Source: Phycicoccus sonneratiae (GTDB taxonomy: Bacteria > Actinomycetota > Actinomycetes > Actinomycetales > Dermatophilaceae). Taken from it: a stretch of DNA of 64,000 bases. Position numbers and translations under genes: made by a program. Numbering within the stretch: position 1 is the stretch's first letter; every line of letters begins with the position of its first letter. Shown here piece after piece: positions 1 through 64,000 of the stretch. The notes below the pieces were generated by a model, which saw only the letters and a list, made by a program, of their open reading frames with translations, made no database searches and had not been told where the DNA came from. Location of the stretch: positions 1 through 64,000 of the forward strand of contig NZ_JAFDVD010000005.1 of assembly GCF_016887965.1 (NCBI RefSeq). Reading direction: 5' to 3'.

Positions 1-98
1 CCCCGCTGGGGGGGGCCCCGCCGGGTCCCCCGCCGGCCCCCCCCCCCCCCCCCGGGGGGGGGTCGGGCTCGCCGCCGCCCCTCGACCGGTGATCCGGG
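1..98. other. Homopolymer-rich window edge without a gene
   Basis: No coding region is visible here. The stretch has a run of 17 C (37-53) directly followed by 9 G (54-62), and an earlier run of 8 G (8-15). C9/G9 is a loop-less inverted repeat just beyond the stop codon of the minus-strand gene at 99, so it could act in 3' end formation. Runs like this are also typical of poorly resolved or artefactual sequence at a contig end. Confidence 0.6.
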
Positions 99-1379
99 TC
101 AGCGCTTGGCGGCGGCGGGCTGCTCGGCGGCCTCGTCCTCGAGGTCCTCGTCGTCGAGGTCGTCCTCGTCCTGATCGTCGTCCAGCTCGTCCTCGACGTC
201 GTCGTCGGCCTCGTCCTCGGGCTCGACCTCCTCGTCGAGCTCGTCGTCGTCCTCGTCGAGGTCCTCGTCGTCCTCGGCCTGCGCCGCGAGCTCGGCGAGG
301 GTCGGCACGCGCCGGCCGTCCTCGGTCAGCCGCTCGTCGCCGGTCTCGTCGTGCTCGGTCGGCTCGTCCGAGTCCGACGGCTCGGCGACGGGCTCGTCGG
401 CCGCCGGCTCGTCCTCGGCGGGCGCCTCGTCGGCCTGCGCCACGAGCGCGTCGGCGGCCGCGGGACCGCCGAGGGTGGCCAGCATGTTGCGGACGTTGGA
501 CAGCTGCGCGGTGATGCTGTCGCGGCGGGCGGTGGCGGCGGCCAGCTCGCGCTCGGAGTCGCGGCGCACGCGGTCGGCCTGCTCCTTGGCGGACCGGACG
601 ATGTCGGCGGCCTCGGTGCGCGCCGCCTCGAGGAGGCGGTTCGCCTCGCCCGTCTTGGCCTGGTGGTCCTCCTCGGCCTCGCGGGCGAGCAGGTCGGCGC
701 GCTCCTGGACGGCCAGCAGCGCCTGGTCCTGCTTGGCGATCTGGTCGTTGAACTCGGCGGCGGCGGCGTCGCGCCGGTCCCCGAGGGTCTTCTCGAAGTC
801 GGCGGCCTGCGCGGCGGCGGTGGCCCGCTGCTTCTCGAAGTAGGCCTCGGCCTCCTCGCGGCGGGCGGCGGCCTCGCGGGCGGCGTCGTCGACGATGGAG
901 TCGGCCTGGGCCTTGGCGCGCGAGAGGACCTCGGCCGCGTCGGTGTCGGCCCGGTTGCGGACCTCCTCGGCGTAGGTGTCGGCCTCGGCGCGGGTCAGCT
1001 GCGACTGCTCGTCGGCGACGCGACGGGCCTCGTCGGCGTCGGCCGTCGCGGTGCTGCGGATGGAGGCGGCCTCCTCGTCGGCGAGGCCGAGCATGGTGCC
1101 GATCCGCTCGCCGAGGTCGGCGAAGGTCGGGCTGGACACCTTGCGGCCCTCCTCCTCGAGCTGGGCGATGCGGCCGCGGTGCGTCTCGAGCTCGGAGCTC
1201 GCGGCGTCGGCGTCCTGGCGGATCTTCGAGAGCTCGACGGAGGACTCGGCGGCCTCCTGGCGGGCCGCCTCGGCCTCCTGCCGGGCCGTCTCGACGGCCT
1301 GGTGCAGGGCCGCGAGGTGCGCGTCGACCTGGACGGGGTCGTAGCCGCGGAAGACGGTGGGGAACTCCGGCTGGTTCAT
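99..1379 (-). CDS. DivIVA-like coiled-coil protein with acidic tail
   Basis: This is a 426-residue cytoplasmic coiled-coil protein. Residues about 10-25 ([16 protein letters not shown]) resemble the N-terminal DivIVA/GpsB-type motif, and residues about 25-300 are Ala/Glu/Arg-rich heptad-like sequence. The last 60 or so residues are almost purely Asp/Glu. DivIVA-family proteins in actinomycetes scaffold poles, septa and cell-wall synthesis, and that role here is inferred from the motif and coiled coil. The ATG overlaps the upstream stop by one base (TGATG at 1377-1381), and an AGGAG site lies at 1385-1389 on the minus strand, so translation is probably coupled to the gene at 1379-2839. No membrane segment is seen. 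The exact role is unknown. Confidence 0.8.
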
Positions 1380-2839
1380 CAGGACTCCTGCTGGTCAGAG
1401 GTGGGGTCGGGGTCGGTGTGGTGGTCGTCGGAGACGGCGAGGGCGTCGATGACCCCGGACAGCCGGCCGAGCTGGGTGGTGATGGCGTCGCGCCGCGCAG
1501 CGAGTGTATGCACCTCGGCCCGGGCCCGCTCCACCGCGGCGTGCGCCTCGGCGCGCACGGCGTCGGCGCGCTCGCGGGCCTCGTCGGAGGCCTTGACGAT
1601 CTCGGCCCGGGCGGCCCGGTGGTACTCGTGCGCCTCGCGGTGCATCCGCTCGACGTCCTCGGCGGTGCTCTGCCGGACCCGGCGCGCGCCCTCCTCGGCC
1701 TCGGCGAGCCGGCGCTCGGCCCGGGCGGTGGCCTCGGCCTCGCGGGCGCGGGCGTCGGTGACGAGCCGCTCGGACTCGCGCGCCGCGGCCTCGCGGGTGC
1801 GCTCGGCGTCGGCCCGGGCCTCGGCGAGCACCGACTCGGCGAGCTCGCGCATCCGGCGGGACTCGGACTCGGCCTCGGCGAGCCGGTCGCGGCTCTTCGC
1901 GGTGGCGCTGTGGAGGAGGGTCTGCACCCGCTGGCGGTGCGACCGGGTGCGCTCGACGACCTCCTGGTGGTGCTCACGGGCCCGCCGGTCGCGCTCGGCG
2001 TCGGCCCGCTCGAGGACCTCGCGGACGGTGCCCTGGGCCCACGCGAGGTGCTTCTCGGCGCTGTCGACGACCGAGGCCGCCTCGGCCTCGGCCTCGGTGA
2101 CGAGCCGGGTGGCCTCGGCCTGCGCGTCCTCGACGAGCCGGCCGGACTCGGCGCGCGAGCCCTCCTCGTGCCGGGTCAGCTCGGTGAGCCGGGCGAGCAC
2201 CTCGGCCTCGGCGTCCTCGCGGTGCCGGGAGGCGTAGCGCTCGGCCTCCTCGCGCAGCCCCGCGAGCTCGGTGTGCGTCGCCTCGCGCAGCGCGGCGAGC
2301 TCGGCGGTGTGTGCCTCGTGCTCGGCGGCCCAGCGCTCCTGGTGGCTGCGCTCCTCGTCGGCGAGGCGCCCCATCGTGGACTCGTGGTCGAGGCGGGCCC
2401 GCTCGAGGGTCTCGTCGGCGCGCTCCTGGGCGTCGCGGACGAGGGCGGCGGCCTGGTCCTCGGCCATCGCGATCGCCTCGTCGCTGGCCTTCGTGGCCCG
2501 CATCCGCAGCAGCGCCGCCTGGTCGGCGGCGTCGGCGAGCATGATCTCGACCTCGGAGCGGGTCTCCTCGAGCCGGCGGTCGGAGTCCTCGCGGGCGGCC
2601 TCGACGCGGGCGGTCAGCTCGGCGAGCTCGTGGGCGGCCGCCGCGGACTCGGCGCGGATGCGGGAGGCCTCGGACCGGGCGGCGCTCAGCTCGGTGCCGG
2701 CCTCCTCGCGCAGCTGGTCGGCGAGGTCCTGGGCGCGGGTGAGCAGGGACAGCGCCTCGTCGACCGGGCTGGGGGACGTCGTGGTACCCCGCCCGGGCGG
2801 CGTCGCCTCGCTCGTGGACCCGTCGGACACGGGCCCCAT
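1379..2839 (-). CDS. Long coiled-coil protein, unknown function
   Basis: This 486-residue protein consists almost entirely of Ala/Glu/Arg heptad-like sequence from about residue 25 to 460, after a short Ser/Thr/Pro/Gly-rich N-terminus. No signal peptide, membrane segment or catalytic motif is visible. It is the first gene of a two-gene minus-strand operon with the DivIVA-like gene and is transcribed away from metK. By analogy with other actinobacterial coiled-coil pairs it may be a scaffold of the cell pole or division site, but that is inference. The ATG at 2837-2839 was chosen because it is the first in-frame start after the divergent intergenic region; a later start cannot be excluded. Confidence 0.75.
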
Positions 2840-2895
2840 GATTCCACGGGCCCGTCGTCAGCCGGACCGAGCCCACGACGGTTCTCAGGGACCGG

Positions 2896-2901
2896 TATGT
2901 T
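2896..2901 (+). promoter_or_regulatory. Candidate -10 box for metK
   Basis: TATGTT lies in the 123-bp divergent intergenic region, about 60 bases before the metK start. No convincing -35 box is seen. No SAM-sensing structure was recognised in the leader. Confidence 0.35.
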
Positions 2902-2962
2902 GGGGCGGGTGCGCCGGCCCCCGGACGGGGCGGCGCGGCCACGAATTCGAAGGAGCTGCCTG

Positions 2963-4183
2963 GTGTCCGCACGCCTGTTCACGTCCGAGTCCGTCACCGA
3001 GGGACACCCGGACAAGATCTGCGACCAGATCTCCGACAGCATCCTCGACGCGATGCTCGACCAGGACCCGCACAGCCGGGTCGCCGTCGAGACGATGGTG
3101 ACGACCGGCCTCGTGCACGTCGCCGGCGAGGTGACCACCGAGGCGTACGTCGAGATCCCCTCGATCGTCCGCGAGACCATCCTCGGCATCGGCTACGACT
3201 CCTCGACCAAGGGCTTCGACGGCGCGTCGTGCGGCGTCGAGGTGTCCATCGGCCAGCAGAGCCCCGACATCGCGCAGGGCGTCGACACCGCGTTCGAGAA
3301 CCGCTCCGGCGGCGTCGACCCGAAGGACAAGCAGGGCGCCGGCGACCAGGGCCTGATGTTCGGCTACGCCTGCGACGACACCCCCGAGCTGATGCCGCTG
3401 CCGATCTTCCTGGCGCACCGGCTCTCCGAGCGGCTCACCGCGGTCCGCAAGGACGGCGAGCTGTCCTACCTGCGCCCGGACGGCAAGACCCAGGTGACCA
3501 TCGCCTACGAGGGCGACCGCGCCGTCTCGCTCGACGCGGTCGTCCTCTCCACGCAGCACGCCGAGGACATCAGCCTCGAGGGTCTGCTCCAGCCCGACAT
3601 CCGCGGCCACGTCATCGAGCCGGTCCTCGCCGAGCTCGCCGACGCCGGCACCGCGCTGGCCACCGACGACTACCGCACGTACATCAACCCCACCGGCAAG
3701 TTCGTCATCGGCGGCCCGATGGGCGACGCCGGCCTCACCGGCCGCAAGATCATCGTCGACACCTACGGCGGGATGGCCCGACACGGTGGCGGCGCCTTCT
3801 CCGGCAAGGACCCCTCGAAGGTCGACCGCTCGGCCGCCTACGCCACCCGCTGGGTCGCCAAGAACGTCGTCGCCGCGGGCCTCGCCCGCCGGTGCGAGGT
3901 GCAGGTGGCCTACGCCATCGGTGTCGCGCAGCCGGTCGGCCTCTACGTCGAGACCTTCGGGACCGAGAGCGCCCCCGTGGAGAAGATCCAGGACGCCATC
4001 CGCCGCGTCTTCGACCTGCGGCCGCTGGCGATCCTCGAGGAGCTCGAGCTGCTCCGCCCGATCTACAAGCCGACCGCCGCCTACGGGCACTTCGGCCGCA
4101 CCTCCGTCGACGGCGTCGCCAACGCCTTCACCTGGGAGCGCACCGACCGGGTCGAGGCGCTGCAGCGCGCGGTCGCCGGCTGA
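2963..4183 (+). CDS. metK: S-adenosylmethionine synthetase
   Basis: MetK makes S-adenosylmethionine from ATP and methionine (EC 2.5.1.6), the cell's main methyl donor. The 406-residue product has the usual family length. It carries the N-terminal [12 protein letters not shown] motif, the [12 protein letters not shown] hexapeptide region and the [19 protein letters not shown] phosphate-binding loop. The open frame extends far upstream, but homology begins at GTG 2963, and an AAGGAG ribosome-binding site at 2950-2955 stands 7 bases before it. The gene ends in a strong terminator hairpin and appears to be a single-gene unit ahead of priA. Identification is secure. Confidence 0.97.
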
Positions 4184-4201
4184 CCGGCCGCTCGTCCACA
4201 G

Positions 4202-4240
4202 GCGGAGCCCGCCGACCCGACCGGGGTCGGCGGGCTCCGC
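4202..4240 (+). terminator. metK terminator hairpin
   Basis: A perfect 17-bp inverted repeat (4202-4218 with 4224-4240) encloses a 5-base loop. There is no T-tract, as is common in actinomycetes. The stem is flush with the -10 box of priA. Confidence 0.85.
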
Positions 4241-4246
4241 TAGGTT
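4241..4246 (+). promoter_or_regulatory. -10 box of a leaderless priA transcript
   Basis: TAGGTT starts at the first base after the metK terminator stem and lies 7 bases before the GTG start. No Shine-Dalgarno sequence is present. Confidence 0.6.
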
Positions 4247-4253
4247 CGGGGCC

Positions 4254-6308
4254 GTGACGGAGACCGGCGGGGAGGGCGAGCAGCTGGCCCTCATCGCGGC
4301 CGGGGGACGCCGCCGCCCGCGACGCCTCGCCGGCGACGACCCCACGACCGAGGACCGGCCGGTGGCCCTCGTCCAGGTCGACACCGGGCTGGCCCACCTC
4401 GACCGTCCCTTCGAGTACCTCGTCCCGGAGTCGATGGCCGAGGGCGCGCAGGCCGGCGCGCGGGTCAAGGTCCGCTTCGCCGGGCAGGACCTCGACGGGT
4501 GGGTCCTCGAGCGCCGCGACGAGGCCGAGCACACCGGCCGGCTGAGCCCCCTGCGCCGGCTCGTGTCCCCGGAGCGGGTGCTCACCCCGGAGGTGCTCGC
4601 GGCGGCCCGCGCCGTCGCCGCCCGGTACGCCGGCACGCTCGGCGACGTGCTGCGCCTCGCCGTCCCCCCGCGGCACGCGCGTGCGGAGCAGGCGCTGGCG
4701 GTGGAGCCCCCGGAACCGGTCGCGCTGCCGGCCCACGAGCCGGCCGCCTGGGAGCGCCACCCCGCCGGCCCGGCCTTCCTCGCCCGCGTCCGCGACGGGG
4801 AGGCGCCGGCCGCGTCGGTGCTCGCCCTGCCGTCGGTCGACCCGCGCACGGCGTGGCCGGCGATGCTCGCCGAGGCGGTGCGCGCGGCCGTCGAGGGCGG
4901 TCGGGGCGCGGTCGTCGTCGTGCCCGACCACCGCGACGTCGTCCGGGTCGAGGCCGCGCTGGCCGCGGTGCTCGGGCCGGGCCGGCACACCCGGCTCACC
5001 GCCGACCAGGGCCCGCAGGCGCGCTGCACGGCGTTCCTCAAGGCGCTGCGCGGGCACGTGCCGGTCGTCGTCGGCACCCGGGCGGCGGCCTTCGCGCCGG
5101 TTCGCGACCTCGGGCTCGTCGTCTGGTGGGACGACGGCGACGACCTCCTCGAGGAGCCGCGCGCCCCCTACCCGCACGTCCGGGAGGTCCTCCTCGAGCG
5201 GGCGACGCTCGCGGGGGCGGCGGTCCTCGCCGCCGGTCACACCCGCTCCTCCGCGGTCGCCGACCTCGTCGCGCGCGGTGTGCTGGCCCCGGTCGAGGCC
5301 GACCGGCGCACGGTGCGGGCGGCGGTCGCCACGGTGCGGGTGGCGGGGGAGGGCGCCGACGTCGAGCGCGACGCTGCCGTCGCCGCGGCCCACCTGCCGA
5401 GCGTCGCCTGGCGCGCGGCCAAGGAGGCGCTGGCCACGGGACCGGTGCTCGTCCAGGTACCGCGGCGCGGGTACCTGCCGTCGCTGTCCTGCCAGGACTG
5501 TCGCCGCCCGGCCCGGTGCCGGGTCTGCTCCGGGCCGCTCGGGCTCACGGGTCCGCAGGGTCCGCCGGCCTGCCGCTGGTGCGGACGCGTCGAGACCGCG
5601 TTCTCCTGCCCGGCCTGCTCGGGCACCCGGCTGCGCTCCTCGGTCGTCGGGGCCCGCCGCACCGCCGAGGAGCTCGGCCGGGCCTTCCCCGGCGTACCGG
5701 TCGAGCGCTCGGGCGCGGGCACGGTCCTCGACACCGTCGCGGGCACGCCCCGGCTCGTCGTGTCCACCCCCGGCGCCGAGCCCGTCGCCGAGGGCGGGTA
5801 CGCGGCGGCCCTCCTCCTCGACGCCTGGGCCCTGCTCGACCGGCCGACCCTCGACGCGGGGGAGGAGGCCCTGCGGCGCTGGTGCGCGGCGGTCGCCCTC
5901 GTCCGGCCGGGGTCCGACGGCGGGCGGGTCGTCCTCGCCGGGGCGCCGCTGCACGTCACCGTGCCCGCGGTGGAGGCGCTCGTACGGTGGGACCCGGCGT
6001 GGTTCGCCGAGCGCGAGCTCGCCGAGCGGCGCGAGCTCGCGCTGCCGCCCACCGCCCGGCTCGCCGCCCTCACCGGCACCCGGTCCGCGGTGGCCGGGGC
6101 GCTCGGCGGGCTCGGGCTGCCGGCGTCGGCGAGCACCCTCGGGCCGCTGCCACACGGCGAGGACCGGTGGCGGGCGCTGGTCACCGTGCCGGTCGAGGAC
6201 TCCGAGGCCCTCGCCCGCGAGCTCGCCGCGCTGCGGGCCCGGGCCTCGGCCCGCAAGGACCCCGACCCCGTCACCGTCCGCGTCGACCCCCGCGACCCGA
6301 CGGCCTGA
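4254..6308 (+). CDS. priA: Primosomal protein N' (PriA), helicase motifs lost
   Basis: PriA recognises stalled or D-loop forks and reloads the replisome. The 684-residue product has the N-terminal DNA-binding part (LVQVDTGLAHLDRPFEYLVP) and paired zinc-binding cysteines near residues 415-460 (CQDC, CRVC, CRWC, CPAC). The Walker A loop is not present, and the DEEH-type Walker B is replaced by LGLVVWWDDGDDLLEE. Actinobacterial PriA proteins are known to lack ATPase motifs, so this is probably a DNA/SSB-binding primosome scaffold rather than a helicase. The GTG at 4254 was chosen because a TANNNT box lies 7 bases upstream and the N-terminal homology follows. Confidence 0.9.
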   Translation: MTETGGEGEQLALIAAGGRRRPRRLAGDDPTTEDRPVALVQVDTGLAHLDRPFEYLVPESMAEGAQAGARVKVRFAGQDLDGWVLERRDEAEHTGRLSPLRRLVSPERVLTPEVLAAARAVAARYAGTLGDVLRLAVPPRHARAEQALAVEPPEPVALPAHEPAAWERHPAGPAFLARVRDGEAPAASVLALPSVDPRTAWPAMLAEAVRAAVEGGRGAVVVVPDHRDVVRVEAALAAVLGPGRHTRLTADQGPQARCTAFLKALRGHVPVVVGTRAAAFAPVRDLGLVVWWDDGDDLLEEPRAPYPHVREVLLERATLAGAAVLAAGHTRSSAVADLVARGVLAPVEADRRTVRAAVATVRVAGEGADVERDAAVAAAHLPSVAWRAAKEALATGPVLVQVPRRGYLPSLSCQDCRRPARCRVCSGPLGLTGPQGPPACRWCGRVETAFSCPACSGTRLRSSVVGARRTAEELGRAFPGVPVERSGAGTVLDTVAGTPRLVVSTPGAEPVAEGGYAAALLLDAWALLDRPTLDAGEEALRRWCAAVALVRPGSDGGRVVLAGAPLHVTVPAVEALVRWDPAWFAERELAERRELALPPTARLAALTGTRSAVAGALGGLGLPASASTLGPLPHGEDRWRALVTVPVEDSEALARELAALRARASARKDPDPVTVRVDPRDPTA

Positions 6309-6324
6309 CCCCACGAGGCGCTCC

Positions 6325-6330
6325 TAGACT
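6325..6330 (+). promoter_or_regulatory. -10 box of a leaderless fmt transcript
   Basis: TAGACT lies 6 bases before the GTG start of fmt, and no ribosome-binding site is present in the 28-bp gap after priA. Confidence 0.55.
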
Positions 6331-6336
6331 CGCCGG

Positions 6337-7275
6337 GTGCGCCTCGTCCTCGCCGGAACCCCCACGACCGCCGTCCCGTCGTTGCGGGCCCTGCTCGCCT
6401 CCCGCCACGAGGTGGTCGCCGTCGTCACCCGACCCGACGCGCGCTCGGGCCGCGGCCGCACGCTGCACCCCTCGCCGGTCAAGGAGGTGGCGCTCGAGCA
6501 CGACCTGGAGGTGCTGACCCCGGAGCGCCCGCGGGACCCGGACTTCCTCGACCGGCTGCGTGCCATCGCCCCGGACTGCTGCCCGGTCGTCGCGTACGGG
6601 GCGCTGCTGCCGCGGGTCGCCCTCGACGTCCCGGCGCACGGCTGGGTCAACCTGCACTTCTCGCTCCTGCCCGCGTGGCGGGGGGCGGCACCCGTGCAGC
6701 GCGCGCTCATGGCCGGCGACGAGGTGGCCGGCGCGAGCACCTTCGTCATCGAGGAGGGCCTCGACACCGGGCCCGTGCTCGGGGCGGTCACCGAGACGGT
6801 CGGGCCCACCGACACCGCCGGGACCCTGCTCGACCGGCTGGCCGAGGTCGGCGCCGGCCTGCTCGTCGCGACGATGGACGGTCTCGAGGACGGCACCCTG
6901 CGGCCGGTGCCCCAGCCCGACGACGGCGTCAGCCACGCGCCGAAGCTCACGGTCGAGGAGTGCGAGGTCCGCTGGTCGCTGCCGGCCCACCTCGTCGACC
7001 GCCACGTGCGCGGCGCGACCCCGAACCCCGGCGCGTGGACCACCTTCCGGGGCGAGCGGCTCAAGGTCGGCCCGCTCGACCCCGCGCCGACCCCTCCCGA
7101 CGGCACCCCGTCCCTCGCCGCCGGCGAGATGCACGCCACCAAGCGTGCCGTCCTCGTCGGCACCGCCTCCGGGCCCGTGGCCCTCGGCGAGGTCGGGCCG
7201 CACGGCAGGCGTCCGATGGCGGCCGCCGACTGGGCCCGCGGGACCCGCATCGCCCCCGGCGAGCGGCTCGGCTGA
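6337..7275 (+). CDS. fmt: Methionyl-tRNA formyltransferase
   Basis: Fmt formylates initiator Met-tRNA using 10-formyl-tetrahydrofolate (EC 2.1.2.9). The 312-residue protein has the family length, the N-terminal [16 protein letters not shown] start and the catalytic [14 protein letters not shown] signature near residues 108-121, where the Asn-His-Asp triad region lies. A C-terminal OB-like domain follows ([11 protein letters not shown]). The gene sits 28 bp after priA and has its own leaderless-type -10 box, so it may be transcribed both from that promoter and by read-through. It converges on the DinB-like gene with only 7 bp between stops. Confidence 0.95.
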
Positions 7276-7282
7276 ACAGGCC

Positions 7283-8143
7283 TCAGCCGGAACGGTTCTC
7301 CAGTGCGGTGAGATCGCGCTCGGCGAACTGCCGATGCCACCACTCCTCGTTGAGGACGACGAGCAGCGGCTGGCTCGCCGGCATCGTCTCGCCGGCGGGC
7401 GGCCAGCCCACCCCGTCGCGAATGGTGACCTCGCCCTCGAGGTCGGCGTCGGTGAGGCCGTCGACGACCTCGCGCACCCACGCCATCCGCTCGTGGCGCA
7501 GGGCGAGGACGGTGTCGAGGTCCGGGCGGACGGAGCGGTCGCGGGGGATCCCCGGGGTGTCGGGCATGCCGTCCCAGGGCAGGGACAGCGGGTCGTGCGG
7601 CGCGGCCATCGCCCGCAGCGTGCGGCCGACCCAGCACTCCGTGGCGAAGGCGAGGTGCCGGAGGGTCTCGGTGAACGACCACTCCCCGTCGACCGACTCG
7701 TGCAGCTGCTCCGGGGTGAACCCGCGGGCCCGCTCGACCGTGCCGGCCCACAGCTGCTCGACGACGTCCCACGCCCGGCGGAAACCGTCGGCGTCGGTGG
7801 GCTTCATCGCCGCGTAGTCCGGGTGGCGCCGGGCGAGCTCGGCCTCGACGAGGGGGGCCACCTCGACGCCGTTGACGACCAGCCCCTCGACGTCGCCGCT
7901 GATCTCCACCGGTCCCTCGATGAACGCACCGCGGATGACGACGTCGTCGAGCAGCACCTCGGTGAGCCGCAGCCCGGTGAGGTTCGCGCCGGTGACCCGC
8001 GCCCCGACGAGCCGCACCTGGTCGGCCTCGGCACCGGAGAGGTCGACCTCGCGCACCCGGGCGTCGCGGAGCACGACGCGGCGCGCGGTGGCCCCGGTGA
8101 GGTCGAGGTCGTCGTGCTCGTACACGGGCTCGTCGTCGTCCAT
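7283..8143 (-). CDS. DinB-family protein with N-terminal pentapeptide repeats
   Basis: The 286-residue product joins two modules. Residues about 8-85 have A(D/N)LxG-like pentapeptide repeats (LDLTGATARRV, VDLSGAEADQV, ANLTGLRLTEV). Residues about 115-285 form a DinB/YfiT-like four-helix domain with the metal-ligand pattern expected of the family (the W-S-F-T-E-T-L-R-H-L-A helix and the EEWWHRQFAERD C-terminal helix). DinB-fold proteins are often thiol-dependent metalloenzymes, and the substrate here is unknown. ATG 8143 is preceded by TACGGT with a 7-base gap, so the mRNA is probably leaderless. The gene is divergent from rsmB. Confidence 0.8.
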   Translation of the reverse strand: MDDDEPVYEHDDLDLTGATARRVVLRDARVREVDLSGAEADQVRLVGARVTGANLTGLRLTEVLLDDVVIRGAFIEGPVEISGDVEGLVVNGVEVAPLVEAELARRHPDYAAMKPTDADGFRRAWDVVEQLWAGTVERARGFTPEQLHESVDGEWSFTETLRHLAFATECWVGRTLRAMAAPHDPLSLPWDGMPDTPGIPRDRSVRPDLDTVLALRHERMAWVREVVDGLTDADLEGEVTIRDGVGWPPAGETMPASQPLLVVLNEEWWHRQFAERDLTALENRSG

Positions 8144-8150
8144 GCCGCAC

Positions 8151-8156
8151 ACCGTA
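8151..8156 (-). promoter_or_regulatory. -10 box of the leaderless DinB-like transcript
   Basis: On the minus strand TACGGT stands 7 bases before the ATG at 8143, and no Shine-Dalgarno sequence is seen. Confidence 0.55.
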
Positions 8157-8218
8157 GGGCCGGATGCGGACGGTTGGCGTCCGCTGGGGGCCGGGTGCAC
8201 CGGCCGCCCGCACCCGGC

Positions 8219-8224
8219 TAGCCT
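8219..8224 (+). promoter_or_regulatory. -10 box of a leaderless rsmB transcript
   Basis: TAGCCT lies 6 bases before the GTG start of rsmB. Confidence 0.55.
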
Positions 8225-8230
8225 CCTCGG

Positions 8231-9715
8231 GTGCCCGACCGCCCCGCTCGACCGCCGCACCGCGGCCCCCGACAGCGCTCCCGGACCGCACCCGGGCAGC
8301 GCACCCGCCGCGCCGAGCCCACGCGTTTCGCGGCGTACACCCTGCTCCGGGCGGTGGCCGACGGGGCGTACGCCAACCTCGAGATGCCGCGGATGATCCG
8401 GCAGCGCCGCCTCGAGCCGCGCGACGCGGCCTTCGCCACCGAGCTGGCCTTCGGCACGATCCGCTGGCAGGGCCTGTACGACGCCGTCATCGCGGTCGCC
8501 GCCGACCGTCCCGTGGACCGGATCGACCCCGAGGTCCTCGACGTCCTGCGCCTCGGGGTCCACCAGCTGCTCGGGATGCGCGTCCCGCCGCACGCCGCCG
8601 CAGACCAGACGGTCGGGCTGGCCCGCACCGTCGTCGGCCAGGGGGCCTCGGGGCTGGTCAACGCCGTCCTGCGCCGGGTGGGGGAGCGCGACCTCGAGGG
8701 CTGGACCGAGGCCGTGGCCCCGGAGGGCGGGGGAGCGGCCGCCCTCGCGGTGCGCCACTCGCACCCCGAGTGGGTCGTCAGCGCCCTGCGCGCCGCGTTG
8801 CTCGGGCACGGCCGGGCCACGCCGGAGACCGTCGACGCCGAGCTCGCCGCCCTGCTCGCGGCGGACAACGAGCCGCCCCGCGTGCACGTCGTCGCGCGTC
8901 CGGGCCTGGCGACCGTCGACGAGCTCCTCCACGACGCCGACGCCGAGCGCAGCGCCACCTCCCCGATCGGGGCGGTCCTGCGCAGCGGCGACCCCGGGCG
9001 CATCGCCGCCGTCCGCGACGGCCGTGCCGCCGTGCAGGACGAGGGGTCGCAGCACCTGGCCCTCGCGCTCGCCGCGGTCGACGTCCCCGACGGCCTCCCG
9101 GCGCGCTGGCTCGACCTCTGCGCGGGCCCCGGCGGCAAGGCCGGGGTGCTCGGCGCCCTGGCGCTGCGGGCCGGCGCCGCCCTCACGGCGGTCGAGGTCA
9201 GCCCGCACCGCGCCGACCTCGTGCGCTCCAGCCTCGCTGCGCTCTCCCAGAAGGCCTCTGCCGCAGGGCATCCCGTCGACGTCAGGACTGCCGATGGCCG
9301 CGAGCTGGGCGCCGAGGAACCGGGCGCCTACGCCCGGGTGCTCGTCGACGCGCCGTGCACCGGGCTCGGGGCGCTGCGCCGCCGACCCGAGGCCCGCTGG
9401 CGCCGGCAGCCGTCCGACCTCGCCACCCTCGGGCCGCTCCAGCGGGCGCTGCTCGCCTCGGCGCTCGACGCCGTCGCGCCCGGGGGAGTGGTCGCCTACG
9501 CCACGTGCAGCCCGCACGTCGCCGAGACCCGGTTCGTCGTCTCCGACGTGCTCAAGAGGCGCGACGACGTCGAGGTGCTCGACGCCCGCCCGTTCCTCCG
9601 CGACGCCTCGGGGGCCCCCCTCGCCGACCTCGGCGACGGCCCGCACGTCCAGCTCTGGCCGCACGTCCACGGCACCGACGCGATGTTCCTCGCCCTGCTC
9701 CGGAGGCGACCGTGA
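8231..9715 (+). CDS. rsmB: 16S rRNA (cytosine-C5) methyltransferase RsmB/Sun
   Basis: This enzyme methylates C5 of a cytosine in 16S rRNA (C967 in E. coli numbering). The 494-residue product has a basic, disordered first 30 residues and then an N-terminal NusB-like domain (about 35-170). The C-terminal Rossmann methyltransferase domain carries the SAM-binding CAGPGGKAGVL loop, the LVDAPCTGLGALRRRPEARW motif IV and the YATCSPHVAET motif VI with its catalytic cysteine. The fmt-rsmB-rpe order is usual for actinobacteria. The GTG start is supported by a TANNNT box 6 bases upstream. Confidence 0.95.
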   Translation: MPDRPARPPHRGPRQRSRTAPGQRTRRAEPTRFAAYTLLRAVADGAYANLEMPRMIRQRRLEPRDAAFATELAFGTIRWQGLYDAVIAVAADRPVDRIDPEVLDVLRLGVHQLLGMRVPPHAAADQTVGLARTVVGQGASGLVNAVLRRVGERDLEGWTEAVAPEGGGAAALAVRHSHPEWVVSALRAALLGHGRATPETVDAELAALLAADNEPPRVHVVARPGLATVDELLHDADAERSATSPIGAVLRSGDPGRIAAVRDGRAAVQDEGSQHLALALAAVDVPDGLPARWLDLCAGPGGKAGVLGALALRAGAALTAVEVSPHRADLVRSSLAALSQKASAAGHPVDVRTADGRELGAEEPGAYARVLVDAPCTGLGALRRRPEARWRRQPSDLATLGPLQRALLASALDAVAPGGVVAYATCSPHVAETRFVVSDVLKRRDDVEVLDARPFLRDASGAPLADLGDGPHVQLWPHVHGTDAMFLALLRRRP

Positions 9716-10212
9716 CCGCGGACCTCGTGTGGCGCGCCCCGACACCGGCCGACGCCGAGGCCCTCGGCCGGATGCACTTCCGGGCCTGGGTCGACACCTA
9801 CGGCCCGCTCCTGCCCGACGGCTGGTTCGACGACCGCGGACCGGAGGACCGCATCGCCCTGTGGGCCCGGGTCACCGCCGAGCCGCTTCCGCTCGGCGTG
9901 CGACGCGTCGCGGTCCTCGACGGCAGCCGGCCGGTCGCGTGGTGCCAGACCGGCCCGGCGCGCGTCCACGAGGGCGTGGACCCCGTGCGCGACGAGGAGC
10001 TCTGGGGCCTCTACGTCGCCCGCGACCACCTCGGCACCGGGCTCGGGCAGGCGCTCCTCGAGTGGGGCGTCGGCGACCGCCCGGCCGAGCTGTGGGTCGC
10101 CGAGGGCAACGAGCGGGCCATCGCCTTCTACCGCCGCAACGGCTTCACCCTCGACGGCACGCAGGCCGAGAGCCGGGGCTTCCCCCTCGCGGAGCTGCGG
10201 ATGGTCCGCTGA
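9712..10212 (+). CDS. GNAT-family N-acetyltransferase
   Basis: This 166-residue protein has the single-domain GNAT length. The acetyl-CoA-binding motif A is LYVARDHLGTGLGQALLEWG near residues 100-119, and motif B follows (NERAIAFYRRNGF). The substrate cannot be predicted. The GTG start overlaps the rsmB stop as GTGA (9712-9715), with a GGAGG site at 9702-9706 inside the end of rsmB, so the two genes are translationally coupled. It converges with the NUDIX gene, 4 bp away. Confidence 0.88.
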   Translation: MTADLVWRAPTPADAEALGRMHFRAWVDTYGPLLPDGWFDDRGPEDRIALWARVTAEPLPLGVRRVAVLDGSRPVAWCQTGPARVHEGVDPVRDEELWGLYVARDHLGTGLGQALLEWGVGDRPAELWVAEGNERAIAFYRRNGFTLDGTQAESRGFPLAELRMVR

Positions 10213-10216
10213 GCGC

Positions 10217-10639
10217 TCAGGCCTCGCGGACGAGGAGGGGCAGGACGTGCTCGGCCAGCAGCGGCGCGAGGTCGTCCGGCCAGGGCAGCGTGTGCGGGTC
10301 GAGCCAGCGCTGCTCCTCGATCTCGGACTCCGGCGGCTCGCCGAGGGGCACCGGGGGGTGGGCGAAGACGACCGACTCGACGGTGCGGCCCTCCTCGTTG
10401 GCGGCCGCGGCGCTGAACAGGCCGAGCCGTTCCAGCCGGTCGGGGTCGAGGACCGCACCGACCTCCTCGGCCGCCTCGCGCACGGCCGTGCGCTCGGGCG
10501 GCTCGCCGGGCTCGTGCTTGCCCCCGACGAGCATGAAGCGCCGGGTGCCCCGCTTGCGGACGGTGAGGACGCGGCCGGCCGGGTCGCGCAGGACCACGGC
10601 GCTGACCCGGATCGGCTCGGGCGGTGCGGCGGAGGTCAC
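10217..10639 (-). CDS. NUDIX hydrolase
   Basis: NUDIX enzymes hydrolyse nucleoside diphosphates linked to another moiety. The 140-residue protein has a complete Nudix box, G-x5-E-x7-REAAEEVGA (starting GGKHEPGEPPERTAVREA near residues 37-54), with the metal-binding glutamates intact. The specific substrate is unknown. The frame stays open far upstream, but GTG 10639 was chosen because TAGGGT lies 8 bases before it and the domain begins directly after it. The gene diverges from rpe, with the two -10 boxes 12 bases apart. Confidence 0.85.
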   Translation of the reverse strand: MTSAAPPEPIRVSAVVLRDPAGRVLTVRKRGTRRFMLVGGKHEPGEPPERTAVREAAEEVGAVLDPDRLERLGLFSAAAANEEGRTVESVVFAHPPVPLGEPPESEIEEQRWLDPHTLPWPDDLAPLLAEHVLPLLVREA

Positions 10640-10647
10640 GGTGACCG

Positions 10648-10653
10648 ACCCTA
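10648..10653 (-). promoter_or_regulatory. -10 box of the NUDIX gene
   Basis: TAGGGT on the minus strand lies 8 bases before the GTG start. Confidence 0.5.
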
Positions 10654-10665
10654 GCCGCCGATCGC

Positions 10666-10671
10666 TAGGGT
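10666..10671 (+). promoter_or_regulatory. -10 box of a leaderless rpe transcript
   Basis: TAGGGT lies 7 bases before GTG 10679. It overlaps the upstream GTG at 10670, which argues that 10679 is the true start. Confidence 0.55.
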
Positions 10672-10678
10672 GACGCCC

Positions 10679-11335
10679 GTGCAGATCTCCCCCTCGATCC
10701 TCTCGGCCGACTTCGCGAACCTCCAGTCCGAGCTCGAGGCGATCTCGAACGCCGACTGGGCGCACGTCGACGTCATGGACAACCACTTCGTCCCCAACCT
10801 CACCCTCGGCCTGCCGGTCGTCGAGGCGCTGCTCGAGGTCTCGCCGGTCCCCGTCGACTGCCACCTGATGATCGAGGACCCCGACCGCTGGGCCCCGGGG
10901 TACGCCGAGGCCGGCGCGCAGTCGGTGACCTTCCACGTCGAGGCCGCACGCGACCCGGTCGCCACCGCCCGCGCCATCCGGGCCGCCGGGGCCCGGGCCG
11001 CCTTCGCCGTCAAGCCCGGGACCCCCTTCGACCCCTACGAGGAGCTCCTCGCCGAGGTCGACATGGTCCTCGTCATGACCGTCGAGCCCGGCTTCGGGGG
11101 ACAGTCGTTCATGGCCGACCAGATGCCCAAGGTGCGCCGGGTCCGTGAGGCCGTGCGCCGCCGGGGCGGGGAGATCTGGGTCCAGGTCGACGGCGGTGTC
11201 TCCGCCGACACCATCGAGCAGTGCGCCGAGGCGGGCGCCGACGTCTTCGTCGCCGGGTCGGCCGTCTACGGCAAGGACTCGGCGGCCGCGGCCGTCGACG
11301 ACCTGCGGGCCCTCGCCGAGCGGCACCGGCACTGA
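10679..11335 (+). CDS. rpe: Ribulose-phosphate 3-epimerase
   Basis: Rpe interconverts ribulose-5-phosphate and xylulose-5-phosphate in the pentose phosphate pathway (EC 5.1.3.1). It is a TIM barrel with the family signatures [23 protein letters not shown] (metal His and catalytic Asp), [18 protein letters not shown] and VDGGVSADT with the second catalytic Asp. A GTG three codons upstream (10670) is possible, but it lies inside the -10 box, so 10679 (218 residues) is preferred. The pentapeptide gene follows after 2 bp. Confidence 0.93.
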
Positions 11336-11337
11336 CG

Positions 11338-11949
11338 ATGCCCTCCCTCCTCGAGCGACTGGCCGGCACCGACGGGTACGCCGCCGACCTCGACCTCACC
11401 GAGGGGCTGGCGCCCGGCGAGCTGCTCGAGGGCGTCGAGCTCGAGGGCTGCCGGCTCGAGGGCTGCGTCCTCGAGAAGGCGGTGCTGCGCGACTGCACGT
11501 TCACCGACTGCACCTTCACCGGCTGCAACCTCTCGATGGCCGACCTCGCCGGCAGCCGCTTCACGGACTGCCGGTTCGTCGACTGCAAGGCGCTCGCCGT
11601 CCAGTGGTCCCGGGCCGCGCCGGCGCCCCTGTCGACCCGCCCGTGGGACCTCGAGCGGTGCCGCCTCGACCTCGGCTCGTTCCGCGACACCGAGGCCGCC
11701 GGCTCGCGCTTCACCGACTGCTCGCTGCGCGAGGTCGACCTCGCCGGTGCCGACCTGCGGCGGGCCGTGCTGACCGGCTGCGACCTCTCCGGGGCCACCT
11801 TCGCCGGCACCGACCTGCGCGAGGCCGACCTCGTCGGCGCCTCGGGCTACGTCGTCGACCCCGCGGAGAACCGGGTGCGCGGGATGCGCGTCGACGCCGT
11901 GGCGGCGGCCGGCATCCTCCGGGCGATGGGCCTGGTCGTCGAGGGGTAG
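11338..11949 (+). CDS. Cysteine-rich pentapeptide-repeat protein
   Basis: The 203-residue product folds as a pentapeptide-repeat right-handed helix, judged by A/C-(D/N/T)-L/F-x-x repeats across residues about 25-90 and 100-165. The first block repeats cysteine at the inward position (GCRLEGCVLEKAVLRDCTF, TGCNLSMADLAGSRFTDC). Family members include DNA-mimic gyrase inhibitors such as MfpA and Qnr, but many have no known role. The ATG lies 2 bp after the rpe stop, so the genes are co-transcribed. A gyrase-related function is possible but unproven. Confidence 0.82.
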   Translation: MPSLLERLAGTDGYAADLDLTEGLAPGELLEGVELEGCRLEGCVLEKAVLRDCTFTDCTFTGCNLSMADLAGSRFTDCRFVDCKALAVQWSRAAPAPLSTRPWDLERCRLDLGSFRDTEAAGSRFTDCSLREVDLAGADLRRAVLTGCDLSGATFAGTDLREADLVGASGYVVDPAENRVRGMRVDAVAAAGILRAMGLVVEG

Positions 11950-12060
11950 TTCACCGGATCTTGAGCGGTTCTTGCTCGACCGACCGGGCGCGGCGCCGAT
12001 GGGAGGGGGACCACGGTCGCCGGCACCGGCCGGCCGACCGCCCACGGAAGGGACCATCCG

Positions 12061-13941
12061 GTGACCACAGCAGCCGCCCCGTCGGCACGACCCCGAGGGG
12101 GGCCCCTCGGCCTCCTCCTCGCGCCGATCCTCGTCGTCGTCCGCCGGTTGCGCCTGCGCGCGCGCCTCGTCGCGCTGACCGTCGTCCTCCTCGTCCCGAC
12201 CGTCGTCCTCGGCCAGGCCTTCCTCGGCTCGAGCCGTGACGACATCGCGTTCGCCGCCCGGGAGCGCGCCGGGGTCGAGGTCGTCCGGCCGGCGCTCGTG
12301 GCCCTCACCGAGATCGCCGCCGGCCACCGACCCGACCTCACCGCCCTGCGGACGGCCGTCGCCGCCCACCCCGAGCTCGCCGCCGACGAGGCCCTCGCCG
12401 CCGTCGTCGCGAAGGACGCCGAGGTGGGCACACCGGAGGGGGCGTGGGCGAGCGCCAAGGCCCTCGTGGCCTTCGTCGGGGCGGTCGGCGCCTCGTCGAA
12501 CCTCGTCCTCGACCCGGACCTCGACTCCTTCTCCGTGATGGACGCCGTCGTGCTCCAGCTCGCGAACGCCCTCGAGCACGCGGCCGAGGCCCGCATCCCC
12601 GGTGACGGGTCGGACGCGCAGCGCATCGCCGACCGGGCCATGCTCGCCGGCGGTCTCGCCGGGCACCTGGAGATCCTCGCCGGCGACGTCGAGACGGCGC
12701 TCTCGGCGACCGAGCGGGGATCGCTGGCCGCCGAGCTGTCGGCCCTCACCCGGGCCGCCGACGCCGGTGGCGCCCTCGACGAGGCGGTCTCCGGAGCCCT
12801 CGCCGACCAGCGGGCCGCCGACACCTCCGCCTTCGCCACCGCGGCCGCCGCGGCCGTGGGCCCCTCCCTCGACGCCCTCGACGCCCTGCTCGCCACCCGC
12901 GTCGCCGCGCTCCGGGGGACGCAGACCCGCATCGTCCTCGTCAGCGCTGTGTCGATCGTCCTCGCCCTGTGGCTGGTCACCGGCGTCGTCGTGCTCACCC
13001 GCCGGGAGGCCACGACGACGGTCGAGGCCGTGCGCGCCCTCGCCGACGGCGACCTGCGCGCACGCGAGCTGCCCGACGGCGGCGACGAGTTCGGCGACAT
13101 CGGCCGATCCCTGGGTGCGGCGACGGCCACGCTCCGCGAGACGATCGCCGCCATCGGCGAGGACGCGGTGACGCTGGCGGCCGCGAGCGAGGAGATGTCG
13201 GCGGCGAGCTCGTCGATCGCCGACGCCGCCCAGCACACGAGCGCCAGCGCGCAGACCGCCACCGACGCCGCCCAGTCGGTGTTCGCCCACGTCGACAACC
13301 TCTCGGCGGCCTCCACCCAGTTCGGCGCCTCGATCGGCGAGATCGCGCACAACGCGAGCGAGGCGGCCCGGGTGGCCGTCGGCGCGACCGACCTCGCCCG
13401 CCGGACCACCGCCACCGTCGACCAGCTCGGCCGGTCCTCGGCCGAGATCACCGACGTCATCGCCCTCATCCGTGCGGTCGCCGAGCAGACCAACGTCCTC
13501 GCGCTCAACGCGACGATCGAGGCGGCCCGGGCCGGGGAGGCCGGCCGCGGGTTCGCGGTCGTGGCCAACGAGGTCAAGGACCTCGCCCGGCAGACCGCCG
13601 AGGCGACCGCCGACATCACCGACCGGGTGACGCAGATCCAGGTCGACGGCGCCGCCGCCGCCGAGGCCATCGAGGAGATCGCCGGGGTCGTCGAGCAGAT
13701 CAACGAGTTCCAGACCTCGATCGCCGGCGCGGTCGAGGAGCAGAGCGTCACCGCGGCCGAGATCAGCCAGCGGGCCGCCGAGGCGGCCTCGAGCGCGGGG
13801 TACATCTCGACGTCGGTGACCGCCGTCGCCGAGACCGCCCAGGTGACGAGCGGCTCGGCGTCGGACTCGCAGTCGGCCTCGCAGGAGCTCGCGCGGATGA
13901 GCTCGCAGCTGCAGACGATGGTCGGCCGCTTCCGGGCCTGA
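12061..13941 (+). CDS. Methyl-accepting chemotaxis protein
   Basis: This 626-residue transmembrane receptor has a first membrane segment at about 37-60, an extracytoplasmic helical sensor domain to about 288, a second membrane segment at about 289-314, a HAMP domain to about 370, and a long cytoplasmic signalling coiled coil. The CheA/CheW-binding hairpin is intact around [20 protein letters not shown]. The ligand is unknown and no che or flagellar genes lie in the window, so this is an orphan receptor here. GTG 12061 is supported by a GGAAGG site at 12046-12051, about 9 bases upstream. The leader at 11950-12060 shows no clear promoter. Confidence 0.92.
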
Positions 13942-13947
13942 GGCGGC

Positions 13948-14472
13948 TCAGCCGTCGGCGACCGTCAGGGGGTCGTCGACGGCGTGGATCGTCACGGTGA
14001 AGCCGAGGTCGTCGGCGTCCTCGCCGAGCGGCCCGGTGGACACGACGACGCCGGTGGCGACGTCGAGCCCGACCACCCACGGCACGCCCCACCCGCCGAG
14101 CAGGGACCCGCACGGACACCGGGGTTCGTAGCCCTCGGTGGCCGTCATCCGGGCCCACCAGGTCTCGCGGCCGTGCCGCGTCGTCGCGGCCAGCCCGCCG
14201 ACGTCGGTGCCGACCGCGAGCTCGACCGGGGCGAGCATCGCCGGCCAGTCCGGGCGCCACGCCGGGTCGGCCGCCGGCCCGCCCCGAGCGGGGCGCTCGT
14301 CGAGCACGTGCAGGCGCCCGGCGGAGGTCCGGACGCGCAGCCACCCCGGGCGCCGGAGCCACGCCTCGACCTGCTCGCCGTCGGCCCGCCGGTGCGTGAA
14401 CCGGAGCGTCGTGAACCGCCACGGGCCGGGTCGGGTCAGCGCGCGGAAGCACTCCTCGGTCGGGGCGGGCAC
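13948..14472 (-). CDS. Conserved hypothetical protein, Cys-containing
   Basis: I do not recognise this gene. From GTG 14472 it encodes 174 residues with a TEECFRALTRPGPWRF start, a CPCG pair near the middle of the C-terminal half (YEPRCPCGSLLGG) and a C-terminus ending FTVTIHAVDDPLTVADG. No signal peptide or membrane segment is visible. The frame stays open upstream to GTG 14580 and beyond, but that extension uses rare AT-ending codons and crosses the divergent riboswitch promoter, so the shorter form is preferred. It converges on the chemoreceptor gene with 6 bp between stops. Confidence 0.5.
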   Translation of the reverse strand: MPAPTEECFRALTRPGPWRFTTLRFTHRRADGEQVEAWLRRPGWLRVRTSAGRLHVLDERPARGGPAADPAWRPDWPAMLAPVELAVGTDVGGLAATTRHGRETWWARMTATEGYEPRCPCGSLLGGWGVPWVVGLDVATGVVVSTGPLGEDADDLGFTVTIHAVDDPLTVADG

Positions 14473-14542
14473 GGACTCAGGGGACCACCAGGGCGCGGGC
14501 GGCGGCCAGCGAGTTTCGTGGCCGAACGCACAGCGGGCACCG

Positions 14543-14572
14543 ATGACGGCCCCGCCCCGGGGGATGCATACT
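14543..14572 (+). promoter_or_regulatory. Promoter of the FMN riboswitch transcript
   Basis: ATGACG (14543-14548) and CATACT (14567-14572) are spaced by 18 bases as -35/-10 boxes. This would place transcription start at about 14579, exactly where the riboswitch P1 stem begins. Confidence 0.5.
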
Positions 14573-14577
14573 GTCCC

Positions 14578-14706
14578 CACGTGCTCCGGGGTCGGTGAAA
14601 CTCCGAGCCGGCGGTGACAGTCCGCGACCCGACCGCAGCCAGCGGCCGGTTGACCTGGTGGAACTCCAGGACCGACGGTGAAAGTCCGGATGGTAGGCAG
14701 CACGTG
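14578..14706 (+). ncRNA. FMN riboswitch (RFN element) aptamer
   Basis: The conserved RFN blocks are present in order: GGTGAAACTCCGAGCCGGCGGT (part shown as GAGCCGGCGGT near 14600-14612), AGTCCGCGACCC, the GACCTGGTGGAACTCCAGGA arm, CCGACGGTGAAAGTCCGGAT, then GGTAGGCAGC. The closing stem P1 is a perfect 8-bp pair, CACGTGCT (14578-14585) with AGCACGTG (14699-14706). FMN-bound aptamers of this class repress riboflavin synthesis or uptake genes, and here the downstream gene is a riboflavin transporter. Confidence 0.95.
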
Positions 14707-14723
14707 CCGGCAGGGTGTGCCGG
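14707..14723 (+). promoter_or_regulatory. Hairpin directly after the aptamer
   Basis: CCGGCA (14707-14712) pairs with TGCCGG (14718-14723) around a 5-base loop, immediately after P1. It is probably part of the expression platform and too weak to be a terminator alone. Confidence 0.45.
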
Positions 14724-14765
14724 GTCCGTCGACCCGTGCGTACCCCGATGGTGCAGTCCCCCGGA

Positions 14766-14802
14766 GTTCGTCCGAGAAGCATCACGAACCCGAAGGACGA
14801 AC
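14766..14802 (+). promoter_or_regulatory. Shine-Dalgarno sequestering hairpin
   Basis: GTTCGTCC (14766-14773) is perfectly complementary to GGACGAAC (14795-14802), with a 21-base loop. The 3' arm contains the GGA of the only ribosome-binding-like site (GAAGGA, 14792-14797) before the transporter gene. An alternative pairing of CCCCGGAG (14759-14766) with CTCCGGGG (14584-14591) would invade P1, so the riboswitch probably controls translation. Confidence 0.5.
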
Positions 14803-14809
14803 ACCTCTC

Positions 14810-15568
14810 ATGAACACCCTCGCCACTGCGACCGACGCGTCGCAGAACCTCTTCCAGCAGCTGATCGACCTCAGCATCCCCATCGGGCAGTACCAGCTCC
14901 ACGTCCTCGAGGTCGTCGGCGTCCTCATCGGCGTCGCGTCCGCCTGGTACGGCATGCACCGCAAGGTCTGGGCCTGGCCCGTCGGCATCCTCGCCAACAT
15001 CATGCTGTTCTTCGTCTACGTCGGCGCCACGTTCGGTGCCGACCAGCGCATCCCCCTCTTCGGCCAGGCCGGCCGGCAGGTCTTCTTCATCGTCGTGAGC
15101 ATCTACGGCTGGGCGGCCTGGGCGGCCACCCGGCGTCGTGGCGGCGGCGACGCCCCGGCGGTCAACCCGCGGTGGATGACCGCGCGCGAGCGGGCCGTCG
15201 TCGCCGCCGGCTGGCTCGTCGGGACCGCGGTCGTCTGGTGGGCCTTCGTCGCCCTCTGGAACCTCGCGCCGAACCCGTTCTGGACCCCGCAGTGGTGGTA
15301 CTACGCCGCCGACGCGTGGATCTTCGTCGGCTCGATCGTCGCCACCTACGCGATGGCCCGCGGCTGGAACGAGTTCTGGCTGGCCTGGATCGGCGTCGAC
15401 CTCATCGGCGTGCCCCTCGGGTTCGCCACCGGGTACGTGCCGACGTCGGTGATGTACATCTTCTACGGCGCCTTCGTCCTCTACGGCTTCAGCCAGTGGG
15501 TCAAGGTCACCCGCGCCTCCGAGCGGGAGCGCACGACCCCGACCTCCGAGCCGGCGCCCGTCGCCTGA
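14810..15568 (+). CDS. ribM: Riboflavin transporter, RibM/PnuX (PnuC family)
   Basis: The 252-residue protein is a polytopic membrane protein of the PnuC fold, with the family-typical WAWPVGILANIMLFFVYVGA segment, the paired Trp/Gln region and about seven hydrophobic segments. PnuC relatives take up nicotinamide riboside by facilitated diffusion. The actinobacterial branch called RibM or PnuX transports riboflavin and is known to be controlled by FMN riboswitches. The FMN aptamer 100 bases upstream therefore decides the substrate call. The ATG at 14810 follows a GAAGGA site by 12 bases, a long spacing. A terminator hairpin separates it from hisE. Confidence 0.9.
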   Translation: MNTLATATDASQNLFQQLIDLSIPIGQYQLHVLEVVGVLIGVASAWYGMHRKVWAWPVGILANIMLFFVYVGATFGADQRIPLFGQAGRQVFFIVVSIYGWAAWAATRRRGGGDAPAVNPRWMTARERAVVAAGWLVGTAVVWWAFVALWNLAPNPFWTPQWWYYAADAWIFVGSIVATYAMARGWNEFWLAWIGVDLIGVPLGFATGYVPTSVMYIFYGAFVLYGFSQWVKVTRASERERTTPTSEPAPVA

Positions 15569-15577
15569 CCGCGGGAC

Positions 15578-15611
15578 GGCGGCGGCACGGACGGGCGTCC
15601 GGGCCGCCGCC
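15578..15611 (+). terminator. Terminator after the riboflavin transporter
   Basis: GGCGGCGGC (15578-15586) pairs with GCCGCCGCC (15603-15611), and an inner GGAC/GTCC stem (15589-15592/15597-15600) has a 4-base loop. It is followed by a C-rich tract, not T. Confidence 0.7.
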
Positions 15612-15620
15612 GCACCCCCG

Positions 15621-15626
15621 TACCCT
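15621..15626 (+). promoter_or_regulatory. -10 box of a leaderless hisE transcript
   Basis: TACCCT lies 8 bases before GTG 15635, and no Shine-Dalgarno sequence is present. Confidence 0.5.
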
Positions 15627-15634
15627 TGTGCCTC

Positions 15635-15898
15635 GTGAAGACGTTCGACGCGCTGTACGCCGAGCTCGCCGAGAAGGCCCGGACCCGCCCCGAGGGCTCG
15701 GGCACCGTGGCCGCCCTCGACGCCGGCGTCCATGCCATCGGCAAGAAGATCGTGGAGGAGGCCGCCGAGGTGTGGATGGCCGCCGAGCACGAGGGCCGCG
15801 AGCGCACCGCCGAGGAGGTCAGCCAGCTGCTGTACCACCTCCAGGTGCTCATGGTCGCGACCGACCTCACCCCCGACGACGTCTACCGCCACCTCTGA
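15635..15898 (+). CDS. hisE: Phosphoribosyl-ATP pyrophosphatase
   Basis: HisE hydrolyses phosphoribosyl-ATP to phosphoribosyl-AMP, the second step of histidine synthesis (EC 3.6.1.31). The 87-residue all-alpha protein carries the MazG-like metal motif [13 protein letters not shown] and the second helix [14 protein letters not shown]. The start was set at GTG 15635 because homology begins at [15 protein letters not shown]; an upstream TTG at 15626 overlaps the -10 box. hisG follows after 28 bp, so first-step and second-step enzymes are co-transcribed. Confidence 0.93.
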
Positions 15899-15926
15899 GC
15901 GGCCCGAACCCGAGGACCACCACCCC

Positions 15927-16772
15927 ATGCTGCGCATCGCCGTCCCCAACAAGGGGTCGCTCTCCGAGCCCGCGGCCGCCATGCTCCGTGAGGCCGGCTA
16001 CCGCACCCGCCGCGACACCAAGGAGCTCGTCGTCACCGACGCCGACAACGGCGTCGAGCTCTTCTACCTCCGCCCCCGCGACATCGCGGTCTACGTCGGC
16101 TCCGGCACCGTCGACTGCGGCGTCACCGGCCGCGACCTGCTCCTCGACTCCGGGTCGGCCGCCGTCGAGGTGATGACCCTCGGCTTCGGCGGCTCGACCT
16201 TCCGGTACGCCGCCCGGCCCGGCACCGCCTCCGGCGTCGACGGGCTCGCCGGGCGCCGGGTGGCGACCAGCTACCCGGGCCTGGTCGAGAAGCACCTCGC
16301 CGACCACGGCGTGCAGGCCGAGGTCGTGCGCCTCGACGGCGCCGTCGAGACGGCCATCACCCTCGGCGTCGCCGACGTCATCGCCGACGTCGTCGAGACC
16401 GGCGCGACGCTGCGCAGCCAGGGCCTCGAGGTCTTCGGCGACCCGATCCTGCGCAGCGAGGCCGTGCTCGTGCGCCGCGAGGGCAGCGAGGAGAAGGCCG
16501 GCATCGAGGTGCTGCGCCGCCGCCTGCTCGGGGTGGTCACCGCGCGGCACTACGTGATGCTCGACTACGACGTGCCCGCGTCCCTCGTCGACCGCGCGTG
16601 CGCCGTCACCCCCGGCCTCGAGAGCCCCACCGTGTCCTCGCTCCAGAACCGCGACTGGTGCGCGGTCCGGGCGATGGTCCCGCGGGTCGGCACGAACGCC
16701 GTCATGGACGAGCTCTACGAGCTCGGGGCCCGGGCCATCCTCGTCACCGACATCACCGCCTGCCGGCTGTGA
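15927..16772 (+). CDS. hisG: ATP phosphoribosyltransferase
   Basis: HisG condenses ATP with PRPP, the committed and feedback-inhibited step of histidine synthesis (EC 2.4.2.17). The 281-residue product is the long form. It starts MLRIAVPNKGSLSEP, has the PRPP-binding ADVIADVVETGATLRS loop, and has a C-terminal ACT-like regulatory domain (about 205-281) that binds histidine. A GAGGA site at 15912-15916 precedes the ATG. The stop overlaps the next gene as GTGA. Confidence 0.96.
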   Translation: MLRIAVPNKGSLSEPAAAMLREAGYRTRRDTKELVVTDADNGVELFYLRPRDIAVYVGSGTVDCGVTGRDLLLDSGSAAVEVMTLGFGGSTFRYAARPGTASGVDGLAGRRVATSYPGLVEKHLADHGVQAEVVRLDGAVETAITLGVADVIADVVETGATLRSQGLEVFGDPILRSEAVLVRREGSEEKAGIEVLRRRLLGVVTARHYVMLDYDVPASLVDRACAVTPGLESPTVSSLQNRDWCAVRAMVPRVGTNAVMDELYELGARAILVTDITACRL

Positions 16773-17221
16773 CGGCCTCCGCGGGTCCCGGCCCGGACGC
16801 GCCGTTCCGGCCCCGTCGGGGTCGCGTGGTCCCGCTCGGCGTGGCCCTGGTCTTCCTCGCGATCTGCACCGTCGTCGCCGTCGCGATGGGGGTCTCCGGG
16901 GGCTGGGGCGTCGGCGACCAGCTGGCGCTCGTGGCCTTCGGCCTCCTCGTCGCCGGGTTCCTCTCGCGCTACGCGATGATCCGCGCGGTCCCCGGGCCGG
17001 ACGGGCTGACCGTCCGCAACCTCATGACGACGCGCACCGTGGCCTGGGACGAGATCGTCGAGGTCCGGTTCCCCGACGGCGACCCGTGGGTCAGCCTCGA
17101 GCTGTCCGACACCGACGTCCTCGCGGTGATGGCCGTGCAGCGGGTCGACGGCGAGGAGGGGCGGGCCGAGGCGCGACGGCTGGCCGGGCTCGTCCGCGCC
17201 CACCGGGGCGTCAGCGGCTGA
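16769..17221 (+). CDS. PH-domain membrane protein
   Basis: This 150-residue protein has two N-terminal membrane segments (about 20-42 and 50-66) followed by a bacterial PH-like domain with the VRNLMTTRTVAWDEIVEVRFP strand pattern. A small PH-domain membrane protein directly after hisG is a common actinobacterial arrangement. Its function is not established. The GTG overlaps the hisG stop (GTGA, 16769-16772), and the gene end overlaps the convergent MFS gene by 11 bp. Confidence 0.8.
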   Translation: MTASAGPGPDAPFRPRRGRVVPLGVALVFLAICTVVAVAMGVSGGWGVGDQLALVAFGLLVAGFLSRYAMIRAVPGPDGLTVRNLMTTRTVAWDEIVEVRFPDGDPWVSLELSDTDVLAVMAVQRVDGEEGRAEARRLAGLVRAHRGVSG

Positions 17222-18434
17222 CGACCGGCTCCGGCGTGCCGACCCGGTCGGCGTCGGGGCGCAGCCGGCTCGAGGCGAGCAGCTGCGGCAGCCCCACGAG
17301 GGCCAGCACGGCCCAGAGCCACGTGTACCCGCCGCTCGCGTCGCGCACGGCGCCCATCGTCGCGGGGCCGGCCGAGGCGACGGTGTACGACACGAGGAAG
17401 CCCATCGCCGTGAGCCGGGCGCTGTCGCGCGCGGTGGCGGCGTACCGGACGAGCAGGCCGAGACCGAGCGCGAAGCAGGCCCCCTGGCCGCCGCCGATCA
17501 TCACCGCCCAGAGCCACGGCGCGGCGTCGGGGGCGAGCCACACCCCGGCCTCGCCGAGACCACCGAGGAGGGTGGCCCCGACGAGGAGGACTCGGGCGTC
17601 GGTGCGCCGGTCGAGGAGCACGGGGGCGACGAGCCCGGAGACGAGCTGGGCACCGGTGAAGACCGACATGAGCAGGCCTGCGTCGCGGGCGCTCCACCCG
17701 CCCGACTCGTAGGTGGGCGCCAGCCAGGCGAGCGAGGAGTAGAACTGCCAGGACTGGAACGACAGGTAGGCCGCGAGCAGCCAGGCGGTCGGGCTGCGCC
17801 ACGGCAGCGCGTGCGAGACGTCCTCGGGCACAGGCCGGTTCGCGGCGAGCCGGCGCGCGTGGCGCGCCACGGGGATCCACACGAGGCCGGCGACCGCCGC
17901 GAGCGGTGCCCACGCGAGCAGCGACGTCGACCAGCCACCGAGGGCGCCCGCGAGGGGGACGGACAGCGCGGACGCGAGGGCGGCGCCTCCCATCATCGAC
18001 ATCATCGTCAGCCCGGTGCCGAGACCCGCGCGGTGGGCGGGGAAGACGGCCTTGACGATGCCCGGCAGCAGCGTGCCGGCGAGGGCGATGCCGGCGCCTG
18101 CGACGAGCGTGCCCGCGTAGAGCGACCACACCGTGCCGTTCCCGACGCCCCGGAGCACGAGCCCGACGAGGACGAGGCCCACCCCGGCGCCGACGGCCGA
18201 CGCCGCGCCGAGCCGCCGGCCGAGCTGGTTGGCGACCGGGGCGAGCAGGCCCATGCAGAGCACCGGGAGGGTGGTCAGCACCCCCATCCACGCGTTGCTC
18301 AGCCCGAGGTCGGCCCGCACCGTCTCGGCGAGCGGCGGCAGGCTCGCCATCAGGGTGCGCAGGTTCGACGCGACGAGGACGAGCCCGGCGACGACGGCCC
18401 AGCGGGGCAGGGTCGGGGCGTCGGGGGTGCTCAC
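17211..18434 (-). CDS. CynX/NimT-type MFS transporter
   Basis: The 407-residue protein has about twelve hydrophobic helices and no large soluble domain. The start LVASNLRTLMASLPPL and the LGLSNAWMGVLTTLPVLCMG stretch are typical of the cyanate/nitroimidazole-resistance MFS branch (CynX/NimT). The substrate is unknown. GTG 18434 is the first start after the FUSC gene, 20 bp away, so it is the third gene of a minus-strand operon: kinase, FUSC protein, MFS. Confidence 0.85.
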   Translation of the reverse strand: MSTPDAPTLPRWAVVAGLVLVASNLRTLMASLPPLAETVRADLGLSNAWMGVLTTLPVLCMGLLAPVANQLGRRLGAASAVGAGVGLVLVGLVLRGVGNGTVWSLYAGTLVAGAGIALAGTLLPGIVKAVFPAHRAGLGTGLTMMSMMGGAALASALSVPLAGALGGWSTSLLAWAPLAAVAGLVWIPVARHARRLAANRPVPEDVSHALPWRSPTAWLLAAYLSFQSWQFYSSLAWLAPTYESGGWSARDAGLLMSVFTGAQLVSGLVAPVLLDRRTDARVLLVGATLLGGLGEAGVWLAPDAAPWLWAVMIGGGQGACFALGLGLLVRYAATARDSARLTAMGFLVSYTVASAGPATMGAVRDASGGYTWLWAVLALVGLPQLLASSRLRPDADRVGTPEPVVSR

Positions 18435-18454
18435 CGACGCATCCTGCCAGCCGG

Positions 18455-19561
18455 TCAGGGCAGGTGGGACTCCGGGACCAGCTGGAGTGCCTCGTCGTCG
18501 TCGAGGCCGGCGACGACGAGCAGGTCGACGACCATCGAGCGCACCTGCCCGCGGACCATCTCGGCCGAGAGCCCGGCCGCGGGGTCGGCGCGTGCCGACA
18601 GCCCCGCGACCCGTTCGAGCACACCGCGACCCGCCGAGGGCAGGGTGTGCTCGTCGAGGACGCGGGCGAGGTCGTCGGCGGCCCGGGCCAGCTCGGCGAC
18701 GAGGTCGACGTAGTGCGCCGGCACCGGCTCGTCGCGGCGGACGGCCACCGCGGCCCGACGGGCGAGGACCCGCAGGTTGCGCACGCACCGGTCGAGGGGG
18801 ACCACGAGCGCCGAGGCCGCGACGACCTGCGGGCGGTGGCTGCGCAGCAACGGCGACTGCCGCACCGCGGCGACGCCCTCGGTGGCGGCGAGGCGCAGCT
18901 CGCCGAGCTGGGTCTCGAGGGCGCGGGCCCCCTCGAGCGCGGCGACGGCCGCGGCGGCGTCGCCGGTGCGCAGGGCGGTGGCGACCTCGCGCAGCGTCGC
19001 GGCCACGCCGCGGACCGTGCGCGCCGCCTCGGCGCGCGGCCGGGCGACCGGCGTCGTCGGGGCCAGCGCGCCGAGGACGAGCGCGACGAGGCCACCGACG
19101 AGCGCGTCGAGCCAGCGCGAGAGGCCCTGCCCGGCGGACGCGGTGAAGGCGACGATGAACACCGACTGCACGCCGGCCTGGATGACGACGAGCTGGCCTG
19201 AGGACAGGACGACCGCGATGGCCATGGCCGTGACGACGACGAGCGCCATCTGGAGCGGCCCGCTGCCGAGGAGCTCGACGACGACGTCGCCGACGAGGAC
19301 GCCGACGGCGACCCCGAGCGTCACCTCGACGATGCGCCGCAGCCGCTGGCCGTAGGTGAGCCCGAGGCAGATGAGCGCGGTCACGGGTGCGAAGAAGGGC
19401 TGGACGTGCCCGAGGACCTGGCTGGCGAGGGTCCAGGCGAGGACGACGCCGACGCCGATCTGCACGAGCAGGACGAGCCGGTCGCGCAGCCGGTGCAGGC
19501 CGCGGCCCAGCGCGGCCCGGGCGTCCTCGCCGGCCCCGCGGGCCCGGCCCGGCAGACTCAC
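18455..19561 (-). CDS. FUSC-family membrane protein
   Basis: The 368-residue protein has an N-terminal block of about six membrane helices (residues about 35-160) typical of the FUSC/aromatic-acid-exporter (AaeB/YccS-like) family (LVLLVQIGVGVVLAWTLASQ, FFAPVTALICLG). A soluble helical C-terminal half follows. The family is linked to efflux of aromatic acids, but the substrate here is unknown. GTG 19561 overlaps the stop of the upstream kinase gene as GTGA, so expression is coupled. Confidence 0.82.
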   Translation of the reverse strand: MSLPGRARGAGEDARAALGRGLHRLRDRLVLLVQIGVGVVLAWTLASQVLGHVQPFFAPVTALICLGLTYGQRLRRIVEVTLGVAVGVLVGDVVVELLGSGPLQMALVVVTAMAIAVVLSSGQLVVIQAGVQSVFIVAFTASAGQGLSRWLDALVGGLVALVLGALAPTTPVARPRAEAARTVRGVAATLREVATALRTGDAAAAVAALEGARALETQLGELRLAATEGVAAVRQSPLLRSHRPQVVAASALVVPLDRCVRNLRVLARRAAVAVRRDEPVPAHYVDLVAELARAADDLARVLDEHTLPSAGRGVLERVAGLSARADPAAGLSAEMVRGQVRSMVVDLLVVAGLDDDEALQLVPESHLP

Positions 19562-20136
19562 GCCGGGGTCCCGGTCGTCACGACGACATCGGCCTTGGCC
19601 CGCGTGCCGTCGGCGGTGAACAGCGCCTGCTCCTGGGCGGCCCAGCGCTGCCAGTGCGGACGGTAGGCCTCGCCGTCGCGCTCGAGGCCGCGGCGCATCC
19701 GCTGGTCGCGCGGTGCCTCGACCCACACGCGGACCGCGGCGTACCCGCCCGCGGCACCGACGCTCGAGGCGCACCCCTCGACGAGGAGCACGGGCCCGGG
19801 GTCGACGTGGCGGGAGACACCCCAGGCGTCGGCTTCCCAGTCCCACACGCGGTAGGTGCCCCGGCGGCCGCGCGAGAGCGGCAGCAGCACCTGGTTGACG
19901 AGCAGGGGGACCGCCTCGGCGAGGCCGTCCCAGCCGGGGAAGATCTCGTCCATGTGGACGACCGGGCAGCCGAGCACGTCGAGCAGGCCCTTGGCGAGGG
20001 TGGTCTTGCCCGAACCGCTCGGGCCGTCGACGGCGACGACCGCGACCTTGCCGCAGCGCGGCGCCGCGCCCTGGAGGGCGGCGAGGACGGCGTCGACGTG
20101 GGCGGGGTCGGCGGGGTCCGTGACCTGGAACCACAC
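19558..20136 (-). CDS. Uridine-kinase-like P-loop NTPase
   Basis: The 192-residue product has a Walker A loop [16 protein letters not shown] at about residues 35-50 and an MDEIFPGW segment like the substrate-binding region of uridine kinase-type proteins. Later segments WEADAWG and LLVEGCAS match the same fold. The acceptor is unknown. GTG 20136 was chosen because TAGGGT lies 8 bases upstream. It is the first gene of the operon with the FUSC and MFS transporters and is divergent from hisF. Confidence 0.8.
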
Positions 20137-20144
20137 GACACCCG

Positions 20145-20150
20145 ACCCTA
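20145..20150 (-). promoter_or_regulatory. -10 box of the kinase-FUSC-MFS operon
   Basis: TAGGGT on the minus strand lies 8 bases before the GTG start. Confidence 0.5.
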
Positions 20151-20160
20151 GTGCCGCGGC

Positions 20161-20166
20161 TACGCT
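20161..20166 (+). promoter_or_regulatory. -10 box of a leaderless hisF transcript
   Basis: TACGCT lies 7 bases before GTG 20174. Confidence 0.55.
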
Positions 20167-20173
20167 GGCGCCC

Positions 20174-20962
20174 GTGTCGGTCGCCGTCCGTGTCATCCCG
20201 TGCCTCGACGTCGACGCCGCACGGGTCGTCAAGGGGGTCAACTTCCGGGGCCTGCGCGACGCCGGCGACCCCGTCGAGCTGGCCCGCCGCTACGGCGAGC
20301 AGGGCGCCGACGAGCTGACCTTCCTCGACGTCACCGCGAGCAGCGGCGACCGCGCGACGATGTACGACGTCGTCGCCCGCACCGCCGAGGAGGTCTTCAT
20401 CCCGCTGACCGTCGGGGGCGGCGTGCGCACCGTCGACGACGTCGACCGGCTGCTGCGCGCCGGGGCGGACAAGGTCGGGGTCAACACCGCGGCGATCGCC
20501 CGCCCCGAGCTCATCGCCGAGACCGCCGACCGGTTCGGCGCCCAGGTGCTCGTCCTGTCCGCCGACGTCCGCCGGCGCCGGCACGAGGACGGCACTCCCG
20601 CAGGCGGGTTCGAGGTCACCACGCACGGCGGACGCACCGGTACCGGGCTCGACGCCGTCGAGTGGTGCGCCCGGGCCGAGTCGCTCGGGGCCGGCGAGAT
20701 CCTCCTCAACTCGATGGACGCCGACGGCACGAAGGACGGCTTCGACCTCGAGCTGATCCGGCTCGTGCGGGCCGAGGTGCGCGTGCCGGTCATCGCCAGC
20801 GGGGGAGCGGGTGCCGTCGAGCACTTCGCCCCGGCCGTCGACGCGGGCGCCGACGCGGTCCTCGCCGCGAGTGTGTTCCACTTCGGTGAGCTGACCATCG
20901 GCGAGGTCAAGGACGGCCTCGCCGCCCACGGCCTCCCGGTCCGCCGGGCCACCGCCACCTGA
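20174..20962 (+). CDS. hisF: Imidazole glycerol phosphate synthase cyclase subunit
   Basis: HisF forms imidazole glycerol phosphate and AICAR from PRFAR and the ammonia delivered by HisH (EC 4.3.2.10). The 262-residue TIM barrel has the catalytic Asp of [18 protein letters not shown], the [13 protein letters not shown] phosphate loop, a second Asp in [10 protein letters not shown] and the [11 protein letters not shown] loop. hisH and hisA are not in this window. GTG 20174 fits both the -10 spacing and the start of homology. Confidence 0.95.
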
Positions 20963-20982
20963 CGTCCCGAGGGGGGACCACC

Positions 20983-21540
20983 GTGCTCGACGACACCTTT
21001 GCGCGCGACCTGGTGATGATCGGCGCCGTCTTCGGTGCCGCGACCTTCGCCTGGGCCGGTTGGGCCCAGGAGGGGCCGCCCCCGGCGGGGGGCTGGCGCG
21101 TGGTGCTCGGGGTGCTGTCCGTCGCCGGGCTCGCGCTCGCCGGCTGGAGCGGCGTCCTCGCCGCCCGGAACTGGGACGCCGCGACGGCCATCGCCCCCGG
21201 CGGCCGCGGATTCACGCTCTACCTCGTCGTCTTCTGGGCCGAGGTCCTCGTCGCCGTCGTGGCAGGGATGCTGCTGGCCCGTGCGGGGCGCTCCGACCTC
21301 CTCGCCCCGCTCGTGATGCTCGTCGTCGGCGTGCACTTCGTCGCCCTCGCCGTGGTCTTCGGGCAGCCGGTCCTCCACCTCGTGGCCGTCCTCCTGACGG
21401 CCGTGGCGGTGCTCGCGGCCCTCGTCCCGCCCGGTGGCGTCGCGCGCAGCTTCTGGTGCGGGCTGCTCGGGGCCCCGGTGTTCCTCGGGGTCGGCCTCTG
21501 GTCGTTCCTGCGCGGCGCGTCGGTGCTCTCGGCCGCCTGA
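20983..21540 (+). CDS. Polytopic membrane protein, unknown
   Basis: I do not recognise this family. The 185-residue protein is hydrophobic throughout, with about six predicted membrane helices (around residues 12-30, 38-58, 76-98, 104-124, 128-148 and 158-178). No catalytic motif is visible. It follows hisF after 20 bp with a GGGGGGA site just before the GTG, so it is probably co-transcribed with hisF. Confidence 0.65.
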   Translation: MLDDTFARDLVMIGAVFGAATFAWAGWAQEGPPPAGGWRVVLGVLSVAGLALAGWSGVLAARNWDAATAIAPGGRGFTLYLVVFWAEVLVAVVAGMLLARAGRSDLLAPLVMLVVGVHFVALAVVFGQPVLHLVAVLLTAVAVLAALVPPGGVARSFWCGLLGAPVFLGVGLWSFLRGASVLSAA

Positions 21541-21557
21541 GGCCCGCGTCCCCGGCC

Positions 21558-21563
21558 TAGGCT
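21558..21563 (+). promoter_or_regulatory. -10 box of the Pr6Pr-family gene
   Basis: TAGGCT lies 6 bases before GTG 21570. Confidence 0.5.
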
Positions 21564-21569
21564 CGGCCC

Positions 21570-22241
21570 GTGACCGCCTCCCGCGCCCGGATGCTGCACC
21601 TGCTCGTCGCCGTCGTCGCGACCGGCGCCGTCGCGTTCCAGGCCGTCCTCGTGTTCTCCGGCGAGGCCGTGCTCAACGACGAGGTGCCGCCGCTCGCCAC
21701 CCGCCTGTACCGCCTCGCCGCCTACTTCACGATCCAGAGCAACGTCCTCGTCGCCGTCACGTCCTGGCAACTGTGGCGCGACCCGGCCCGCGACGGCCGC
21801 TGGTGGCGCCCGGTGCGGCTGGCCGCCCTCGTCGGCATCACGGTCACCGGGCTCGTGCACTTCGTCCTGCTGCGCCCGCTGCTCGACCTCGACGGGGCGA
21901 ACTGGGTGGTCGACAAGCTCCTCCACATGGTCGTGCCGGTGCTCGCCGTCCTCGCCTGGTTCCTCGTCGGCCCGCGCCGTCGGGTCACGTGGCGCACGGT
22001 CGGCGAGTCGCTGGTCTGGCCGGTCGTGTGGACCGGGTGGACCCTCGTCGTCGGTGCCCTGAGCGGTTGGTACCCGTACCCGTTCCTCAACCCGGCCAAC
22101 GACGGTGTCGGTGCGGTGGTCGTCGCCTGCCTCGGCATCACGGTGCTCTTCCTCGCCCTCTTCGCCGGGGTGCGTGGACTGGACCACAGGCTCGCGCCGG
22201 CCCCGGCGGGGGAGCTCAGCCCGGCCAGTCGAGCTCGGTGA
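21570..22241 (+). CDS. Pr6Pr-family membrane protein
   Basis: The 223-residue protein has about six membrane helices and the signature RLAAYFTIQSNVLVAVTSW near residues 50-68, with NWVVDKLLHMVVPVLAVLAW further on. This is the pattern of the Pr6Pr family of bacterial membrane proteins related to eukaryotic FAR-17a/AIG1, whose bacterial role is unknown. It has its own leaderless-type promoter. The 3' end overlaps the convergent His-rich gene by 26 bp. Confidence 0.78.
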   Translation: MTASRARMLHLLVAVVATGAVAFQAVLVFSGEAVLNDEVPPLATRLYRLAAYFTIQSNVLVAVTSWQLWRDPARDGRWWRPVRLAALVGITVTGLVHFVLLRPLLDLDGANWVVDKLLHMVVPVLAVLAWFLVGPRRRVTWRTVGESLVWPVVWTGWTLVVGALSGWYPYPFLNPANDGVGAVVVACLGITVLFLALFAGVRGLDHRLAPAPAGELSPASRAR

Positions 22242-22587
22242 CCTCGCCCCCGACCACCGTCGCCGTCAGCACAACGTCGTCGCCGGGCATCGGGCAGAGC
22301 TCGTAGTCGCCGGCGGCCACCGCCGCGTACACGAGCGAGTGGACCGTCCCCGCGGGCGTGGGGCGCCCGACCACCCCGACGTGGGGGTACGCGTGGTCGT
22401 GGTCGTGGTCGGTGTGGTGGTGCGTGTGGCCGTGGCGGCGCGTGGCGCCGACCGGGCGGATCTCGACCTCGAGGTCGGCCAGGTCCGGACGGTCGTCGGG
22501 CATGGTGACGACGAGGGCGCCGACGTCGTCGCCGATGTCGAGGGGGACCGGTCCCTGACCGGCATCGGGGTTCTCGGGGGTGTGCAC
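22216..22587 (-). CDS. Small His-rich protein, possible metal binder
   Basis: The 123-residue product has a cluster of histidines (HGHTHHHTDHDHDHAYPH near residues 53-70) in an otherwise acidic protein. A C-terminal GTVHSLVYAAVAAGDYEL...VTELDWPG part looks like a small beta domain. Such clusters usually bind Zn, Ni, Cu or Co. GTG 22587 is preferred over GTG 22602 because an AGAGGA site lies about 6 bases upstream. It is downstream of the DUF4331 gene and separated from it by a hairpin. No signal peptide is seen. The function is unknown. Confidence 0.65.
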   Translation of the reverse strand: MHTPENPDAGQGPVPLDIGDDVGALVVTMPDDRPDLADLEVEIRPVGATRRHGHTHHHTDHDHDHAYPHVGVVGRPTPAGTVHSLVYAAVAAGDYELCPMPGDDVVLTATVVGGEVTELDWPG

Positions 22588-22620
22588 GGGACGTCCTCTC
22601 ACGCGGGGTGGGCGACGGGT

Positions 22621-22654
22621 CCCGCCCGCCGACCGGTGACGGCCGGCGGACGGG
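22621..22654 (-). terminator. Hairpin between the DUF4331 and His-rich genes
   Basis: CCGCCGACCG (22626-22635) pairs with CGGCCGGCGG (22640-22649) with one mismatch and a 4-base loop. An outer CCCG/CGGG pair (22621-22624/22651-22654) extends it. It may terminate or attenuate transcription before the His-rich gene. Confidence 0.5.
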
Positions 22655-22662
22655 AGCCGCTC

Positions 22663-24051
22663 TCAGGAGGCGCCGCCCGGCGTACCGGGCGTCGTCTGGT
22701 AGCCGCCGGCCGGGGTCCCGAGGTACGGGAACACGTCGAGGAACGGCGGGTTGGTGTTCGTCGTCCCGTCGGTGAGACCGGCCGTGGCGTCGTCGGGGGT
22801 GAACGACGGGTCGACGAGGGGGATGGTCGCCCCCGCGACGGCGCGCAGCTCGATGGCGACGACGTCGTCGACCGGTCGCCGGCCGTTGGGGAAGCCCGCG
22901 GCGTCCCCGGCGACGAGGCCGATCGGGTTCGGCTTCTTCGCGGGCGGGACCGCGAGGTTGAGCCGGAGCATGTCCGCCTGGTTCGGGCCCGTGTAGTTCT
23001 GGAAGCCCGGGACGACCCCCGTGGGGATGCCCGTGAGGAGGATGGCGAGCAGGTCGGCCCGGTCCTTCGTGTAGGCCGCCAGCTTCGGGAAGACCCCCGG
23101 GTAGAGCGCCGGCAGGAGGCCGGCGAGCTCGGGCTTCTTCACGTACTGGGCGTAGGCCTTGTCGTACTGCGGGAGCACGGCGTTCCACTTGTCCTTCTCG
23201 GCCATCGGCGTGATGACCTCGTTGAACAGGGGGTTGCCGAGGCGCGAGACCTGCTGGAACGGTCCGGTCGAGACCGGCTCGCCGCGCCCCTGGTAGATGA
23301 CCCGCGTCTTCTGCCGGCTGGCCGTCGCCCAGACCCCGATGACCGAGCGTGCGTCCCCGACGTCCTTCGGGGCCACGTTGCCGGCCGTGAGGTCGGTCTT
23401 CGGCACCTGGATGGCGATGCTGTGGACGTTGAGCCCCTGCGTGCCGTTGACCCCTGCCGCGGTCGCCGACGGGATGAGGTGGGCCATCTGGAACGGCCGG
23501 AGCGTGCCCAGGTCGAAGATGCTGCCGAGGTCGACGTGGAAGCCCTCGGCCCGCTGCCCCGCGAAGACGGTGCGGCCACCGGCGATGCGGTGCACCGCCT
23601 GGGCGGCGAGCTTCGGGTAGTTCGGCGTGCTCCGCGGCCCGACGTTGACCGGTGGGCAGGCGAGCCGGGAGGCGATCTCCTTCCAGCCCTTGCCCTTCTG
23701 GTAGCGCGTCACCGTGTAGTACTGGGGACGGTTCCAGGTCGAGTCGCTGATCGACGTGATCGGGCCGGTGTTGTAGAGGAAGGTCTTCCGGTTGCGGATG
23801 CCTGTCGTGAACCGGAACCGGTAGGTGACGTCGGGCTCGCCCGCCGTGCCCGAGTTGCTGATGTTGATCTCGTAGAGCACGTCGTCACCGAACTCGTAGA
23901 AGTTCGGCCCGCCCTGGGGGTTCTGGAACGGGATGAAGTTCGCGATGAGGGTGACGGTGTCCGGCTTGTCCGGGCTGACGAACGCGTAGACGTCGGTGTT
24001 GTCGGCGACCGGGTCCTTGGAGATCTCCGGTGCCTCGCGGTGGGAGGACAT
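22663..24051 (-). CDS. DUF4331 family protein without its own signal peptide
   Basis: The 462-residue protein begins [20 protein letters not shown], the hallmark N-terminus of DUF4331, followed by VYAFVSPDKPDTVTLIANF and GPNFYEFGDDVLYEI. A GFHVDLGSIFDLGTL segment and a MRLNLAVPP-like C-terminal region are also present. DUF4331 proteins are mostly exported and of unknown function. Here the ORF starts exactly at what is usually the mature N-terminus, so no signal peptide is encoded. The ATG overlaps the stop of the upstream Tat-signal gene as TGATG (24049-24053). Confidence 0.88.
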   Translation of the reverse strand: MSSHREAPEISKDPVADNTDVYAFVSPDKPDTVTLIANFIPFQNPQGGPNFYEFGDDVLYEINISNSGTAGEPDVTYRFRFTTGIRNRKTFLYNTGPITSISDSTWNRPQYYTVTRYQKGKGWKEIASRLACPPVNVGPRSTPNYPKLAAQAVHRIAGGRTVFAGQRAEGFHVDLGSIFDLGTLRPFQMAHLIPSATAAGVNGTQGLNVHSIAIQVPKTDLTAGNVAPKDVGDARSVIGVWATASRQKTRVIYQGRGEPVSTGPFQQVSRLGNPLFNEVITPMAEKDKWNAVLPQYDKAYAQYVKKPELAGLLPALYPGVFPKLAAYTKDRADLLAILLTGIPTGVVPGFQNYTGPNQADMLRLNLAVPPAKKPNPIGLVAGDAAGFPNGRRPVDDVVAIELRAVAGATIPLVDPSFTPDDATAGLTDGTTNTNPPFLDVFPYLGTPAGGYQTTPGTPGGAS

Positions 24052-24314
24052 CAGGCCTTCCCCCCTGCCGCCTTGACGAGCCGGCGGACGAGGGCGGGGT
24101 CGTGGACCTCGACCTCCTCCTCGCCGACCATGAGCGAGATGACGCCGGTGCCGGGGTCCTCGATGAAGGCGACGAGGACGGCGCCGTCCAGGTCCTCGAG
24201 CGCCTCGTCGCGCGTGCGTGGTGAGGCCTGCGCTGCCGCGGCCGTGGCGACGACGGCGATGGCCGTCCCCGACCCTGCCGCTGCCAGCAGGCCGCGTCGT
24301 GATGTCCCTGCCAT
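24051..24314 (-). CDS. Small protein with Tat signal, partner of DUF4331
   Basis: The 87-residue product starts [20 protein letters not shown], a twin-arginine signal (SRRGLL) with a short Ala-rich hydrophobic core and a likely AxA cleavage site around residue 30 (AAAAQAS). The mature part is only about 55 residues and contains [38 protein letters not shown] 24314 has a GGAAGGGA site just upstream. It is the first gene of the operon with DUF4331. Its function is unknown, and it may serve as export or assembly partner. Confidence 0.75.
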
Positions 24315-24333
24315 GGGTGATCCCTTCCTGGGG

Positions 24334-24353
24334 GCGCGGGAGAGCTCCCGCGC
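24334..24353 (-). promoter_or_regulatory. Stem-loop in the leader of the DUF4331 operon
   Basis: GCGCGGGAG (24334-24342) pairs perfectly with CTCCCGCGC (24345-24353), with only AG between the arms. It lies about 20 bases before the first start codon of the operon. Confidence 0.4.
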
Positions 24354-24385
24354 AGGAGCGGGTCGCCGGGGTCGACCACGAGGGT

Positions 24386-24404
24386 CCACGACGACCCGTC
24401 GTGG
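24386..24404 (-). promoter_or_regulatory. Second stem-loop or dyad in the same intergenic region
   Basis: CCACGACG (24386-24393) pairs with CGTCGTGG (24397-24404) around a 3-base centre. It could be an operator dyad or an RNA hairpin. Confidence 0.4.
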
Positions 24405-24505
24405 TTCGGAGCCGAGCGCGATCCGGATGGGTTTGCGCCCGAGGAAGGGACGAACGTCTCGACGGCCACCGACGGACCCCGGTCGGCGCACCGACCCGGT
24501 CGCGG

Positions 24506-24511
24506 CAGAAT
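24506..24511 (+). promoter_or_regulatory. -10 box of a leaderless hisI-trp transcript
   Basis: CAGAAT lies 6 bases before GTG 24518. It keeps the A and T of the TANNNT pattern. Confidence 0.45.
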
Positions 24512-24517
24512 GGGCGC

Positions 24518-24886
24518 GTGCCGACCCCCGACGCCCTCGACCCCGCCCTCGCCGCGCGCCTCAAGCGCGACGACCAGGGCCTCGTCGCCGCCGTCGTCCA
24601 GCAGCACGACAGCGGCGAGGTCCTCATGCTCGGCTGGATGGACGACGAGGCGCTGCGCCGCACGCTCACCGAGGGGCGGGTGACCTTCTGGTCGCGCAGC
24701 CGCGCGGAGTACTGGCGCAAGGGCGACACCTCCGGCCACGTGCAGCACGTCCGCTCGGTCGCGCTCGACTGCGACGGCGACGCCGTGCTCGTGCGCGTCG
24801 ACCAGGTCGGGGCGGCCTGCCACACCGGCGACCGCACCTGCTTCGACGCCGGCGACCTCGGCGCGACCGTCGGGGGAGGGGCGTGA
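24518..24886 (+). CDS. hisI: Phosphoribosyl-AMP cyclohydrolase
   Basis: HisI opens the adenine ring of phosphoribosyl-AMP in histidine synthesis (EC 3.5.4.19). The 122-residue protein has [15 protein letters not shown], the metal-binding [15 protein letters not shown] segment and the zinc-binding [10 protein letters not shown] motif. It is the stand-alone cyclohydrolase form, since hisE is separate at 15635. Its stop overlaps the trpE start as GTGA, placing a histidine gene at the head of the trp operon. Confidence 0.95.
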
Positions 24887-26445
24887 GCTCGCCGGCCGCC
24901 GAGACCCCCGACCTCGCCTACGGTCAGACCTGGCCGGGGCTCGACGTCTTCGGCGTCCTCGCGCGCGACCGGCGCGTCATCCCCGTCGTGCGCCGGCTGA
25001 TGGGTGACGCCGAGACGCCGGTCGGGGTCTACCGCAAGCTCGCCGGCGACCGGCCCGGCACGTTCCTCCTCGAGTCCGCCGAGCACGGCGGCGTCTGGTC
25101 GCGGTGGTCGATCGTCGGGGCCGCGAGCCGCGCCACCCTCACCGAGAAGGCCGGCCTCGCGCACTGGGTCGGCGAGCCCCCGGTCGGCGTGCCCACCGAG
25201 GGTCCCGCCACCGAGGCGCTGCGCGCGACGATGGAGGCGCTCGCGACCCCGCCCATCGCCGGGCTGCCCCCACTCACCGGCGGGATGGTCGGCGCCATCT
25301 CGTACGACGCCGTCCGGCGCTGGGAGAAGGTCCCCGCCGAGCTCCCCGACGAGCTCGGCCTGCCCGAGCTCTCGATGGTGCTCGCCACCGACCTCGCCGT
25401 CCTCGACCACGCCGACGGCTCGATCCTCCTCGTCGCGAACGCGGTCAACTACGACGACACCGACGAGCGGGTCGAGGAGGCCTGGGCCGGCGCGGTCGCG
25501 CGCCTCGACGCGATGACCGCCGCCCTCGCGGCCCCCGCCCCGAGCACGGTGGCCGTCGTCGACACCGCGGCCGTCGACGACGCGATGGGCCGAGTCCGCT
25601 CGAACACCACCCGCGAGCGGTACGAGGAGGTCGTCGAGCTCGCGAAGGAGGACATCCGGGCCGGCGAGGTGTTCCAGGTTGTCCTCTCGCAGCGGTTCTC
25701 GCTCGACTGCCCGGCCGACCCCCTCGAGGTCTACCGCGCCCTGCGCGCCTCCAACCCGAGCCCGTACATGTACCTCTTCCGGCTGCACGACGCCGACGGC
25801 TCCGAGTACGCCGTCGTGGGCAGCAGCCCGGAGGCGCTCGTGCGGGTGACGGGCGAGCGGGCCATCACCCACCCGATCGCCGGGTCGCGCCCCCGGGGCA
25901 AGACCCCGGAGGACGACGTGCGCCTCGCCGACGAGCTGCTCGCCGACCCCAAGGAGCGCAGCGAGCACGTGATGCTCGTCGACCTCGGCCGCAACGACCT
26001 CCAGCGCGTGTGCCGCCCGGGCACCGTCGACGTCGTCGAGTTCATGGACGTCCGCCGCTACAGCCACGTCATGCACCTCGAGTCGACGGTCGTCGGCGGC
26101 ACCCGCCCCGGGGCCGGCGCCTACGACGTCCTCGTCTCGACCTTCCCGGCCGGCACGCTCAGCGGCGCGCCGAAGCCGCGGGCCCTCGCCCTCATCGAGC
26201 GGTACGAGCCCTCGCGCCGGGGCGTCTACGGTGGTGTCGTCGGTTACCTCGACTTCCACGGCGACCTCGACATGGCCATCGCCATCCGCACCGCGGTCGT
26301 CAAGGACGGAGTGGCCCACGTCCAGGCCGGCGCCGGCATCGTCGCCGACTCGGTCCCGGCCCGCGAGCACGAGGAGTGCGTCCACAAGGCCACCGCCGCC
26401 CTGCGGGCCGTCGCCACCGCCGGGGCGATGCGGACCGTCTCGTGA
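24883..26445 (+). CDS. trpE: Anthranilate synthase component I
   Basis: TrpE makes anthranilate from chorismate and ammonia (EC 4.1.3.27). The 520-residue product has the N-terminal regulatory domain with the FLLESAEHG segment, which contains the conserved LLES element of tryptophan feedback. The chorismate-binding domain has [29 protein letters not shown] and [14 protein letters not shown]. The glutaminase partner trpG is not nearby. Both ends overlap neighbours as GTGA, so hisI, trpE and the next gene are translationally chained. Confidence 0.96.
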
Positions 26446-27047
26446 GGCGGCTCACCGGCAAGGGCCCGGTCGCCCTCCTCGCGCTGCTCGGCGCCGGCGT
26501 CGTCCTCGTCGCCGGCTTCCGGCCCTGGGTCTCGGGCACCGTCGCCGACGCCGTGCTCGGCGGCAGCCGGGTGCTCGCCTCCGGGTCGGAGGTCGCCCCC
26601 GGGCTGTCGGCGGTCGCGCTCGCCGTCGCGGCCGCGGCCGTCGCGGTCGTCGCCGCCGGCCGGGTCGCGCGGGTCGTGGCCCTCGTCCTCTGGGTCGTCT
26701 GTCTCGGCACCGCCGGGGTGCTCGTCGGGCGGGTCCTCGCCGACCCGTCCGGGGTCCTCGGCCCGGTGGCGGCGGCCCGCGTGGGCCGCACGGGCACCGT
26801 CGCGGCGACCGCCACGGCCACCGCCTGGCCGTGGGTCGCGGCGCTCGGCCTCGTGCTCGCGGCCGCGGCGCTCGCGGCCGCGGTCGTGGGCCGCCGGCGG
26901 TGGGCCGCACCCTCGCGCCGCTACGAGCGGACCGACGCCCCCGAGGGTCACGTCGCCGGGTCGCGCGGCGAGCGCGTGGGCACGGCCTGGGACGACCTGT
27001 CGGCCGGCCGCGACCCGACCGACGTCGGCGACGAGCGCCGGACCTGA
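26442..27047 (+). CDS. Trp operon-associated membrane protein
   Basis: The 201-residue protein has four hydrophobic segments (about 8-28, 48-68, 72-94 and 128-150) and an Arg/Asp-rich cytoplasmic tail. A protein of this pattern between trpE and trpC is the Trp_oprn_chp family (tryptophan-associated transmembrane protein), recognised only by its position in actinobacterial trp operons. Its function is unknown. The start overlaps the trpE stop as GTGA. Confidence 0.82.
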   Translation: MRRLTGKGPVALLALLGAGVVLVAGFRPWVSGTVADAVLGGSRVLASGSEVAPGLSAVALAVAAAAVAVVAAGRVARVVALVLWVVCLGTAGVLVGRVLADPSGVLGPVAAARVGRTGTVAATATATAWPWVAALGLVLAAAALAAAVVGRRRWAAPSRRYERTDAPEGHVAGSRGERVGTAWDDLSAGRDPTDVGDERRT

Positions 27048-27113
27048 CAGAATCGACCCCGAGCACCCGACCGCCGGGCCCCTCCGGGCCCCCAGACCCG
27101 TAGAGGTGGACCC

Positions 27114-27341
27114 ATGGACGAGCACGAGGACCACGGCCACAGCGTCGCCGCGTGGACCGCCGTGACGATCATCATCGTCGCGTCCGTCATCATGTCCGTC
27201 GCCGTGGTGTTCCCGAACCGCTGGCTCTTCGTCGGCGGGGCCGTCCTCGCCGTCGTCGGCGCGGTCGCGGGCAAGGTCCTCTCGATGGCGGGGTACGGCG
27301 CGGCCGGCCGCGACCACGAGCAGGCCCCCTCGATCCGGTGA
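27114..27341 (+). CDS. HGxxPAAW-family small membrane protein
   Basis: The 75-residue protein has the family motif in variant form, [11 protein letters not shown] (residues 8-18), with Ser-Val instead of the usual xP before AAW. Two membrane helices follow (about 14-36 and 42-62). The family is found next to trpC in many actinobacteria and has no known function. AGAGGTGG ends 5-6 bases before the ATG. trpC follows after 13 bp. Confidence 0.82.
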
Positions 27342-27354
27342 CGGTCGCCGCACC

Positions 27355-28151
27355 GTGACCACCGTCCTCGACGGCATCGTCGCCGGGGTCCGCGAGGACC
27401 TCGCGCTGCGCGAGGCCGCCCGTCCGCTCTCCGCCGTCCGCGAGGCCGCGGCCGCCGCGCCGCCGGCCCTCGACGCCGAGGCCGTGCTGCGCCGTCCCGG
27501 GCTCTCGCTCATCGCCGAGGTCAAGCGCGCCAGCCCGAGCAAGGGCGCGCTCTCCGACATCCCCGACCCCGCCGCGCTCGCCACCCGCTACGCGGCGGGC
27601 GGGGCCGCGGCCATCTCGGTGCTCACCGAGGCGCGGCGCTTCGGCGGCAGCCTCGACGACCTCGACGCCGTGCGTGCCGCCGTCTCGGTCCCGGTGCTGC
27701 GCAAGGACTTCGTCGTCAGCGAGTACCAGGTGTGGGAGGCGCGGGCCCACGGCGCCGACCTCGTGCTGCTCATCGTCGCCGCCCTCGACGACGCCACGCT
27801 CGCCCGGCTGCTGGCCCTCGTCGGCGAGCTGGGGATGACCGCCCTCGTCGAGGTGCACGACGAGCCCGAGACCCAGCGCGCGCTCGACGCCGGCGCGACG
27901 GTCGTCGGCGTCAACGCGCGCAACCTCAAGACCCTCGAGGTGCACCCCGACACCTTCTCCCGGCTGCGGCCCCTCCTGCCCGCCGGCGTCGTCGCGGTCG
28001 CGGAGTCCGGCATCGGCGGTCCCGAGGACGCGGGCTCGTACGCGTCGCAGGGCGCCGACGTCGTCCTCGTCGGGGAGGCCCTCGTGCGCACCGGCGACCC
28101 GTCGTCCGCCGCTGCGGCCATCGTCGCGGCCGGGGCCCCGGAGGTGGCGTC

Positions 28152-28155
<4 letters not shown>
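27355..28155 (+). CDS. trpC: Indole-3-glycerol phosphate synthase
   Basis: TrpC converts carboxyphenylamino-deoxyribulose phosphate to indole-3-glycerol phosphate (EC 4.1.1.48). The 266-residue barrel has [15 protein letters not shown] with the catalytic Lys, [25 protein letters not shown] and [10 protein letters not shown]. It is monofunctional and not fused to trpF. In actinobacteria the HisA homologue PriA usually supplies the TrpF activity. Its stop overlaps trpB as GTGA. Confidence 0.96.
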
Positions 28156-29395
<1,240 letters not shown>

Positions 29396-29399
<4 letters not shown>

Positions 29400-30226
29400 G
29401 CACGGCCGTCGCCGGGGTGGCCGAGACCCTCGCCCGGTGCCGCGCCGAGGGCCGCGCCGCCCTCGTGGGCTACCTGCCGGTCGGGTACCCGACCGTCGAG
29501 GGCTCCCTCGAGGCGATGCGCGTCCTCGTCGAGGCGGGGTGCGACGTCGTCGAGGTCGGCATCCCGTACAGCGACCCCGTCATCGACGGCCCGGTCATCC
29601 AGCAGGCGACGAGCGAGGCGCTGGCCGCGGGGACCCGCGTCGACGACGTCTTCACCGCGGTGGCCACCGTCCGCGAGGCCGGGGCGACCCCGCTCGTCAT
29701 GTCCTACTGGAACCTCGTCCTGCACCGCGGCGTCGAGCGCTTCGCCGGCGACCTCGCGGCCGCCGGCGGCGCCGGGCTCATCACCCCCGACCTCATCCCG
29801 GAGGAGGCCGACGAGTGGGTCGCCGCGAGCGACCGCCACGGCCTCGACCGCGTCTTCCTCGTCGCGCCGAGCAGCACCCCCGAGCGGCTGGTGCGGGTCA
29901 CCTCCGCCTGCCGCGGCTTCGTCTACGCCGCGTCGACGATGGGGGTCACCGGCGCCCGCAGCAGCGTCGACACCGACGCGCGCGGGCTCGTCGAGCGGGT
30001 GCGCGCCGTCACCGACGTGCCGGTGTGCATCGGGCTCGGCGTCTCGACCCGCGAGCAGGCCGCCGAGATCGGCGCGTACGCCGACGGCGTCATCGTCGGC
30101 TCGGCGCTCGTGCGCGCGCTCGGCGGCGACGGGGAACTCGCGCCACGGCTCGAGGCGTTGCGCACACTGACCACCCGGCTCGCAGCAGGCGTCCGCGAGG
30201 CCGCCCGCACCACCGACCAGCCCTGA
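29396..30226 (+). CDS. trpA: Tryptophan synthase alpha chain
   Basis: TrpA cleaves indole-3-glycerol phosphate and channels indole to TrpB. The 276-residue barrel has [15 protein letters not shown], the catalytic Glu and Asp in [31 protein letters not shown] and the phosphate loop [24 protein letters not shown]. The usual PFSDP is PYSDP here, as in other actinobacteria. It is the last trp gene of the operon. trpD, trpF and trpG are absent from the window. Confidence 0.96.
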
Positions 30227-30255
30227 TCCGGACACCGAGAGGCACACCCAGCACC

Positions 30256-31032
30256 ATGGCGAAGAAGACCAGCTCGACCAAGGCCGCCGGCACCGCGCGC
30301 CAGGCCAAGATCCAGGCCGCGCAGAAGGCGTCCGGTGGCGGCTCGAACAAGATCGTCGTCGCCACCGTCGTCGTCGTCGTGGCCATCGTCGCCGTCGTCG
30401 GCGGGGTGGTGTGGTCGCAGGCGAAGAAGCAGGCGAGCGTCGGGACCAGCACGGCCGTGCCCGCCGGCTCCTCGATGGGCAAGCCGTTCCGCGCGTACGC
30501 CGACGTCACACCGGTCGCCGGCGCCCCCACCGTTGACCTCTACGAGGACTTCCAGTGCCCGAACTGCGGGCAGTTCGAGGGCATCCTCGGCGAGACCATC
30601 CGCGACCTCGGCCAGTCCGGCAAGATCGTCCTCAACTACCACGTGCTGAACTTCCTCGACAAGAATACCGGCGCCCGGAATTCCACCCCGGCGGCCAACG
30701 GCGCCTTCTGCGCCGCGACGACCGGCAAGTTCCAGCAGTTCCACGACGCGGTCTACCGCAACCAGAAGACCGAGGGTGAGGACGTGGACCAGGCCACACT
30801 CGACGGATGGGCCAAGGTGGCTGGTATCACCGGGTCCGCCCTGACGGCCTGGAACACGTGCGTCGCCGATGGCACGTATGACAGATACATCCAGTCCGTC
30901 AACGACGCGGCATTCAAGCTCCCCGGCTTCCAGGGCACACCCACCGTCAGCATCAACGGCGAGATGAAAGATCTGCGGACGGTAGGCACGGTGGAGGGCT
31001 TCACCAAGGCCGTCCAGGACGCCACGAAGTGA
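30256..31032 (+). CDS. Membrane-anchored DsbA-like thiol-disulfide oxidoreductase
   Basis: The 258-residue protein has a Lys/Ala-rich cytoplasmic N-terminus, one membrane anchor (about 32-53) and an extracytoplasmic thioredoxin-fold domain of the DsbA/Thioredoxin_4 type. The active-site CPNC is at residues 101-104 (YEDFQCPNCGQFEG), and the cis-Pro loop is in FQGTPTVSING. It probably oxidises or isomerises disulfides in secreted proteins. A GAGAGG site lies 13 bases before the ATG. It sits between trpA and lgt. Confidence 0.88.
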   Translation: MAKKTSSTKAAGTARQAKIQAAQKASGGGSNKIVVATVVVVVAIVAVVGGVVWSQAKKQASVGTSTAVPAGSSMGKPFRAYADVTPVAGAPTVDLYEDFQCPNCGQFEGILGETIRDLGQSGKIVLNYHVLNFLDKNTGARNSTPAANGAFCAATTGKFQQFHDAVYRNQKTEGEDVDQATLDGWAKVAGITGSALTAWNTCVADGTYDRYIQSVNDAAFKLPGFQGTPTVSINGEMKDLRTVGTVEGFTKAVQDATK

Positions 31033-31063
31033 GCACCCCGGCCCCGGCCGAGGTGACCCCCAC

Positions 31064-31954
31064 GTGATCGCCTACCTCCCGAGCCCCACCGTCGGCGCGC
31101 TGCACCTCGGCCCGCTCACCCTGCGGGCGTACGCGCTGTGCATCCTCGCCGGCATCGTCCTCGCGGTCTGGCTCACCGGGCGGCGGCTCGCCGCCCGGGG
31201 GAGCGACCCCGGCGTCGTGCTCGACGTCTCCGCCTGGGCGGTGATCTTCGGCATCGTCGGCGGCCGGCTCTACCACGTCGTCACGACCCCGGGTCCGTAC
31301 TTCGGCGAGGGCGGGAACCTCGTCGACGCCCTGAAGATCTGGAACGGCGGGCTCGGCATCTGGGGCGCGATCTCGCTCGGTGCGCTCGGGGCCTGGATCG
31401 GCTGCAAGCGCTCGGGCGTGCCCTTCCTCCAGTTCGCCGACGCCGCGGCCCCGGGCGTCGCCTTCGCCCAGGCCCTCGGCCGGTGGGGCAACTGGTTCAA
31501 CAACGAGCTGCACGGCGCGCCGACCACCCTCCCGTGGGGCCTGCGGGTCTACGAGTGGGACCAGTCGGCCGGCCGGGCGGTCACCGACTCCGCGGGCGAC
31601 CCCGTCGTCGCCGGGGTCTTCCACCCGACCTTCCTCTACGAGTTCCTCTTCCTCGTCGTGCTGGGCGTCCTGCTCCTCGTCGTCGACCGGCGGCGGCGGC
31701 TCGCGCCCGGCCAGCTCCTCGGGCTCTACGTGGCCGGCTACCCCATCGGGCGGATCGTCGTCGAGAAGATGCGCACCGACGAGGCCGAGCTGATCCTCGG
31801 GCAGCGGCTCAACGTCTGGACGAGCGTCCTCGTCTTCCTCCTCGGCCTCTGGATCGTCTGGTTCACCGGTCGGCGGGCGCGCTCCCGTGACGCTGCCGAC
31901 GGGCCGGTCGACGAGCCCTCCGACGAACCCTCCGAGTCCCAGGATGTGGGATAG
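31064..31954 (+). CDS. lgt: Prolipoprotein diacylglyceryl transferase
   Basis: Lgt transfers diacylglycerol from phosphatidylglycerol to the lipobox cysteine of prelipoproteins (EC 2.5.1.145). The 296-residue membrane protein has about seven helices, the IFGIVGGRLYHVVT segment, the signature ALGRWGNWFNNELHGAPT near residues 140-157, and YPIGRIVVEKMRTDE. An acidic cytoplasmic tail ends the protein. An AGGTGA site at 31051-31056 precedes the GTG. Confidence 0.95.
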   Translation: MIAYLPSPTVGALHLGPLTLRAYALCILAGIVLAVWLTGRRLAARGSDPGVVLDVSAWAVIFGIVGGRLYHVVTTPGPYFGEGGNLVDALKIWNGGLGIWGAISLGALGAWIGCKRSGVPFLQFADAAAPGVAFAQALGRWGNWFNNELHGAPTTLPWGLRVYEWDQSAGRAVTDSAGDPVVAGVFHPTFLYEFLFLVVLGVLLLVVDRRRRLAPGQLLGLYVAGYPIGRIVVEKMRTDEAELILGQRLNVWTSVLVFLLGLWIVWFTGRRARSRDAADGPVDEPSDEPSESQDVG

Positions 31955-31989
31955 GCCGGCTCGAATGGCAAGACGCGGGGGGTCGGGGC

Positions 31990-31995
31990 TAGCAT
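31990..31995 (+). promoter_or_regulatory. -10 box upstream of the gltB leader ORF
   Basis: TAGCAT lies 8 bases before GTG 32004, matching the leaderless spacing seen elsewhere in the window. Confidence 0.45.
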
Positions 31996-32003
31996 TCCGG
32001 CAC

Positions 32004-32027
32004 GTGGCCAACGTCGTCCGCGCCTGA
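32004..32027 (+). CDS. Possible leaderless leader peptide before gltB (MANVVRA)
   Basis: A seven-codon ORF (GTG GCC AAC GTC GTC CGC GCC TGA) begins 8 bases after a TAGCAT box and ends 55 bases before gltB. Leaderless short upstream ORFs are known in actinobacteria to regulate amino-acid genes. The codons do not show an obvious amino-acid bias toward Glu or Gln. A stem with a GNRA-type tetraloop lies between it and gltB. It may be chance, since short ORFs are common in GC-rich DNA. Confidence 0.35.
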   Translation: MANVVRA

Positions 32028-32040
32028 CCTTGCCGTGCCC

Positions 32041-32056
32041 GGTCCCGCGAGGGGCC
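32041..32056 (+). promoter_or_regulatory. GNRA-tetraloop hairpin in the gltB leader
   Basis: GGTCCC (32041-32046) pairs with GGGGCC (32051-32056), with one G-U pair, around a GCGA loop. It sits between the leader ORF and the gltB start. Confidence 0.4.
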
Positions 32057-32082
32057 GTCGACCCCGAGGACGGTGATGCGAC

Positions 32083-36616
<4,534 letters not shown>

Positions 36617-36624
<8 letters not shown>

Positions 36625-38077
36625 CCCCCAGGGTTTCTTGAGGACGCGCGAGCGCGAGCTGCCGCGGCGGCGCCCGGTGCCGGTGCGCATCCGGGACTGG
36701 AAGGAGGTCTACGAGGACCAGCCGGTCCCCGAGCTCCAGCGCCAGGCGGGCCGCTGCATGGACTGCGGGATCCCGTTCTGCCACAGCGGGTGTCCGCTGG
36801 GAAACCTCATCCCCGAGTGGAACGACCTCGCGTGGCGCGGCGAGTGGCGCGAGGCCATCGACCGCCTCCACGCCACGAACAACTTCCCCGAGTTCACCGG
36901 CCGGCTCTGCCCGGCGCCGTGCGAGTCGGCGTGCGTGCTCGGCATCAACCAGCCGCCGGTCACCATCAAGCAGGTCGAGGTCAGCGTCATCGACCGGGCC
37001 TTCGAGAACGGCACCGTCCTGCCGCAGGCCCCCGAGCGGCTCTCCGGCAAGACCGTCGCCGTCGTCGGCTCCGGCCCGGCCGGGCTGGCCGCCGCGCAGC
37101 AGCTGACCCGCGCCGGGCACACCGTCGCCGTCTACGAGCGCGCCGACCAGCCGGGCGGCCTGCTCCGCTACGGCATCCCCGAGTTCAAGATGGAGAAGGC
37201 CGTCCTCGACCGGCGGATCGCGCAGATGAAGTCCGAGGGGACCCGGTTCCGCACCGGCGTCTCCGTCGGGCAGGACATCACCGGCGCCGACCTCCGCAAG
37301 CGCTTCGACGCCGTCGTCGTCGCCATCGGGTCCACCGTCCCGCGCGACCTCCCGGTGCCGGGGCGCGAGCTCGACGGCGTCGTCCAGGCGATGGACTTCC
37401 TCCCGCCGGCCAACCGGGTCGCCCTCGGGCAGACCGTCGAGGGCCAGGTCACGGCCCACGGCAAGGACGTCGTCGTCATCGGCGGCGGCGACACCGGCGC
37501 CGACTGCATCGGCACCGCGCACCGCCAGGGCGCCCGCTCGGTGACGAGCCTCGAGATCATGCCGCAGCCCGGGGTCGACCGCTCCGACGCGCACCCGTGG
37601 CCGACCTACCCGATGCTGTTCCGCGTCGCGTCCGCGCACGAAGAGGGCGGCGACCGCGTCTACGCCACGACGACGAGCGAGGTCGTCGGCGACGAGCACG
37701 GCCGGGTGCGGGGGCTGCGCCTCCACGAGGTCCGCATGGGCGAGAGCGGCTTCGAGAAGGTCGAGGGCTCCGAGCGCGAGATCCCGGCCCAGCTCGTGCT
37801 CCTCGCCATGGGCTTCCTCGGTCCCCAGGCCGAGGGCCTCCTCGAGCAGCTCGAGGTCGAGAAGGACCCGCGCACCAACGTCGCCCGCGACGGCCACTTC
37901 ATGTCCTCGGTGCCCGGCGTCTTCGTCGCCGGCGACGCCGGCCGCGGTCAGTCGCTCATCGTCTGGGCGATCGCCGAGGGCCGCTCGGTGGCCCACGAGG
38001 TCGACGCCTGGCTGATGCACAAGCCGTCCCGGCTGCCGCGTCCGGTGGGCCCCACCGACCGCCCGCTCACGGCCTGA
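36617..38077 (+). CDS. gltD: Glutamate synthase small subunit
   Basis: GltD oxidises NADPH and passes electrons to GltB. The 486-residue protein has N-terminal 4Fe-4S cysteines ([18 protein letters not shown] and [10 protein letters not shown]), the FAD-binding [17 protein letters not shown], the NADPH-binding [15 protein letters not shown] and the C-terminal FAD motif [19 protein letters not shown]. The GTG at 36617 lies inside the end of gltB, in another frame, giving an 8-bp overlap and probable coupling. Confidence 0.97.
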
Positions 38078-38142
38078 GCGCGGGGTCGGCGGCGGGGTCG
38101 CCCGTCATGTGGCCCGCGTCACGGTGGAAACGGTTGCACCGA

Positions 38143-38148
38143 TAGGCT
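38143..38148 (+). promoter_or_regulatory. -10 box of a leaderless pyk transcript
   Basis: TAGGCT lies 7 bases before the ATG of pyk, and no ribosome-binding site is present. Confidence 0.6.
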
Positions 38149-38155
38149 CGACACC

Positions 38156-39619
38156 ATGCGTCGCGCGAAGATCGTCTGCACCCTCGGCCCGGCCACCTCC
38201 TCCGCGGAGAACCTGCGCGAGCTCGTCAAGGCGGGCATGGACGTCGCCCGGCTCAACCTCTCGCACGGCTCGCACGCGGACCACTCGCGCGTCTACACCG
38301 ACGTGCGCGCGGCGAGCGACGCGGTCGGGCGCGCGGTGGGCATCCTCGCCGACCTCCAGGGCCCGAAGATCCGCACCGCGCGCTTCGCCGACGGTCCCGT
38401 GGTGCTCGTGGGCGGGGCCACCTTCACCATCACGACGCGCGACGTGCCGGGTGACGTCCACGAGGTCGGCACCACGTACGCCGGCCTGCCGGGCGACGTG
38501 CACTCCGGCGACCGCATCCTCATCGACGACGGCAAGATCGCCCTCATCGCCACCGAGGTCACCGAGACCGACGTCGTCTGCCAGGTGCTCGAGGGCGGCC
38601 CGCTGAGCAACAACAAGGGCATCAACCTGCCCGGCGTCGCGGTCTCGGTGCCGGCGCTGTCGGAGAAGGACGAGGACGACCTGCGCTGGGCGCTGCGCAC
38701 CCGCGTCGACATGATCGCGCTGTCCTTCGTCCGCACCGCCGACGACATCCGCCGGGTGCACGAGATCATGGACGAGGAGGGCATCCGCCTCCCGGTCATC
38801 GCCAAGATCGAGAAGCCGCAGGCCGTCGAGAACCTCGACGAGATCATCCGCGCCTTCGACGGCGTCATGGTCGCCCGCGGGGACCTCGGGGTTGAGATGC
38901 CCCTGGAGCAGGTGCCCCTGGTCCAGAAGCGCGCCTGCGAGATCGCCCGCCGCCGGGCCAAGCCGGTCATCGTCGCCACCCAGGTGCTCGAGTCGATGAT
39001 CGAGAACTCGCGCCCGACCCGCGCCGAGGCCTCCGACGCCGCGAACGCCGTCCTCGACGGTGCCGACGCGCTGATGCTCTCCGGCGAGACGAGCGTCGGG
39101 AAGAACCCGTTCGCGGCCGTGCGCACGATGGCCCGCATCATCGAGAACACCGAGACCCACGGCCTGCACCGCATCCGGCCGCTCGGCACCCGCCCGAACT
39201 CCAAGGGTGGGGCGGTGACCGCGGCCGCGGCCGAGATCGGCGAGCTGCTCGGGGTCAAGTACCTCATCACCTTCACCGAGAGCGGCGACTCCTCGCGCCG
39301 GCTGGCCCGGGTGCGCCCGCGCATCCCGCTGCTGGCCTTCACCCCGAACCAGGCCACCCGCAGCCAGCTCGCGCTGTCGTGGGGCGTCGAGACCTTCCTC
39401 GTCGGCAAGGTCCGGCACACCGACGAGATGGCGATGCAGGTCGACGAGGTCCTGCTCGGGCTCGGCCGGGTCAAGGAGGGCGACAACGTCGTCATCGTCG
39501 CCGGCTCGCCCCCCGGCATCCCGGGGTCGACCAACGCCCTGCGCGTGCACCGCGTCGGCGACGCGAAGAACCGCGTCGCGGCGGCCTACGTCGACGCCGC
39601 CCACGACGGACGGGCCTGA
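38156..39619 (+). CDS. pyk: Pyruvate kinase
   Basis: Pyk makes pyruvate and ATP from phosphoenolpyruvate, the last step of glycolysis (EC 2.7.1.40). The 487-residue protein has the usual length. It starts [15 protein letters not shown], binds K+ and Mg via [13 protein letters not shown], has the catalytic Lys in [17 protein letters not shown] and the signature [21 protein letters not shown]-terminal allosteric domain follows. The leaderless-type promoter shows it is a separate unit from gltBD. Confidence 0.97.
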
Positions 39620-39640
39620 GGCCGGCCGGGGGCCCGTCGG

Positions 39641-39646
39641 TAGACT
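39641..39646 (+). promoter_or_regulatory. -10 box of the tRNA-Leu promoter
   Basis: TAGACT lies 12 bases before the mature tRNA 5' end, so transcription would begin a few bases ahead of it. It probably also drives the response-regulator gene. Confidence 0.5.
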
Positions 39647-39658
39647 GACGACGCCCCG

Positions 39659-39741
39659 GCCGGGGTGGTGGAACGGCAGACACGGCGGACTCAAAATCCG
39701 CTGCCCGCGAGGGCGTGCGGGTTCGAGTCCCGCTCCCGGCA
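39659..39741 (+). tRNA. tRNA-Leu, anticodon CAA
   Basis: The 83-base sequence folds as a class II tRNA. The acceptor arms GCCGGGG (39659-39665) and TCCCGGC (39734-39740) pair with one G-U. A D-arm closes with GTG/CAC. The anticodon stem GCGGA/TCCGC carries the loop CTCAAAA, giving anticodon CAA. A long variable arm follows (GCCCGCGAGGGCGTGC), then a T-arm with GTTCGAGTC. The 3' CCA is not encoded, since the next bases are ACA. Decodes UUG. Confidence 0.97.
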
Positions 39742-39742
39742 C

Positions 39743-40336
39743 ATGACCCAGAGTGCAGCCCCCACGAAGCGCGTCCTCGTCGCCGAGGACGAGGCCATCA
39801 TCCGCCTCGACCTCTCGGAGATGCTCCGCGAGGCCGGCTACGACGTCGTCGGCCAGGCCGGTGACGGCGAGCAGGCCGTCGAGCTCACCCGCTCGCTGCG
39901 GCCGGACATCGTCATCATGGACGTCAAGATGCCGGTCATGGACGGTCTGTCGGCCGCCGAGGCCATCGGCGCCGAGCGGCTGGCGCCCGTCGTCATGCTC
40001 ACCGCGTTCAGCCAGACCGAGCTCGTCGAGCGGGCGCGCGACGCCGGGGTCATGGCCTACGTCGTCAAGCCGTTCACCGCCAGCGACGTCACGCCGGCCC
40101 TCGACATCGCCCTCTCCCGCTGGAGCGAGCTCAAGGCGCTCGAGGAGGAGGTCGCCGACCTCGGCGAGCGGCTCGAGACCCGCAAGGCCGTCGACCGCGC
40201 CAAGGGCGTGCTCATGGCCAAGCTGAAGATCAGCGAGGCCGACGCCTTCCGGTGGATCCAGAAGACCGCCATGGACCGCCGGATGGGGATGCGCGAGGTC
40301 GCCGAGGCCGTCGTGGCGGGCATGGAGAAGGCCTGA
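39743..40336 (+). CDS. pdtaR: PdtaR-like response regulator with ANTAR domain
   Basis: The 197-residue protein has a receiver domain (residues about 9-125) with the acidic pair of VAEDEA, phospho-acceptor D60 (IVIMDVKMP), Thr87 region and K109 (YVVKPF). An ANTAR RNA-binding domain follows (about 135-190: [29 protein letters not shown]). ANTAR proteins act as antiterminators on nascent RNA. The sequence resembles mycobacterial PdtaR (Rv1626) closely along its length. ATG 39743 is the only plausible start, with one base between it and the tRNA 3' end, and no ribosome-binding site exists. Its cognate kinase is not in the window. Confidence 0.92.
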
Positions 40337-40452
40337 CCCTCGGGCTCGGTGTCGGCGGTGTTCCGGCGCCGGTGCGGGGTCCGTGGCCCCCGGCCTCGAC
40401 GACGCACGACTTCCTGCGCCGACCCCCCTACCCAACGACGGTTCGAGGGGCA

Positions 40453-40458
40453 TAGTGT
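40453..40458 (+). promoter_or_regulatory. Candidate -10 box for the GNAT gene
   Basis: TAGTGT lies about 50 bases before GTG 40509, giving a short leader that contains the GAGGAGG site. Confidence 0.4.
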
Positions 40459-40508
40459 CCGGTGTCGGTGCGGTCCGCGTCGCGGGCCCGGAGCAACGAG
40501 GAGGTCCG

Positions 40509-41069
40509 GTGGCCCGACGGCCCGTCGACGTGGCGCAGGTGGGGGAGGACCTCCACGCGGTCACCGCCTTGTGGCTCGAGGCCCGCGTCGACTCCGGCTC
40601 CAGCCCGGACGTCTGCGCCCGCACGATCGCCGACGGCCGGCTGTCGGCGGCGCTGCGCCGCCCGGGGGTCACCGCGTTCGTCGCGCACCTCGAGGGCGAG
40701 CCCGCCGGCTACGTCATCACCACCGACAACCCGTTCGGCATCAGCCCGACCCCCGAGGTGGCCATCGAGCAGCTCTGGGTGACGCCCGACGCCCGTCGGC
40801 ACGGGGTCGCCAAGTCGCTCATCGCCGCCGTCCTCGGCTCGGCCGAGCGCTCGGGCTGTGAGCTCGTCGTCTCGAACGTGCCGACGACCAGCCGCGAGGC
40901 CAACCGGTTCTTCGCCCGGCTCGGGTTCGGGTCGGTCGTCACGCGGCGGGTCGTCCCCACCGGCACGCTGCGCCGCAAGATCGCCCCGGAGACCGCCGAG
41001 ACCGGCCTCGAGCTGACCCGTCGGCGCCGCAGCCTCCGCCAGCGCGCCTTCCCCGCCCGCTCGGCCTGA
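40509..41069 (+). CDS. GNAT-family N-acetyltransferase
   Basis: The 186-residue product has a GNAT core with motif A EQLWVTPDARRHGVAKSLIA and motif B NRFFARLGFGSVV. An Arg-rich C-terminal tail (TRRRRSLRQRAF) follows. The substrate is unknown. The frame is open further upstream, but GTG 40509 has a GAGGAGG site at 40498-40504 and lies after the candidate promoter. The gene is followed by the hairpin repeat array. Confidence 0.85.
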   Translation: MARRPVDVAQVGEDLHAVTALWLEARVDSGSSPDVCARTIADGRLSAALRRPGVTAFVAHLEGEPAGYVITTDNPFGISPTPEVAIEQLWVTPDARRHGVAKSLIAAVLGSAERSGCELVVSNVPTTSREANRFFARLGFGSVVTRRVVPTGTLRRKIAPETAETGLELTRRRRSLRQRAFPARSA

Positions 41070-41089
41070 CGCCCGAGGCGCCTGCTGGG

Positions 41090-41132
41090 TCGAGGTGATG
41101 GTGGAGCGGATGCGGGTCTTGTTTCACCTCGA
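41090..41132. repeat. Hairpin repeat unit A1
   Basis: 43-bp unit with perfect 9-bp inverted ends TCGAGGTGA/TCACCTCGA. Its interior differs most from the other A units. Confidence 0.85.
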
Positions 41133-41153
41133 CCGCGGGTGGCACGGGTTGGG

Positions 41154-41196
41154 TCGAGGTATCCGGCCACCGTCAGGTGACGGCGGGATACCTCGA
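41154..41196. repeat. Hairpin repeat unit B1
   Basis: 43-bp unit with perfect 11-bp inverted ends TCGAGGTATCC/GGATACCTCGA and an inner 6-bp stem CCGTCA/TGACGG. Confidence 0.85.
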
Positions 41197-41219
41197 ACCG
41201 CTGTCGGACCCCCGCTCGT

Positions 41220-41262
41220 TCGAGGTGATGTGCGACCGGATGCGGGTCGGGTTTCACCTCGA
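41220..41262. repeat. Hairpin repeat unit A2
   Basis: 43-bp A-type unit exactly 130 bp after A1. Confidence 0.85.
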
Positions 41263-41283
41263 CCGCGGGTGGCACGTGTTGGG

Positions 41284-41326
41284 TCGAGGTATCCGGCCAC
41301 CGTCAGGTGACGGCGGGATACCTCGA
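41284..41326. repeat. Hairpin repeat unit B2
   Basis: 43-bp B-type unit, identical to B1 and exactly 130 bp after it. Confidence 0.85.
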
Positions 41327-41349
41327 ACCGGTGTCGGACCCCCGCTCGT

Positions 41350-41392
41350 TCGAGGTGATGGGCGACCGGATGCGGGTCGGGTTTCACCTCGA
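41350..41392. repeat. Hairpin repeat unit A3
   Basis: 43-bp A-type unit exactly 130 bp after A2. Confidence 0.85.
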
Positions 41393-41413
41393 CCGCGGGT
41401 GGCGCCTGCTGGG

Positions 41414-41456
41414 TCGAGGTGATGTCCGACCGGATGCGGGTCGGGTTTCACCTCGA
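41414..41456. repeat. Hairpin repeat unit A4
   Basis: 43-bp A-type unit 64 bp after A3, without a B unit between. It ends 17 bp before the stop of the DUF1501 gene. Confidence 0.85.
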
Positions 41457-41473
41457 CCGCGGGTGGCGCCTGC

Positions 41474-42790
41474 TCAGGTGCGGGCGCGGGCCAGGCCGAG
41501 GCGGGCCGACGGGACCCCGGGCAGCACGGTCGAGGCGGTGAGCCCGCAGCGCTTCTCGAGCAGCTCGGCGAGCACCGAGCGGTAGTCGGTCGTCGCCCGG
41601 AGGTCCCCGGCCTGCAGCTGGTCGGCCGCGAGCCCCGGCCAGGTGCCGTACACCTGCCCACCGACGACCCCGCCGCCGAGGACGAACGAGAAGTTCCCGT
41701 AGCCGTGGTCGACGCCGCCGGAGCCGTTCTCGGTGACCCGGCGCCCGAACTCGGAGAGGGTCACGAGGGTCACCCGGTCCGCCGCGGCGCCGAGGTCGGT
41801 CATGAACGCCGCGAGCGCCCGGCCGACCTCGGTCAGCTGGCGGAACATCCAGCCGTTGTCGCTGCGGCCGAGGTCGGTGTGCATGTCCCAGTTGCCGGAG
41901 TCGATGGTGACCGCCCGCAGGCCGACCCCGGCCTTGACGAGGCGGGCGGTGTCGCGCAGGGCGTCACCGAGGGCACCCGAGGGGTAGGAGGCCCCGCCCG
42001 ACGGCGTGTACCCGGCCGAGCGCAGCGCGCCGGCGGTGGAGAGGGCGTCGAGGGTGACCGTGGCCGGGGCCCCGATCGGTTCGGGCGCCCCGGCGTGCAG
42101 GGCGCGCAGCGCCGTGGTCCAGCGGGTCGACTCCGTGGCGTCCCAGGCCGCGTTGAGGCTGAACGAGTCGACCGAGCGCATCGCGAGCTCCGGCGTCGGC
42201 CCGAGCATCGCCCGCGGCGCGCTCGTCGCCCCGACGGCGCTCGAGGCGAAGGGTCCGGGGGTGGTCGTCGCGCCGACCATCCGGTCGAGCCACCCGGTGC
42301 GCAGCGACGACCCGGGTGCGGCACGCTCCATCTCGTCGAGGTCCGTGAAGTGCGAGCGGGTGGGGTTCGGCTGCCCGACGGCGTGGACGACCGCGAGCTT
42401 CCCGCCGGTGTAGAGGGGGAGCAGCGGTGCCAGGGCCGGGTGCAGGGCGAACCGGCTCGTCAGCTGCAGGCCCCGGGCCTGCGGGACGGCGATCGACGGC
42501 CGCGCCGTGTAGTACTCGGGGTCGCCGACGGGCGCGACGACCGAGAGACCGTCGATGCCGCCACGGAAGGACAGGACGACGAGGGTGTCGCCGGTGTACC
42601 CGCTGTCGGCGAAGGTGAGGCGGGTCAGCGCCTCGGCGGGGGAGGCCATCGCCACCGTGGCGCCGGCCGCACCGAGCGTGGCGGCCCCGGCGAGCACGCC
42701 CCGTCGGGTCGGGCCGGAGACGGCGACGCCCTCGGGGCAGCCGCAGGCGCCCATCGTGGGAGAGGGGGTCGAGCGGGTCGGCAGGGTCAT
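41474..42790 (-). CDS. DUF1501 protein with Tat signal
   Basis: The 438-residue protein has a twin-arginine signal near residues 30-58 (GPTRRGVLAGAATLGAAG), so it is probably exported folded. The DUF1501 domain (sulfatase/alkaline-phosphatase-like fold) shows LVVLSFRGGIDGLSVVAP, NWDMHTDLG and LSEFGRRVTENGSGGVDHGYGN. These proteins nearly always occur with DUF1800, as here. The function is unknown. ATG 42790 has a GAGGA site 6 bases upstream and lies 8 bp after the DUF1800 stop. Confidence 0.9.
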   Translation of the reverse strand: MTLPTRSTPSPTMGACGCPEGVAVSGPTRRGVLAGAATLGAAGATVAMASPAEALTRLTFADSGYTGDTLVVLSFRGGIDGLSVVAPVGDPEYYTARPSIAVPQARGLQLTSRFALHPALAPLLPLYTGGKLAVVHAVGQPNPTRSHFTDLDEMERAAPGSSLRTGWLDRMVGATTTPGPFASSAVGATSAPRAMLGPTPELAMRSVDSFSLNAAWDATESTRWTTALRALHAGAPEPIGAPATVTLDALSTAGALRSAGYTPSGGASYPSGALGDALRDTARLVKAGVGLRAVTIDSGNWDMHTDLGRSDNGWMFRQLTEVGRALAAFMTDLGAAADRVTLVTLSEFGRRVTENGSGGVDHGYGNFSFVLGGGVVGGQVYGTWPGLAADQLQAGDLRATTDYRSVLAELLEKRCGLTASTVLPGVPSARLGLARART

Positions 42791-42798
42791 CGTCGTCC

Positions 42799-44517
42799 TC
42801 AGCGGGTCGCGAACTCGGGGGTGTCGAGGAGCAGCGCCACGACGTAGGGCAGGCGCCACCCGACGGCGGCGTCGGTGCTGCGCAGCGGCGAGGCGGCGGT
42901 CTTGTCGAGGAAGGCGCACACGGCGTCGCGCTTGGCCGCGGGCAGCGGACCCTGGAGCAGCCGGAGGGCGAGCGCGTCGACGAGCGCGCCGTGCGTCGAG
43001 GGCAGCGTCGCCGGGAGGAGCGAGCGCAGCGGGGGGTAGGTGACGTCGGTCTGGGTCGCGTCGGACGCCGTCCAGCCCTGGCCCATCGCCCAGTTCCACG
43101 CCGTGAGCGTGGCGTTCGCACCCGCCCACGCGGCGGCGACGTCCGGGTAGCCGTTCGGGGCGGGCCAGCCGAGGGGCGCCTGCCCCGCGACGCGCGCGTT
43201 CCAGGCGAGGCCACCGAGCCAGTTCCGGGTGTTCTTCCCGGGAGCGACACCGAGGACGCGCGAGGTCGAGACCATCCGCTCCAGCGGGCGCTTGACCTTC
43301 TGGTTCGCCGAGGCCGCGAACTCCGGGGAGGCGAACAGGGCCCGCAGGACCGGCGCGAGCGCCGTGTCGTTCTGGGTGTAGACGGCCGCGAGGGCCGTGA
43401 CGAGGGAGTCCGGCGGGGTGTCGGAGACGAAGCGCACCGCGAGCTTGGTGGCGATGCGCCGGGCCGTCTTCGGGTGCCGCGCGAGGTGGGTCAGGTAGGA
43501 GACGGCGACCGTCTCACCGTCCGCGCTCGTGTTGGCGTGGCTCCAGCCGAGCAGGCTCAGCGCGCCGGTGTGGTGGCGGATCCGGCGGTAGAAGTACTCC
43601 CCGGACTCGTCGTCGGTCGACAGGCCGGTGAGGGCCAGCGCGGAGCGCCGGATGTCGGACTCGGCGTAGCCGCCGTCGACGCCGACCGTGTGCAGCTCGA
43701 GGACCTCGCGGCCGAAGTTCTCGTTCGGCGAGCGCTTCGTCGAGGACTCGTTGTCGAGCTGGGCGAGCATCGCGGGGTGCTTGGCGGCCGCGACGAGCAT
43801 GTCGGCGTAGCGGCCGAGGGCGTGCTTGCGGACGACGTCGACGTGGAAGCGGTGGACGCTGTCCCAGGTCTCGCCCCACGGCGCGGTGACGACGAGGTGG
43901 TTGGTCCAGAACTCGACCATCACCTCGAGCAGCTGCCGCTTCGACCACAGCGCGCGGGCCAGGACCGACTGGATGACCTCGTCGCCGAGGTCGCCGGTGC
44001 TGTTCGGCCAGTAGCGGTCGTGCACCTCCCACGTCGCGAGCGGCAGGAGCGGGAAGAGGCTCGTGACGAGGGCGTCGCACGTGGCGTCCGGCACGAGGCG
44101 CAGGGGGTCGAGCTGGTCGTCGACCCAGCCGGCCGCCCCACGGGCGCGGATCTCGTCGACGAGCTGGGGGGTCGCGCCGAAGGAGGCCCGGCGGGCGAGG
44201 TGCAGCGCGGTGGCGTCGGTCGTCGTGCCGGTGGCGACGCGGCCCACCGGGCGCCGGACCGAGACGATCGGGGTGGCCGTGAGGCGGAGCGCGGCGCGGG
44301 GACGGTAGGCGGCGTCGACGGCCCGGTCGCCCGGGACGGCGGCCGGCACCGCGGTCGGGGGCACGGCTCGCGGACGCTCGGCGGCCGGGAGCCGGGTGGC
44401 CCGCGCCGTGCGGCGGGCCGCGTCCTTCGCGCGCCCCGAGGGGTCGGACGCGACGGCGCGCGCGACGCCGGAGAGCAGGGCGGCGGCGGTCGAGCGGCGG
44501 GGCAGGGTGGGGCTCAC
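42799..44517 (-). CDS. DUF1800 protein
   Basis: The 572-residue protein has a Pro/Arg/Ala-rich first 100 residues and then the DUF1800 domain. The domain start is LHLARRASFGATPQLVDEI, followed by VMVEFWTNHLVVTAPWGETW, NENFGREVLELHTVGVDGGY and the C-terminal LGWPAPNGYPD. It is the operon partner of the DUF1501 gene. No clear signal peptide is visible, so if the pair works outside the cell its export route is unclear. The upstream 44518-44664 region shows no convincing promoter. Confidence 0.88.
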   Translation of the reverse strand: MSPTLPRRSTAAALLSGVARAVASDPSGRAKDAARRTARATRLPAAERPRAVPPTAVPAAVPGDRAVDAAYRPRAALRLTATPIVSVRRPVGRVATGTTTDATALHLARRASFGATPQLVDEIRARGAAGWVDDQLDPLRLVPDATCDALVTSLFPLLPLATWEVHDRYWPNSTGDLGDEVIQSVLARALWSKRQLLEVMVEFWTNHLVVTAPWGETWDSVHRFHVDVVRKHALGRYADMLVAAAKHPAMLAQLDNESSTKRSPNENFGREVLELHTVGVDGGYAESDIRRSALALTGLSTDDESGEYFYRRIRHHTGALSLLGWSHANTSADGETVAVSYLTHLARHPKTARRIATKLAVRFVSDTPPDSLVTALAAVYTQNDTALAPVLRALFASPEFAASANQKVKRPLERMVSTSRVLGVAPGKNTRNWLGGLAWNARVAGQAPLGWPAPNGYPDVAAAWAGANATLTAWNWAMGQGWTASDATQTDVTYPPLRSLLPATLPSTHGALVDALALRLLQGPLPAAKRDAVCAFLDKTAASPLRSTDAAVGWRLPYVVALLLDTPEFATR

Positions 44518-44664
44518 GGGTCGATCGTCGCGGCGGCGGACGCCGGCGTCCTCGGCCGTTCGGTCGGGCCGGAGGGGGCCGAGCGGCCCGGATGCACGGT
44601 TCTTGACCTGCGGCTTACCCCGGGGTTGCCGGGTCTTGACCGGTGCCCGACCCGGCGCTGACGC

Positions 44665-45096
44665 TCAGGCGCCGGGCGCCGCGTCGCGGACCAGGCAGGT
44701 GATGCGCGAGGTGCAGATCCGCCGGCCCTCCTCGTCGGTGACGACGACCTCGTAGCAGGCGAGCGTCCGCCCGAGGCTGAGCGGCCTGGCCGTGCCCGTG
44801 ACGAGGCCCGAGCGGGCCGCCCGGTGGTGCGTCGCGTTGATGTCGAGCCCGACGACGGCCTTGCCCTCGCCGGCGTGCAGGGCGGCGCCGATCGACCCGA
44901 GCGTCTCGGCGAGCACCACCGACGCGCCGCCGTGGAGCAGCCCGTACGGCTGGGTGTTGCCGGCGACGGGCATCGTCGCGACGAGCCGCTCGGGGGTGGC
45001 CTCGACCACCTCGATGCCCATCCGCTCCATGAGCGAGTCGGGGTTCATCGCGCGCATCCGCTGCACGCCGGCCATGAGGTCCGAGCTGTCGGTCAT
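44665..45096 (-). CDS. Hotdog-fold thioesterase (PaaI-like)
   Basis: The 143-residue protein has the hotdog acyl-CoA thioesterase pattern: GIEVVEATPERLVATMPV, the active-site loop YGLLHGGASVVLAETLGS and LDINATHHRAARSG. PaaI/YbgC-like members hydrolyse aryl- or acyl-CoA, and the substrate here is unknown. It is divergent from polA with only 19 bases between the start codons, and its -10 box overlaps that of polA. Confidence 0.9.
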   Translation of the reverse strand: MTDSSDLMAGVQRMRAMNPDSLMERMGIEVVEATPERLVATMPVAGNTQPYGLLHGGASVVLAETLGSIGAALHAGEGKAVVGLDINATHHRAARSGLVTGTARPLSLGRTLACYEVVVTDEEGRRICTSRITCLVRDAAPGA

Positions 45097-45102
45097 GGTC
45101 GT

Positions 45103-45109
45103 TAGGCTG
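45103..45109. promoter_or_regulatory. Overlapping divergent -10 boxes of polA and thioesterase
   Basis: On the plus strand TAGGCT (45103-45108) lies 7 bases before the polA GTG. On the minus strand CAGCCT (45104-45109) lies 7 bases before the thioesterase ATG. The two promoters cannot both be open at once. Confidence 0.5.
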
Positions 45110-45115
45110 CCACGC

Positions 45116-47803
45116 GTGAAGCTCCTCCTCCTCGACGGACACTCCCTCGCCTACCGGGCGTTCTTCGCCCTCCCCGTCGAGAACTTCTCGACGAGCACGG
45201 GGCAGAACACCAACGCCGTCTACGGCTTCACCTCGATGCTCATCAACGTCCTGCGCGACGAGGCGCCCACGCACGTGTGCGTCGCCTTCGACGTCTCCCG
45301 CCAGACCTTCCGGCTCGAGGAGTACAGCGAGTACAAGGCCGGGCGCTCCAAGACGCCCACCGAGTTCTCCGGCCAGCTCCCGCTGCTGCGCGAGGTCCTC
45401 GACGCCCTGCGCATCCGGCACGTCGGGGTCGAGGGCTTCGAGGCCGACGACGTCATCGCCACCCTCACCCGGCAGGCCACCGAGGCGGGGGCCGAGGTCG
45501 TCGTGTGCACCGGCGACCGCGACGCGTTCCAGCTCGTCACCGAGAAGGTCACCCTGCTCTACCCGGTGCGCGGGGTCTCCGAGGTCTGGCGGATGGACCC
45601 CGCCGCCGTCGAGGAGAAGTACCTCGTCCCCCCGAACCGGTACAGCGACCTCGCCGCGCTCGTCGGCGAGTCCAGCGACAACCTGCCCGGCGTCCCGGGC
45701 GTCGGGCCGAAGACGGCCGCCAAGTGGCTCGGCCAGTACGGCGACCTCACCGGCGTCGTCGCCCACGCCGACGAGATCAAGGGCAAGGCCGGCGAGAACC
45801 TGCGCGAGCACCTCGACGGCGTCCTGCGCAACCGCAGGCTCAACCGGCTCGTCGACGACCTCGAGCTGCCGCTCGCCGTCCCCGACCTCGAGCGCCAGTC
45901 CTGGGACCGCGAGGAGGTCCACCGGGTCTTCGACGGCCTCGAGTTCCGCGTGCTGCGCGACCGGCTCTTCCAGACCTTCGACGTCGAGTCCGACGAGGTC
46001 GAGGGCGGCTTCGAGCTCGACGGCGAGGTCTTCACCGCCGACGACCTCACGGTGCGCTTCGGCGACGGTGGGGTGGGCCGCACGGTGCCGCACGGCGTCG
46101 TCGTGTCCGGCCACTACCGGGCCGGCGAGGGTGACGCCGAGGCGCTCGCGCTCGCGGGGGAGGACGGCGCCACCGCGTCCCTCGACCTCACCGCCCTCAC
46201 CGCCGAGCAGGAGCAGGTCCTGGCCGGCTGGCTCGCCGACCCCGACGCCCCGAAGGTCCTCCACGACGTCAAGCCCCAGCTGCAGGCCCTCCGGGCGCGC
46301 GGCCTGGCGCTGAACGGCGTCACCAGCGACACCGCCCTCGCCGCGTACCTCGTCCGCCCCGACCAGCGCTCCTACGACCTCGAGGACCTCGTCGTGCGCC
46401 ACCTCGGCCGCGAGCTGACCGCCGAGGGCGACTCCACGAGCGACCAGGGCGCACAGGGCACGCTGTCCTTCGAGACCGACGACGACACCGCCGAGCGCGA
46501 CGCGATGGTCCGCGCCCGGGCCGTCCTCGAGCTGTCGGCCGTGCTCGCCGAGAAGGTCGAGGAGACCGGCGGCACCGAGCTGCTCGCCGACCTCGAGCTG
46601 CCGCTCGTCGACATCCTCGCCGAGATGGAGCGCACCGGCATCGCCGTCGACGAGGACGCGCTCACCGCCCTCGAGGCCGACTTCGCCGGCAAGATGCGCC
46701 AGGCCCAGCAGGACGCCTACGACGCCATCGGCCGCGAGGACGTCAACCTCGGCAGCCCGAAGCAGCTCCAGGAGGTGCTCTTCGACCAGCTCGGCATGCC
46801 GAAGACCAAGCGGACCAAGACCGGGTACACCACCGACGCCGACGCCCTCGCCGACCTCTTCACCAAGACCGAGCACCCGTTCCTCGAGGCGCTGCTGCGC
46901 CACCGCGACACGAGCCGGCTGCGGGTCACCGTCGAGGGGCTCATCAAGTCGGTCGCCCCGGACCGCCGCATCCACACGACCTATCTGCAGACCATCGCGG
47001 CCACGGGCCGGCTGTCCTCCACGGACCCGAACCTCCAGAACGTGCCGATCCGCACCGAGGAGGGCCGTCGCATCCGCGAGGTGTTCGTCGTCGGCGAGGG
47101 CTTCGAGTCGCTGATGTCGGCCGACTACAGCCAGATCGAGATGCGGATCATGGCCCACCTCTCCGGCGACGAGGGGCTCATCGAGGCCTTCCGCACCGGC
47201 GAGGACCTCCACCGCTTCGTCGGGGCGCGGGTCTTCGGCGTCGAGCCCTCCGACGTCACCCTCGAGATGCGCAGCAAGGTCAAGGCGATGAGCTACGGCC
47301 TCGCCTACGGCCTCTCGGCGTTCGGCCTCTCCAAGCAGCTGACCATCTCGACCGGCGAGGCGCAGGGCCTCATGGACGAGTACTTCGCCCGCTTCGGCGG
47401 CGTCCGCGACTACCTGCGCGAGGTCGTCGTCGAGGCCCGGGCCACCGGGTACACCGCGACGATGCTCGGCCGGCGCCGCTACCTCCCGGACCTGCTCAGC
47501 GACAACCGCCAGCGCCGCGAGGGTGCCGAGCGGATGGCCCTCAACGCCCCGATCCAGGGCTCGGCGGCCGACATCATCAAGCTCGCCATGAAGGGCGTCG
47601 ACGCAGCCCTCACGGCCGAGGGCGCGAAGAGCCGGATGCTCCTCCAGGTCCACGACGAGCTCGTGCTCGAGGTCGCGCCGGGCGAGCGCGAGGACGTCGA
47701 GGCGCTGGTCCGCCGCGAGATGGGCTCGGCCCTCGACCTCGGCGACGTCCCGCTCGACGTCAGCGTCGGGGTGGGCCGGTCCTGGCACGACGCCGCGCAC
47801 TGA
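45116..47803 (+). CDS. polA: DNA polymerase I
   Basis: PolA fills gaps and removes Okazaki primers. The 895-residue product has a 5'-3' exonuclease domain (about 1-290: LLLDGHSLAYRAFFAL, FEADDVIATLTRQA, GESSDNLPGVPGVGPKTA). The middle 3'-5' exonuclease-like domain (about 310-490) lacks recognisable catalytic acidic motifs. The polymerase domain has motif A SADYSQIEMRIMAHLSGD, motif B KAMSYGLAYGLSAFGLSK and motif C LLQVHDELVLEV. GTG 45116 is placed by the -10 spacing and by the start of homology. Confidence 0.97.
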   Translation: MKLLLLDGHSLAYRAFFALPVENFSTSTGQNTNAVYGFTSMLINVLRDEAPTHVCVAFDVSRQTFRLEEYSEYKAGRSKTPTEFSGQLPLLREVLDALRIRHVGVEGFEADDVIATLTRQATEAGAEVVVCTGDRDAFQLVTEKVTLLYPVRGVSEVWRMDPAAVEEKYLVPPNRYSDLAALVGESSDNLPGVPGVGPKTAAKWLGQYGDLTGVVAHADEIKGKAGENLREHLDGVLRNRRLNRLVDDLELPLAVPDLERQSWDREEVHRVFDGLEFRVLRDRLFQTFDVESDEVEGGFELDGEVFTADDLTVRFGDGGVGRTVPHGVVVSGHYRAGEGDAEALALAGEDGATASLDLTALTAEQEQVLAGWLADPDAPKVLHDVKPQLQALRARGLALNGVTSDTALAAYLVRPDQRSYDLEDLVVRHLGRELTAEGDSTSDQGAQGTLSFETDDDTAERDAMVRARAVLELSAVLAEKVEETGGTELLADLELPLVDILAEMERTGIAVDEDALTALEADFAGKMRQAQQDAYDAIGREDVNLGSPKQLQEVLFDQLGMPKTKRTKTGYTTDADALADLFTKTEHPFLEALLRHRDTSRLRVTVEGLIKSVAPDRRIHTTYLQTIAATGRLSSTDPNLQNVPIRTEEGRRIREVFVVGEGFESLMSADYSQIEMRIMAHLSGDEGLIEAFRTGEDLHRFVGARVFGVEPSDVTLEMRSKVKAMSYGLAYGLSAFGLSKQLTISTGEAQGLMDEYFARFGGVRDYLREVVVEARATGYTATMLGRRRYLPDLLSDNRQRREGAERMALNAPIQGSAADIIKLAMKGVDAALTAEGAKSRMLLQVHDELVLEVAPGEREDVEALVRREMGSALDLGDVPLDVSVGVGRSWHDAAH

Positions 47804-47827
47804 CGCGGCCGGCCCCGGGCGCCGTGG

Positions 47828-49147
47828 TCAGCGCACCGCGGGCTGCTCGGGGGAGGTGGGGTCCTCGGCGAGCGGGGGGTCCACCGGCTCGAGCCCGTCG
47901 GCCTCCTCCGGGCTGGTCCGCAGGAGCAGGTAGGCGCCGAGCCCGACGAGCAGCACGAGGTCGACCCCGAGCTTGACGAGCAGCAGGCCGTGGGCGTCGT
48001 CGACGGCCGCCGCGAGGCCGGCCGTGGCGGCCAGCGCCACCCACAGCAGCACGACCGCGCGCGGGTGCTGCCGGGCGAGCGCGCCGTAGACGAGCAGCTG
48101 GACCATTGCCAGCACCGTGCCGAGGGCGGCGAAGAGCCACAGGTCGTCGCGCACCGGGGCGTACGCGGCGCCGCCGACGAACTCGAGGGCCAGCCCGCGC
48201 AGGAGCAGGACCCCGCCGACGGCGACGACGCCGAGCCCGAGGATCGCCGAGAGGCCGACGGCGTGCGTGCGCCGCAGGTCGTGGCCGCGGGCCATCCGCG
48301 GGAAGAGCACGACGACGACGAACTGGGGGAGGAAGAGCATCGCCTTGGTGAGGACCAGCCCGGCGGCGTAGTGGCCGGCCTCCTCACCGGGCAGCACGAC
48401 CCGGGCGACGAGGACGTCGGCGTTGGAGACGGCGAAGAACGCGAGCAGGGCCGAGGCGCTGTGCACCACCTCGCGGGCGACGCCGCCGCGCTCCCAGTCC
48501 CGCCAGGTGCTCTCCGGGGTGGCTCCGACCGGGGCCCGGGTGTCCCAGCGGCCGGACCGGCGCAGGGCGAGCCCGCCGACGAGCACGGGCGCGGCCGCCG
48601 CGACGGCGACGCCCACGAGGGCGGCCGCCGCGGACCGGTCGACGAGCAGCGCGATCCCGCCGAGCGCGAGCCGGGCGGTGCCCATCGTCACGTAGAGCAG
48701 GGCGAGCGGCCCCCACCGCTGCTCGCCCTGGAGGATGCCGGCCTGGCCGCCCATGACCGTGAGCAGGCCGGCCGCGACGGCGAGGCAGAGCGCCCCGACG
48801 AGGCTGTCGAGCCGGAGACCGCGCTGGACGAGGGGGGCGAGGACGAGCCCGAGGACGGTGACGGCGACCGCGCCCCGCACCGTCGCGGCGAGCACGGTGC
48901 GGGCGATCGCCGACGGGTCGCCGGTGGCCGTCGAGACCCGCCGGGCGCCGGTGGCCTGGAGGGCGAGGGAGAGGACGTTGAGGACGATGAGCGCGCCGAG
49001 CACCGAGGAGAACTGGCCGAACTCGTCGGGGCCGAGGAGCCGGGCGCAGGCGAGGGTCAGGCCGTAGGTCGTGAGGTTCATGACGCCGATGGCGGCGGCC
49101 ATCGTCGCGCCCCCCACGACGCCCGCCCGACGGTCCCTGCTGGCCAC
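47828..49147 (-). CDS. Polysaccharide flippase (MOP/Wzx-like)
   Basis: The 439-residue integral membrane protein has about twelve helices arranged like the MOP/Wzx oligosaccharide flippases, starting GATMAAAIGVMNLTTYGLTL with LLGPDEFGQFSSVLGALIVLN near residues 38-58. These proteins move lipid-linked glycans across the inner membrane. An acidic, Pro-rich cytoplasmic tail ends the protein. It is followed upstream by a methyltransferase in the same orientation, 48 bp away, and begins the envelope-glycan region. Confidence 0.85.
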   Translation of the reverse strand: MASRDRRAGVVGGATMAAAIGVMNLTTYGLTLACARLLGPDEFGQFSSVLGALIVLNVLSLALQATGARRVSTATGDPSAIARTVLAATVRGAVAVTVLGLVLAPLVQRGLRLDSLVGALCLAVAAGLLTVMGGQAGILQGEQRWGPLALLYVTMGTARLALGGIALLVDRSAAAALVGVAVAAAAPVLVGGLALRRSGRWDTRAPVGATPESTWRDWERGGVAREVVHSASALLAFFAVSNADVLVARVVLPGEEAGHYAAGLVLTKAMLFLPQFVVVVLFPRMARGHDLRRTHAVGLSAILGLGVVAVGGVLLLRGLALEFVGGAAYAPVRDDLWLFAALGTVLAMVQLLVYGALARQHPRAVVLLWVALAATAGLAAAVDDAHGLLLVKLGVDLVLLVGLGAYLLLRTSPEEADGLEPVDPPLAEDPTSPEQPAVR

Positions 49148-49195
49148 CGGCGAAAGTTACCACCCGGTACCCGGCGAGGCCCCGCGGTCGAGGCC

Positions 49196-49909
49196 TCAGT
49201 ACGGGTCGTCGCGCCCGTGGTGGCCGAGGAGGGCCGCGACCCGGCGCAGGCGCAGCCGGAGCAGCACCTTGACGACGACGTTGCGTCCCCACCAGGGCAG
49301 CTCGCGGAGCATCGCGGCGCGGTCCCCGGTGGTCGGGCGCGCCACGACGAAGCGGGCCATCGACCCGACCCGCCCGCGGTAGGCCAGCCGGTCGCCGGGC
49401 AGCACGTGGCGCAGCAGGGCGAGGGTGACGCCGATCGAGGAGAAGGCGTCGTGGACGAGGACGGTGCCGCCGGCGACGACGTGGTCCGCCCAGTGCAGGT
49501 CGTCCGAGACCGTCCAGTAGTCGTGCTTGCCGTCGACGTGGAGGACGTCGAGCGGGCGGTCCCAGCCCCGTCTCGCCTGCGCCGACGGCACCGGCAGGAC
49601 CGTGACCCGGTCGGCCACCCCGAGCGCCTCGAGGGTGGCCTCCAGCCCGAGGCGCACCGAGGGTCCGGGGTAGCGGCGGGTCGTGACGAACGGGTCGACG
49701 GCCGTGACGTCCACGTCCGGCCGGGCGGCGGCGAGGGCGCAGGTCGAGCGGCCCCGGTGCGAGCCGATCTCGAGGACGCGGGCCGGTCCGGGGTCCACCG
49801 CACGTACCGCGTCCCAGAGCAGCTGGGCCTGGTCGCGGGTCAGCCAGCCGCCGACGGCGTCGACGGCCGGCCACACCTCGGCGAAGGCCGGGCCGCGCTC
49901 CGGAGGCAC
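49196..49909 (-). CDS. Class I SAM-dependent methyltransferase
   Basis: The 237-residue protein has a Rossmann methyltransferase core with motif I RVLEIGSHRGRSTCALAAA, the acidic motif II VTAVDPF and LDVLHVDGKHDYWTVSDDL, typical of the Methyltransf_24 (class I, metal-dependent-like) group. It ends in a basic tail. The substrate may be an envelope saccharide, judged by its neighbours. GTG 49909 was chosen for the GGAGG site at 49916-49920; an ATG at 49960 is less likely because it would leave out the -10 box. Confidence 0.85.
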   Translation of the reverse strand: MPPERGPAFAEVWPAVDAVGGWLTRDQAQLLWDAVRAVDPGPARVLEIGSHRGRSTCALAAARPDVDVTAVDPFVTTRRYPGPSVRLGLEATLEALGVADRVTVLPVPSAQARRGWDRPLDVLHVDGKHDYWTVSDDLHWADHVVAGGTVLVHDAFSSIGVTLALLRHVLPGDRLAYRGRVGSMARFVVARPTTGDRAAMLRELPWWGRNVVVKVLLRLRLRRVAALLGHHGRDDPY

Positions 49910-49928
49910 GCTCGACCTCCCGGCGGGT

Positions 49929-49938
49929 GTTCTAGGGT
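49929..49938. promoter_or_regulatory. Overlapping divergent -10 boxes
   Basis: TAGAAC on the minus strand (49929-49934, for the methyltransferase) and TAGGGT on the plus strand (49933-49938, for the membrane protein at 49973) share the bases TA. Both genes then have short leaders with good ribosome-binding sites. Confidence 0.45.
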
Positions 49939-49972
49939 GTGCTGCGGACCGGGCCAGCATAGGGAGGTCGCG

Positions 49973-51685
49973 ATGGTGGCCCCGACGGGGACCGGTGGGC
50001 GATGGCGCCGTCCCGACCTCCTGCTCGACCTCTGGGTGCTGCTCCCCGCGGCGGTGCTCGCGTGGCCCCTGCTCACCCGCTCCGGGTACCCCGTCGCGCG
50101 CGACCTCCTGTTCACCCCGGCCCTGCCGCTGCGGCCCGAGGCCCTCGGCGTCGGCACGGGGACGCCGCGGGCGGCGCCGCTCGACGCCGTCGTCGCCGTC
50201 CTCTCGCTCGGGGTCGACGGCGCCGTCCTCGGGCGGGTCGCCGTCCTCGCGCCCTTGCTGCTCGCCGGGTGGGGCGCGCACCGGCTCGCCCGTCCGCTCG
50301 GACTGCCGGCGCGGGCCCTCGTCGCGGCGTTCGCCGTGTGGAACCCGTTCGTCGTCGAGCGGCTCGGGCTCGGCCAGTGGGCCCTCGTCCTCGGCTACGC
50401 CGTCCTCTGGTGGGTCGCCCTCGCCCTGCGCCCCGGCCACGACCGTCCCCTCGCGCGGCTCGCCCCCTGGCTGGCCCTCGGGGCGCTGACCCCGACGTCC
50501 GCGGTGCTCGTCGGGGGGACCGCGCTCGTGCTCGGGGCCGCCCCGCGCGGCACGCCCGGGCGGCGCCGGGCCGGGCTGCTCGGGCTCGTCGCCGCGGTCC
50601 AGCTGCCGTGGCTCCTGCCCGCCCTCCTCGGCGGCGCCGGCGGCACGTCCGACCCCGCGGGCGTGGCGGCCTTCGCGGCCCGTGCGGAGCTGCCGGGGCC
50701 GGCCGTGCTGAGCCTCCTCGGGCTCGGCGGCATCTGGGACCGGTTGAGCGTCCCGGGCACCCGCGCCGGCGGGCTGGGGGCGGTCACCGTCGTGCTCGTC
50801 GTGGCCGGCCTCGTCGCCGTCGTCCGCCGCCCGGCGCTCGCGCCCCGGCCGCTCCTCGGCCTCGGGCTCGCGGGCCTGCTCCTCGCAGCGGTCACCACCG
50901 TCCCGTGGGGCGCCGACCTCGTCGCGGCCGGCACCGACGTCGTCCCCGGCCTCGGCCTGCTCCGCGACGGTCAGAAGTGGCTCGCGCCGTTCGTCGTCGT
51001 CGCGGTCCTCGGGGTCGGGGCGCTCGCCGACGCCGGCGTCACCGCGGCCCGACGGCAGGCGCCGGCGCTGGCGCCCACGGCCGTCGGCGCCTGCCTCCTC
51101 GTCCCGTTCGTGCTGCTGCCCGACGCGACGGTCGTCGTCCACCGGGTCCTGACCCCCGTGACCTGGCCGGCGGACTTCGCCGCCGTGGCGCGGGCCGTCG
51201 ACGGGTCGGACGGCGTGCTCGCCTCGGCGCCGTGGCGGCTCTACCGCCGCTACCCGTGGGCCGGTGCCTACGGCACCTACGACCCGGCCTCCCGCTGGTT
51301 CGACGTGCAGGTCGTGACCACCGACGCCCTCGCGGTGGGGGACCGGACGGTCCGTGGGGAGGACCGCCTCGCCGCGCGCGTGGGCTCGGTGCTCGCCGAG
51401 CCCGGTGCCGGTACCGCGGCCGGGCTCGCGGCGGCCGGGGTGCGGTGGGTCCTCGTCACCCGCACCGACGCCGACGCGTCGCCCCTGCTCGCCGCGCTCG
51501 AGGCCGCACCGTCCGCGCGGCGGGTGCACGACGGCCCCGACCTCGTCCTCGTCGAGCTCGCGGACCCCGCCCCGGTCCCACGGACCGCCGGGTGGCGGGT
51601 GGGCGTCGTCGCCGGCACCGACCTCGCGGTGCTCGCCCTCCTGCTCGTCGTGTCGCTCTCGCGAGTGCGCCGTCGGCGTCCCTGA
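49973..51685 (+). CDS. Large polytopic envelope protein, Rv0226c-like
   Basis: The 570-residue protein has about ten membrane helices and a C-terminal extracytoplasmic part with WRLYRRYPWAGAYGTYDPAS and WFDVQVVTT. The beginning (RSGYPVARDLLFTPALPLRPEALG) and the GTC-like layout suggest a polyprenyl-phosphate-dependent glycosyltransferase or a relative. Size, topology and neighbours recall the mycobacterial membrane protein Rv0226c. This is recollection and not a search result. An AGGGAGG site ends 5 bases before the ATG. Confidence 0.7.
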   Translation: MVAPTGTGGRWRRPDLLLDLWVLLPAAVLAWPLLTRSGYPVARDLLFTPALPLRPEALGVGTGTPRAAPLDAVVAVLSLGVDGAVLGRVAVLAPLLLAGWGAHRLARPLGLPARALVAAFAVWNPFVVERLGLGQWALVLGYAVLWWVALALRPGHDRPLARLAPWLALGALTPTSAVLVGGTALVLGAAPRGTPGRRRAGLLGLVAAVQLPWLLPALLGGAGGTSDPAGVAAFAARAELPGPAVLSLLGLGGIWDRLSVPGTRAGGLGAVTVVLVVAGLVAVVRRPALAPRPLLGLGLAGLLLAAVTTVPWGADLVAAGTDVVPGLGLLRDGQKWLAPFVVVAVLGVGALADAGVTAARRQAPALAPTAVGACLLVPFVLLPDATVVVHRVLTPVTWPADFAAVARAVDGSDGVLASAPWRLYRRYPWAGAYGTYDPASRWFDVQVVTTDALAVGDRTVRGEDRLAARVGSVLAEPGAGTAAGLAAAGVRWVLVTRTDADASPLLAALEAAPSARRVHDGPDLVLVELADPAPVPRTAGWRVGVVAGTDLAVLALLLVVSLSRVRRRRP

Positions 51686-51714
51686 GTTCTGTTACTGTGG
51701 CGTAGTTTCTCGAC

Positions 51715-51720
51715 AGGAAG
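51715..51720 (+). promoter_or_regulatory. Ribosome-binding site deciding the DUF2613 start
   Basis: AGGAAG ends 6 bases before ATG 51727. It favours this start over the GTG at 51724. -10-like boxes TACTGT (51693-51698) and TAGTTT (51703-51708) lie upstream. Confidence 0.5.
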
Positions 51721-51726
51721 GTCGTG

Positions 51727-51867
51727 ATGATCGCCAACGTGGTCGCCCCCGGCATCGCCGGCATCGTGCTCGCGCTCGCCGCGATCTTCGGGCTCGTCTC
51801 CTCGCAGACCGCCGCCCCCGCCGAGAACCCGGCGTCCAAGCCGATCATCGTCTACGGCCAGGGCTGA
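51727..51867 (+). CDS. DUF2613-type small membrane protein
   Basis: The gene encodes 46 residues: a short MIANVVAPGIAGIVLALAAI start, a single hydrophobic helix (about 4-25), and a polar C-terminus ending SKPIIVYGQG. This pattern matches the DUF2613 family of small secreted or membrane-anchored actinobacterial proteins. In mycobacteria a DUF2613 gene (Rv0236A) lies beside the arabinosyltransferase gene aftD. Here it follows a large polytopic envelope protein by 41 bp, and its 3' end overlaps the convergent GT4 gene by 23 bp. Confidence 0.82.
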   Translation: MIANVVAPGIAGIVLALAAIFGLVSSQTAAPAENPASKPIIVYGQG

Positions 51868-52993
51868 CCCTCAGCGGTCGCGCGCGCCCGCGCCGGGCCA
51901 CCTCGAGGAGCACGTCCTCGAACTCCCGGGCCGTCCGGCCCCAGTCCAGTTCAGCCACGCGCTCACGCGCGGCCTCGCCCGCGGCGTCGACGTCGAGCCG
52001 CCCCGCGAGGACCTCGCCGAGCGTGCGGGTCAGCTCCTCGGGACCGTCGACCAGCCATCCGGTCACCCCGTCGACCACCGACTCGGTGAGCCCCCCGCTG
52101 ACGCGGTACCCGATCGCCGGCGTGCCCTGGGCGGCCGCCTCCGTCACGGCGATGCCCCAGCCCTCGCGCACCGACGGCAGGGCCAGCACCCGCGCCCGGG
52201 CGAGGAGCCGGTCACGCTCGTCGGCCTCGACCCAGCCGTGGAAGGTCACGAGGTCCTCGACCCCGAGCGAGCGGGCGTGCTCGAGCAGCTGGGGTCCCCA
52301 CCAGCCGCGCCCGACGACGTCGACCCGGACGTCCGGGTGCTCGGCGCGGAGCGCGGCGACGGCGTCGAGGACGTGCTCGACCTGCTTGTGCGGGACGAGG
52401 CGCGAGAGCACGACGACCCGCGGCTCCGGCGCCCGGTGGGCGGCGCGCGCCCGGGCCGCGAGGCCGTTGCGCACGACGTCGACCCGCTCCGGGCGGCGGC
52501 CCAGCGCGACGAGGTCGTCCCGCGAGGTGCCGGACACCGTCACGTGGCGCACCCCGCGGTAGAGCCACGGCGTGACGACGGACTCGACCCACCAGCCGAA
52601 CCGTCCCCGCCACCCGGGGTAGATCATCCGCCACTGCTCGCGGTGCACGTGGTGGACGAGCGCGACGACGCCGCGCCGGCGCACGAGTGGTGTGCCGAAG
52701 GGCAACCCGTTGATGACGTCGACGACGACGTCGGTGCGCCGGCCGTGCAGCGCGACCCACCACAGGCCGTGGAGGTAGACGGTGAGCCGGCCCCCCGAGC
52801 GCCGGTGCCGGACCCCCTCGAGCACCTCGCGCCGCGGCAGCCCGGGCGGGCGCGCGGTGATGACGGTGACCTCGTGCCCGGCGCGCACGAGCCCGCGGGC
52901 CACCTCCTCGACGTAGACCTCGCTCCCGCCCGCCTCGGGGTGGCGCGGGTCGCGCCACGAGAGGACGGCGACCCGCAGCGGCGTCCGGCTCAC
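51845..52993 (-). CDS. Glycosyltransferase family 4 (Rv0225-like)
   Basis: The 382-residue protein is a GT-B glycosyltransferase. The N-terminus RVAVLSWRDPRHPEAGGSEV has the glycine-rich acceptor loop, and the C-terminal domain has the donor-binding VVLSRLVPHKQVEHVLDAV and the E-x7-E motif region SVREGWGIAVTEAAAQGTPA. GT4 enzymes use nucleotide sugars such as GDP-mannose or UDP-GlcNAc. Its closest mycobacterial analogue in position may be Rv0225. The GTG at 52993 lies 10 bp after the gene at 53004-55046, so they form one minus-strand operon. Confidence 0.88.
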   Translation of the reverse strand: MSRTPLRVAVLSWRDPRHPEAGGSEVYVEEVARGLVRAGHEVTVITARPPGLPRREVLEGVRHRRSGGRLTVYLHGLWWVALHGRRTDVVVDVINGLPFGTPLVRRRGVVALVHHVHREQWRMIYPGWRGRFGWWVESVVTPWLYRGVRHVTVSGTSRDDLVALGRRPERVDVVRNGLAARARAAHRAPEPRVVVLSRLVPHKQVEHVLDAVAALRAEHPDVRVDVVGRGWWGPQLLEHARSLGVEDLVTFHGWVEADERDRLLARARVLALPSVREGWGIAVTEAAAQGTPAIGYRVSGGLTESVVDGVTGWLVDGPEELTRTLGEVLAGRLDVDAAGEAARERVAELDWGRTAREFEDVLLEVARRGRARPLRVSPGRRR

Positions 52994-53003
52994 CGCGACC
53001 CCC

Positions 53004-55046
53004 TCACCGCGACCCCGCCGCGTCGACGACCCGGGGGCACAGCGTGGTCGGGCGGCCGGGCACGCGGTCGAGGGTGACGCCCAGCCGCTCGGCCCGCGCG
53101 AAGGCGTCGTTGCGGACCTCGGTGCGTCCGGGCCGGATCACCCAGCGCTCGTCGATCCGCTGGGCCGGGAAGACCGCCACCCGGCCGCCGGGCGTCGTCG
53201 TCACCTCGGCGACCCCGACGTCCGCGAAGACGCCGATGCCGACGGTCGTCGAGCTCTCGGGGTAGACGCCGTACCAGGGACCGGCGGTCACGGTGTCGCC
53301 CTGCCGGACGACGACGCGCACCTGGTGGTCGGCGCGCGTCTGGAGGACGACCTCGCGGGTCCGCGAGCCGACGACGGTCGCGAGGACGACCTGCCCGGCC
53401 TCGACGCCGCGGTGCACGGTAGCCCGCAGCACGGTCGGGGAGGACTCGACGAGCACCCACGGCTCGTAGCGGTCGCCGGTCGCCAGGTAGAGGGCCGAGC
53501 AGCCGGGAGCGGCGGCGAGCGCGTCGGGGGCGGCGTCGTCCGGGAGGGCGCCGACGTCGCGCAGCACCGGCGGCGGTGTCGTGCCGAGGGCGCGGTCGAC
53601 CCGGTGCTGGAGCGACAGCAGCTGGACGAGCCGGTCGCCCCGGCCGGTGACGGCGCTCGCGACGAGCCCGGTGGCGGTGTGCACGAGCACCGAGTACGCG
53701 GTGAGCAGGGCCAAGGCGGTCAGCACCGCGCCCGCGCGCCGGCGGGAGCCGCGCAGCAGCCGCGGGAGCAGGGCCCACGCCGTGACGGCCGACCCGACGA
53801 CGAGCAGCGGGACGAACTCGCTCGTGTACCGGTTGGCGACGTACCCGTACATGAGGATCCCCGCCGGCACGACGGCCGCCCCGAGGACCGGTGGGGCGAG
53901 CAGCCGGAAGGAGCGCCGCCGGCGCAGCAGCACGAGCACCGGTACCGCCGCGAGCGCGAGGAGCGAGAGCAGCGGCGTCGTCGCCGTGACGCTCGCGGTC
54001 CGGTAGGTCTGGTCGAGGACCACGCCGTCGCGCTCCACCGGCGGGGCGTCGGGCAGCGACACCCACGGGAACCACGGCGTGGGGCGCAGGCCGGTGGGGG
54101 AGAGGTAGGCCTGCGTGGTCGTCGGGAGGAACTGCGGGCCGGTGATGTGACCACCGTTGGCGGACAACGCCTCCCGACGGTGGTCGTTGACCTGGGTCCA
54201 GACCTGGTCCTGGAGCGGGAAGAGGTACGGGTGCCCGAACTTCACCTCGTTGAGGGCCACCGACGCCGCGACGGGGAGCAGGCCCGCGGCGAGGAACCCG
54301 ACGAGCAGCCGGCGCCCGTCGACCCGGCGTCGACCCTCGGAGAGCCACCACCAGCCACCGGCGAGGACCGCGGCGCCGCAGACCGCGAAGCCACCGGTCG
54401 TGCGGGTGAGGACGGCCGCGAGGGCGAACGCGCCGAGCCACCCGAGGCTGCGGCGGCTCGGTTCGAGCCCCGCCCGCACGAGCCAGTACAGGGCCCCGAC
54501 GACGGTGGCCACCGACCACACGTACACCTCGTGGTAGACCCACGGCAGCGCGGCGACGAAGGTGATGACGGTGCCCCCGGTCATCGCCACGAGGAGCACG
54601 GCAGCGGCCGCGGCCTCGCGCCGGCTCGGCACGGTGCTGCCGCGCAGCACGGTCCGGACGAGCCAGAGCAGCCGGGCGGACATGACGGCGAGGACGAGCC
54701 AGCCGAGCGCCATCGACGCGACCGTCAGCCGCCCGTCGAACTCGTGCGTGACGAGCATGACCGGGATGCGCAGCAGTGCCGGGAACGGCGGGAAGTACAT
54801 GAACGTGCGCCCGCCGAGGACGAACCCCTCGATGCCGAGCGAGCCCTCGGGCACGTCGAGGTGGCCGTCGAGCAGCGCGTTGGCCTGGATGTCGAAGAAG
54901 TTCGAGCCGTACCCGAGGCCGACGGCCGTGCGGGTCGGCGACCACGCGAGGTCGAGGAGGACGAGCAGGTAGACCAGGCCCCCGAGGAGGCACCCGGCGA
55001 GGGACGCGACGACGACCCGAGGATGCGGCGGTGCCGGCGGCCTCAC
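53004..55046 (-). CDS. Polytopic membrane glycosyltransferase-like protein (GT39/GT-C fold)
   Basis: The 680-residue protein has roughly eleven membrane helices and a soluble beta-rich C-terminal domain of about 200 residues. Near the N-terminus the extracytoplasmic loop has GSNFFDIQANALLDGHLDVP, which resembles the first loop of GT-C/PMT-type enzymes where the catalytic Asp lies. The acceptor and donor are unknown; a polyprenyl-phosphate sugar is likely for this fold. GTG 55046 overlaps the stop of the upstream fusion gene as GTGA. Confidence in the enzyme class is moderate. Confidence 0.7.
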   Translation of the reverse strand: MRPPAPPHPRVVVASLAGCLLGGLVYLLVLLDLAWSPTRTAVGLGYGSNFFDIQANALLDGHLDVPEGSLGIEGFVLGGRTFMYFPPFPALLRIPVMLVTHEFDGRLTVASMALGWLVLAVMSARLLWLVRTVLRGSTVPSRREAAAAAVLLVAMTGGTVITFVAALPWVYHEVYVWSVATVVGALYWLVRAGLEPSRRSLGWLGAFALAAVLTRTTGGFAVCGAAVLAGGWWWLSEGRRRVDGRRLLVGFLAAGLLPVAASVALNEVKFGHPYLFPLQDQVWTQVNDHRREALSANGGHITGPQFLPTTTQAYLSPTGLRPTPWFPWVSLPDAPPVERDGVVLDQTYRTASVTATTPLLSLLALAAVPVLVLLRRRRSFRLLAPPVLGAAVVPAGILMYGYVANRYTSEFVPLLVVGSAVTAWALLPRLLRGSRRRAGAVLTALALLTAYSVLVHTATGLVASAVTGRGDRLVQLLSLQHRVDRALGTTPPPVLRDVGALPDDAAPDALAAAPGCSALYLATGDRYEPWVLVESSPTVLRATVHRGVEAGQVVLATVVGSRTREVVLQTRADHQVRVVVRQGDTVTAGPWYGVYPESSTTVGIGVFADVGVAEVTTTPGGRVAVFPAQRIDERWVIRPGRTEVRNDAFARAERLGVTLDRVPGRPTTLCPRVVDAAGSR

Positions 55047-56491
55047 GCCGGTTCGAGGCGGTAGAGCAGCTGGTAGCCGAAGAGGGTCGGCCAGCCGCGG
55101 ACGGCGGCGCGGTCGGCGGCCCCGACGGCCCGGGCGAGGTCGACCCGGCGGCCGCCGGTGCGCCCGCGGTCGAGGACGTCGACCGGGACCCCGACGACGT
55201 CGCGCTCGGCGATGCGCAGGCCGCACTCGCGGACGAGCTTCTCGAAGCTGCGACGGGTGAAGAACCGGACGTGGCCGCGGTCGAGCGGGCCACGGCTGTC
55301 GTAGTCGAAGAGCCCGAGGGCGGTGCGACCACGCGGGTACCAGTGGCCGAAGTTCGGCACGGACACGAGCACCTCCCCACCCGGCGCGAGCCGCGCGGCG
55401 ATGTCGCGCAGGAGCACCTCGGGCTGGGTGACGTGCTCGAGGACGTCGGCGGCGACGACGTGGTCGTAACCGGTGCCGACCTCGTCGGGCAGGCCGCGCT
55501 CGAGGTCGGCCTCGACGAAGTCGTCGAGACGGGCGCCGACACCGTCGTGCTTGACGACGTCGACCCCGACGACCCGGTGCCCCTCCGCGCGGGCGAGCGC
55601 ACCGAACGCGCCGTCGGAGCAGCCGACGTCGAGCACCGAGCCGGGGGCCGACGCGGCGAGCCACGCGAGGATCCGGCCGTGGCTCGAGTGCGGCGACGGC
55701 TTGAGCTCGTAGGCCTCGGCGTCGACCGCACCCTGCGCGCCGAAGCCCATCCGGCGTGCCCGGTGGCGCACGACGTCGCGGGCCACGTCACGGGCGTAGG
55801 CCATCCCGTTGACGTAGCAGATCTCGTCGCCGTAGTACGTGGGGATCGGGACCTCGGCGACGTGCTTCCCGGCGTCGAGCAGGCCGAGGATGATCTCGGT
55901 GTCGAAGTCGAAGCCGTCGCTGTAGGTGTCGAGGGCGAGGTCGGCGAGGGCGTCGACGCGGTAGGCCCGGTACCCGCTGTGCCACTCGCTGAGCCCGGCG
56001 CCGGTCATCGCGTTCTGGAAGGTCGACAGGATGCGGTTACCGACGAACTTGTAGAGCGGCATGCCGCCCTTGAGGGCCTGCCCGCGCACCATCATCCGGG
56101 AGCCGAACACGGCGTCGGCGCGCCCCTCGGTGAGCGGGCGTACGAGGTCCTCGATGACCTCGGGCGCGTACTGGCCGTCGCCGTGGAGGAGGACGACGAC
56201 GTCGAGCCCGTGGCCGATCGCCCAGCGGTACCCGGCCTTCTGGTTGCCCCCGTAGCCGAGGTTCTTCTCGTGCCGCACGACCGTCAGCGGCAGGTCGCTC
56301 GTGTCGCGGTAGGCCATCCCGATGGCGTACGTGTCGTCCTGGCTCGCGTCGTCGGCGAGCAGCACGTGGTCGACGGTGGCGCGGAAGCCGGCCGGCAGCC
56401 GGTCGAGGGTGTGCACGAGGGTGCTCGCGGCGTTGTACGCCACGACGAGCACGCCGACGCGCGGTGCCGGCGCGGCAGGGGTCTGGGTCAT
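55043..56491 (-). CDS. GT2 glycosyltransferase / SAM methyltransferase fusion
   Basis: The 482-residue protein has two enzymatic modules. Residues about 1-250 are a GT2 (GT-A fold) domain like dolichyl- or polyprenyl-phosphate sugar synthases: RVGVLVVAYNAASTL, LLADDASQDDT, VLLHGDGQYAPEVI and GFDFDTEIILGLLDAG. Residues about 265-480 are a class I methyltransferase with LDVGCSDGAFGALA and AADVLEHVTQPEVLL. A polyprenyl-P-sugar made here could feed the adjacent GT-C-like protein. ATG 56491 lies about 57 bases after a likely transcription start. Confidence 0.88.
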   Translation of the reverse strand: MTQTPAAPAPRVGVLVVAYNAASTLVHTLDRLPAGFRATVDHVLLADDASQDDTYAIGMAYRDTSDLPLTVVRHEKNLGYGGNQKAGYRWAIGHGLDVVVLLHGDGQYAPEVIEDLVRPLTEGRADAVFGSRMMVRGQALKGGMPLYKFVGNRILSTFQNAMTGAGLSEWHSGYRAYRVDALADLALDTYSDGFDFDTEIILGLLDAGKHVAEVPIPTYYGDEICYVNGMAYARDVARDVVRHRARRMGFGAQGAVDAEAYELKPSPHSSHGRILAWLAASAPGSVLDVGCSDGAFGALARAEGHRVVGVDVVKHDGVGARLDDFVEADLERGLPDEVGTGYDHVVAADVLEHVTQPEVLLRDIAARLAPGGEVLVSVPNFGHWYPRGRTALGLFDYDSRGPLDRGHVRFFTRRSFEKLVRECGLRIAERDVVGVPVDVLDRGRTGGRRVDLARAVGAADRAAVRGWPTLFGYQLLYRLEPA

Positions 56492-56554
56492 CGGGGGTCC
56501 GTCCGTCTCGGGCGCTGCGCCGCCCGGGTCGAGGCGGCGTCGCGACGTCGCTGG

Positions 56555-56585
56555 ATTGTATGTGACCCGCCGGTAGGGATGTCGC
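56555..56585 (-). promoter_or_regulatory. Promoter of the GT2-methyltransferase operon
   Basis: On the minus strand TACAAT (56555-56560) is a near-consensus -10 box. GCGACA (56580-56585) upstream is a weak -35 candidate with a 19-base spacer. It would drive the GT2 fusion, the GT-C-like gene and the GT4 gene. Confidence 0.5.
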
Positions 56586-56607
56586 AGGACCGGTCCGGGC
56601 GCCGTGC

Positions 56608-56613
56608 CACACT
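56608..56613 (+). promoter_or_regulatory. -10 box of the leaderless oxygenase transcript
   Basis: CACACT lies 6 bases before ATG 56620 and keeps the A and T of TANNNT. Confidence 0.4.
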
Positions 56614-56619
56614 GGCGCC

Positions 56620-57465
56620 ATGCCGAGCCAGCTCCTCGCGATGGACCGCCTCTCGGCGGGCCTCCCCGACGCCGCGGCGCAGTACGCGGCGGCCGTCCCG
56701 TTCCCGCACACCGTCCTCGACGACGTGCTGACCCCCGAGGCCTTCGCGGCCGCGGTCGAGGAGTTCCCCGGCACCGAGGACCCGTTCTGGCGAGGGTACC
56801 TGCACGTCAACGAGACGAAGTACTCCAACACCGCGCCCGACACCTGGGGCCCGACCCTCCGGGCGGTCGCCCGCGAGCTCTGCGCCCCCGAGTTCGTCGC
56901 CTACCTCGAGCGGCTCACCGGCATCGAGGACCTGCTGCCCGACTGGTCGATGGACGGCGGCGGCCTGCACCAGACGCTGCGCGGCGGCCACCTCAACATC
57001 CACGCCGACTTCACGACGCACCACGAGCGCGAGAACTGGGCCCGCCGGGTCAACATCCTCCTGTACCTCAACGAGGAGTGGCACCCGGAGTGGGGCGGCG
57101 AGCTCGAGCTGTGGGACCGGCAGATGACGGCCAGGCAGGGCACGGTGACGCCGAAGGGCAACCGGATGCTCGTCTTCACGACGTCGTTCGACAGCTTCCA
57201 CGGGCACCCGGACCCGCTCACCTGCCCGCCGGGGGAGGCCCGCCGGTCGATGGCCCTCTACTACTTCACCGAGGAGGCGGAGGCGGTGCGCCGGTCGACC
57301 AACTACCGGGCCCGCCCCACCGACGGCGCGGGGCGCGGGGCGGCGATCTGGGCCGACCGCACCGCCCTCGACGTCTACGACCGGGCCAAGCGCCGGCTCG
57401 GGCTCAGGGACGAGACGGTGCAGGGTCTGCTGGGCCGGCTGCAGCGGCTGCGCCGGCGGGGCTGA
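56620..57465 (+). CDS. Fe(II)/2-oxoglutarate-dependent oxygenase
   Basis: The 281-residue protein has the double-stranded beta-helix iron triad: HADFTTHH supplies His and Asp (near residues 128-130), and FHGHPDPLTCPPGEARRS supplies the distal His plus the Arg that binds 2-oxoglutarate. The VNILLYLNEEWHPEWGGELELW segment is typical of prolyl-hydroxylase-like members. It could hydroxylate a small molecule, a glycan or a protein. It diverges from the GT2 fusion operon, and its 3' end overlaps the convergent acyltransferase by 62 bp. Confidence 0.85.
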   Translation: MPSQLLAMDRLSAGLPDAAAQYAAAVPFPHTVLDDVLTPEAFAAAVEEFPGTEDPFWRGYLHVNETKYSNTAPDTWGPTLRAVARELCAPEFVAYLERLTGIEDLLPDWSMDGGGLHQTLRGGHLNIHADFTTHHERENWARRVNILLYLNEEWHPEWGGELELWDRQMTARQGTVTPKGNRMLVFTTSFDSFHGHPDPLTCPPGEARRSMALYYFTEEAEAVRRSTNYRARPTDGAGRGAAIWADRTALDVYDRAKRRLGLRDETVQGLLGRLQRLRRRG

Positions 57466-58654
57466 GCGCGGCCTCGTCGGCCCGCGGCAGCGCCGCCTGC
57501 TCCTCGCGGTCGGCCGGCCGGGCGCGCAAGCGCCGCTCGAGGAAGGCCTCGACGGGCCGCTCGACCCAGCGGAGCGTCACGACGACCGCGACGGCGAGCA
57601 CGACGAGCGCCAGGGCGGCCTTGGCCGGGGGTGGCCAGCCCGGCAGTCGGGCACCCACGGCGAAGAAGATCGGGTAGTGCCAGACGTAGATCGCCAGCGA
57701 CCACCGCCCGAGGAGGACGGCCGGTCGCCACGAGAGGACCCGGGCCAGCCGGCCCTCGAGGGGGAGCCCGGGCGCGGCGACGAGGACCGCGACGACCGCG
57801 AGGTTCGCGGCGACGCCGCCCCAGCCGAGGTAGGACGCCGAGTTGCCGACCCAGAGGACGAGGACGGCGAAGGCGGCCAGCGACCAGCTGACGACCGTAC
57901 CCGCGTGCCGGCGCACCGGCCCGAGCCACGGCCAGAGGACGGCCGCGAGGGCCCCCCAGAGCATCCCGTCCATCCGGGTCGTCGTCCGCAGGAGCGCCGT
58001 GGTCAGCGGCTCGACCCCCGCGACGTGCGCGCGCCACAGGGTGCAGGCGAGGAGCAGCCCGGCGAGGGTCGCCGCGAGCACGAGGCGGCGGTGCCGCAGG
58101 CCGCGGACGACGAGCACGAGGACGACCGCCACCTGCACGTAGACGGCGGTGTACCAGAGGTGGCCGAGGTCGGCGCGGGCCAGCAGGGCCTGGGTCTGGA
58201 GGTAGATGTTCCAGCCGAAGGTCGAGACCGACGCGACCGAGCGCTCGGTCTGGGTGCGCTCGAGGTCGGTCGGTGAGCTCGCGAGGGTCGTGAACCAGAC
58301 GACGAGGAGGAGGGGGTAGGTCTGCGCGGCGACCCGGACGACGCGGGTGAGGACCGCGACGGCGGGCCGCGCGGCGGCGATCGTCCCGACCCGGCCGGCG
58401 TCGTCGTCGCGGGTGCCCTCGGAGCCGACGAGCGAGCGGACGAGGAGGAAGCCGGCGACGACGAGGAAGACCGTGACCGCGATGTTCCCGCTCTGGAGGA
58501 CGTGCAGCAGCGGAGGGACGCCGGTGAGCGACTCGAGCGACCAGAGCGCCCACATGTGCGAGAGGACGACGAGGACGATGGCCGCCCCCCGCAGCCAGTC
58601 GAGGGCCACCGACCGGGTCGCGCGGGGCGCGGCGACGGTGCCGGGTGCGCTCAT
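57404..58654 (-). CDS. Acyltransferase 3 (OafA-type) membrane protein
   Basis: The 416-residue protein has about ten membrane helices. The start SVALDWLRGAAIVLVVLSHMW contains the catalytic-site His region of the acyltransferase-3 family, and the C-terminal half has LGRWSLAIYVWHYPIFF and RWVERPVEAFLERRL. Family members O-acetylate or O-acylate surface glycans and lipids. The mycobacterial relative next to DUF3068, Rv0228/TmaT, acetylates trehalose mycolates, but this organism need not make mycolates. Convergent overlap with the oxygenase is 62 bp. Confidence 0.87.
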   Translation of the reverse strand: MSAPGTVAAPRATRSVALDWLRGAAIVLVVLSHMWALWSLESLTGVPPLLHVLQSGNIAVTVFLVVAGFLLVRSLVGSEGTRDDDAGRVGTIAAARPAVAVLTRVVRVAAQTYPLLLVVWFTTLASSPTDLERTQTERSVASVSTFGWNIYLQTQALLARADLGHLWYTAVYVQVAVVLVLVVRGLRHRRLVLAATLAGLLLACTLWRAHVAGVEPLTTALLRTTTRMDGMLWGALAAVLWPWLGPVRRHAGTVVSWSLAAFAVLVLWVGNSASYLGWGGVAANLAVVAVLVAAPGLPLEGRLARVLSWRPAVLLGRWSLAIYVWHYPIFFAVGARLPGWPPPAKAALALVVLAVAVVVTLRWVERPVEAFLERRLRARPADREEQAALPRADEAALSPAGAAAAAGPADPAPSRP

Positions 58655-58737
58655 GCGGAGGGGCCTTCCGGGGGTGCGGCGGGGCGACCCGCCACGCGGG
58701 GGTCGCGGAGTGAGGTTACCCGCGGGTCACGTCCTGC

Positions 58738-58743
58738 TACATT
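58738..58743 (+). promoter_or_regulatory. -10 box of the DUF3068 gene
   Basis: TACATT lies about 34 bases before GTG 58777. The leader contains a GGAGGG site at 58765-58770. A -35 candidate GTTACC (58715-58720) has a 17-base spacer. Confidence 0.5.
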
Positions 58744-58776
58744 CTGTCCGACATCGGACCCAACGGAGGGTAGGCA

Positions 58777-59697
58777 GTGCGCGGAATCGTGACGAAGCTC
58801 CTCGTCTTCCTCGGAGCATTCCTGGTGACGACCGCGATCCTGTCGCTCGTCTACGCATCCGGGCAGGTCAAGAAGACCCCGCTCGACACCGACTCGGTCA
58901 CCCGCCTCAGCGGCGAGGCCCAGGTCGCGGGTCCCGACGGTCTCGAGAACACCCCGGTCAAGGCCGTGAGCATCACGCACGCCGACTCCGAGCTGAGCAC
59001 CGGCGAGGTCATCCTCTTCCAGAACTCCAGCTGCCTCGTGCGCGACCCGAACGGCGACGCCCCCGACTGCGTCGCCGCCGACGACCCGTCCGGCACGCTG
59101 CTCTCCGCGAGCACCAGCACCTTCGCCACCGACCGCCGCACGGCGATGTCGGTGCCCGACTTCGAGAACCTCCCGGCCGACGCCGAGCGCGTCGAGGGCC
59201 TGGTCAACAAGTTCCCGTTCGACACCGAGCAGAAGACCTACCCGTTCTGGGACGGCCTCGTCGGCGGCACCGTCGACGCGGTCTACCAGGGCGAGGAGGA
59301 CGTCGACGGCCTCGCCACGTACAAGTTCCTCGTGACGGTCAAGGACCAGCCCATCGAGATCGCCGACGGCGTCGCGGGCACGTACAACACCGAGAAGACG
59401 ATGTGGATCGAGCCGCGCACCGGCGCGATCATGGACCAGCAGGAGCACCAGACCCGCATCCTCGACGACGGCTCGACCTTCCTCGACCTGAACTTCGGGT
59501 TCACCGAGGAGACGGTGGCGGCCAACATCGAGAGCGGCAAGAGCAACTCCTCCCAGCTGGCCCTGCTCACGCGCACCGTCCCGCTCGTCGGCGGCATCCT
59601 CGGCATCCTCGCCCTGCTCGGCGGGTTCGCCCTCTCGGCGACCGCCCGCCGTGGCCGGCACACCGACACCGAGGACCGCGCCCCGGCCCTCGTCTGA
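58777..59697 (+). CDS. DUF3068 (porin PorA-like) membrane protein, Rv0227c-like
   Basis: The 306-residue protein has one N-terminal membrane anchor (about 6-28), an extracytoplasmic domain of about 230 residues and a C-terminal membrane helix (about 266-288), the layout of DUF3068. Conserved features include the GSAxVTR-like SVTRLSGEAQV stretch, DTEQKTYPFWDG and TMWIEPRTGAIMD. The mycobacterial/corynebacterial family member (Rv0227c) has been reported to be required for lipomannan maturation and lipoarabinomannan synthesis. GTG 58777 has a GGAGGG site 6 bases upstream. Confidence 0.85.
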   Translation: MRGIVTKLLVFLGAFLVTTAILSLVYASGQVKKTPLDTDSVTRLSGEAQVAGPDGLENTPVKAVSITHADSELSTGEVILFQNSSCLVRDPNGDAPDCVAADDPSGTLLSASTSTFATDRRTAMSVPDFENLPADAERVEGLVNKFPFDTEQKTYPFWDGLVGGTVDAVYQGEEDVDGLATYKFLVTVKDQPIEIADGVAGTYNTEKTMWIEPRTGAIMDQQEHQTRILDDGSTFLDLNFGFTEETVAANIESGKSNSSQLALLTRTVPLVGGILGILALLGGFALSATARRGRHTDTEDRAPALV

Positions 59698-59720
59698 GCG
59701 TCGGCGGGACGCCGGCGGGG

Positions 59721-60512
59721 TCAGCGCTTCTCGGCGACGAGGATCGCGGTCCCCGGCAGCACCCGGCCGCGCAGCGGCGACCAGCCGCCCCACTCCTCGG
59801 TGTTCCTCTCGGGCCACTCCGGCTCGACGAGGTCGACGAGGTCGAGCCCGGCCGCCACCACCTGGCGCACGAGGTCGCCGAGGGTGCGGTGGTGCTCGAC
59901 GTACGTGACGACCCCGGCCTCGCTCTCGACGTAGGGCGTCCGGTCGAAGTACGAGTGCGTCGCGGTGAGCCCCTCGGGTCCGGGGACGTCCGGGAAGGCC
60001 CAGCGCACCGGGTGCGACGTCGAGAAGACGAAGCGGCCGCCCGGGCGCAGCACGCGTGCCGCCTCCCGGAGCACGGCCCCGCTGTCGGCCACGAACGGGA
60101 CGACCCCGTAGGCGGTGAAGACCCGGTCGACGGAGGCGTCGGCGAGGGGGAGCGCGGCGCCGTCGCACTGGACCAGCGGGAGCACCGACCCCGCCGCGGC
60201 GTCGATGGCCCGGGCGGTGCGGAGCATCCCGGCGGACAGGTCGCTCGCGACGACCCGCACGTCGTGGGCGCCGGCCAGCCAGCGCGAGCACTGGGCCCCG
60301 CCGGCGCCGATCTCGAGGACGGTCATGCCGTCGCGGACGCCGACGAGGTCGAGCTCGGCCTCGGTCCAGCCCTCGGGGCCCCAGACGAACCCGGCGTCGC
60401 CAAGGAAGGCGCCGTGCTCGTGGTGGTACCCCGGCGCCTCGGCGTCCCACCACGACCGGTTGGCCGCGACGGTCTCGGCGGCCCCGACCGGCCGGCGCGC
60501 GGCCTTGCTCAC
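59721..60512 (-). CDS. SAM-dependent methyltransferase (Methyltransf_11)
   Basis: The 263-residue protein has motif I TVLEIGAGGAQCSRWLAG, VRVVASDLSAGMLRTA and motif IV VDRVFTAYGVVPFVADS, plus a SFDR-like C-terminal region. The N-terminal SWWDAEAPGYHHEHG is typical of small-molecule or quinone-like class I methyltransferases. The substrate is unknown. GTG 60512 is the only in-frame start near the domain; the upstream extension lies in the rpsA leader. It is divergent from rpsA. Confidence 0.82.
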   Translation of the reverse strand: MSKAARRPVGAAETVAANRSWWDAEAPGYHHEHGAFLGDAGFVWGPEGWTEAELDLVGVRDGMTVLEIGAGGAQCSRWLAGAHDVRVVASDLSAGMLRTARAIDAAAGSVLPLVQCDGAALPLADASVDRVFTAYGVVPFVADSGAVLREAARVLRPGGRFVFSTSHPVRWAFPDVPGPEGLTATHSYFDRTPYVESEAGVVTYVEHHRTLGDLVRQVVAAGLDLVDLVEPEWPERNTEEWGGWSPLRGRVLPGTAILVAEKR

Positions 60513-60554
60513 CGGGGGAGCCGGTGCCCGGCGTCCGGGCCGGTCAGCGACGTT

Positions 60555-60584
60555 TTGCCCCGTGCGTGCGGACGCGGGTAGTCT
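60555..60584 (+). promoter_or_regulatory. rpsA promoter
   Basis: TTGCCC (60555-60560) and TAGTCT (60579-60584) form -35 and -10 boxes with an 18-base spacer. Transcription would start near 60591, leaving a leader of about 80 bases. Confidence 0.55.
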
Positions 60585-60598
60585 GGCCGAGCACACGT

Positions 60599-60616
60599 GT
60601 GACCTCTGCGGGTCAC
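60599..60616 (+). promoter_or_regulatory. Hairpin in the rpsA leader
   Basis: GTGACC (60599-60604) pairs with GGTCAC (60611-60616) around a 6-base loop. It begins just after a CACACGTGTG palindrome (60592-60601). It may mediate autoregulation by S1, but this is a guess. Confidence 0.3.
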
Positions 60617-60672
60617 GCCTGCGCTCGTACCTTCCCATCGATTCCATCTGTCCACATCGGAGTTCCTACTAC

Positions 60673-62157
60673 ATGACTGCCAGCACGGTCGACACGACCG
60701 CCCCTCAGGTCGCCATCAACGACATCGGCTCTGAGGAAGACCTTCTCGCCGCGATCGACGCGACGATCAAGCACTTCAACGACGGCGACATCGTCGAGGG
60801 TCGCATCGTCAAGGTCGACCGGGACGAGGTCCTGCTCGACATCGGCTACAAGACCGAGGGCGTCATCCCCTCGCGCGAGCTGTCGATCAAGCACGACGTC
60901 GACCCCAACGAGGTCGTCGCCGTCGGCGACGAGGTCGAGGCCCTGGTCCTCCAGAAGGAGGACAAGGAGGGTCGCCTGATCCTGTCCAAGAAGCGCGCCC
61001 AGTACGAGCGCGCCTGGGGCACGATCGAGAAGATCAAGGAGGAGGACGGCGTCGTCACCGGCACCGTCATCGAGGTCGTCAAGGGCGGCCTCATCCTCGA
61101 CATCGGCCTGCGCGGCTTCCTCCCGGCCTCCCTCGTCGAGATGCGTCGCGTCCGCGACCTCCAGCCCTACGTCGGCAAGGAGATCGAGGCCAAGATCATC
61201 GAGCTCGACAAGAACCGCAACAACGTGGTCCTGTCGCGACGTGCGTGGCTCGAGCAGACGCAGTCCGAGGTCCGCACGACCTTCCTCAAGGAGCTCGGCA
61301 AGGGCCAGGTCCGCACGGGTGTCGTGTCCTCGATCGTCAACTTCGGTGCGTTCGTCGACCTCGGCGGGGTCGACGGCCTCGTCCACGTCTCCGAGCTGTC
61401 CTGGAAGCACATCGACCACCCGTCCGAGGTCGTCGAGGTCGGCGACGAGGTCACCGTCGAGGTGCTCGACGTCGACATGGACCGCGAGCGTGTCTCCCTG
61501 TCGCTCAAGGCGACGCAGGAGGACCCGTGGCAGCACTTCGCCCGGACCCACGCGATCGGCCAGGTCGTCCCGGGCAAGGTCACCAAGCTCGTCCCGTTCG
61601 GTGCGTTCGTGCGCGTCGACGACGGCATCGAGGGCCTGGTCCACATCTCCGAGCTCGCCGAGCGCCACGTCGAGCTGCCCGAGCAGGTCGTCCAGGTCGG
61701 CCAGGAGATCTTCGTCAAGGTCATCGACATCGACCTCGAGCGTCGCCGCATCTCGCTCTCGCTCAAGCAGGCGAACGAGGACGGCGCCAACCAGGTCGAG
61801 TTCGACCCGACGCTCTACGGCATGGCCGCCGAGTACGACGAGGCCGGGAACTACAAGTACCCGGAGGGCTTCGACCCGGAGACCAACGAGTGGCTCGAGG
61901 GCTTCGAGACCCAGCGCGAGGCCTGGGAGAAGCAGTACGCCGAGGCGCACTCGCGCTGGGAGGCGCACCGCGCCCAGGTCGAGGCGGCCATCAAGGCCGA
62001 CGCCGAGGCCGCCGGCGAGGCCGCGACCACGTCGTACAGCTCGGACAGCGCCGACACCGAGAGCTCCTCGGCGCGTCCGGCCGCGCCGGCGAGCGAGGGC
62101 ACCCTCGCCTCCGACGAGGCCCTCGCCGCGCTGCGCGAGAAGCTCACCGGCAACTGA
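60673..62157 (+). CDS. rpsA: 30S ribosomal protein S1
   Basis: S1 binds mRNA leaders and helps initiation. The 494-residue product has four S1 RNA-binding domains, in order about 35-105, 120-185, 206-275 and 291-360 (for example VEGRIVKVDRDEVLLDIGYK and VSSIVNFGAFVDLGGVDGLV). A charged, Ser/Ala-rich C-terminal tail of about 120 residues follows. Four domains are typical of actinobacteria; E. coli S1 has six. A CGGAG site lies about 10 bases before ATG 60673, and a strong terminator follows the stop. Confidence 0.97.
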   Translation: MTASTVDTTAPQVAINDIGSEEDLLAAIDATIKHFNDGDIVEGRIVKVDRDEVLLDIGYKTEGVIPSRELSIKHDVDPNEVVAVGDEVEALVLQKEDKEGRLILSKKRAQYERAWGTIEKIKEEDGVVTGTVIEVVKGGLILDIGLRGFLPASLVEMRRVRDLQPYVGKEIEAKIIELDKNRNNVVLSRRAWLEQTQSEVRTTFLKELGKGQVRTGVVSSIVNFGAFVDLGGVDGLVHVSELSWKHIDHPSEVVEVGDEVTVEVLDVDMDRERVSLSLKATQEDPWQHFARTHAIGQVVPGKVTKLVPFGAFVRVDDGIEGLVHISELAERHVELPEQVVQVGQEIFVKVIDIDLERRRISLSLKQANEDGANQVEFDPTLYGMAAEYDEAGNYKYPEGFDPETNEWLEGFETQREAWEKQYAEAHSRWEAHRAQVEAAIKADAEAAGEAATTSYSSDSADTESSSARPAAPASEGTLASDEALAALREKLTGN

Positions 62158-62188
62158 GCCGTCGCGTCGTCCGCGACGCACGGTTCGC

Positions 62189-62226
62189 CACGAGGCCCGG
62201 TCCCCCCGCGGGGGCCGGGCCTCGTG
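62189..62226 (+). terminator. rpsA terminator
   Basis: CACGAGGCCCGG (62189-62200) pairs perfectly with CCGGGCCTCGTG (62215-62226). An inner C-tract/G-tract extends the stem. There is no T-tract. Confidence 0.85.
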
Positions 62227-62241
62227 CGTGCCCCGGCGTGG

Positions 62242-62247
62242 CAGGGT
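62242..62247 (+). promoter_or_regulatory. -10 box of the leaderless PPOX gene
   Basis: CAGGGT lies 7 bases before ATG 62255. Confidence 0.45.
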
Positions 62248-62254
62248 GGGACCC

Positions 62255-62725
62255 ATGCCACGATCCGTCGCCACGAACACCTCCGTCGACCTCGACGCGC
62301 TGCTCGAGTTCGTCCGCCCACGCCACCAGATGGTCCTGCTGACCACGCGCGGCTCGGACGGTCGCCCGCAGGCCTCGCCGGTCACCGGCGGGGTCGACGA
62401 CGCGGGGCGCATCGTCGTCACGAGCTACCCCGAGCGGGCCAAGGTCCGCAACGCGCGCCGCGACCCGCGGTGCAGCGTGCTCGTCCTCTCCGACGACTTC
62501 GGGGGCGCGTGGGTGCAGGTCGACGGCGACGCCGAGGTCGTCGACGCGGTCGACGACGTCGAGCCCTTCGTCGAGTACTTCCGGAACATCTCGGGGGAGC
62601 ACCCGGACTGGGACGAGTACCGGCAGGCGATGGTCGACCAGGGCAAGTCGCTGCTGCGGATCACCCCGACGCGCTGGTCACCCGTCGCGACCGGCGGCTT
62701 CCCCGCCCGGCTCGCGGACGGGTGA
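62255..62725 (+). CDS. PPOX-class F420-dependent-like flavin reductase
   Basis: The 156-residue split-barrel protein has the flavin/F420-binding pattern MVLLTTRGSDGRPQASPVTG and VVTSYPERAKVRNARRDP, and SLLRITPTRWSPVAT at the C-terminus. Members of this PPOX/FMN-binding superfamily use F420 or FMN to reduce small molecules. The cofactor cannot be decided from sequence alone. The 3' end overlaps the convergent acyltransferase gene by 48 bp. Confidence 0.87.
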   Translation: MPRSVATNTSVDLDALLEFVRPRHQMVLLTTRGSDGRPQASPVTGGVDDAGRIVVTSYPERAKVRNARRDPRCSVLVLSDDFGGAWVQVDGDAEVVDAVDDVEPFVEYFRNISGEHPDWDEYRQAMVDQGKSLLRITPTRWSPVATGGFPARLADG

Positions 62726-63868
62726 GCGCGAGAACCTCCGGAACAGCCGTCGCACCCCGCCCTCGACGACCGGCACGACGAGCCGGTGCACCGCGACGAC
62801 CACCACGACGAGGAGGATGACCGTCGCGAGGAGGCGCGGCACCGTCTCCCAGCCGGTCGTGTGCCGCCGGACGAACTGGTAGATCGGCATGTGCCAGAGG
62901 AACACCGTCAGCGACGCCTGCCCGAGGACGGTGAGCGGCCGCCACGAGAGCACGACCGGGGTGAGGCTGCGGGCGTCCGCTCCGTTGGCCAGCCCGACGA
63001 CGGTGAGGGTCGCCGCGACGGTCGCGGTGACGCCCTGCCAGCCGAAGTACCCGTCGATGCCGACGAAGGCGGTGCTCACGAGCGTCGCGAGCAGCAGCGC
63101 GAAGCCGCCGCCGGCCAGCGCGGTGGCGTTGCGGCGCACCCAGGCCGGGGTCGGCCGGCCGTGGAGGAGCAGGGCGGCCCCGGACCCGGCGACGAGGCCG
63201 TCGACGCGGCACACGGCGGTGAGGGCGGCGCGGTACCACCCCTCGTCGAGGTACACCTGCCAGCGCCACCAGCAGACGACGACGAAGCCGACGGCGGCGA
63301 TGGCGAGCAGGATGCGGCGCCACCGCGCGAGCAGCACGACGAGCACGGTCGCGACGGCGAAGTACTGCACGTCGATGCTCAGGAAGTAGAGCGGGCCGAC
63401 GTCCGAGCGGGCGCCGAGGGGGTCGTCGCGGACGAAGGTGTTGAACGAGAAGGTCGCGACCGCGACGAGCGAGCGGACGGTGGCCCGCTCGCTCGCGGTG
63501 TCGGTGGGGTCGAGGCGCCAGGTGAGGAACACCGCCACGAGCAGGACGTACACCTGCAGGGCGATGCGCACCGTGCGCTGCTCGAGGTAGAGGAGCGGCC
63601 CGAGGAACCGGCGGCGGTCGGTGCTCGCGAGCAGCCGCTCGGTGACGAGGTAGCCGCTGATGACGAAGAACGTGCTGACCGCGACGTTGCCCCCGGCGAG
63701 GACGAACCCGAACGACCCGAGCGGCGGGCGCTCGTCGAGCGGCCAGACGACGGTCGCGTGGTAAAGGACCACGAGCGCGATGGACAGGCCCCGCAGCCCG
63801 TCGACGGGGCGGGACCGGTGTGCGACCGAGTGCAGCGTCGTGGCGGCGGCCCGGGTGGCGGTGGTCAC
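62678..63868 (-). CDS. Acyltransferase 3 (OafA-type) membrane protein
   Basis: The 396-residue protein has about ten membrane helices. The start RPVDGLRGLSIALVVLYHATV carries the family His, and the STFFVISGYLVTERLL helix and LGQASLTVFLWHMPIYQFV segment follow. It is probably an O-acyltransferase of a surface glycan. GTG 63868 overlaps the stop of the next upstream acyltransferase as GTGA, so the two are co-translated. It resembles the acyltransferase at 57404-58654 in layout. Confidence 0.88.
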   Translation of the reverse strand: MTTATRAAATTLHSVAHRSRPVDGLRGLSIALVVLYHATVVWPLDERPPLGSFGFVLAGGNVAVSTFFVISGYLVTERLLASTDRRRFLGPLLYLEQRTVRIALQVYVLLVAVFLTWRLDPTDTASERATVRSLVAVATFSFNTFVRDDPLGARSDVGPLYFLSIDVQYFAVATVLVVLLARWRRILLAIAAVGFVVVCWWRWQVYLDEGWYRAALTAVCRVDGLVAGSGAALLLHGRPTPAWVRRNATALAGGGFALLLATLVSTAFVGIDGYFGWQGVTATVAATLTVVGLANGADARSLTPVVLSWRPLTVLGQASLTVFLWHMPIYQFVRRHTTGWETVPRLLATVILLVVVVVAVHRLVVPVVEGGVRRLFRRFSRSPVREPGGEAAGRDG

Positions 63869-64000
63869 GGGGCGACACCCGGGGCGGCGGGCAGCGGCTC
63901 GTGGCGCCGCACGGGTCGCAGGTGGGTGGCGAGCCAGCGGCGCACCGGCTCCTCGACCCAACGGTGGGAGGCCACGGTCACCCCGGCGACGACGACGAGG
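63865..64000 (-). CDS. Acyltransferase 3, C-terminal fragment cut by window edge
   Basis: Only the last 44 codons are inside the window. They read VASHRWVEEPVRRWLATHL and then a Pro/Ala-rich tail. The W-V-E-x-P-V-R motif is the usual C-terminal membrane boundary of acyltransferase-3 proteins, as in the other two copies here. The stop overlaps the start of the following acyltransferase as GTGA. The 5' part lies beyond position 64000. Confidence 0.75.
   Translation of the reverse strand, partial: LVVVAGVTVASHRWVEEPVRRWLATHLRPVRRHEPLPAAPGVAP

What the first reader, a model, noticed from the sequence alone, without database searches (positions are those of the whole stretch)
41090..41456. Six 43-bp hairpin repeats in an A-B-A-B-A-A array between convergent genes
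All six units are exactly 43 bp and share TCGAGGT...ACCTCGA inverted ends, but they come in two classes: A with TCGAGGTGA/TCACCTCGA and B with TCGAGGTATCC/GGATACCTCGA and a nested 6-bp stem. Spacers are conserved and alternate 21 and 23 bp, and the A-B composite has a 130-bp period with three differences between the copies 41133-41262 and 41263-41392. The two classes keep the same length, so both are probably maintained as one kind of element (REP/BIME-like, or an array for a dyad-binding protein). An additional role as a two-way terminator for GNAT and DUF1501 is possible.
Basis: seen in the sequence. Interest (0 to 1): 0.72.

Follow-up and report, generated by a model that had tools for sequence, protein, structure and literature searches.

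The report
Dispersed hairpin repeats at gene ends
The array is one of about thirty places where a small palindromic DNA element sits just after genes in this soil actinobacterium; relatives carry it too, and it behaves like the well-known REP repeats of other bacteria although the enzyme that spreads those was not found.

Summary
In detail: six 43-bp dyads, A-B-A-B-A-A, spacers 21/23/21/23/21. They are not local. The window's genome holds about 52 class-A units at about 31 places; Phycicoccus, Terrabacter and Humibacillus carry mostly 43-44-bp versions with the same TCGAGGTGA...TCACCTCGA ends. In four genomes the dyads sit at gene 3' ends: 34 convergent, 48 tandem, 6 divergent and 3 undetermined of 91 sites, median 20 bp from the nearest stop codon. 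Many junctions are shared between sister species, yet gains are visible against element-free relatives. In one species the inner box changed genome-wide. Two insertion-sequence copies each split a dyad with a 15-bp direct repeat equal to its inner core, as known ISs do in REPs. RAYT (Y1_Tnp) was not found in 12 of 12 genus genomes, adjacent units mostly run head-to-tail, and there is no GTAG/CGTC tag: REP/BIME-like, but not a member of the described REP superfamilies. Most likely a non-autonomous dispersed palindrome, probably used as a strand-symmetric boundary at gene ends; the mobilising enzyme and any termination activity are not shown.

The parts
41090..41132 (.). class A dyad, unit 1 (inner box diverged: GAGC/GGTC)
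41154..41196 (.). class B dyad, unit 2 (TCGAGGTATCC...GGATACCTCGA)
41220..41262 (.). class A dyad, unit 3
41284..41326 (.). class B dyad, unit 4, identical to unit 2
41350..41392 (.). class A dyad, unit 5
41414..41456 (.). class A dyad, unit 6
41133..41262 (.). first 130-bp composite (spacer-B-spacer-A); second copy 41263-41392 with 3 differences
41070..41089 (.). 20-bp margin from the GNAT stop codon to the array
41457..41473 (.). 17-bp margin from the array to the DUF1501 stop codon
40509..41069 (+). GNAT acetyltransferase gene whose 3' end abuts the array (start codon as chosen by my gene finder)
41474..42754 (-). DUF1501 gene whose 3' end abuts the array

Best explanation
The array is a local expansion of a dispersed, non-autonomous palindromic element of the Intrasporangiaceae that behaves like REP/BIME elements. 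SHOWN: 43-44-bp dyads with a near-invariant outer box (GG)TCGAGGTGA/TCACCTCGA(CC), lying singly or in mostly head-to-tail arrays of 64-bp period just after stop codons; the window's array absent from the same junction in seven relatives and present in one sister; inner box used as the target of an insertion sequence. INFERRED: units arrive as ready-made copies at gene ends, probably because insertion there does least harm; they then multiply by tandem duplication of the 64-bp (A) or 130-bp (A-B) unit and are homogenised, so that a species can acquire its own inner box. INFERRED: once in place the stable hairpin, present on both strands, acts as a boundary for transcripts from either side (termination, pausing, or protection of mRNA 3' ends). 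The enzyme that copies it is unknown; no RAYT of the Pfam Y1_Tnp type was found.
For: Genome-wide: 104 CM rows = 52 places on both strands in G000; 86 rows in G009, 72 in HDW14. 3'-end bias: 34 convergent / 48 tandem / 6 divergent against 18 / 129 / 58 for 205 element-free junctions with at least 30 bp gap, convergent versus divergent p=2e-10; 40 of 48 tandem sites nearer the upstream stop; 67 of 84 sites within -10..35 bp of a stop. Other Intrasporangiaceae loci: 22 convergent, 20 tandem, 4 divergent of 60 clusters; in 10 of 47 the element itself supplies the stop codon. Gain: the GNAT/DUF1501 gap is 404 and 535 bp with arrays in two genomes and 7-81 bp without in seven; single-unit gain in G009 against G004 with a 98%-identical neighbour. 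Local duplication: 34 same, 3 opposite, 8 undetermined polarity among 45 A-A neighbours, spacer 20-22 in 42 of 45. IS target: two insertions, each 29+29-15 = 43 with the direct repeat equal to the inner core. Hairpins on both strands: four of six units folded, z -3.3 to -6.4; no sense/antisense difference, 38:38. Same placement and stop-codon supply are described for REPs (PMC3733652 section 15) and IS targeting of REPs (PMC1525189 Results).
Against: No Y1_Tnp in 12 of 12 genus genomes and no transposase among the 25 of 111 Pfam families shown for 74 of 103 neighbouring proteins. No target-site duplication at 44 single units. The outer box is shared between genera, whereas REP sequences usually differ between genera (recalled), which suggests a recognised site rather than a drifting parasite. 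Inner arms of A units pair less often than independent arms would (z -2 to -6), which is not what selection for a stronger terminator stem predicts. No transcript data.
Confidence: 0.55

Rival explanations
1. The dyads are double-stranded binding sites of a family-specific protein that marks or insulates gene ends (nucleoid protein, topoisomerase guide or termination factor). Outer and inner boxes are its half-sites; the 64-bp period is about six helical turns; the species-wide change of the inner box is co-evolution with that protein.
For: Outer box near invariant within and across genera; 20-22-bp spacers in 42 of 45 A-A neighbours; genome-wide inner-box change in HDW14: GACC half-sites 15 of 62 against 91/94, 80/84 and 39/42; no covariation in arms; strand-symmetric.
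Against: No candidate protein found or tested; four same-genus genomes give no model hit, so the site is dispensable; seven relatives lack it at the window's junction; invariance of the outer box is partly by construction, because copies were found with it.
Confidence: 0.2
2. The dyads are simply intrinsic transcription terminators without U-tracts, spread by selection at gene ends; sequence similarity comes from gene conversion.
For: Position a median 20 bp after stops matches the hairpin clusters close to stop codons proposed as terminators in 13 genomes (PMC8355165, passages); very stable folds; paired units common.
Against: Terminators need structure, not one 9-bp sequence; no compensatory change in the interior; no U-tract found; only about 31 places in a 4.1-Mb genome; no model hit in four congeners.
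Confidence: 0.17
3. The units spread by a known route that I could not see: a RAYT too diverged for Pfam, or an insertion sequence (perhaps the one that now targets the inner box).
For: Single-unit gain between sister species; an imperfect palindrome with a preserved unpaired stretch is typical of REPs and of folded single-strand substrates (recalled); an IS with 15-bp repeats recognises the inner core.
Confidence: 0.08

Closest known systems
REP / BIME (GTAG- and CGTC-tagged palindromes with RAYT; E. coli BIME-1/-2)
   Same: Small imperfect palindromes, intergenic, next to 3' ends of convergent and tandem genes, sometimes supplying the stop codon, in singles, pairs and mosaics of two classes, targets of ISs
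   Different: No Y1_Tnp/RAYT found in 12 of 12 genus genomes; no GTAG/CGTC tag; neighbours mostly head-to-tail where REP dimers are mostly head-head or tail-tail; about 50 copies, not hundreds; outer box shared between genera
Clustered-hairpin intrinsic terminators
   Same: One or more hairpins a short way after the stop codon, no U-tract needed
   Different: One fixed 43-bp sequence family; interior arms not covarying; found at few gene ends
Inverted DNA-uptake-sequence pairs (Neisseria DUS, Pasteurellaceae USS; recalled)
   Same: A short box in inverted pairs after genes forming terminator-like hairpins
   Different: In the window TCGAGGTGA occurs 12 times, 8 of them in the array; single boxes were not counted genome-wide

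Membership tests
REP/BIME (RAYT-linked) | Short imperfect palindrome, interspersed, extragenic | tested here: met
REP/BIME (RAYT-linked) | REP-associated tyrosine transposase (Y1_Tnp, PF01797) in the genome | tested here: not met
   0 of 12 genus genomes; rings in 5 of 14 controls including E. coli. Carriers of other genera were not searched
REP/BIME (RAYT-linked) | GTAG or CGTC tag at one end | tested here: not met
   consensus of 40 units with flanks is nGGG-TCGAGG...CCTCGA-CCCG
REP/BIME (RAYT-linked) | Dimers mostly head-head or tail-tail | tested here: not met
   34 same, 3 opposite, 8 undetermined of 45 A-A neighbours; expectation from PMC3733652 passages
REP/BIME (RAYT-linked) | Location at 3' ends of convergent/tandem genes | tested here: met
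   literature
REP/BIME (RAYT-linked) | Target of insertion sequences at a fixed point (common, not universal) | tested here: met
   two insertions, same point
REP/BIME (RAYT-linked) | Binds DNA gyrase, IHF or Pol I | not testable with these tools
   recalled property of E. coli BIMEs
U-tract intrinsic terminator | GC-rich stem followed by a T run | tested here: not met
   0 found in 40600-42000
U-tract-free hairpin terminator | Transcript ends at the hairpin | not testable with these tools
   no RNA data
Known Rfam RNA | Match above gathering score | tested here: not met
   five matches up to E 5, best E 1.1, all far below gathering
Terminal-inverted-repeat MITE | Target-site duplication | tested here: not met
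   44 single units: mean longest shared flank word 4.98 against 4.90 in shuffles

The most novel reading that the evidence does not exclude
A RAYT-independent class of interspersed hairpin in Actinomycetota, moved and homogenised by an unknown enzyme that recognises a folded single strand: conserved outer stem, preserved unpaired 5x5 stretch, inner stem, 7-nt loop. Its species-wide inner-box switch in HDW14 would be the trace of that enzyme (or of a gene-end binding protein) changing specificity, with most of its 24 sites following it.
Probability: 0.25. Interest if true: 0.75.

Novelty: new variant of a known kind. Interest (0 to 1): 0.52.

Why it matters
REP elements are explained by a domesticated Y1 transposase. 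Here is a family with REP-like placement and behaviour, shared by several genera, in a genus where that transposase was not found. It offers a natural experiment: congeners with about 50 units, with few and with no hit; visible gains between sister species; and a species in which the inner box changed nearly everywhere. That makes the questions 'what copies such palindromes' and 'do they do anything at gene ends' directly testable. It also warns annotators that such intergenic arrays are not CRISPR and not unique to one locus, and that IS insertions in them break assemblies.

Tried and rejected
CRISPR: spacers of 20-23 bp resemble each other and the flanks; rejected. Known RNA family: no Rfam match. 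U-tract terminator: none. RAYT-driven REP: no Y1_Tnp. TIR-type MITE: no TSD at 44 singles. Uptake-sequence pairs: few single boxes in the window; not counted genome-wide. RNA-strand element: polarity against transcript 32:29 and fold stability 38:38, so no preferred strand. Chromosome-position signal: largest gap P=0.15 in G009, 0.007 in HDW14; inconsistent, not pursued. Plasmid relatives of the IS end: none. A pattern for class B over the loci had a wrong length (44) and found nothing; B was counted by script instead, only near A units, so 'B never stands alone' is biased except in the window's genome, where the six exact TCGAGGTATCC hits are five in A-containing arrays and one inside a gene. 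The orthologous-unit test and arm tests used 43-mers only; 42- and 44-mers of Phycicoccus were dropped. The gene calls are from a simple codon-usage finder of my own, not a standard annotator; start codons are approximate.

Full report
WHAT IS THERE. Spacers are 21/23/21/23/21 and the two 130-bp composites differ at three positions. Four of the six units were folded on both strands: -20.8 to -35.9 kcal/mol, z -3.3 to -6.4. The array fills the gap between convergent GNAT and DUF1501 genes, leaving 20 and 17 bp to the stop codons.

HOW MANY. In the window's own genome (4.11 Mb, 33 contigs) the loose pattern gives 71 places on each strand against 0 for the reversed control, some of them in coding sequence (list cut). 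A covariance model of 40 A units gives 104 rows, that is 52 places read on both strands. Class-A consensus, oriented: TCGAGGTGA-n5-GACC-n7-GGTC-GGGTT-TCACCTCGA; the right arm is constant and the left n5 variable, so the element has polarity. Because copies were found through the outer box, its invariance is partly by construction.

WHO HAS IT. The genome shares its genus with G011 and G004, whose contig lengths equal Phycicoccus sp. HDW14 and P. jejuensis NRRL B-24460 records; Phycicoccus is in the Intrasporangiaceae. Of these, 66 are from Intrasporangiaceae by title: Phycicoccus, Terrabacter, Humibacillus, an isolate named only to the family, and single candidates in Janibacter, Knoellia and Intrasporangium. 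Terrabacter and Humibacillus units are mostly 44 bp with another inner box (GGCACC..GGTGCC); some are perfect palindromes. Of the other 45 stretches, 35 have the hit inside a called gene and look like chance; 10 do not, and two of these, both from Desertihabitans aurantiacus, have paired interiors (9 of 9 and 6 of 9) and GG-T/A-CC flanks like true members, so the family may reach beyond the Intrasporangiaceae. Of 58 genomes searched with the model (own included) 15 have a hit at E<=0.01, but several of the weak ones lie inside genes. In the genus, G000, G004, G009 and G011 are rich, G005 has some, G002 two diverged members, and G006, G007, G008 and G012 no hit.

WHERE IT SITS. I fetched the model's places of G000 and G009, all but one weak place of G011, and 13 stretches of G004, and called genes with a small codon-usage finder. 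Of 91 sites, 34 are convergent, 48 tandem, 6 divergent, 3 lack a neighbour. Element-free junctions with at least 30 bp of gap in the window and the same stretches: 18, 129, 58. Convergent against divergent: odds ratio 18, p=2e-10. In 40 of 48 tandem sites the element is nearer the upstream stop than the downstream start. The nearest stop is within -10..35 bp in 67 of 84 sites, median 20; in 5 of 84 the TGA of TCGAGGTGA is itself the stop. In 55 further Intrasporangiaceae loci chosen by title out of 111 (two more Phycicoccus strains among them; HDW14 and P. jejuensis left out as already counted): 60 clusters, 22 convergent, 20 tandem, 4 divergent, 8 inside a called gene, 6 undetermined; 10 of 47 supply the stop. 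This is the placement described for GTAG and CGTC REPs (PMC3733652, section 15 read).

HISTORY OF SITES. Both flanking genes are homologous (at least 65% identity) in 10 site pairs between G000 and HDW14 and 10 between G004 and G009, one flank in 9 and 2 more (list). So many sites are inherited. But the GNAT/DUF1501 gap is 404 bp in G000 and 535 bp in HDW14, both with A/B arrays, and 27, 28, 18, 12, 81, 7 and 19 bp without units in seven other genomes of the genus; three genomes have no match for the gene. A second junction carries a single unit only in G009; G004, with a 98%-identical neighbour gene, and the other genomes do not show it in the stretch printed (G003 ends 9 bp after the stop). 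Units are therefore gained whole. No target-site duplication was seen at 44 single units.

ARRAYS. Of 45 adjacent A-A pairs, 34 have the same polarity, 3 opposite, 8 undetermined; 42 spacers are 20-22 bp; 33 A-B adjacencies and no B-B. B units were accepted only near an A unit, so their dependence on A is not proved outside the window's genome. Same-direction units with similar spacers point to tandem duplication of a 64-bp or 130-bp segment.

CONCERTED CHANGE. GACC is the inner half-site in 91 of 94, 80 of 84 and 39 of 42 half-sites of G000, G009 and G004, but in 15 of 62 of HDW14, where GGGCC (24) and GCACC (17) prevail. HDW14 is the nearest of these to G000 by shared sites and by the DUF1501 protein, 90%. 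I gave the loop test 15 G000/HDW14 and 12 G004/G009 junction pairs; pairs lacking a 43-mer dropped out. Loops of G000 and HDW14 are no more alike than at random (262 of 500 shuffles as good); those of G004/G009 are (6 of 500). So units at old sites were replaced or homogenised in the HDW14 or G000 line, except a few such as the L274/L334 pair, which still looks orthologous.

STRUCTURE OR SEQUENCE. In G000 the arms show no covariation. Pooling both arms, inner columns pair less often than independent arms would in all four genomes (z -5.9, -2.4, -2.0, -2.3) and in 75 44-mers of other genera (z -2.3); B units do not differ from independence (z -0.3); the outer nine columns lean the other way (z 2.5, resting on two doubly changed units). 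Polarity alone produces some of this deficit. Reading: the interior is not selected as a longer stem. Sense and antisense folds of 76 tandem-site A units are equal, 38:38, and polarity is random to transcription, 32:29, so whatever it does is strand-symmetric.

INSERTION SEQUENCE TARGET. Four contig ends of G000 stop inside a dyad with two terminal sequences beginning TGTGTTTTGAAGGG and TGTCCTGTGAAGGG. They pair into two insertions: left and right pieces of 29 + 29 bases share a 15-bp direct repeat, GACCGCGAGAAGGTC in one and GACCGGATGCGGGAC in the other, leaving 43 bp when the repeat is counted once. The repeat is the inner core. I searched 53 of 54 ends of the 27 readable long contigs; the termini occur in these four only. 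Copies in the unreadable short contigs or inside long contigs are not excluded by that call. Known REP-targeting ISs likewise hit one point in every copy (PMC1525189, Results read). TGT ends and 15-bp repeats occur in the IS481/IS1202 group (PMC10045372, passages); the family here is a lead, not a result.

NO MOVER FOUND. PF01797 gives 0 of 12 genus genomes and rings in 5 of 14 controls. Of 103 neighbouring proteins in G000 and G009, 74 were scanned; 111 Pfam families matched, only the 25 most frequent were shown, none of them a transposase and none in more than four proteins. A rarer transposase among the other 86 families is not excluded.

VERDICT. It works like a REP/BIME family and fails three membership tests (RAYT, tag, dimer orientation), so I call it REP-like, a new variant. 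I found no description in print in ten full-text searches, of which I saw listings, plus the abstract and one passage of PMC12306157, passages of PMC8355165 and PMC10045372, and passages and one section each of PMC3733652 and PMC1525189; one search held 262 papers with the nine letters and I saw ten titles.

Noticed in passing
G004/G009 loci L301, L305, L345, L342, L299, L383: A second interspersed inverted-repeat family (stretches of about 110-240 bp, arms such as CCGACT..TTGCGA / TCGCAA..AGTCGGG and GTTCGCTCC..GGAGCGAAC) seems to lie inside or beside several dyad arrays.
   Followed up: no
L144:102-143 and L173:1094-1135: Two dyads in Desertihabitans aurantiacus, outside the Intrasporangiaceae as far as I recall, with GGTTCGAGGTGAT..ATCACCTCGAACC ends, not in a called gene.
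   Followed up: partly
HDW14 chromosome, about 3.95 Mb through the record start to 1.09 Mb: No dyad in 1.21 Mb (P=0.007 under uniform placement); G009 shows no significant gap.
   Followed up: partly
L243 and L256 (another genus of the family); L246 and L259 (G002): Diverged relatives: TCGAGGTAA..TTACCTCGA ends in one genus, and different interiors in G002.
   Followed up: no
G000 contig ends C10, C12, C17, C23: Assembly breaks caused by an insertion sequence sitting in dyads; ends TGTGTTTTGAAGGG / TGTCCTGTGAAGGG, 15-bp direct repeats.
   Followed up: yes
HDW14 locus L393/L394: The orthologue of a gene beside a G009 dyad matches in two separate pieces.
   Followed up: no
window 41474-44517: DUF1501 and DUF1800 genes side by side, a common pair of unknown function (recalled).
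   Followed up: no
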